Positions 1-28,269 of a DNA stretch of 28,269 nucleotides are shown piece after piece; within the stretch, counting starts at the first letter, position 1; each line of letters starts with the position of its first letter. The notes under the pieces were generated by a model. That model saw only the letters and a program-made list of their open reading frames with translations, did no database searches and was not told the DNA's origin. The position numbers and the translations under genes were made by a program. Origin of the DNA: a virus. Location of the stretch: positions 1 through 28,269 of the IMG/VR virus record IMGVR_UViG_3300035698_012584. One strand, given 5' to 3'.

Positions 1-396
1 ATGACAACTGATTCAGAAATTGCAAAGGCTTCAATTTCTCAATTGGAAGAGATAAATGAATACGATGTGCCAAGCGATGAAGTATTAAAAAATGTTACAT
101 TTAAAATTGGGTTTGATTATAGTTGGGACACTTTAACTGAAATTGAAAATGACATTGATACTTATGACGTTTCAGATTTAACTAATATTATCAATGTTGA
201 TATGAAAGAACTTGTAATGAATTATTATAAGAAACTTATACTTTCATATATTGGTTATAGAAAAATCGAGATGATTCGAAATTGGTCTAATGAAAATGAA
301 GTTGAAGTGAATAGTATTTTCAATAATGAAGTTTTAACAGACGAAGAAAAATTAGAACAATTACAAAATTTTAATACTAATATAGATTTTATTTAA
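1..396 (+). CDS. hypothetical acidic protein, 131 aa
   Basis: No family is recognised. The frame opens with an ATG at the first base of the window, so neither the ribosome binding site nor the true start can be confirmed and the gene may extend upstream. The protein is acidic and helical-looking, rich in Asp, Glu, Asn and Ile, with no Cys, membrane segment or obvious catalytic motif. It ends 19 bp before the next gene and reads in the same direction, so it probably belongs to the same rightward unit as the leader-bearing proteins downstream. Unlike them it has no basic amino-terminal leader. That it is coding rests on its length, lack of interruption and codon use matching its neighbours. Confidence 0.7.
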   Translation: MTTDSEIAKASISQLEEINEYDVPSDEVLKNVTFKIGFDYSWDTLTEIENDIDTYDVSDLTNIINVDMKELVMNYYKKLILSYIGYRKIEMIRNWSNENEVEVNSIFNNEVLTDEEKLEQLQNFNTNIDFI

Positions 397-415
397 TATA
401 AAGGGGAATTATAAA

Positions 416-1105
416 ATGAAAATGAAAATAAGTATTAAAGAATTTAAAAAAATTAGAAGGAGTTTGAACGAGTCTAGTTCAAGGGTCAATAGATTAAGTG
501 TAATATTGAATAATTTAAAAGGAATTAATCCAGATGAACTAATTAAAATGTATAATGAGTTAAATAATGGTGAACTATCAGAAAAGTTATATGACCTAAT
601 AATAACTCCTTCTTCTGGTAGGGATTATTATTATGATTATAAGTTTAAAGGTTTAATTAATAAAGCCCTAATTTCTTTAAAGAAAGTTTTAGTTAAACTC
701 GGTATTGATATGGATAGTGAGGATAGAAGAAAATCTTTCTTTGATGATATTTATAACGAAAATTCTCAATTGAATGATGATATTATAGGCCTAACACTTG
801 ACCTTAAAGAAGTTGATAATAACGAATTTAAACATTGGGCGGATGCTAGAAATTTTGTTGACAAATATAATGTAACTAAAAAATTTATAAACGTCCTCAA
901 AAAACTTCCAACTAAAGAAATTCTTTCACTTCAAAAGTCTGGTATGGATAGAATAGAATATAAAGATATACCGCATGATGAAAGTATTTATGTGGCCGGA
1001 AGAATTAGTACATTCACAAGTGAATATGCTGTAACTATCTTTGAATTTGGTAGTAATAATTCTTGGACGTTTAATGTAAGTGTTTCATCTTCAAATCGAA
1101 TTTAA
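416..1105 (+). CDS. putative internal head protein with capsid-targeting-like leader, 229 aa
   Basis: The function is unknown. The start at 416 is supported by an AGGGGA ribosome binding site about 10 bp upstream. The first 19 residues (MKMKISIKEFKKIRRSLNE) form a basic amphipathic leader ending in Leu-Asn-Glu before Ser-Ser-Ser. This matches the [LI]xE site cut by the T4 prohead protease gp21 in internal proteins and in Alt. A nearly identical leader begins the protein at 14269. The body is mainly charged helices, and the last 40 residues are rich in Ser, Thr and aromatic residues like a small beta domain. I infer packaging in the head from the leader only. No enzymatic motif is visible. Confidence 0.75.
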   Translation: MKMKISIKEFKKIRRSLNESSSRVNRLSVILNNLKGINPDELIKMYNELNNGELSEKLYDLIITPSSGRDYYYDYKFKGLINKALISLKKVLVKLGIDMDSEDRRKSFFDDIYNENSQLNDDIIGLTLDLKEVDNNEFKHWADARNFVDKYNVTKKFINVLKKLPTKEILSLQKSGMDRIEYKDIPHDESIYVAGRISTFTSEYAVTIFEFGSNNSWTFNVSVSSSNRI

Positions 1106-1122
1106 TATAAGAGAGGATAAAA

Positions 1123-1494
1123 ATGAGAATAAATACTATTTTAATGATAAAAGAGGCTTTATCGAATAAAGAATACGGAGCTTTAGTAAAAAAAGATCCA
1201 GAATTAAGAGGTTATGATGATTATCATAATAATGAAAAAAAACCGCTTACACCATCAGCTCATATTTTCAGGGGTTCAATGGAAGATTTATTAAACAAAA
1301 TTCAGAATACAGACGACCAAAAAGAAAAAGATAAGTTAACTGATTTGTTATTAAACAATGCTGATAATTATTCAAAAGAAATAAATAAAGAAAGTAATGA
1401 ATATAGAATGGTGATGAAAATAATAAATGAGGTTAAAAAAGATAAGAATTCTTTTAAATCTTATTTAAAAGACCAGATTAATAAAATAAACTAA
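1123..1494 (+). CDS. small basic protein with possible capsid-targeting leader, 123 aa
   Basis: No family is recognised. A GAGAGGAT ribosome binding site lies just upstream of the ATG. The amino terminus (MRINTILMIKEALSNK) has an Ile-Lys-Glu followed by Ala, which fits the prohead protease consensus less strikingly than in the neighbouring genes. The rest is Lys/Asn/Glu-rich and almost entirely helical in character, with a Lys-rich carboxy terminus. Spacing to the genes on both sides is 15-17 bp, so all are probably co-transcribed. Small, basic, helical proteins are typical of phage internal head proteins, but this assignment is inference from context. Confidence 0.7.
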   Translation: MRINTILMIKEALSNKEYGALVKKDPELRGYDDYHNNEKKPLTPSAHIFRGSMEDLLNKIQNTDDQKEKDKLTDLLLNNADNYSKEINKESNEYRMVMKIINEVKKDKNSFKSYLKDQINKIN

Positions 1495-1509
1495 TTAAGG
1501 ATTTTAAAA

Positions 1510-2283
1510 ATGATAAATCAATTTAAAAAATTTTTATTTGAAAGTCTTGAATCTGATGATAAACAATTAAAAGAAGCTGAATATGAATATAAAAAGATTA
1601 TTGACGTAATTAATAAATGGATAGAACCGGGTTATGACCCCAGAATAATAAAGTTTAGTAATGACACAATTGCTATACAAAGACCCGGATATTATTTAAT
1701 TATTGTTAACGATTCAGGGAGTAATTCGATAGGTAGTTATGGAAGACTTGCAAATGGAACTCCGGGAATAGAACTTAGATATAAGTTTGATGATATGGAA
1801 GGTGCTCTTGACGGAATAGTTTTTGAATACAGATCAGTTTTTATTCATGAATATATTCACCATTTAGATTATATTCGGGCCAATGATAAAATGCCGGCTT
1901 CAAGAATTGATGACCGTTCATTTAAAAGTTTAAGAAAATATCATTCATCCCCATCAGAATATAATGCTTGGTATCAAGAAACACTTCATATACATGAAGA
2001 TTTATTATATGATGTAATTACTAATCTGAGTAGTAATATTAAAAAGGGTGTTAAAACTAAAGAAGCAGCACTTAATATTATAACAAAAGCCTATAACCTA
2101 GATGATTATGAAAACTGGAGAGAATCCCTAAAGAACTGGCACCAAGTAGAAATGTTTTTAACTGATAAATATAATAAAAAATGGAATAGAAGATTATACA
2201 GATATTGGAAAAGCTTAATCCCCAGAATACAAAAAGCTTTTGATGAAGTTACGGAGGATTTTAAAAGTGATAAATCAATTTAA
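1510..2283 (+). CDS. HExxH metallopeptidase-like protein with capsid-targeting-like leader, 257 aa
   Basis: Residues 113-117 read HEYIH, followed by His-Leu-Asp, a classic zincin zinc-binding helix. About 33 residues on, SPSEYNAWYQE (148-158) offers Glu150 or Glu157 as the third ligand, as in gluzincin-type peptidases. Before the active-site helix lies a beta-rich region (44-95), as expected for the zincin fold. The amino terminus is a separate leader, MINQFKKFLFE followed by Ser, with a Leu-Phe-Glu site like those cut by T4-type prohead protease. The leader and ribosome binding site are repeated almost exactly at the next gene. I infer a peptidase carried in the head and perhaps injected. 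The substrate is unknown, and a non-catalytic structural role is possible. Confidence 0.75.
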   Translation: MINQFKKFLFESLESDDKQLKEAEYEYKKIIDVINKWIEPGYDPRIIKFSNDTIAIQRPGYYLIIVNDSGSNSIGSYGRLANGTPGIELRYKFDDMEGALDGIVFEYRSVFIHEYIHHLDYIRANDKMPASRIDDRSFKSLRKYHSSPSEYNAWYQETLHIHEDLLYDVITNLSSNIKKGVKTKEAALNIITKAYNLDDYENWRESLKNWHQVEMFLTDKYNKKWNRRLYRYWKSLIPRIQKAFDEVTEDFKSDKSI

Positions 2284-3241
2284 AAAATTTTTAAATAAAC
2301 AGTTGGATGAGTCCAGAAAAAATCCAGACTTAAATCCGAAAGTACCAGCGTACCAACAATTATTAAAATATAAAAATAATAAAGATATATTTATTTCATT
2401 TACTGGAATAAATAAACTTGGTATTAATCCGGACAGTGGGTTTGATACTCCTTTGGGAATTTATACATATCCATTAAAAGAAATTATTAAATCTTCATCT
2501 GAAAATGGCAGAGCATGGAAAAGTGAACAAAGATTGAATGTTCCTTATGCTGGAAATGCAAATTATATAAATATAATACAACTCAATAAAACAGCAGGAC
2601 GTTTTATTGATGATGCTTATAAATATAACTCAAAAGATTTTGATGATGATTTTGCTATATTATGCAAACTTTACGGTGATGGTCCAAAAATGTTATTGCA
2701 TGATGCAAAGACAGAAGCAAATATTAAAAACCCATTTGGCTATATGTGGTATATAACCTCTAAAATAGCTGAACATAAATTTCCAAATGATCGCACTAAA
2801 AAAATAACTTATTGGAATAAAATTTTTAGAAAAGATTTGGGTATTATTGGAGTTGCAGATAAGTTCGGTCAAGGTATAATTCATCAAGCTGAACCTATTC
2901 AAGCAGTATTTTTTAGTTTAACTGACTTAACTGTACTAGATAGAATTTTAAATAAAAATTATCAAGCTGAAAAAGATTTATTATATCTTAGTTTGAACAC
3001 AAATATAATAAGTAAAAAAAGAATAAATCCACTAACATACTTTCTTGAACTTAAGTTTGAAAAACGTCATGGATATGAAATTAAACAACTTGTTAAAAAA
3101 GCTTCGTTCAAATTAAAAACATTAACTAGTGATGATATTGCAGGAGCTGAAAATATTATAAATAATTTAGAGTCAACTATAAATAATATTGATAACACTA
3201 AAGTAAAAATTAAAAGACCAAAATTTGATAAAGGAGTTTAA
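2267..3241 (+). CDS. enzyme-like protein of unknown family with capsid-targeting-like leader, 324 aa
   Basis: The start is a GTG at 2267, placed by the GGAGG at 2253-2257 and by identity of its leader (MINQFKKFLNKQLDE then Ser) with that of the preceding gene. It overlaps that gene by 17 bp. An in-frame ATG at 2240 lies inside the previous gene and lacks this support. Conserved-looking blocks are IFISFT (41-46), LGINP (51-55), TPLGIYTYPL (61-70) and GIIHQAEPIQAVFF (203-216). The first blocks loosely recall the H-x-T ... G-x-Y layout of ADP-ribosyltransferases, and T4 Alt is such an enzyme packaged through the same kind of leader. The similarity is weak: the canonical His is absent (Ser at that place), so the function stays unassigned. 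Confidence 0.75.
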   Translation: MINQFKKFLNKQLDESRKNPDLNPKVPAYQQLLKYKNNKDIFISFTGINKLGINPDSGFDTPLGIYTYPLKEIIKSSSENGRAWKSEQRLNVPYAGNANYINIIQLNKTAGRFIDDAYKYNSKDFDDDFAILCKLYGDGPKMLLHDAKTEANIKNPFGYMWYITSKIAEHKFPNDRTKKITYWNKIFRKDLGIIGVADKFGQGIIHQAEPIQAVFFSLTDLTVLDRILNKNYQAEKDLLYLSLNTNIISKKRINPLTYFLELKFEKRHGYEIKQLVKKASFKLKTLTSDDIAGAENIINNLESTINNIDNTKVKIKRPKFDKGV

Positions 3242-3245
3242 TATA

Positions 3246-4220
3246 ATGGACAATAATACAATTAATAAACAATTCGGAGAATTAGCTTGGAAGAACGAAG
3301 CAGATAAATTAAGATCATTTATAAAAAAATATCAATATAAAATAACTTCAGACGAAGCAGACGAAGCTTATTTTAATTCAGCAAAACGTGGAAATACTGA
3401 AGTGATTGAAGTATTACTTGATACTGATTGGTGGAGTCCGAGCGGTGATTATAATAAGGCTATAGAAGTAGCAGTTTCTAACGGTGAGCTGGAAGTTGTA
3501 GAACTTTTATTAAATTCAAAAAACTTTAAACTTGGTTCAGCAAAAAATGATGTTATATGGGGTTTAATGAGAAATGAAACTCCGAAGGCTGTGGAATTAG
3601 TTAAATCAATAATAGAATGGGAAGAAGTTAAAGAAGATAACCATTTTAATCAATATTATATGCAGAATGTTAAAGACTGGTTAGAAAAACAAGATAATAA
3701 AGAACCAGAAAGTCAAGATGATGAATCTCCTGTTGATGATGGTTGGGAAGAAATGCCTTATTCATCTGAAGACTTTGAAAGTATAAAAACAAAAATTACA
3801 AAAATGATTGAAGATAATAGTTGGTTTGTTGAGGATGATAGTTCTGAAAATAATATAACTTTTGCATCAAGAGAATATGGTGATACTTATAATGAAAAAC
3901 CAGGAAAACGTGATAAAACTGAAGCAAATAAAATTATGTATAATTTAAAAGATTACTATCCAGATTTAGTAATAGTTGGTTCTACTGTTGATGAATGGGT
4001 TCAAGTTACAGTAAGAAATAAAAAAAATAATAAACCTGTTAATGAACAAAGACATACATGGAATATTTATGACCCAGAAAGACAGAAAAAAATAAGACAA
4101 AAAATAGACAAACAACTTAATAAAGATAAAGAAATTAAAACCGTTGAAGATAGATGGGTAAATTTAGTTGGTAAGGATTTAACTGAAGCTGTAAAAAAAT
4201 ATATTATAAAGAGGATATAA
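3246..4220 (+). CDS. ankyrin-repeat protein, 324 aa
   Basis: Residues 38-60 (DEAYFNSAKRGNTEVIEVLL) and 69-92 (KAIEVAVSNGELEVVELLL) are two clear ankyrin repeats, and degenerate helices on both sides (about 14-37 and 101-125) may extend the solenoid. An acidic linker (150-178) follows, then a mixed domain (180-260) and a basic carboxy terminus (260-324) rich in Lys and Arg. The start at 3246 has AAAGGAG about 9 bp upstream. An upstream in-frame ATG at 3225 lies inside the previous gene and is not preferred. Ankyrin repeats bind other proteins, so a host or virion partner is likely, but none can be named. Unlike its neighbours it lacks the basic leader. Confidence 0.8.
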   Translation: MDNNTINKQFGELAWKNEADKLRSFIKKYQYKITSDEADEAYFNSAKRGNTEVIEVLLDTDWWSPSGDYNKAIEVAVSNGELEVVELLLNSKNFKLGSAKNDVIWGLMRNETPKAVELVKSIIEWEEVKEDNHFNQYYMQNVKDWLEKQDNKEPESQDDESPVDDGWEEMPYSSEDFESIKTKITKMIEDNSWFVEDDSSENNITFASREYGDTYNEKPGKRDKTEANKIMYNLKDYYPDLVIVGSTVDEWVQVTVRNKKNNKPVNEQRHTWNIYDPERQKKIRQKIDKQLNKDKEIKTVEDRWVNLVGKDLTEAVKKYIIKRI

Positions 4221-4583
4221 ATGAAAATTCTAACTTTGATAAGGAATAATGCAAAAGGTATAAAATTACAATTATATGATGGAAATAATAATTTAATAGA
4301 TTTTACCGATTATACTTATGAAAATATTTTTTTAAAAGCAAAAAAAGAAGACGAACTTATTGAAACTGTTTATGCACTTAATATTACCGGATCACTTATG
4401 ACGGAAGGAACTTTAAATTGGATCTCTTTTGATTTTAATTCAACCATCTTTGATACATTAGATAATGATACATATATTTGTGAAGTTATTATAGAAAAGA
4501 CCCCATCTAGTTTTGTTAACGCCAACATAGATGGGACCAGAGAATATAGATTTAAATTAATTATAGTGGATAGTTTTATTTAA
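4221..4583 (+). CDS. probable baseplate/fibre beta-sandwich protein, 120 aa
   Basis: The ATG directly abuts the previous stop, with GAGGAT as ribosome binding site. The whole protein looks like a single beta-sandwich: alternating hydrophobic strands, an early LQLYDGNNNLIDFTDY strand pair, then a strand series ending in EYRFKLIIVDSFI. This pattern resembles the amino-terminal domain of BppU-type baseplate upper proteins found in many phages, where it anchors receptor-binding parts. That is a fold-level resemblance judged by eye, not a firm homology. Its last 8 bp overlap the convergent gene at 4576-5409. The coding region contains a strong RNA hairpin at 4502-4535. Confidence 0.65.
   Translation: MKILTLIRNNAKGIKLQLYDGNNNLIDFTDYTYENIFLKAKKEDELIETVYALNITGSLMTEGTLNWISFDFNSTIFDTLDNDTYICEVIIEKTPSSFVNANIDGTREYRFKLIIVDSFI
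4502..4535 (+). other. 12-bp bulged stem-loop inside a gene
   Basis: CCCATCTA (4502-4509) pairs perfectly with TAGATGGG (4528-4535). TGTT (4514-4517) then pairs with AACA (4524-4527) around the loop AACGCC, leaving a 4-nt bulge. There is no T-run after it, so it is not a normal intrinsic terminator. It sits about 50 bp before the stop of the 120-aa gene and the convergent gene end. Three G:C pairs at the base are unusual in such AT-rich DNA. Confidence 0.6.
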
Positions 4584-5409
4584 TTGGTTTAACTTCATCT
4601 GGAATATCGTAATCTTTAAATATCAATGATAAAAGAAAATTTTCTAATATATTTTCCAGTTTATTATAATATTTAAACTTACTAGTGATAATATAAGCAT
4701 ATAAACTTTCAAACGAATTCCAGTCTTTTTTCTGGAATTCGTTTCCCATAAAGAATTCCCAAATATAGTTCCAATCATTAGAAATAAACTCTTTATTTTT
4801 TATTTTAAAGTGCTTATTTAATATTTCCGGATTCACTTTATTCTTTCTTGAGGTTGTTTTAATAAATAATCCATCATCAGTTGAAATATATTGTTTATAT
4901 TCAACCAATTCATCTTTAATGTAAACTTCATCAAAAGCCAGTTCCTTTAAAATACTATAAAACAAATAATTTTTAATTAAAGATTTATATTTACTAGTAT
5001 TTTTTTCTGGTGCCCATTTGGTCAATTCGGCATAATCCAATCCAGCTTCAAAAAACATAAAATCTACTTGAACATAATGACCTTTATTTCCATATTGTTC
5101 AACCACAACTGACATAATTGTACCGAAATATTTTTTTTCTAGGTTCAGGTTCAGACAGTTAAACATCCAAGATAATACTTTTTTATCTACTGGATAGTTA
5201 GAAGTAAAACCCCATCTATTTTTAATTTCTTTCCAATCTAACCCAATATCCAAATCTCCTGAAGAAGAATCCTTTTTTAATGCGGATCCAAGCAATTGGT
5301 ACTTTCCGCCAGATATTTTTTTGATTATAGGTTCTACATTATATTTAAGTGTACCTTTAATATATTTCTGTTCAATTGGTTCTACATTTTTAAACGCATT
5401 ACCACCCAT
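4576..5409 (-). CDS. nucleotidyltransferase-like protein, 277 aa
   Basis: The protein has the signature of the polymerase-beta nucleotidyltransferase fold: Gly41-Ser42 (LLGSALK), then Asp52-Leu-Asp54 in GDLDIGLDWK, and a third acidic residue at about Asp116 in HYVQVDFMF. The amino terminus MGGNAFKN resembles a group of phage and giant-virus NTases that start with MGG-x-AF. Substrate (RNA, protein or small molecule) is not predictable. It is the last gene of a leftward three-gene operon. GGAGG lies just upstream, at the end of the preceding gene, which suggests translational coupling. The reading frame contains a perfect 13-bp palindrome at 4711-4744. A catalytic role is likely since all three acidic residues are present. 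Confidence 0.8.
   Translation of the reverse strand: MGGNAFKNVEPIEQKYIKGTLKYNVEPIIKKISGGKYQLLGSALKKDSSSGDLDIGLDWKEIKNRWGFTSNYPVDKKVLSWMFNCLNLNLEKKYFGTIMSVVVEQYGNKGHYVQVDFMFFEAGLDYAELTKWAPEKNTSKYKSLIKNYLFYSILKELAFDEVYIKDELVEYKQYISTDDGLFIKTTSRKNKVNPEILNKHFKIKNKEFISNDWNYIWEFFMGNEFQKKDWNSFESLYAYIITSKFKYYNKLENILENFLLSLIFKDYDIPDEVKPIK
4711..4744. repeat. perfect 13-bp inverted repeat with 8-nt loop
   Basis: AAACGAATTCCAG at 4711-4723 is the exact reverse complement of CTGGAATTCGTTT at 4732-4744, with loop TCTTTTTT. It lies within the nucleotidyltransferase-like gene, so its mRNA would carry a 13-bp stem. It is not followed by a T-run on either strand, so it is not a standard terminator. Confidence 0.85.
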
Positions 5410-5410
5410 T

Positions 5411-5911
5411 TTAAATTACCTCCAATGCTGTTATTGATTTATAAAAAACAGTTTCTTTCTTCTCTTGTTCAATATAACGTAAAGTATCATTTATAGTAAA
5501 TAATAGATTCGGATAATCAGCTCCACAAGTTGTAGTAGTTATATTAGTTTTTAAAAAATAATTTGCACCTTTAATTATTTTTTTGATTTCAGTTTCACTC
5601 AGCCCGCATTCTTTACTACTCCAAACGTATGGCATAGAGACCCTAGAGTGTTTTGGTGTATTAAAATTAATAATTATTTTAAACTCATCAAACCGCATCC
5701 GTTTATCGTAAATATAATCGTTTTTTATTGCTAAGGTTAACCCACAATTTTTTTTTGAATTATAATTATTACCCAAGTTGAAAGTTGCATTATAGTTTAT
5801 TAAACTATAATTTTCAAACCCATAAGTTAAAATTTCATCTATTAAGTTGACACAGATCTCATGTTTCCTACTAAACTCTTTTAACTCCTCTGTTCTGGTT
5901 CTTCTGTACAT
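5411..5911 (-). CDS. hypothetical protein, 166 aa
   Basis: No family is recognised. The start at 5911 has an AAGGAGG ribosome binding site. The protein begins with a charged helix (TRTEELKEFSRKHE), followed by alternating strands and helices. It has three Cys residues in the visible body (about 20, 56 and 102) plus one in TTTCGADYPN, none arranged as a metal site. It is the middle gene of the leftward operon, separated by 1 bp from the nucleotidyltransferase-like gene and by 14 bp from the gene before it. Tight packing suggests a shared task, but nothing in the sequence shows which. Confidence 0.7.
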   Translation of the reverse strand: MYRRTRTEELKEFSRKHEICVNLIDEILTYGFENYSLINYNATFNLGNNYNSKKNCGLTLAIKNDYIYDKRMRFDEFKIIINFNTPKHSRVSMPYVWSSKECGLSETEIKKIIKGANYFLKTNITTTTCGADYPNLLFTINDTLRYIEQEKKETVFYKSITALEVI

Positions 5912-5925
5912 TTTTAAATACCTCC

Positions 5926-6294
5926 TTAAATTTCATCTATTATTTTATTTAATACAACTTTACCAAAATTATCAAAAAACTTTTTAGACTTGTCAAAAAT
6001 TATATTTATGGTTGGGTCATTAGCTCCAAATAAATTCAAATTTAATACTTGGGGTTTATGCTTATTCCAAAATGTTACTTTATATCTATACTTTTCTATT
6101 CTTTCAAAATTATCTATATCATAAGTTTTTATTAAATATACTTCTAAGGTGGGACAATTTTTATAATCGTCATCGGTTTTCATAATATGAATTGATTGCC
6201 ATTTCATTTTCCGGCTTTTGATTACAAAATTACTGAATTTTTCTAGTTTTAAATACTCTTCCATTTCATTAAAAAATAAATTTACAAAATCCAT
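5926..6294 (-). CDS. hypothetical early protein, 122 aa
   Basis: First gene of the leftward operon, starting about 35 bp downstream of promoter A, with GGAGG at 6304-6308 on the + coordinate. The protein is Lys/Phe/Asn-rich, with a helical start (DFVNLFFNEMEEYLKLEKF) and a beta-rich middle; no motif is recognised. Its own strong early-type promoter suggests expression soon after infection, as for phage host-takeover genes. That role is inference from promoter class only. Confidence 0.7.
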   Translation of the reverse strand: MDFVNLFFNEMEEYLKLEKFSNFVIKSRKMKWQSIHIMKTDDDYKNCPTLEVYLIKTYDIDNFERIEKYRYKVTFWNKHKPQVLNLNLFGANDPTINIIFDKSKKFFDNFGKVVLNKIIDEI

Positions 6295-6329
6295 TCTAAA
6301 TTACCTCCATACACTTATTCTATAATATA

Positions 6330-6359
6330 ATTATACACCAACCACGTACCGTTGTACAA
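6330..6359 (-). promoter_or_regulatory. early-type promoter A (leftward)
   Basis: On the minus strand TTGTAC (6354-6359), an 18-bp spacer and TATAAT (6330-6335) form a sigma70-type promoter. It matches promoters B, C and D in this window, including the upstream AAATAAA block. It drives the operon 6294 to 4576. Confidence 0.8.
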
Positions 6360-6388
6360 TTTATTTTCAAAGGAAGGTAACGTGGTAT

Positions 6389-6396
6389 TATAAATA
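6389..6396 (+). promoter_or_regulatory. T4-type late promoter octamer
   Basis: TATAAATA in the extended context TTATAAATAAT, shared with the sites at 20024, 22525 and 23371. In T4 this octamer alone is the late promoter, recognised by the gp55 late sigma with the sliding clamp. Here it faces the 51-aa gene and the tail spike, a gene class normally expressed late. Confidence 0.75.
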
Positions 6397-6399
6397 ATG

Positions 6400-6429
6400 G
6401 TGTACAAATTAAGTTTTTTAGTGTATAAT
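6400..6429 (+). promoter_or_regulatory. early-type promoter E (rightward)
   Basis: GTGTAC (6400-6405), an 18-bp spacer and TATAAT (6424-6429) preceded by TG, with the same spacing as promoters A, B and D. The predicted transcript start, about 7 bp after the -10 box, falls on the ATG at 6436, so the message may be leaderless. Confidence 0.6.
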
Positions 6430-6435
6430 TATATT

Positions 6436-6591
6436 ATGAAAAAGAAAAAATTAAAAACAAAATTCGATAAAATTTCTGTTTTGAAGGAAATGTCTCGTGA
6501 TGTTTTTTCTGGTATAAATATGAATACACAAAAATTTGTGGATAAGAAAAAATATACTAGAACACAAAAACATAAAAAGACTGAACTTTAA
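6436..6591 (+). CDS. small highly basic protein, 51 aa
   Basis: The frame encodes a Lys-rich protein beginning MKKKKLKTKFDK and ending in a cluster of Lys, Arg, Thr and His, consistent with nucleic-acid binding. No ribosome binding site precedes this ATG. An upstream in-frame ATG at 6397 would add 13 hydrophobic residues that overlap the promoter E elements, so 6436 is preferred. The predicted start of promoter E coincides with this codon, which would allow leaderless translation. It could also be a non-coding gap, since it is short and has no recognised family. Confidence 0.5.
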   Translation: MKKKKLKTKFDKISVLKEMSRDVFSGINMNTQKFVDKKKYTRTQKHKKTEL

Positions 6592-6609
6592 AATAGGAGT
6601 TTATATAAA

Positions 6610-8244
6610 ATGGCTAACATATATTTACTAGATGGTGAAAATGGTAATGATTCTAATACGGGTTTAAATAATTCTTTTGATAAAGATAATCCAATCTGGA
6701 CTAATGCTGTTAAAACTTGGGCTAAAATGAGAACTTTGGTTCATACAGCAAACGGTGATTTTGTATATATTAGAGGAAAAAAAGATGATGCATCAGATTT
6801 GATTTATACTGAAATTTTTCTACTTCCTTTAACTAACGAAAATAGTTTTAAAACTATGTTTATTACACAGGCTTATTCTCACATTAAAAGAAAATGGGAA
6901 TATTCTTATCATGGAACTTGGGTAACTATTCAAGGTATCGATAATCCTATATTTAGACCGAATACAACTACCCAAGAACCTTTTAGAGGTTATGTAACTG
7001 GCACCAATGATAAATGTCAGGGATTTATTATTCAAGATATATCCATAGATGCTATAAACACTACAAATATTTTTGATACTCAGTTGCTATGGTTTACTGG
7101 AATAATACGAAGAGTAACATTTTTAAACTCTAAACGAATGCACTTCGGTTATTCCTACGGATTAGAAGTAGTTTTTGATGATTGTTATTGGGGTGGAACT
7201 CTGTTCTTTAGCTCCAGTTCTGGAACTGGTAAGATACTCAGTTTTTACAACTGTGATTCTAGCGATTTGAGTGTATATGCTATATTACCCCTCAATCCAA
7301 CAGTATGGCAAAACTGGAAGTCTACTGTAGACAGCTTTTATTTGAATTTCTCAGCTGGAACACTAAGTAACATGAAGATGAAAAAATTCAATAATAACAG
7401 CTATGGAAACCGGACCTGTCGAAGAATTATTGTTACGGAAGAACTCACTTGTTCTGGATATGCTCATGATTTGTCTCAGTATTATAGTTCAATTATAACA
7501 GGTAACGTCAAAGGAGTTTATGGAAATCATTATTTTAAAAATTGTATATTTGTTAAAGACCTTAGTGGTGAAGCAGAATGGACTCCTGTCTATACAGATT
7601 TAATAATGGAATTTGAAAATTGTATTTTTGATTATCCTAGACCGGTTGAACTTGAAGAAGATAGTGGAGGTAATCCTATAAATGATGTTAGATATATAAA
7701 TTGTGTGTTTAATACTGATGTTAAACTAAACGCTGATTATACTTTGCAAGCAATAAGTCCAGCACGTAAAGAAAATTGGACAGGTGAAACTCCAATAACT
7801 GAAGATTTAGGAGCATTCCCATACGAAATTCCACCAGTGATTAGAGATCTAAGTATATCCGGAACATCAGAAGATATATTAGTTTCATTCTATGCAAAAG
7901 ATGATCAAGTAATTCAAACATTAACAGCAGAATATTCTTTTGACGGAATAACCTATTTTCCAGCAACTTTGAATTACAACAAAATTCCGGTAGTTAAAGC
8001 AGACGAAACCGACTTTTATAATATTTTATCATGGGATTCTTATTCAGATTTTCAGACTGATGAAGAAGTTTATTTTTCAGTTGTGATAAACGATGGTGTT
8101 ACTTATTCAAATAATTTGACTTCAGGTGTATTTCCAGTATCAAACGGAAACATTCCACCAAAGATGGCTCTACAAGCTACAATAAATGCTTCAGTTGAAG
8201 AACCTGAAATATTGAAAGCAAATGTGACAACTATAGAGTCATAA
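6610..8244 (+). CDS. tail spike / receptor-binding protein with right-handed beta-helix, 544 aa
   Basis: A TAGGAG ribosome binding site precedes the ATG. The first 60 residues (NIYLLDGENGNDSNTG, then TWAKMRTLVHTANGD) match the entry of parallel beta-helix (DUF1565/pectate-lyase-like) proteins. From about 100 to 400 there are irregular rungs marked by repeated Asn-Cys-x-Phe strands (NCIFV, NCIFD, NCVFN), typical of stacked beta-helix turns. From about 415 a separate Ig/fibronectin-like domain follows (VIRDLSISGTSEDILVSFYA ... EYSFDGITYF), then a short tail. Such proteins bind or cut surface polysaccharide. No catalytic residues can be assigned by eye. It lies downstream of a late promoter, away from the fibre locus at 23.4-28.3 kb, suggesting two sets of receptor-binding proteins. 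Confidence 0.75.
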   Translation: MANIYLLDGENGNDSNTGLNNSFDKDNPIWTNAVKTWAKMRTLVHTANGDFVYIRGKKDDASDLIYTEIFLLPLTNENSFKTMFITQAYSHIKRKWEYSYHGTWVTIQGIDNPIFRPNTTTQEPFRGYVTGTNDKCQGFIIQDISIDAINTTNIFDTQLLWFTGIIRRVTFLNSKRMHFGYSYGLEVVFDDCYWGGTLFFSSSSGTGKILSFYNCDSSDLSVYAILPLNPTVWQNWKSTVDSFYLNFSAGTLSNMKMKKFNNNSYGNRTCRRIIVTEELTCSGYAHDLSQYYSSIITGNVKGVYGNHYFKNCIFVKDLSGEAEWTPVYTDLIMEFENCIFDYPRPVELEEDSGGNPINDVRYINCVFNTDVKLNADYTLQAISPARKENWTGETPITEDLGAFPYEIPPVIRDLSISGTSEDILVSFYAKDDQVIQTLTAEYSFDGITYFPATLNYNKIPVVKADETDFYNILSWDSYSDFQTDEEVYFSVVINDGVTYSNNLTSGVFPVSNGNIPPKMALQATINASVEEPEILKANVTTIES

Positions 8245-8408
8245 AATAGATATGGGATCTGTATATTAAATTCAGTACAGTAAACTACAGTATAGTTCCA
8301 ATAAGATATAGTATAAGTAAGACCAGAATGATTTTTATTCAATAGGTCTATATTTGACTGTATTAGATTTTTAAACTTCGCGGTACGCGATTTTGTATTA
8401 GTTTTCCT
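8245..8408 (-). other. gene-free region downstream of orphan early promoter B
   Basis: No convincing open frame with a ribosome binding site exists on either strand here. Leftward transcription from promoter B would begin near 8408 and cross the GC hairpin. It would then cross AGACC...GGTCT, a stem with an inner GAAT/ATTC pairing (about 8313-8347), and a stretch with the direct repeat TACAGTA. These features could form a small structured RNA, or be the remains of a lost gene. Confidence 0.3.
8378..8398 (+). terminator. probable intrinsic terminator after the tail spike
   Basis: TCGCG (8378-8382), loop GTA, CGCGA (8386-8390), followed by TTTTGTAT. The stem is nearly all G:C in AT-rich DNA. 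The T-run lies on the + strand side, so it should end rightward transcription of the spike unit 134 bp after its stop. Confidence 0.55.
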
Positions 8409-8414
8409 TATTTA

Positions 8415-8444
8415 ATTATACCCCATTTTATTAAATTTGTACAA
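8415..8444 (-). promoter_or_regulatory. early-type promoter B (leftward, no gene downstream)
   Basis: TTGTAC (8439-8444), 18 bp, TATAAT (8415-8420) followed by TAAATA. It also carries the upstream block GGTACAATGGTCCTTTAAAA shared with promoter D. No gene lies downstream before the convergent tail-spike gene. Confidence 0.75.
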
Positions 8445-8470
8445 TTAATTTTAAAGGACCATTGTACCTT

Positions 8471-8809
8471 TTATAAATTTTGACCAAAATTAACACTATC
8501 ATCAATACGATTTTCTAAATCTTCTCTAAGTTCTTCAAATTTTGCTTTAATTAATTTCTCAGCTTTTTTACTTTTAAATTTCAAATGTGTTTCTTCAAAT
8601 AATTCTCTAACTGCTGACGAAACTAAATCAATAACATCGTCAACGTGTCCCCTCATTTCGTCCATTTCACAATCAACTTGGTGAACAACATCACTTCTAG
8701 TTAGAATTTCACCATTAGTAGCTTTTGCAATTTTCACTAACTGTTTAATTTCTTCAATTTCATATTCACTTAAATTGTTATAGTCTGTTATATAATGGAT
8801 ATATTTCAT
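8471..8809 (-). CDS. hypothetical early protein, helical, 112 aa
   Basis: The ATG at 8809 has a CGGAGG ribosome binding site and sits about 40 bp downstream of promoter C. The protein is acidic and almost wholly helical. A long carboxy-terminal amphipathic helix (about 60-105, VSSAVRELFEETHLKFKSK and on) suggests a coiled coil or dimer. It contains a single Cys and no enzymatic motif. No family is recognised. Its promoter and leader are duplicated at the gene starting at 9553, so both are likely expressed early and together. Confidence 0.75.
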   Translation of the reverse strand: MKYIHYITDYNNLSEYEIEEIKQLVKIAKATNGEILTRSDVVHQVDCEMDEMRGHVDDVIDLVSSAVRELFEETHLKFKSKKAEKLIKAKFEELREDLENRIDDSVNFGQNL

Positions 8810-8832
8810 GATGTACCTCCGTGGATTTTTAT

Positions 8833-8859
8833 TTACTCACTCTTACTATTTAATTATAC
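8833..8859. repeat. 27-bp direct repeat, copy 1 (early leader)
   Basis: Identical to 9582-9608. It covers the -10 box and the first part of the transcript leader. Similarity continues, less perfectly, through the ribosome binding site (CGGAGGTA). Confidence 0.85.
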
Positions 8860-8881
8860 GCTATATTCATTATTTTGTAAA
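8853..8881 (-). promoter_or_regulatory. early-type promoter C (leftward)
   Basis: TTTACA (8876-8881), 17 bp, TATAAT (8853-8858) then TAAATAGTAAGAGTGAGTAA. The upstream sequence GGTATGTGGTTC and AAATAAA corresponds to the block in B and D. It drives the 112-aa gene. Confidence 0.75.
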
Positions 8882-8907
8882 ATTTATTTTAGAACCACAT
8901 ACCCATT

Positions 8908-9099
8908 TCAAAGTTCTAGTTTATAGAATAATAAGGTTTCTTTTAAACTAGAAAGTGCTTCGTCTTTAGTTGAATAAGTTTCTAATTTATTATCAACACA
9001 ACCCTCGCAATAATGAAAACCAAACTCATCTTTAGTTAAATATAAAGTACCAGCTTCATTATATTCATCTATCACACTTATTTTTTTAATTATTTTCAT
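8908..9099 (-). CDS. hypothetical small protein, 63 aa
   Basis: A strong TGGAGG ribosome binding site lies upstream of the ATG at 9099. The 63-residue protein contains Cys-Glu-Gly-Cys (CEGC) preceded by HY, a possible metal-binding or redox knuckle but only a single pair. It begins with a beta hairpin-like segment and ends in a helix. It is 22 bp downstream of the gene ending at 9122 and should share promoter D. No family is recognised. Confidence 0.7.
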   Translation of the reverse strand: MKIIKKISVIDEYNEAGTLYLTKDEFGFHYCEGCVDNKLETYSTKDEALSSLKETLLFYKLEL

Positions 9100-9121
9100 T
9101 TTAATTTACCTCCAAAATAAA

Positions 9122-9553
9122 TTATTTTAATAATTCTTTTAATTCATTTCTTAATTCTTCATTACTTTTAAGTTCTTTTTTGAATGTTGACCAATTTGCC
9201 ATTTCAATATGTTTTGTAAATTCACATTTATCATTCAGTGCAAAAAATTCTAATTGATCTTTAATATAGTCATCAGTTTCAATTGAAATAGCACCTTTAA
9301 ATTTATCTTTTGAAATTGAAGAAAATGAAACTTGATTTCTTCCACCATCACAATTTTTAAACCAAATATAAGTATCATCTGGATCGATTATTCCTAATTT
9401 CACCATTAATTTAACTTTTGGGAATAAACTTCTTGCGATTCTTTCTAAAGATTTGTCTTTACAAAACCAATCGTAAAAACTCCAACAGTTATCGTTGTTT
9501 AAAATATTTTTGTCATTACTTTCCATAATTTCTCTTATTGATTTTCTATTCAT
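9122..9553 (-). CDS. hypothetical early protein, 143 aa
   Basis: The ATG at 9553 is chosen because CGGAGG lies 8 bp upstream. An in-frame GTG at 9589 would lie within the duplicated leader and translate through the ribosome binding site. The protein has a Trp/Phe/Cys-rich segment (NCWSFYDWFCKDKSLERIA), a basic middle and a Glu/Leu-rich helix at the end. Its start, MNRKSIREIMES, also contains an Ile-x-Glu-Ser site, but it is transcribed as an early gene, so head targeting is doubtful. No family is recognised. Confidence 0.7.
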   Translation of the reverse strand: MNRKSIREIMESNDKNILNNDNCWSFYDWFCKDKSLERIARSLFPKVKLMVKLGIIDPDDTYIWFKNCDGGRNQVSFSSISKDKFKGAISIETDDYIKDQLEFFALNDKCEFTKHIEMANWSTFKKELKSNEELRNELKELLK

Positions 9554-9581
9554 TTTGTTACCTCCGTTGGATTCTTTTTTC

Positions 9582-9608
9582 TTACTCACTCTTACTATTT
9601 AATTATAC
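9582..9608. repeat. 27-bp direct repeat, copy 2 (early leader)
   Basis: Second copy of the element at 8833-8859, at the start of the transcript from promoter D. The two copies imply duplication of a promoter-leader cassette. Confidence 0.85.
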
Positions 9609-9631
9609 CTTGTTTCTACCTTTTTGTACAA
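9602..9631 (-). promoter_or_regulatory. early-type promoter D (leftward)
   Basis: TTGTAC (9626-9631), 18 bp, TATAAT (9602-9607) followed by TAAATA. The upstream block GGTACTTTGGTCTTTTAAAT matches promoter B. It drives the genes at 9553 and 9099. Confidence 0.8.
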
Positions 9632-9664
9632 TTTATTTAAAAGACCAAAGTACCTAATATAGGG

Positions 9665-9693
9665 TTCACGTATATTGAAAAGTAATATATAAT
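9665..9693 (+). promoter_or_regulatory. possible rightward promoter for the replication genes
   Basis: TTCACG (9665-9670), 17 bp, TATAAT (9688-9693), 38 bp before the gene-44-like start. The -35 box is weak and the region is AT-rich, so chance cannot be excluded. Confidence 0.4.
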
Positions 9694-9731
9694 ATATTAA
9701 TAAGAAATAAATAAACAGGAGGATAAAGCTA

Positions 9732-10736
9732 ATGAAAGAAATAAAACAGCTGGCATGGGTTGAAAAATACAGACCAGAAGAATTAAAAGATTTAATTTTA
9801 CCAGATAAGTTAATTACTTTATTTGATAAAATTCTAAAAGGTGATGACAAACATCCAAACATGATATTCTATGGAAATCCCGGAACAGGAAAGACTTCCG
9901 CAGCAAAGTTGTTAGTTAAGAATTTGAATGCAGAATATTATTTTCATAATGCTTCAAAGTCCGGACAAAATGGAACGGTCTCAATCAATGCTATATCTGA
10001 ATTTATGGGATACCAACCAAATATAGGTAAATATCATGTAAAGTATATTATTTTAGATGAGTGTGATTTTATGACACCAAATGCTTGGGCTTCTTTAAGA
10101 GGTGTAATGGAAACTTTACCGGGACATGTTAAATTTATTTTAACTTGTAATTATATTAACAAACTTCCGGAAGCTTTGAAATCACGAGCAGTTCCAATTG
10201 AATTTGGAAAATGGAATTCTAGAAATGAAGCACTAAAGAAATTTGTTGGAAGAAATCTATCTATATTAAAAAATGAAGGTATTCCAGTTAAAAATCCCAA
10301 AGAGTCATTAGTTTACTTAGAAAAATTCTTACCTGATTTTAGAAGATCTATTGGTGAATTACAACTTCAATCAATGGTTAATACTGAAATAGATTTTAAA
10401 GAATTAATCGAATCTCAAAACTTCAAACTGGAAATAGCAATAGATACACTTGTGACTTTATTCAAAAATAAGAATGTAAAATTCAAATTTGTTAGACAAT
10501 GGATTGCAGATAATCAGAATTCTTTTAATATGTTGGATAGTTTAGAACCTTTGTATGACTCAATATTTAACAGATTAGAAGATATGTTTGAAAATGATGA
10601 TTATATTGCAGAAGGAGTTTTAGTTGTATATAATTCTGTTGTTGAAGAAAAAAATGTATTAAATAAGATCCTAGCTGTGACTGCAACTTTAACTAAACTG
10701 TCATTATTAAAAATTCAGGAGATCAAAAATGGATAA
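9732..10736 (+). CDS. 44: sliding-clamp loader large subunit (gp44-like AAA+ ATPase)
   Basis: An RFC/gp44-type AAA+ ATPase that loads the sliding clamp onto primer-template DNA using ATP. The sequence shows the amino-terminal WVEKYRPEELKDLI box (residues 9-22) typical of RFC small subunits, Walker A GNPGTGKT (48-55), Walker B ILDECD (107-112), sensor-1 TCN (138-140) and the KSR arginine-finger segment (150-152). Its 334 aa fit the family (T4 gp44 is 319 aa). AGGAGG precedes the ATG. Its stop overlaps the gene-47-like start by 8 bp, so the two are translationally coupled. The partner small subunit is encoded two genes downstream at 12116. Confidence 0.95.
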   Translation: MKEIKQLAWVEKYRPEELKDLILPDKLITLFDKILKGDDKHPNMIFYGNPGTGKTSAAKLLVKNLNAEYYFHNASKSGQNGTVSINAISEFMGYQPNIGKYHVKYIILDECDFMTPNAWASLRGVMETLPGHVKFILTCNYINKLPEALKSRAVPIEFGKWNSRNEALKKFVGRNLSILKNEGIPVKNPKESLVYLEKFLPDFRRSIGELQLQSMVNTEIDFKELIESQNFKLEIAIDTLVTLFKNKNVKFKFVRQWIADNQNSFNMLDSLEPLYDSIFNRLEDMFENDDYIAEGVLVVYNSVVEEKNVLNKILAVTATLTKLSLLKIQEIKNG

Positions 10737-11889
10737 ATTAAGTTATAAGAAAGTCGCCATTTTGGCTGATATTCATGCCGGAAGGAAAAACAACTCACAT
10801 TATTTTTTAAGGGAATTAGAAAAATATTTATATAATACGTTTATCCCTAAAGTTAAAAAGGATAAAGCCGAAGCTATTTTTATATTAGGTGATTTGTTTG
10901 AAAACCGAAGAACTATTAATGTAATAGTTTTCCATGCGGTATTAAAATTTATAAAAGCATTAGAAAAATTAGATATACCAATTTATTTATTTATTGGAAA
11001 CCATGATCTTTATTTTGCTAATAGTTTTGAGAATAATTTATTAACTTTAATTCAACCCATATCAAAAAACATTATTATCGTTGATGATTTTATTGATGTT
11101 GAAATAAATGGAATGAGGTCTTTACTTTGTCCATATATTATTAAACATAATATAGTTGAATTTAAAAATCGCTTACGAGATGAATATGATTATATTTTTG
11201 GTCATTTTAATATTCTAGATTTTTATACGGGGTTATCTTCAATTAAAATTCAAGAAATGAAAAAACATTCAGAAGAGTTTTCATTATCAGATTTTAAAGT
11301 AAAAAAAGGATTATATTCTGGCCATATTCATTTCCATCAGAACAAAGGAAAAATAACATATATCGGATCACCACTTCAATATTCTTTTGCACATGTTGGA
11401 CGAGAACAAGGTGGGATTATTCTAACTATGAAATCAGGTAAAACTAAATTTATAAAGAATGAAACAGATTTATACTTTAAATTTTTTATTGAAACACAAG
11501 AGAAATTTGACTGGGTAAAAGAAAATCTAGATAAGTTTAAAGGTAAATTAGTTAAAATATATTTTACAGAGAAAACCCCAGAAATTTTGAGATTGAAAGT
11601 ACAAGATTATTTTACTTTATTGGGAACAGAATTCCAATTTTTCGATATGATTGATTTTCAAAAAGATGATGATTATGAAAATGAAGAATTATCACAACAA
11701 CAAATTTTAAAAACTATATCTGAAGACAGTATTTCCGGATTTATAAATGAATTATTATTACAAAATGATAGATTATCTGATGAAGAAAGATCAGATATTC
11801 ATGATACTTTTAATGATTTATTTGTTGAAGGAAAAAAATTATTAGACGAAAGAAATAGAAAAAATAAATTTCAAGAGGATGAGGATTAA
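10729..11889 (+). CDS. 47: recombination endonuclease subunit (gp47/SbcD/Mre11-like)
   Basis: A calcineurin-type phosphoesterase acting with the SMC-like ATPase gp46 in DNA end resection and host DNA degradation. All Mre11 motifs are visible: ADIHAG (13-18), GDLFENR (54-60), GNHD (90-93), FGHFN (157-161) and SGHIHFHQ (197-204), followed by the GSPLQYSF strand (213-220). An acidic carboxy-terminal region (about 295-386) probably contacts gp46, whose gene is not in this window. The length, 386 aa, is close to T4 gp47 (339 aa) with an acidic extension. It overlaps the clamp-loader gene by 8 bp. Confidence 0.95.
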   Translation: MDKLSYKKVAILADIHAGRKNNSHYFLRELEKYLYNTFIPKVKKDKAEAIFILGDLFENRRTINVIVFHAVLKFIKALEKLDIPIYLFIGNHDLYFANSFENNLLTLIQPISKNIIIVDDFIDVEINGMRSLLCPYIIKHNIVEFKNRLRDEYDYIFGHFNILDFYTGLSSIKIQEMKKHSEEFSLSDFKVKKGLYSGHIHFHQNKGKITYIGSPLQYSFAHVGREQGGIILTMKSGKTKFIKNETDLYFKFFIETQEKFDWVKENLDKFKGKLVKIYFTEKTPEILRLKVQDYFTLLGTEFQFFDMIDFQKDDDYENEELSQQQILKTISEDSISGFINELLLQNDRLSDEERSDIHDTFNDLFVEGKKLLDERNRKNKFQEDED

Positions 11890-11891
11890 AA

Positions 11892-12119
11892 ATGGAAAAA
11901 TTTACATGGAAAAAAGAATTTACTAGTTGTTCAAAGTGTCCATATTTTGCACAACTTTTTATTATGAAAGGATCCAAACAAGAATTTGAATATTATACAT
12001 GTTTATTAGAACAGGATAAAGTTTTAAGTATCACAAAAAGTTTAATCTGCATTCCTGGCGATTGTTTATTACGGGCTGACCATGACATTAAAATTACAAA
12101 GGAGCACTGTCCTCTATGA
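11892..12119 (+). CDS. Cys-rich small protein, 75 aa
   Basis: The ATG is 2 bp after the previous stop. The gene overlaps the next start by 4 bp (ATGA). The protein has six Cys: CSKC near residues 13-16, one in YYTC, CIPGDC near 53-58 and HCPL at the end. The CxxC pairs suggest a zinc or iron-sulphur knuckle. A His shortly before the last Cys could also ligate. No family is recognised. Its place between the gene-47-like and gene-62-like genes suggests a role in replication or repair, but that is only context. Confidence 0.7.
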   Translation: MEKFTWKKEFTSCSKCPYFAQLFIMKGSKQEFEYYTCLLEQDKVLSITKSLICIPGDCLLRADHDIKITKEHCPL

Positions 12120-12562
12120 AAAAAACATTACCAGCCAATCTCCAACCTTGGACTTGGGCTAAAATAATTTGTCAAAAACAATTGACATTAAAAGAGATTC
12201 AAGAAGATTATGAATCTAAACTTATATTCGAAAATCAATTTGTCCCTTATATGATTTTTCAGTATTTTTCTAACGATGTTCATCATAATATGCTAGTTAA
12301 TGAACTAAATATTAATTTTGCATTGGCAAATAAACCAGAGTATTTATATAAGTATTTGTATAGAATTATACCAAAGAATAAAGATTTTGTTAAATGGATA
12401 AAAGCAACTAAGTTATCAGAAAAGAAATTGGTTATGAATGAAATTGAATGGGATGAGATATTTCCGGATATGCCATATAAAAAGTTTGATAGGAGGATAA
12501 TGGAATATATTCAAGAAGAGCTTAAAGAGCTGTTAAAAGATATACTAAAATCACTTAAATAA
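12116..12562 (+). CDS. 62: sliding-clamp loader small subunit (gp62-like)
   Basis: T4 gp62 is the non-ATPase subunit that completes the clamp loader with four copies of gp44. The signature is the region FENQFVPYMIFQYFSN (38-53), then NELNINFAL, then a Tyr-rich helix and IPKNKDFVKWIK (84-95). The same order (FVPY/M...N...Y...KRxxxW-K) is found in gp62 proteins of distant T4-like phages. At 148 aa it is shorter than T4 gp62 (187 aa). It overlaps the Cys-rich gene by 4 bp and closes the replication operon just before a late promoter. Confidence 0.7.
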   Translation: MKKTLPANLQPWTWAKIICQKQLTLKEIQEDYESKLIFENQFVPYMIFQYFSNDVHHNMLVNELNINFALANKPEYLYKYLYRIIPKNKDFVKWIKATKLSEKKLVMNEIEWDEIFPDMPYKKFDRRIMEYIQEELKELLKDILKSLK

Positions 12563-12570
12563 ATTATTAT

Positions 12571-12578
12571 TATAAATA
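12571..12578 (+). promoter_or_regulatory. T4-type late promoter octamer
   Basis: TATAAATA in the 38-bp gap after the gene-62-like gene, about 23 bp before the next start. It marks the switch from replication genes to virion-type genes. Confidence 0.7.
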
Positions 12579-12600
12579 AGTAAGTAAGGAGTTTTACGTT

Positions 12601-13719
12601 ATGCTAAATGCAATTTCCCTATCCCGTGCATTTAATTTTATTCCTAAATCAGTAAAGGAATTAAAAGAAAATAATGCGGGTGTTAACCTAATCAATTTTT
12701 ATAAATTTTTAAGAACTATAGATAAAGATGAAAAACTACCAATAGCTATAAGTTTAACTAATATGAAGTTTTTTAAAATAAGGAGAAATTTCTTTTATAA
12801 TCCGACGGTTAAAAAACAAATATCTAAAAAAATACAAAACAATATTGGTATTAATCTTAAGAAGAAATTTAAATATAAAGATATAACCTTCGTTTTTGGT
12901 GAAGGATCTAGAGGTTTCCGCGGTTGTAATAATAGGGGATTGGCGCTAGAAGGCTTGGTAATAAACGATATTTCAGAATGTATGAAAGGAACCACAAATT
13001 TTAAACTGGGTAAATTTAGTGAAAAATTGTCCGGATTGGTTGATACCACTAACATTAAGGAGGTTCTTCCAGAAGGAGCTTTTAATAAGAGGCGTAAGCT
13101 TTCCATCACTAAAGATAAACTAACTCTTGGAACAGGCCAAAAAAACATAGGTAAAATTGTAACTGATGTCACAATTAAAGATAATAACGATAAATTGTAT
13201 TATTTGTCAATTAAGAAATCAAAATCTGTACAATTTGCTAATATTGGAATAACTAAGTTTATAAAAGAAAAAGAAATAAAACAAGGTAGAATAAAAAATG
13301 AAGAAGGGAAAAATCTTCTAAATTTCTTCGGTATAAATAATATAAAGTTCACTAGAATATTTAATAATTATGCCAGAATTAAACTGACAAATGAAGAACC
13401 TTTATATGATAAAGCAATAATCGATGATGTTACAGATAAAGTAAATTTGGAAGCTATTAGCGAATTTTTAAAACAAGGTGTTGGTTATGGATTCATCTAT
13501 TGTCACCAAATAAAAGATAGTTGGAAAGTTATGAACATGACTAGATATAAGATGAACACTTTAACTGAAATAAAATCCGTTAAAGTAAAATACCCAGCAA
13601 AAACAAAAACTTGTTATGTTTACATAGAAGCCAATGGAATAAATTATACAATATCATTAAGAAATGCACATGGAGGACTTTATCCAAAAGGTCTTTATAT
13701 AGGTTATACATTTTTATAA
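12601..13719 (+). CDS. PD-(D/E)xK nuclease-like protein, 372 aa
   Basis: The AAGGAG ribosome binding site sits 8-9 bp before the ATG. The core reads NRGLALEGLV (111-120) with Glu117, then TDVTIKD with Asp189, then LYYLSIKK (199-206) with Ser203-x-Lys205, a layout resembling the E ... D ... (E/S)xK core of restriction-type nucleases. QFANIGITKF (211-220) follows, and similar segments follow this core in other phage proteins I recall. The amino-terminal Lys-rich region includes LKE followed by Asn (21-24), a weak capsid-targeting candidate. The usual acidic residue before the Lys is Ser here, so activity is uncertain. It lies behind a late promoter and heads a set of leader-bearing proteins. 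Confidence 0.6.
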   Translation: MLNAISLSRAFNFIPKSVKELKENNAGVNLINFYKFLRTIDKDEKLPIAISLTNMKFFKIRRNFFYNPTVKKQISKKIQNNIGINLKKKFKYKDITFVFGEGSRGFRGCNNRGLALEGLVINDISECMKGTTNFKLGKFSEKLSGLVDTTNIKEVLPEGAFNKRRKLSITKDKLTLGTGQKNIGKIVTDVTIKDNNDKLYYLSIKKSKSVQFANIGITKFIKEKEIKQGRIKNEEGKNLLNFFGINNIKFTRIFNNYARIKLTNEEPLYDKAIIDDVTDKVNLEAISEFLKQGVGYGFIYCHQIKDSWKVMNMTRYKMNTLTEIKSVKVKYPAKTKTCYVYIEANGINYTISLRNAHGGLYPKGLYIGYTFL

Positions 13720-13731
13720 AAGAGGAGATTA

Positions 13732-13983
13732 ATGCAAATGAAAATAGAAAAAATGATGATAAATAATATCAAGTCTAGATTGAAAGAATCTTATTTACAA
13801 GAAGCAAGGTATACATTGAAAGGAAAAAATATTGAAAGATTATCTGACGGATTGAACGGAAATATTGTCGGAGAAGAATTATACGGAAAAGGTTATAGAA
13901 TAGAATGGGCAAATGGTAAAACCCAAAAACTTGGAAGGAGTACAATTTTAAATCAAAAAAGATATACAATTACGGATAAATAA
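13732..13983 (+). CDS. small protein with capsid-targeting-like leader, 83 aa
   Basis: A GAGGAG ribosome binding site precedes the ATG. The first 19 residues are a basic Met/Ile/Lys-rich leader ending RLKE before Ser, and a second LQE before Ala follows six residues later. Both fit the [LI]xE prohead protease consensus. The body (about 27-83) looks like a small beta barrel: TLKGKNIERLSDG, then YGKGYRIEWANGKTQKLGRS. I infer an internal head protein whose mature form may be only about 57 residues. No family is recognised. Confidence 0.7.
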   Translation: MQMKIEKMMINNIKSRLKESYLQEARYTLKGKNIERLSDGLNGNIVGEELYGKGYRIEWANGKTQKLGRSTILNQKRYTITDK

Positions 13984-14006
13984 TATTAACCAAAAGGAGT
14001 CACATA

Positions 14007-14249
14007 ATGACTAATAAAAACAAACTAGTTCTATCTTATGATGATTTAATTACAAGAGATGATGTACGAGAATATTTATTAAAACCTAAACAAGTAAATG
14101 TTATACGAATAAAAACGGAAGGAACTGTTATATTAATAGAGGATAAGGAAATAAATGTTAAACCCGGAGAAAATATAGTTTTATATTTATCTGGTGATAT
14201 TAAAATTATATCTAACGAAGAACTTATAGAAACATTAATGGCTATGTAA
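14007..14249 (+). CDS. hypothetical beta-rich protein, 80 aa
   Basis: An AAGGAG ribosome binding site is followed by an ATG at 14007. After a short helical start, residues 30-70 are alternating strands (VNVIRIKTEGTVILIEDKEI, then GENIVLYLSG), like a small barrel. There is no basic leader and no Cys. It lies between two leader-bearing genes with about 20 bp gaps, so it probably belongs to the same late transcript. The function is unknown. Confidence 0.65.
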   Translation: MTNKNKLVLSYDDLITRDDVREYLLKPKQVNVIRIKTEGTVILIEDKEINVKPGENIVLYLSGDIKIISNEELIETLMAM

Positions 14250-14268
14250 TTAAGGAGAATAATATTAA

Positions 14269-14679
14269 ATGAAAACTAAAATTAGTATCAAAGAATTTAA
14301 AATAAGAAGCTTAAAAGAAACAATAACAAGAAACCAGTTGGATAAATTGGAAGTTTATTTAGACGCATTATTTAATAATGTTGGACTTGACATTAATTTT
14401 ACTTCACATTTTATAGATAGAGTTAATGATGAAAGAAATGGCAAACCAATTCATCTTGGCGAATTAGCTGACATATTCCAAATGCTATATAAAAAACATG
14501 GTGATAAAATAAAATCTATAGGTGATAAAGGCGAAGCAGTTTTGAAACAAATTCAAACTGATATTAATATACCTTTTGTTTTAAACTATGATAGAAGAAA
14601 TAACGAATTTGATTTTATAAGTAAAACCGTAATGAGAAAAAAGAATTTTAAATCTTATAATCCAACCGTTGCCGTATAA
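14269..14679 (+). CDS. conserved phage protein with capsid-targeting-like leader, 136 aa
   Basis: The leader MKTKISIKEFKIRSLKE before Thr is nearly the same as that of the protein at 416 and contains an LKE site. The body carries SHFIDRVNDERNGKPIHLGE (46-65), then ADIFQMLYKKHGDKI, then QTDINIPFVLNYD (94-106) and KTVMRKKNFK (117-126). I recognise this layout (HFxDRVND-R, NIPFV, K-TxMRKxNFK) from proteins of many T4-like phages, but no function is known to me. Head packaging is inferred from the leader. The many basic residues and the HFxDR motif would suit nucleic-acid binding. Confidence 0.75.
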   Translation: MKTKISIKEFKIRSLKETITRNQLDKLEVYLDALFNNVGLDINFTSHFIDRVNDERNGKPIHLGELADIFQMLYKKHGDKIKSIGDKGEAVLKQIQTDINIPFVLNYDRRNNEFDFISKTVMRKKNFKSYNPTVAV

Positions 14680-14690
14680 AGGAGAAAATA

Positions 14691-15929
14691 ATGAATATTT
14701 TAGAAACTATATATAAAGGGGAATGGGCTTCATTTTTAAAAGATAGAACTTTCGGGTACGAGTTTTTGATTGCTCATAGACAAGCGGTGTTTGTTTTGGC
14801 TGTAATAGATGGAGAAAAAATTATAATCAGAAAAGAACCCGTTCCCGCATTTCATTATTTTAATAATAACGGAGAACTTTTACCAGAACAAGAAATGGAT
14901 CAATATTATACTCTTCCGGGTGGTGGAGTCGAATTGGATTTAGAACACATTGAAAATATGTCGGACGCTCATTATAAAGAAATTATTTTGGATAATGCTG
15001 AAAGAGAATTATATGAAGAATCTGGTATAAAATTAATAAATAAATCCTTTGGAGATCTTGATCGAGAACACAGACTTAAATTAATAGGTCCAATGTTTGA
15101 CTCTAAAATGAATACATTTAAAGTTTCTTATATTTTAGTTTATTTAAATTCTGATGAAATAGAAATTAAGATACCACCAACAGACGGAACCAAAGGTGAA
15201 AAAGTTTCTAAGAATTATATGTTACCAATAACAAAAGAAAATTTAACTGATATTAGAGAAATGGGTGATATTGGTATAAACCTTTTAGTTTCTGAATTAG
15301 AAAACGATTTAAAATTTGAATTTCATGAAAATAAATATAAAGATATTGTAAATGAAAAACTAATAATGTTAGAACAATCAGCTGGATCCGAATTTTCTTT
15401 ATTACTCGGAAGGTTCCAACCATTTACTAATGGTCATTTGAAATTAATAAAAGAATTATTAAGTAAAACAAATTCTACTATAATTATTGGTGTTGTTGAA
15501 GGAAAAAAATCTTCACAGGATAAGGAAAAAAATCCACTGAATTTTCAACAGAGATCCCAACTAATTAGTCAAGCATTAGATAAGGAAAATATTCCATATA
15601 TCGTAATGAAATTTGAAGATGGATATTTACCAACTATAATTGAAACTATAAATAATAATATGGGTAAGGTAAAAAGATTATTCATGAGTGCCGGATCAGA
15701 TCGAATTGAAACCTACACTAGATTATTAAATAAAGCTAAAGAAACTAATGAAGATCTTGAGTATGAACTTGTTGAAATAGAAAGAGGTGATGAAGCAATT
15801 TCCGCCACAAAAGTTAGAGATGCAATTAAATCAGATGATTATGAATTCTACAAACAAAATGTTCCGATCGGAATTCAATCATTGGATACATTTGAAAAAC
15901 TCAAGGGGATTTTATTATTCAATGACTAA
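14691..15929 (+). CDS. bifunctional Nudix hydrolase / NMN adenylyltransferase, 412 aa
   Basis: Two enzyme domains are visible. Residues about 27-205 are a Nudix hydrolase: PGGGVEL (76-82), a short insertion, then AERELYEESGI (103-113), the REx-EE-G core of the Nudix box. Residues about 235-412 are a nicotinamide-nucleotide adenylyltransferase: LLLGRFQPFTNGH (237-249) with the (H/T)xGH-type site and ISATKVR (370-376) matching the family ISxTxxR motif. NMNAT makes NAD from NMN and ATP. The Nudix partner typically cleaves ADP-ribose or NADH. Some T4-like phages carry NMNAT-Nudix fusions for NAD salvage. Here Nudix comes first. The next gene overlaps it by 8 bp. Confidence 0.88.
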   Translation: MNILETIYKGEWASFLKDRTFGYEFLIAHRQAVFVLAVIDGEKIIIRKEPVPAFHYFNNNGELLPEQEMDQYYTLPGGGVELDLEHIENMSDAHYKEIILDNAERELYEESGIKLINKSFGDLDREHRLKLIGPMFDSKMNTFKVSYILVYLNSDEIEIKIPPTDGTKGEKVSKNYMLPITKENLTDIREMGDIGINLLVSELENDLKFEFHENKYKDIVNEKLIMLEQSAGSEFSLLLGRFQPFTNGHLKLIKELLSKTNSTIIIGVVEGKKSSQDKEKNPLNFQQRSQLISQALDKENIPYIVMKFEDGYLPTIIETINNNMGKVKRLFMSAGSDRIETYTRLLNKAKETNEDLEYELVEIERGDEAISATKVRDAIKSDDYEFYKQNVPIGIQSLDTFEKLKGILLFND

Positions 15930-16266
15930 TGACAAAAGAGTGATTAAACCAATAGAGTTAATTAAAGGAACCAATAAGGTTCTTAAAATTTTTATTCATA
16001 AAGATCTAATTAATAAAATGAATAATGTAACTTGTGTTATTAAAGATGATAAAAAAATAATTATAAGAATAACTGGTATTTTAAGTAAAACTTCACGGAA
16101 TAGATTTTATTATAAATTTTTATTAGACCATAGTCAAACTATTTTATTGAGTGTAAAATTATATGAAATAAATATTAAAGCCAGAATTAATGGTAAGATT
16201 AAATATTTTGAATATCATAAAGGTAAAGATTTATATCTTGACGTACGAGAGGATATTTATGGTTAG
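15922..16266 (+). CDS. hypothetical protein, 114 aa
   Basis: The ATG at 15922 overlaps the stop of the NAD gene by 8 bp, with AAGGGGA at 15903-15909. The longer in-frame reading from 15787 lies inside the NAD gene and is rejected. The protein is basic and beta-rich, with a possible immunoglobulin-like strand pattern (VTCVIKDDKKIIIRITGIL, then YYKFLLDHSQTILLSVKLYE). It ends overlapping the gp4-like gene by 8 bp. This coupling to head and tail genes hints at a structural role, but no family is recognised. Confidence 0.65.
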   Translation: MTNDKRVIKPIELIKGTNKVLKIFIHKDLINKMNNVTCVIKDDKKIIIRITGILSKTSRNRFYYKFLLDHSQTILLSVKLYEINIKARINGKIKYFEYHKGKDLYLDVREDIYG

Positions 16267-16696
16267 AAAGAAAAGAGGAAAACCACATTATAAACAAGGA
16301 ATGTTTACACCATATTTTCCTGAAAAATATTTTGGTGATGTAACAAAAATAAAATATAGATCTGGATTGGAAGAAAAGTATATGCGGTTTTTTGATACCA
16401 ATTCTAGTATATTAGAATGGAATTCAGAGGAAGTTATCGTAAAATATTGGGATGAAACTACACAAAAGAAAAGAAGATATTTTGTAGATTTTTATATAAA
16501 ATTAAGAACAAGATCCGGAGAAATAAAGAAATTCTTAATAGAAATTAAACCATTTACACAGACGTATCCAAAGAAATTGAAAACAGAATATGCCAGAGTT
16601 CAATACTACAAAAATGTATGCAAATGGCAAGCAGCGAAAATTTATGCTAAAAAATTAGGTATGGAATTTATCGTACAGACTGAGAGGGATATTTAA
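16259..16696 (+). CDS. 4: head completion protein (gp4-like, TnsA-type nuclease fold)
   Basis: T4 gp4 is needed after packaging to finish the head so that the tail can join. The start at 16259 overlaps the previous gene by 8 bp, with GAGAGGAT upstream. The family layout is clear: a Lys-rich start, YFPEKYFGD (18-26), KYRSGLEEKYMRFFD (32-46), ILEWNSEEVIVKY (51-63), then YFVDFYIK (74-81) and FLIEIKP (92-98), and CKWQAAKIYAKKLGMEF (121-137). Glu39, Asp77 and Glu95-x-Lys97 form an intact PD-(D/E)xK site. Its length, 145 aa, is very close to T4 gp4 (150 aa). Confidence 0.88.
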   Translation: MVRKKRGKPHYKQGMFTPYFPEKYFGDVTKIKYRSGLEEKYMRFFDTNSSILEWNSEEVIVKYWDETTQKKRRYFVDFYIKLRTRSGEIKKFLIEIKPFTQTYPKKLKTEYARVQYYKNVCKWQAAKIYAKKLGMEFIVQTERDI

Positions 16697-16699
16697 ATT

Positions 16700-17554
16700 A
16701 TGGCTAAAAAAACAACAACCACTACTACAAAACCATTACAGTTTCCACAAGGATTGGAACGATTAAATATGGTATTCCTTCAATTTATAGCAAGGGACGT
16801 AAATATTACCCACCATCCCGTTGATGTTGGACAATCCGCTATTACTGGAAATGATTATGGTAAAAAAGTTTCTACTATATATTTACCATTAACTAAAGCT
16901 ATCCCAACAAATTTATCTATTGACTGGTCTTCACCACAACAAGTTGCTAGAAATGCTGAAGAAATTAAAAGAATTGGACGAACTAAAATTAGAGCTAAAG
17001 TTGGGGAAGTTCTTGAAAGAGGTGTTGCTAAAGTAATTGGAACATCAACAGAAGGAACTGGAAATACAAGTACGAACATTTCGGATCTGGTTAAGAATAC
17101 GGTTGCAGCTAATTTAAAATTAAATGTGGCACCTTCTTTAGCACAATTATTTGAAGGAGTTTCTTTCAGAAGTTTTTCATTCGAATTTCTTCTAATTCCG
17201 GCAAATGAAAAAGAAGCCAATTCTATTTTAGATATAGTTAGAGCTTTTCAATATTATTCATTACCACATTATACAAGTAATAAATCCAAACTAATTTGGC
17301 CTGCTCAATGGCAAGTAAAATTGATTAAACCCGGAACAGCTAAAGTTTCAGTACCTGGTAAACAGGATTCTGTAACAGTTGATAAATTAGATGAAATTAT
17401 GACATTCCAAAATTTAGTTTGTACTAATGTCGATGTAACTTATGGTGGACAAGAATATTATTTTTATAAAAACGGTCAACCAAATGAAATAACTTTAAGT
17501 TTGAAATTTACTGAAACTGATTATTTGACAAGAGATCGATTTGATAAAAAATAG
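16700..17554 (+). CDS. baseplate tail-tube cap/initiator (gp48/gp54-like)
   Basis: A protein of the baseplate centre on which the tail tube starts to polymerise. Evidence is FRSFSFEFLLIPANEKEANSILDIVRAFQYYSLP (156-189; first 20 are the core strand), the motif shared by T4 gp48, gp54 and tube proteins. The carboxy-terminal block VDVTYGGQEYYFYKNGQPNE (244-263) then ITLSLKFTETDYLTRDRF follows, matching the closing strand-loop-strand of the same family. At 284 aa it is nearer gp54 (320 aa) than gp48 (364 aa). The sequence alone does not separate the two. It sits directly before gp53, as expected for a baseplate cluster. Confidence 0.85.
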   Translation: MAKKTTTTTTKPLQFPQGLERLNMVFLQFIARDVNITHHPVDVGQSAITGNDYGKKVSTIYLPLTKAIPTNLSIDWSSPQQVARNAEEIKRIGRTKIRAKVGEVLERGVAKVIGTSTEGTGNTSTNISDLVKNTVAANLKLNVAPSLAQLFEGVSFRSFSFEFLLIPANEKEANSILDIVRAFQYYSLPHYTSNKSKLIWPAQWQVKLIKPGTAKVSVPGKQDSVTVDKLDEIMTFQNLVCTNVDVTYGGQEYYFYKNGQPNEITLSLKFTETDYLTRDRFDKK

Positions 17555-17569
17555 GAGAACTTTAATTAA

Positions 17570-18019
17570 ATGAAATATTTTATAAATCTAGAAACTATAA
17601 CCTATGAATTAAATGAAGGTGAAATAATAACTATTAAAAATTTATTTAATAAGTTATATTTTCAAAATTTAGTCTTACCTGCTCCTGATTATTTGGAAGA
17701 ATATATTATATTAGAAGGAGAAACTCCAGAACAAGTTTCGTTTAAGTATTATGGAACAACTGATTATTGGTGGATTATTATGATAACAAATAATATAAGG
17801 GATGTTTTTTATGACTGGCCAATGGCTAATTCTGAGGTTAGAGAATACGCTACAGAAATGGCAATAGTATTTCCGACAGATACAGATTATAACGTATCTA
17901 CATTATTAACGGAAAATGATAATAAAAGGTTTATAAGTGTATTAAAAGAAGAATATTTAAATATTTTAATATCTGATTATTTAACACAAAAATCTATGGG
18001 AGCGGTTATAATAGAATAA
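17570..18019 (+). CDS. 53: baseplate wedge protein gp53-like
   Basis: T4 gp53 clamps neighbouring baseplate wedges around the hub. The diagnostic region is YIILEGETPEQVSFKYYG (45-62), a LysM-like fold, followed by TTDYWWIIMITNNIRDVFYD (63-82) and WPM. The YG-(T/D)xxYWWIIxxxN pattern is highly typical of gp53 proteins. The length, 149 aa, is somewhat shorter than T4 gp53 (196 aa). GGAGAA precedes the ATG. Confidence 0.9.
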   Translation: MKYFINLETITYELNEGEIITIKNLFNKLYFQNLVLPAPDYLEEYIILEGETPEQVSFKYYGTTDYWWIIMITNNIRDVFYDWPMANSEVREYATEMAIVFPTDTDYNVSTLLTENDNKRFISVLKEEYLNILISDYLTQKSMGAVIIE

Positions 18020-18022
18020 ATT

Positions 18023-19282
18023 ATGCAGAATACTTACTTAAGATATAAAAAAGTTGAATTAATAAAACCAGAAATAACCTATGATGTAACTTCACTTATA
18101 GCAAAAGTTACAATTAGTGAATCCATTACCAAAATTATACCGGAACTAGAATTAATATTAAACAGTGATTTTGGTGTTTTGGGTGGAACTAAAATGGGGG
18201 CCAATGATATTATTAGAATTACAATTGAGGATAATTTTTCAAAAGGTGGAACTGAGTTATATGAGATAAATGATTTTAAAATAGTTTCAGAACCAGGAAC
18301 TGGTGATATTCGTTCAAATAAAAATAATCAAATTATTATAACATGTTACCCAATATATTCCAGGTGTTTTAATAAAATAAACCTATATGACAAATGGGAA
18401 GATATGGGTGTAAAAGAAATATTTGATAAAATATTGCCAACTGAATATAAAATTGCATTAACTGCAACTGATATTGAAGACTCAAAAAATAAAATGACAC
18501 TTACTTCTTGTAAACCTATTAACTTTCTTTTTGAATTTTTTAAGAATAATGCAATATCTAGTACAACTACACCTTACTTATTATTACTTAAACATAATTT
18601 TAATATTGAAAACAAAGTTTTTACATATAAATCAATATCTAAACATATAACTGAAGGTATTAAAAAGTTGGGAACCTTTTATTTTGGTGATGATGATGAA
18701 AAAATAAATTTGCAAAGATTACAATCATTAAAAAATTCTTTGATTGTTGATTCAAGTAAAGAAGCAATATTAAAAGAAAATACTTTATATTTTAATAACT
18801 TAAGAAATAAAAATATACAGAAATTTGATTTATTTAAAGGAACCGTTGAAGAAACACCAAATTTTGATATAGATCAAATATCAGAAAATACCAAATATTT
18901 CCCGATTAGAACTTCTGATGAATGTTTAACTGAAAATTTAAATGTTATGACAGCAGATCTTAATCCGAATAATACAAACATTTCATTCTTTTTACATGAT
19001 TATTTATTAAAAATGTTAAGTTTAAATACATATATTTTTGATGTAAATCCAAATATTTCTATTCACATTGGTGATATTTATAAACTTAGTTCAGCTATTG
19101 TTCAAACTCAACTAATTTTATCTGGATATTTTATGGTAATTGAAGTACAACATACTATGAATAATGAACAAGCCGAAACAGTTATAAGGGTTGTTCCAGT
19201 AGATCCAGGTTTTTTAAATCCAAAATATAAAGTAACAGAATTAGTTCCAAAACCATCATTGGGAGGTTTATTAAAAATATGA
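18023..19282 (+). CDS. baseplate hub protein (probable gp27-like), 419 aa
   Basis: Position and length indicate the hub protein that joins the tail tube to gp5: T4 gp27 is 391 aa and its product forms the ring above gp5. The sequence has beta-rich hub-like domains (an early ITYDVTSLIAKVTISESI, then LELILNSDFG and IIRITIEDNF, as in gpD/gp27-type proteins). A middle segment with KPINFLFEFFKNNAIS follows, and a closing region IVQTQLILSGYFMVIEVQHT then EQAETVIRVVPVD. The stop overlaps the gp5-like start by 4 bp (ATGA). There is no good ribosome binding site directly before the ATG, so translation probably depends on coupling to gp53. Confidence 0.7.
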   Translation: MQNTYLRYKKVELIKPEITYDVTSLIAKVTISESITKIIPELELILNSDFGVLGGTKMGANDIIRITIEDNFSKGGTELYEINDFKIVSEPGTGDIRSNKNNQIIITCYPIYSRCFNKINLYDKWEDMGVKEIFDKILPTEYKIALTATDIEDSKNKMTLTSCKPINFLFEFFKNNAISSTTTPYLLLLKHNFNIENKVFTYKSISKHITEGIKKLGTFYFGDDDEKINLQRLQSLKNSLIVDSSKEAILKENTLYFNNLRNKNIQKFDLFKGTVEETPNFDIDQISENTKYFPIRTSDECLTENLNVMTADLNPNNTNISFFLHDYLLKMLSLNTYIFDVNPNISIHIGDIYKLSSAIVQTQLILSGYFMVIEVQHTMNNEQAETVIRVVPVDPGFLNPKYKVTELVPKPSLGGLLKI

Positions 19283-20007
19283 ATAATATATTATACGGTA
19301 TAGTTGAAGATAATGTTGACCCGAATAAAATGGGTCGGTGTAGAGTTAGAATAATTGGATTACACCCAAAATCAAGAACTAAATTACCAACAACAAAGCT
19401 TCCATGGGCAATTCCTTTAATGGGATTGAATTCTGATATTAATAATAATAATTATACACCCCCTGTAAATGGAACACCCATTGCTGGATTTTTTCAAGAT
19501 AAAACATTACAGACATTTCTGATGATAGGAGTTTTACCAGTTAATTTTGAAAGTATTCCAGATAAATCCGAAGGTTTTTCTGATCCGGATGGAATTTATC
19601 CAAAAAGAACCGGTCCAACAACAAATAAATTGGCAGACGTTTCAACATCAGCCAGCACAATTGTAGATACTAAAAAAGCTGATTTGTACAGTGGAACTTT
19701 TTCTGAACCAGTGACCACATATAATGCAAAATATCCAAACAATAGAGTTTTTGAAGATACAGCCGGAAATATTGTAGAAATAGACGCGACTCCAGATGCA
19801 GAAAGAATACATGTTTATCATAAATCCGGAAGCTTTGTTGAATTTACAAATGATGGTGTTGTTATTAAAATTAAAGGAAAAATGTTTGAGATTTCTGGTG
19901 AAAAAAATATAAGTTGTGATAAACTTCAAATGGATATAAATGGTGATGCAAATATTAAAGTTTCTGGTAATTTAGAAATTGATGCAACTCATACTAATGT
20001 AAAATAG
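19279..20007 (+). CDS. 5: baseplate hub spike protein gp5-like, lacking the lysozyme domain
   Basis: The first 90 residues form the gp5/VgrG OB-fold: YGIVEDNVDPNKMGRCRVRI (5-24), then LPWAIPLMG (41-49) and a PPVNGTPIAGFF strand. T4 gp5 then has a lysozyme domain, which is missing here. A linker (residues about 93-145) leads directly to VFEDTAGNIVEIDATPDAER and a short beta-prism-like tail (GVVIKIKGKMFEISG, then DINGDANIKVSGNLEIDA) resembling the gp5 needle. At 242 aa against 575 in T4, the needle is short. Cell-wall digestion must therefore be supplied by another protein. Confidence 0.88.
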   Translation: MNNILYGIVEDNVDPNKMGRCRVRIIGLHPKSRTKLPTTKLPWAIPLMGLNSDINNNNYTPPVNGTPIAGFFQDKTLQTFLMIGVLPVNFESIPDKSEGFSDPDGIYPKRTGPTTNKLADVSTSASTIVDTKKADLYSGTFSEPVTTYNAKYPNNRVFEDTAGNIVEIDATPDAERIHVYHKSGSFVEFTNDGVVIKIKGKMFEISGEKNISCDKLQMDINGDANIKVSGNLEIDATHTNVK

Positions 20008-20023
20008 TTAATTTTATATACAT

Positions 20024-20031
20024 TATAAATA
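20024..20031 (+). promoter_or_regulatory. T4-type late promoter octamer
   Basis: TATAAATA within TTATAAATAATATTAA, almost identical over 16 bp to the site at 22525. It lies in the 69-bp gap before the small terminase candidate. Confidence 0.75.
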
Positions 20032-20076
20032 ATATTAAATAATAGGTGTTTTTAGTGTATATAGGAGGAACAACAG

Positions 20077-20631
20077 ATGACTAAAAAATTAGCCGGAGTG
20101 CTTGATGTAGAAGAAACAAATTTGGACGAAGTTAAAGAAAGAGTTTGTAAAACAAAAAAACCAACACCAAAAAGTGGAAAACCAGTTACAATACCAACTG
20201 ATAAAGTTGTTGATACCAATTCAGTTGAACAAGTATTTAACAAGGATTCAGAATTATATAAAAATATAATAAATGATAACGAAGAACTAAGACTTCAATC
20301 CAAAACCACTCTTAGTCATATAAATTTATTACTAGAATTATTAATGACTCAAATTAATACTGATCCAAAACCTGAATTAATAAAAGCTTTTTCTGGTATT
20401 CTTAAAAATTTCAATGATATTTCAAATTCTCTAGCCGAAAGAAATACCACAATGTTTAAATATGAAGTAGAATTATTTGAACAAAAACTAACAATCCTTG
20501 ATGAATTTTTTAAAGCAAAGTTAACTCAAACAGATGAAAATGGTAGAGGTCTTGATGTACAAGAAAAAATAGGACTAGAAGATCTAATTAGTAAAATATC
20601 AAAACAAATGAATAAAAAAGGAAGAAAATAA
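20077..20631 (+). CDS. probable small terminase subunit (gp16-like)
   Basis: The gene lies directly upstream of the large terminase (1 bp gap), as T4 gene 16 does. Its 184 aa are similar to T4 gp16 (164 aa). A Lys/Pro-rich linker (about 24-45) leads to a long helical core (60-150), which probably forms the central coiled coil that makes gp16 oligomerise, for example SLAERNTTMFKYEVELFEQK. The basic tail ends KKGRK. AGGAGG precedes the ATG. The sequence is too diverged for a direct match by eye, so the call rests on position, length and coiled-coil character. Confidence 0.65.
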   Translation: MTKKLAGVLDVEETNLDEVKERVCKTKKPTPKSGKPVTIPTDKVVDTNSVEQVFNKDSELYKNIINDNEELRLQSKTTLSHINLLLELLMTQINTDPKPELIKAFSGILKNFNDISNSLAERNTTMFKYEVELFEQKLTILDEFFKAKLTQTDENGRGLDVQEKIGLEDLISKISKQMNKKGRK

Positions 20632-20632
20632 A

Positions 20633-22249
20633 ATGTCCATTAATTTATTCAAAAAAAATGACTCTGAAAGTTTTTATAAACCTGAAAATTTCTTTATGGG
20701 AATATATGGTTTAAAAAAATATGGTGTTAAATTAGATTATACTGAAACCCAAATAAAAGAGTTAATGACTTGTATTGAAGATCCATTTTATATGGCCGAA
20801 ACTTATATGAAAGTTCTGGGTACTGAAACGGGTATGATGGTACCATTTAAATATAGGGATTACCAAAAAGAAATGATTAACACAATACATTCAAATAAAT
20901 TCACAGTTATATTATCTTCTAGACAATCTGGAAAAACTAAAACTTTAGCTTCTGATGTTGTAAGATATATAACTTTAAATAAAAATGCTGTAGTATTAAT
21001 TATAGCACAAAAAGAAAAACAAGCTAAACAAATTTTGGATGATGTTAAAAGATTATATATTGAATTACCATTATTTTTACAAAATGGAATTGTACAATGG
21101 AACCAAACTAATATAAAATTAGAAAACGGTTGTACTGTAGAAATTGAGGCAACCACTGCCGATTCAGCTAGGGGTAAAACTGTTTCATATCTTATTTTGG
21201 ATGAATTTGGAATTGTACCGAAAAACATAGCCGAAGATTTTTGGTCCGCGGTAAAACCAACTATTTCATCATTGACCGATTCTAGAGTTGTTATTACTTC
21301 AACACCAAAAGGTATGAACCATTTATACGATATTTATATGGGAGCTAAGGCCGGAACAAATGGATTTGCTCATTTAAAATATACTTGGGAAGACGTACCT
21401 GGAAGGGATGAAGATTGGAAACGGGAACAATTGGGTAGTATTACCAAACAAATGTTTAATCAAGAATATAATTGTGACTTCCTGGGAAGTACAGGTACAC
21501 TTATTTCAGGAGAAGCTTTATCCAATATAGAATATTTGGATCCAGTTGAAGAAACTGAAAATTTAAGAACTTATGAAAAACCAATAAAAGATTTAACTTA
21601 TATTATAACAACTGATTCAGCTTATGGTGGGGAAAATGATTTTTCTACATATACAGTTTTTAAAATAATAGGCCAAAGGTATGAACAAGTTGCAGTTTTT
21701 GCATCCAACGAAATAGAACCAGATGTTTTTGCTACTTATATTTATAAGTCAGCCTGTGCTTACAATATGGCAAATGTTATTTGTGAGTGTAATGATATTG
21801 GTTATATTACAATTACAACTTTATTAAATGAATTAGATTATCCAAACGTTTTGCATGTTTCAGAAATAACAAGAAGATCTAAAGGATTCTCATTGGGATT
21901 AAAAATGACAAGTAAAGTTAAAACTGTTGGTTGTTCTACACTAAAAGATCTTATTGAGAATGGTTATTTAATTATAAGGGATTTTGATACATTGAGAGAA
22001 CTTTCTGTTTTTGTAAAAAGACATAATTCTTATGCAGCGGATTTGGGTGAACATGATGATTTAGTTATGAACTTAGTTGCATTTGCTTATTTTACTTCAA
22101 CAGAAATGTTTAAAGATATTGCCAAATTTACTAGAGAAGATTACTTACAAAATAGATTAGATAAAAGACATATAGATTTAAAAGAAGAATTAAAATTATT
22201 TCAAAGTGCACCAGGTTTTGAAACCCCATTTTTGAAAGATTTATTCTAA
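20633..22249 (+). CDS. 17: large terminase subunit (gp17-like DNA packaging motor)
   Basis: The motor ATPase and headful nuclease. ATPase domain: Walker A SSRQSGKT (95-102), Walker B YLILDE (186-191), coupling motif TSTP (222-225). Nuclease domain: TTDSAYGG (326-333) with Asp328, CECNDIG (384-390) with Glu385, and GEHDDLVMNLVAFAY (472-486) with Asp475/476, all three acidic positions of the RNase-H fold. At 538 aa it is somewhat shorter than T4 gp17 (610 aa). Its amino terminus carries the typical PFKYRDYQKEM adenine-binding Q motif (71-81). It is coupled to the small subunit. TerL is the best marker here for placing the phage in a tree. Confidence 0.97.
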   Translation: MSINLFKKNDSESFYKPENFFMGIYGLKKYGVKLDYTETQIKELMTCIEDPFYMAETYMKVLGTETGMMVPFKYRDYQKEMINTIHSNKFTVILSSRQSGKTKTLASDVVRYITLNKNAVVLIIAQKEKQAKQILDDVKRLYIELPLFLQNGIVQWNQTNIKLENGCTVEIEATTADSARGKTVSYLILDEFGIVPKNIAEDFWSAVKPTISSLTDSRVVITSTPKGMNHLYDIYMGAKAGTNGFAHLKYTWEDVPGRDEDWKREQLGSITKQMFNQEYNCDFLGSTGTLISGEALSNIEYLDPVEETENLRTYEKPIKDLTYIITTDSAYGGENDFSTYTVFKIIGQRYEQVAVFASNEIEPDVFATYIYKSACAYNMANVICECNDIGYITITTLLNELDYPNVLHVSEITRRSKGFSLGLKMTSKVKTVGCSTLKDLIENGYLIIRDFDTLRELSVFVKRHNSYAADLGEHDDLVMNLVAFAYFTSTEMFKDIAKFTREDYLQNRLDKRHIDLKEELKLFQSAPGFETPFLKDLF

Positions 22250-22271
22250 TTAAAAGGAGAGCTATAGTATT

Positions 22272-22520
22272 ATGAAATTTGACAAACAGAACTTTAAAGA
22301 GAATTTATTTGATTTTGCCGTAAACAATAACTTTTGTAAATTTACAGATCATGTTGAACTAAAGGAAATAATGTTAGAAGCGCTGGTTAAAAAGAAAGGT
22401 TTGTGTCCTTGTATTTTAAACGGTAAACCAGAAACTCATACTTGTCCTTGTAAAGAAATGGAAATAAGTATCAAAGAAACAGGTCAATGTAAATGTGGTT
22501 TATTTATAAGTAAAATATAA
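22272..22520 (+). CDS. mini ferredoxin-thioredoxin-reductase-like iron-sulphur protein, 82 aa
   Basis: Seven Cys, six in three Cys-x-Cys pairs: LCPC (C45, C47), THTCPC (C58, C60) and QCKCGLF (C73, C75). The order CPC ... CPC ... CxC followed by a hydrophobic end is the hallmark of the ferredoxin:thioredoxin reductase catalytic chain, which uses a 4Fe-4S cluster and an adjacent disulphide to reduce thioredoxin. Spacing differs: gaps of 10 and 12 residues, against 16 and 8 in plant FTR. The last pair is CKC instead of CHC. At 82 aa it is shorter than the usual 100-115 aa. AAAGGAG lies upstream with wide spacing. An unrelated zinc-binding protein remains possible. Confidence 0.7.
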   Translation: MKFDKQNFKENLFDFAVNNNFCKFTDHVELKEIMLEALVKKKGLCPCILNGKPETHTCPCKEMEISIKETGQCKCGLFISKI

Positions 22521-22524
22521 AAGT

Positions 22525-22532
22525 ATTATAAA
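22525..22532 (+). promoter_or_regulatory. T4-type late promoter octamer
   Basis: TATAAATA in context TATTATAAATAATATTAA, 34 bp before the next start. It lies in the 45-bp gap after the FTR-like gene. Confidence 0.75.
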
Positions 22533-22565
22533 TAATATTAATTAAGAAAATAAGGAGAAATACAA

Positions 22566-22997
22566 ATGGGTATAGAAATTATTTCAGAAAATAATGGATT
22601 AGTTGTCGAAGCTATTGATGTAAATACTTTTTCAATCAGTTATACAATGGATAAAGCTAGAAGCACAGAAGTTAACTTATATTATGATTATACAAAAGGA
22701 GATGAAACTGCATGTAATATTACTTTTAAAGTTTCTGATCCAGATTTTTATTCAACAGTTGTTGGAGATATGTTGTTTGAATTAAAAATGTTAGGAAGTA
22801 CAAACATAACAGAAGATTATTTGATTATTGTCGCAGCAACAGAAGTTGGAAGAATTCCGATCCCAACATCATTTACAGAAGATAAATTGGTTGCAATAGT
22901 TGATTTAGCTGGTGGAACTGAAGGTGGACAAGGAACTTTCAAAATAGGAATAAAAGAAAATTCCGTTAATTTAAGAAAAGCTGAATTTAAAGAATAA
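22566..22997 (+). CDS. probable virion structural protein, 143 aa
   Basis: AAGGAG precedes the ATG, and a late promoter sits just upstream. The protein is beta-rich with regular alternating strands (GLVVEAIDVNTFSISYTM, then EDYLIIVAATEVGRIPIP and TFKIGIKENSVNLRKAEF), and it lacks charged helices. Position between terminase and tail fibres suggests a virion component. In T4 tail sheath and tube genes follow gene 17, but this protein resembles neither by eye. No family is recognised. Confidence 0.7.
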   Translation: MGIEIISENNGLVVEAIDVNTFSISYTMDKARSTEVNLYYDYTKGDETACNITFKVSDPDFYSTVVGDMLFELKMLGSTNITEDYLIIVAATEVGRIPIPTSFTEDKLVAIVDLAGGTEGGQGTFKIGIKENSVNLRKAEFKE

Positions 22998-23019
22998 TTT
23001 TTAAAAGGGGAATAATTAT

Positions 23020-23301
23020 ATGGGTTCAAATAGTTTTCATACATTTACAGCAAAGTTAGATGATGTAGAAGGAAAAATAATTTATCCTAGTGAATTAATT
23101 ACTGGAACGGGTTCTTTTTCTGGTGATGTTGATATTACAAAATCAAATCCATTGTTAAAGATGGATGACGGAACTAATTCTCTAGCTTTTCAAATGTTAG
23201 ACTCGGATCACAGATTTAGAATATATGATTATAATCTAGCAAAAGAACCTTTAGTTATAAACGCAATAAATTTTCAAGTTTTAAATGCAATAGAAGTATA
23301 A
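23020..23301 (+). CDS. small fibre-like protein, 93 aa
   Basis: An AAAAGGGG ribosome binding site precedes the ATG. Residues 30-90 (TGTGSFSGDVDITKSNPLLK, then LAFQMLDSDHRFRIYD and PLVINAINFQVL) resemble the repeating strands found before the tip of phage tail fibres, where a Gly/Ser-rich turn leads to a 'LxxDDGTNSxxFQMxD' strand pair. As a stand-alone 93-aa protein it may be a small collar or baseplate adaptor, or a split-off fibre module. It ends 22 bp before a strong intrinsic terminator. Confidence 0.65.
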   Translation: MGSNSFHTFTAKLDDVEGKIIYPSELITGTGSFSGDVDITKSNPLLKMDDGTNSLAFQMLDSDHRFRIYDYNLAKEPLVINAINFQVLNAIEV

Positions 23302-23322
23302 CTTATTAAAATAACATATAAT

Positions 23323-23358
23323 AAAAAGAGATTTCTTTTACCAGATTTCTCTTTTTTA
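23323..23358 (+). terminator. intrinsic terminator
   Basis: AAAAAGAGA (23323-23331) pairs with TCTCTTTTT (23348-23356), followed by further T residues. The structure reads as an A-rich arm, hairpin and U-tract and may work in both directions. It separates the terminase/virion unit from the tail-fibre unit. Confidence 0.75.
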
Positions 23359-23370
23359 TTATATAAGTCT

Positions 23371-23378
23371 TATAAATA
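23371..23378 (+). promoter_or_regulatory. T4-type late promoter octamer
   Basis: TATAAATA in context CTTATAAATAATAT, immediately after the terminator and 50 bp before the large tail-fibre gene. The terminator-promoter pairing makes the fibre locus its own late transcription unit. Confidence 0.8.
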
Positions 23379-23427
23379 ATATCGTAAATGAAAGAATAAT
23401 ATCAATTTTTATACAAAGGAGAAGTTT

Positions 23428-25884
23428 ATGCCAATTACAGATAGTTTTTATAGTTTTTTAAAGAAATTAAATACAGGAGCCGGAGGAACTGGTGCTGTTG
23501 ACTCAGTAAATAGTAAAACTGGTATTGTTACATTAAATTCTGGTGAAATTCCAGAGGGAACAAATAAATATTATACAGACCAAAAAGTTGCAGATTATTT
23601 AACTGCAAATCCAGTTTCCGCTCCGGTTGACTCAGTAAACGGAGAAACTGGTGTAGTAGTTTTAGATACAGATGATGTAACTGAGGGAACAAATAAATAT
23701 TATGATAAATCTCAAATGTTACAAGATACTGCTTCTGCAACAACAGACCCTAACGGATTTTTAAGCACAGGTACAAATGTAGATATTACTTTTAGTGAAA
23801 CTACTAGATTATTAACTGTAACACCAACGGGTACAGATTATACAATTTATCACACTGGTACCGAAAGATTAATTAATTCAGTTAGAACAATTACAATTTC
23901 TACTGATTATGGTGCTCATTGGATATATTTAGATGGTGATGGAAATTTACAAGAATTTGTCAATCCAACTCACGACCAAACAGCTCAATTATTTACTTCA
24001 CAAGTTCTTTGTTCTTATGTATTTTGGAATAATGAACAAAATAAAGCAGTTTTTGTAATTAAAGAAACTCACGGTTGTGCAATGTCTGGAGCAACTCATG
24101 GTACTTTACATAGAAATGTAGGTACCACTTATACTGGTGGTTTATCATTACAAAATTATATTAATGAAGGTGATGGTGATTTAGATATTTCTGCTAAAGT
24201 TGGAATAACCGATGGAACAATAATGGATGAAGATATTCACCATTTATTATCAGAGGGTACATCAAACCAATTAATGAATGCAATTTTAAAAGCACCAATT
24301 TTATATAAATTAGGTTTAAATGGAATTTATACATATTTACCAGCAACTGATTTTGTTGTAACGCCAACTGGTACCGGAAGATTGGCTTATAATGATGTTG
24401 ATGCAAATGGTACTGGAAATTGGGGTTTATCAGAAGTTGCAGATGGTCAATATATGAACATATATTTAATGGGTACTCCCGATGTAAGAACTCCAGTAGT
24501 TTCATTACTTGGTCAATATACCTATGGTAAAGAAAAAGATGCAAAAAATGCTATAGAATTAAGTACAATGAATTTAGAAGGTCTTGAAATATCAGAATTT
24601 AAATTTTTATATAAATTAACATTTAGAACAAGAAATGCTTATAATAACGCTGTAAAGGCTGTTCATCATTGGAATCCTACTAGTGCAGATTTAAGAAATA
24701 TAATTGTAGGTGAAAGTACAATTTCTAATTTTACTTCAAACCATAATGATTTAGCAAATAGAGATGTAGAAGATTCTCATCCATCTTCAAGTATATCTAC
24801 AGAAGTTACAAATTTTGATGGTATATTAAGTGCAACGGAAGACGATGTTCAGAAAGCGTTGGATGCATTGGACGATCATGGTCATACCGATTTACATACT
24901 CATTCAAATGATACAATATTAGATAATACAACTGCTAGTTTTACAACAACATTAGAAACTGCAATTGGTACTAATACTACAGATTCACATACTCATACAA
25001 ATGAAACTATTTTAGATAATACAACAGCAAGTTTCACAACAACAATAGAAACATCAATCGGGGAAAACGTGACACATAGTGCGATAGCAGCGGGCAACCC
25101 ACATAGCGTAACTGGCGCAGAAACTTCATATGATGATACAGAATTTTCATTAGGAGTAACTAATGTTCAAGATGCTATTGATGAAGTTATAACAAATGTA
25201 GTCGGAATAGAATCCGCTAGAGATGTTATAATATCTGGATATATATCCTATTATAGAGATCATACGGATGTCTCAGGTTTAGTAACTGGTGATCGAATAG
25301 TTACAAGTTTAACATTTGGTGATTTTGAAGCTGAAGATATTTTAGAATATACAGGATCGGGTTGGGACTTGATATTAAGACCGACCGGCGGAGAAAGTGT
25401 TGTAATGTTACCAATGAATGCTATGCTTATTTTTCAATCCGGAGAATGGGTTCCAACCGGAGCACAAGGTGTTTTTGATGGTGATGATAATTTCCTCACT
25501 GGTCAATTTATTAAAGACGCACTTATAACTAATCAAAATAGAGATTTTGGTTTCGTCATTGGTGCAAGAGATACAGATTTAGTATTAAATGAATATTCAG
25601 CAAAAATAAATTGTCCTTATGCTGGAACTATAAATAATATAAGATTAGCTTGTTCAACTGCTCCAACGGGTGCAAGTTTAATAATTGATATTTTAAAAAA
25701 TGGAACTAGTATTTATCCAACGAGTACGAAACCTACAATTGCAATTAGTGCATTATCAGGTTCAGGTTTTGTTCCGGATACAACAGCAATCGCAATTGGT
25801 GATATTTTAGAATGTAAAGTAACACAAATTGGAAGTACAGTTGCAGGAAGTGAAGTAACAATAATAATAGAATCAAACATTTAA
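23428..25884 (+). CDS. long tail fibre protein, 818 aa
   Basis: AAGGAG precedes the ATG. Two copies of a fibre-shaft repeat stand at residues 24-49 and 67-92 (VDSVN-x-x-TG-x-V-x-L, then EGTNKYY), a motif common in phage fibres. A globular stretch (about 95-330) and a helical/beta region (330-480) follow. A His-rich repeat comes next (DHGHTDLHTH and again DSHTHTNE, with TILDNTTASFTTT between), probably binding metal ions along a trimeric shaft as in T4 gp37. The hinge-like GNPHSVTGAE motif follows, then a carboxy-terminal beta domain (about 600-818). It is likely a trimeric receptor-binding or shaft protein. The partner is the LamG protein downstream. Confidence 0.85.
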   Translation: MPITDSFYSFLKKLNTGAGGTGAVDSVNSKTGIVTLNSGEIPEGTNKYYTDQKVADYLTANPVSAPVDSVNGETGVVVLDTDDVTEGTNKYYDKSQMLQDTASATTDPNGFLSTGTNVDITFSETTRLLTVTPTGTDYTIYHTGTERLINSVRTITISTDYGAHWIYLDGDGNLQEFVNPTHDQTAQLFTSQVLCSYVFWNNEQNKAVFVIKETHGCAMSGATHGTLHRNVGTTYTGGLSLQNYINEGDGDLDISAKVGITDGTIMDEDIHHLLSEGTSNQLMNAILKAPILYKLGLNGIYTYLPATDFVVTPTGTGRLAYNDVDANGTGNWGLSEVADGQYMNIYLMGTPDVRTPVVSLLGQYTYGKEKDAKNAIELSTMNLEGLEISEFKFLYKLTFRTRNAYNNAVKAVHHWNPTSADLRNIIVGESTISNFTSNHNDLANRDVEDSHPSSSISTEVTNFDGILSATEDDVQKALDALDDHGHTDLHTHSNDTILDNTTASFTTTLETAIGTNTTDSHTHTNETILDNTTASFTTTIETSIGENVTHSAIAAGNPHSVTGAETSYDDTEFSLGVTNVQDAIDEVITNVVGIESARDVIISGYISYYRDHTDVSGLVTGDRIVTSLTFGDFEAEDILEYTGSGWDLILRPTGGESVVMLPMNAMLIFQSGEWVPTGAQGVFDGDDNFLTGQFIKDALITNQNRDFGFVIGARDTDLVLNEYSAKINCPYAGTINNIRLACSTAPTGASLIIDILKNGTSIYPTSTKPTIAISALSGSGFVPDTTAIAIGDILECKVTQIGSTVAGSEVTIIIESNI
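24895..25059 (+). repeat. two-copy 93-bp-period repeat in the fibre gene
   Basis: The segment starting at 24895 (codons for HTH) recurs at 24988 with similar but not identical codons, covering about 24 residues of each 31-residue unit. Silent differences show the copies are old or have been selected at the protein level. Confidence 0.8.
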
Positions 25885-25896
25885 GGAGAAATAAAA

Positions 25897-26430
25897 ATGT
25901 ATAATATAATTTTTGAAAAAGCAAAATATAATTCAATAAAAGGTGAATATACAATATGGGCTGGTTATCAAGAAGATGATGGCCCTATTATACCTTGGAA
26001 TTTTGTTATAAAATCCAGATATGACAATTTAACGGAAGCGATATTAACACAGAAAACTAAAGATGCTTTAATAATGAGAAATACTGATGTTAATTTAAAA
26101 ATTTCGGGTGCAATAGTTTTACCTACACCTTCACCAGAAATTTCACCAGAAGATTCAGAATTGGAATTAACTAAAATGGATTTAGAAATTGAAGTTTCAA
26201 TATTGAAAGAAAAAATAAAAGAAGTATTAACTGATTTAATGACTGAAGATGAACCATTACAAAAATTATCAGAAACTTTAAATACAGGTGGTTTATTAAC
26301 AGCGGAACAAATAACAGATTTAAATGCTAAAATTAAAGTAAAAATTCAAGTAAAAATGACAGAATATTTATCACTTAAAACAGAATATGAATTGAAGAAA
26401 TTAGAACTTATTAATTTAAACATAGCATAA
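25897..26430 (+). CDS. coiled-coil tail protein, possible fibre chaperone, 177 aa
   Basis: An AAGGAG site precedes the ATG. The first 75 residues look like a compact domain with aromatic strands (YTIWAGYQEDDGPIIPWNF). A Pro/Ser-rich linker (LPTPSPEISPEDSE, about 74-88) leads to two long amphipathic helices (90-125 and 140-175) with heptad-like Leu/Ile spacing. Tail-fibre assembly proteins of this size with a coiled-coil end are common next to fibre genes. A linker protein between fibre parts is equally possible. No family is recognised. Confidence 0.65.
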   Translation: MYNIIFEKAKYNSIKGEYTIWAGYQEDDGPIIPWNFVIKSRYDNLTEAILTQKTKDALIMRNTDVNLKISGAIVLPTPSPEISPEDSELELTKMDLEIEVSILKEKIKEVLTDLMTEDEPLQKLSETLNTGGLLTAEQITDLNAKIKVKIQVKMTEYLSLKTEYELKKLELINLNIA

Positions 26431-26461
26431 ATAAAAATATTAAATAGTGGATAGGAGAATT

Positions 26462-28269
26462 TTATGGCTTTTGATTTTGAATCACATATACGGTCACATT
26501 ATACATTAAATAAAACATATACTGATAAAACAACCAATCAAATAGATATGCGTTCAGACGCCGGATTACAAAATAGATGGTCAACCAATAATGGTTATCT
26601 TCATAGAATCCATTATTCTACAAGTGATTATCTTAGAATACCACCAGAATCAATGGCAGAAGACCCATCTGTTTCTGGTAGTCATGCTTTTTCTGGGGCA
26701 GTAGCAATATATTTTAATCCAATAGGAAATTTGAATCAAATAATTATACAGAAAAATTTATTATTTGAAATAAAAACTTATGGTAATTTAGTTAGATGTA
26801 GAAGTTTAGGCGCTACTAATTATAACACATATTCGGCAACAGAATTAATACCATATCAATGGAATTATATCGTGTGGACTAGAGCAAATTATTCTAATGC
26901 TCCGATTAAAATATATTTAAATGATTTTAGTTCAATGGGTCCTGGATCTTTTAATAACATATCAAGCACTAAAGATTGTTTAATTGGTACTTCAGCATCA
27001 GATGATATTAATTATTTAATATCACCAATTGCAAATTTAATAACATTTACTGGTTATGAAGTTTTAAGTACACAAACTGAAATTGAAGGATTAATGAATT
27101 ATATTAAAATGCCCATAAAAACTTCAATAGACCAGAATCTTTTATATGCTTCATATTTCGATGGAAGTCCGGATTCTTGGTGCATAGAGGGTAATCATCC
27201 AATAACTAATACTGCAACATTAGATACCGACAAAGATGGTGCATTAAATAGTTGTTATACTTTTAATGGTTCAACATCTTATATGGAATTTGATAATGTT
27301 GGATTAAATGTGTCAAGAAGATATAAGAATACTACCGATATACAAGAGGACAGAGCAAGTTATTCGTTTTGGATGAAAACAACTTCAACTGTTGATTTTA
27401 CACGTATTATAACTTTTGGTAATGGTAGCACAATTACTTCATTTGAAGTAAATTTTTATAATAATAAATTAATTTTTTCATGTAATGCATCAGCTATAAC
27501 TGCAACTGCAGACGTAAATGATGGTATTTGGCATCATATTGTATGTTCTTATGATGGTATAAATATGAAATTATATATAGATAATGTATTAGATGGTACT
27601 AGACTTAAAACTGGCGATATACCTGGTTTTACTACGTATGAATTAACAATAGGTAGAAAATATGCAGGTAATTCAACAAATTCTTATATCGGAAGTTTAG
27701 ATGAAGTTAGAGTTTATAATAAAGCATTAACATTAGATGAAGTTGATTACCTTTATGATTTAGGAGTTGCTAATTATAGAGATGATGATTATGGAGTAAT
27801 TTTTAAATATAAAAATATAACAGATGGAAATATTAGTGGTACTGATGGTGTTATTAATACAACATGGACATCAACTGTTGATAAGAATGGAACTCCGAGT
27901 GAAGCTATGGATATGGATGGAACAAAATATGGTGGAGTTACAGACCCATGCTTATATGTGGATAGAGGTGCAGTTTCTATGTGGGTTAAATTTAATAGTT
28001 TTGTTTCTGGTACTGCCGAAATGCTGTTAAATGGAAATTGGAGAACTACAACAAACACTAACATAAATATGATGATATTTCAAATAAAAGATGGTTTATT
28101 TAGATTTTATGGTTCTACAGCAGGAACCGTAACTAAATTCCAAAATGGAGCTACATTTGCACATACTTTAGTTGCTGATGAATGGTATCATATTGTATTT
28201 TCTTGGGATATGAGTAAACAGTTGGCGAGTACTTATGTTAATGGAGATTTATTCACAACTTGTACTTGG
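26462..28269 (+). CDS. LamG-repeat adhesin/tail fibre protein, partial (602 codons visible)
   Basis: The ATG at 26462 follows ATAGGAGA, and the frame stays open to the window end, so the carboxy terminus is missing. The visible part holds three concanavalin A/LamG-like lectin domains of roughly 200 residues. Domain 1 (about 15-220) has a diverged WNYIVWTRA strand. Domain 2 (about 222-425) is canonical, with IWHHIVCSYDGINMKLYIDN and SYIGSLDEVRVYNKALTLDE. Domain 3 (from about 435) has the matching WYHIVFSWDMSKQLASTYVN near the cut. Such domains bind glycans or cell-surface proteins, which fits a receptor-binding role at the end of the fibre locus. Confidence 0.85.

Follow-up and report, generated by a model that had tools for sequence, protein, structure and literature searches.

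Re-used capsid-targeting-like leaders on candidate internal head proteins encoded by a T4-superfamily phage contig

We describe a set of phage genes whose short N-terminal leaders resemble those of the internal proteins of T4. The analyzed stretch of DNA (the window) is an entire virus contig record of 28,269 bases, and our conclusions on the phage's own genome apply to this 28-kb fragment. Genes are named here by their start positions, and a slash marks the predicted cut at the end of a leader. Leader DNA recurs in front of unrelated bodies, homology begins just past the predicted cut in three protein families, and one of the bodies carries a conserved metallopeptidase motif. In our judgment, it is quite probable that these genes encode T4-superfamily internal head proteins, which would be targeted by their propeptides, cleaved by a gp21-type protease, packaged, and carried into the next host with the DNA. 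Owing to the re-use of leader DNA, the homology boundaries and the proteases of relatives, this T4-style reading is well supported for 416, 1510, 2267 and 14269 and weaker for 1123.

The phage and its leader-bearing genes

The window encodes matches to the T4-type core proteins gp44 and gp62 (clamp loader), gp47 (SbcD-like), gp4 (head closure), gp48 (tube cap), gp53 (wedge), gp5 (hub/lysozyme) and TerL (large terminase), which places the phage in the T4 superfamily. Since its terminase shares at most ~39% identity with that of any named phage, we assign it to a deep branch of this superfamily. The GC content is ~27%.

Several other elements of the window were recorded. An ankyrin-repeat protein without a leader is encoded at 3246-4220, directly 3' of the cargo cluster. 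The minus-strand gene at 4576-5409 encodes a protein with a GS...GDLDI motif that resembles nucleotidyltransferases, and a similar motif is present in gene 107131 of the phage immuto. A 64-nt repeat occurs three times (8388-8451, 8826-8889 and 9575-9638, with 66-81% identity) between short minus-strand genes and probably represents their promoters. The sequence TATAAATA has 21 occurrences against 11.4 expected, several of them immediately upstream of genes (6389, 12571, 20024, 22527, 23371 and others), and ATAAATAATATTAA is found in three exact copies and in six copies with at most one mismatch (0.8 expected). These sites are likely T4-type late promoters.

Table 1. Leaders, duplicated cassettes and candidate cargo genes in the window
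Feature	Position	Strand	Description
Cargo candidate 1	416..1105	+	229 aa
Leader 1	416..472	+	MKMKISIKEFKKIRRSLNE/, 19 aa, then SSS; body of 210 aa, unknown family
Cargo candidate 2	1123..1494	+	123 aa
Leader 2	1123..1155	+	MRINTILMIKE/, 11 aa, then ALS
Cassette copy 1	1498..1536	+	Ribosome site, start and first nine leader codons (MINQFKKFL); direct repeat D5
Cargo candidate 3	1510..2283	+	257 aa; putative zinc metallopeptidase, HEYIHHLD and P-x-EYNAxYQE
Leader 3	1510..1542	+	MINQFKKFLFE/, 11 aa, then SLE
HExxH through PxEYNAxYQE	1846..1980	+	Conserved motifs in the 1510 family
Cassette copy 2	2255..2293	+	38/39 nt identical to 1498-1536; overlaps the 3' end of the preceding gene (1510)
Cargo candidate 4	2267..3241	+	324 aa; INKLGINP...TPLGIYxYP and IIHxxEPxQA motifs
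Leader 4	2267..2311	+	MINQFKKFLNKQLDE/, 15 aa, GTG start, then SRK
Possible further candidate	9122..9553	-	MNRKSIREIME/SND, opposite strand
Extra candidate	13732..13983	+	83-aa protein, leader MQMKIEKMMINNIKSRLKE/, 19 aa
Extra candidate	14269..14679	+	Widespread phage domain behind a 17-aa leader, MKTKISIKEFKIRSLKE/

A sequence-only reading had proposed leaders on the four adjacent genes at 416, 1123, 1510 and 2267, and all four are present as claimed (Table 1). Each consists of 11-19 basic and hydrophobic residues with [LI]xE at the end and Ser or Ala behind it, which corresponds to the N-terminal propeptide of ~10-19 residues with a terminal [LI]xE known from T4 internal proteins. Ribosome-site-like sequence lies upstream of all four starts. 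At least two more leaders, those of 13732 and 14269, can be added from the same window.

Six of the 38 window ORFs satisfied a strict leader definition (net charge of at least +2, [LI]xE followed by S, A or T, and the Glu at residues 7-22), against 0.40 with shuffled N-termini and 0.04 at internal positions. This count is given little weight because the definition was set after the window had been seen; in T4, the same definition selected 1/257, without enrichment. Genome-wide counts by regular expression showed no excess over chance in T4 and phiM12, and since they do not separate these phages from chance, they are not part of our main evidence. An independent leader profile, trained on other phages, placed 1510, 14269, 416 and 2267 at ranks 1, 4, 5 and 6 of 39; ranks 2 and 3 went to two probably unrelated genes, and 1123 was not among the top 14. 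With no place in this ranking and no relatives found, 1123 is the weakest of the four, and for this gene alone chance may be sufficient.

Leader DNA shared by genes with unrelated bodies

An unbiased repeat search recovered two dispersed repeats placed exactly on leader starts. One of them is the cassette shared by 1510 and 2267, in which the single mismatch converts ATG to GTG. The other comprises 43 nt at 410-452 that recur at 14263-14305 with 86% identity and correspond to the leader DNA of 416 and 14269. Because the 1510/2267 repeat stops before the cleavage site, the copied part comprises the ribosome site and the targeting half of the leader.

We compared gene starts (18 nt upstream plus 60 nt) for all pairs within each genome. 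Only 2/741 window pairs, 1510/2267 and 416/14269, scored 19 or more, and the bodies behind the shared leaders have no similarity within either pair; related leaders thus stand on unrelated bodies, as a modular arrangement demands. In the control, with non-overlapping windows placed at internal ATGs, the maximum score was 15 and none of the 3,626 pairs reached 19. When the scan was run blind on T4, IPII and IPIII, both known capsid-targeted proteins, came out on top, again with unrelated bodies; second was the pair of Alt and its truncated paralogue. Marine phage contigs supplied 16,873 pairs, in which MLINDIINE/ was the only start shared by unrelated bodies.

In Flavobacterium phage immuto (MW353175.1), the same scan recovered genes beginning with MENFDLKKFLVE/. 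Start variants of MENFDLKKFLVE precede different bodies at 1803, 103806, 117631 and 118632. They form a further family of leaders that has been re-used, here in a phage that is in culture and encodes a gp21-type protease.

The DNA-level duplication is the best evidence for the leaders and is independent of the strict definition. Together with the family-wide position of the motif, it speaks against the view that the leaders are merely AT-rich, basic N-termini with a fortuitous LxE; in spite of the shortness of the motif and the lack of a genome-wide excess in T4 and phiM12, we regard this view as very improbable.

Homology boundaries and cargo bodies

The leaders of 1510, 2267 and 14269 are separable from their bodies, as homology to relatives starts past the predicted cut. 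In the 2267 family, the sequence behind the cut is conserved and the leader is not: relative L141 reads MKLVELFE/ARKNPELNPRLSAYEQLL where the window protein reads MINQFKKFLNKQLDE/SRKNPDLNPKVPAYQQLL, and MKLVELFE/ARKNPELNPRLSAYEQLLEYK likewise stands against SRKNPDLNPKVPAYQQLLKYK. An [LI]xE is found in 6/7 members of this family (1.8 expected by shuffling, P 0.0005). Leaders in the 1510 family likewise differ in both length and sequence, with MKLTHLFE/A, MKSFEQYISE/A, MSLARQLYE/A, MNVMELFQQNLTE/L and MKLEQLFE/D. All 12 tested members of the 1510 family have [LIMFVY]xE with the Glu at residues 7-17, where 3.9 were expected by shuffling and 0/2,000 shuffles reached 12.

In relatives of 14269, the shared domain stands behind leaders that include MKSFKEHLTE/E, MIKLTHIINE/Y and the 17-residue MKTFKKFCTNTITVLDE/D; part of this family begins otherwise, with starts of the MRITEVDK type, which counts against the T4-style reading. 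Close to 14269, the gene at 14691-15929 encodes a Nudix-like domain fused to a cytidylyltransferase/NMN adenylyltransferase-like domain. A similar protein bears a leader itself in Melnitz and L007; the L007 protein is joined, in addition, to a 14269-type domain.

In all three families, the variable leader thus ends in xE where the homology starts. This recurrent Glu at the boundary is not accounted for if the N-termini serve targeting or expression in some other way, be it as a membrane-binding amphipathic helix or as a good translation start that was copied, and neither is the equal signature at T4 IPII/IPIII. The leaders are indeed basic and amphipathic, and the duplicated DNA does contain a ribosome site, but we consider this explanation improbable.

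No relatives were found for the bodies of 416 and 1123, and a single-sequence scan for relatives of 1510 and 2267 was likewise empty; relatives of the latter two were recovered only after alignment with gp462 of Salicola phage SCTP-2 and with L135. The suggestion that one of the bodies is peptidase-like was borne out by the 1510 family, in which an alignment of 12 sequences (A7) has invariant H113, E114, H117, E150, N152 and A153, i.e., an HExxH motif and a candidate for the further acidic ligand (E150). The 1510 body matched no Pfam family above the cut-off and no PHROG; the Pfam matches of the 416, 1123 and 1510 bodies all fell below the cut-off and were judged to be chance. In the structure model of 1510 (pLDDT 79.5), a long helix starts directly past the predicted cut, and a fold search returned weak matches only, including IrrE (3dti) and 8s5f, most of them helical-bundle noise. 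From its conserved residues, we regard the 1510 body as a putative HExxH zinc metallopeptidase of an uncatalogued family.

The 2267 protein of the window had no Pfam or PHROG match, and its model (pLDDT 67.9) had no PDB match at E <= 0.001. The order of its motifs brought up an ADP-ribosyltransferase as a candidate; the fold search with this model gave no match and the assignment is not claimed. The 2267 family has not been described previously.

Prohead proteases, virion proteins and known cargo systems

As a check on the T4-style reading, the genome was to be inspected for a gp21-like protease gene. None was found within the 28-kb window, nor was a capsid or core gene, but all six records of at least 190 kb among the relatives of 1510 and 2267 (SCTP-2, G017, G018, G026, G029 and G035; 190-561 kb) encode a gp21-type protease; the relatives of 14269 are mostly short contigs. 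The protease (PF03420) was also found in T4, phiM12, Melnitz and immuto, and gp21 is counted among the core genes conserved in T4-related phages (PMC9026906). The protease gene of the window phage would sit outside the fragment. In addition, two Peptidase_S77-like matches lie in the 50-kb contig G031, which contains L155: one is below the cut-off, and the second falls in an open frame of 572 aa that resembles a 559-aa frame of G026. Both frames may be fused prohead proteases.

Leader-like starts are present in immuto on gp21 (MNNPLLINVTPFKGLLTE/), on the core-like protein 125626 (MSNKDLLKQAIAE/) and on gp23 (MELNQLFE/). Core and shell proteins of relatives thus bear the same type of start, which fits an alternative in which the leaders do target the capsid, whereas the bodies are not injected effectors and instead act within the prohead, in the core or scaffold, in head size or in maturation proteolysis (compare T4 gp67/gp68). 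A maturation role is also conceivable for a metallopeptidase. Unlike head core genes, however, the bodies are highly variable among phages and patchily distributed, no relatives turned up for two of the four, and the cargo genes of the window do not adjoin head genes. We therefore consider a purely prohead role unlikely, though it is the strongest of the alternatives, and prefer internal head proteins that would leave with the DNA.

We found no virion proteomics in the literature for the window phage or for carriers of its bodies, and turned to the published virion proteome of phage CBB (PMC5259590). Leader-bearing genes more often encoded virion proteins (11/25 versus 18/128). The P value of 0.001 obtained at first was partly due to the MLPFPR paralogous group; after this one group had been collapsed, P was 0.03 overall and 0.16 in the part not used for setting the definition, so that the enrichment weakly supports the leader reading. 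In CBB (KU574722.1), an N-terminus of the MLPFPRLxEY type is common to the structural proteins CBB_247, 536, 548, 549, 550 and 551; it probably serves structural attachment rather than capsid targeting.

The sequence-only reading had given MKTYQEFIAE as the leader of T4 internal proteins and Alt. This holds for IPII and IPIII, but Alt begins with MELITELFDE and IPI has its own leader of 19 residues. The first ten residues of T4 IPIII suffice for packaging; within the leader, residues 4 and 7 serve mainly targeting, and residues 8 and 10 serve processing past L/I-x-E (PMC9026906). When the leaders are aligned by the cut, aromatic residues fall at -7 and -4 in MINQFKKFLFE, matching Y4 and F7 of MKTYQEFIAE, and both 416 and 14269 have IKEF at the position of FKEF in IPI, whose leader they also resemble in length. 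The window genes share with IPI, IPII and IPIII a short basic and hydrophobic propeptide with an [LI]xE end, and with IPII/IPIII the combination of common leader DNA and unrelated bodies. They differ from the T4 internal proteins in that their bodies are unrelated to these, several genes are adjacent with others elsewhere, and they are known from sequence only.

Alt, too, is a head protein of enzyme size that bears an N-terminal propeptide and is injected with the DNA, but it is an ADP-ribosyltransferase with its own leader, and we found no match to it among the window bodies. Outside the superfamily, the ejection proteins of phiKZ and SPN3US are head-packaged, processed by a prohead protease and delivered to the host (PMC9026906), and P1 DarA/DarB are likewise packaged in the head and delivered to the host (PMC9024508); these belong to other phage lineages, and no common sequence was seen. 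Polyvalent proteins are predicted injected effectors that include zincin-like metallopeptidases and lie near late genes (Iyer et al. 2017, PMC5512222), but they are multidomain, while the window proteins are smaller, with T4-type leaders and no Pfam match above the cut-off. The open literature covers the T4 capsid-targeting sequence and its uses, and within it we found no cargo catalogue beyond close T4 relatives, phiKZ-type giants and P1. Such a system has a precedent in T4; what is new here is the cargo and how far it extends.

In the mechanism that we propose, the N-terminal half of the leader (e.g., MINQFKKF, with hydrophobic residues three apart, as at residues 4 and 7 in T4) would bind the assembling prohead core. 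A gp21-type prohead protease would then remove the propeptide at [LI]xE/ before DNA packaging, and the mature bodies would remain among the packaged DNA and be ejected with it into the next host. The leader would act as a portable module, its targeting half and ribosome site being copied from gene to gene before unrelated bodies. The earlier proposal of a modular, capsid-targeted cargo gains support from the re-use of leaders, the start of homology after the Glu and the gp21-type proteases of relatives.

T4 IPI* counters a host restriction enzyme, and T4 Alt takes over the host. By analogy, possible roles for the bodies are anti-defense (as for IPI*), host takeover (as for Alt) or work inside the head, and to see in them an arsenal, i.e., a set of candidate effectors, is plausible. 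More tentatively, T4-superfamily phages, including giants of 440-560 kb, may share a large uncatalogued head cargo tagged by such leaders, with a conserved HExxH metallopeptidase family injected as infection starts, and assembled by copying of the ribosome site and the targeting half of the leader.

Outside T4, cargo of this sort has been difficult to detect, since conservation is confined to the short leader. Two signatures that can be read without knowledge of the cargo, namely DNA-duplicated starts before unrelated bodies and a homology boundary past [LI]xE, offer a way to it, and the former recovers the known T4 pair. Applied widely, both signatures would yield a list of candidate anti-defense and host-takeover proteins, beginning with the metallopeptidase family absent from Pfam and PHROG. 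They also suggest how phages recruit new cargo: as the targeting half of the leader is copied between genes, new cargo would be recruited by acquisition of a leader.
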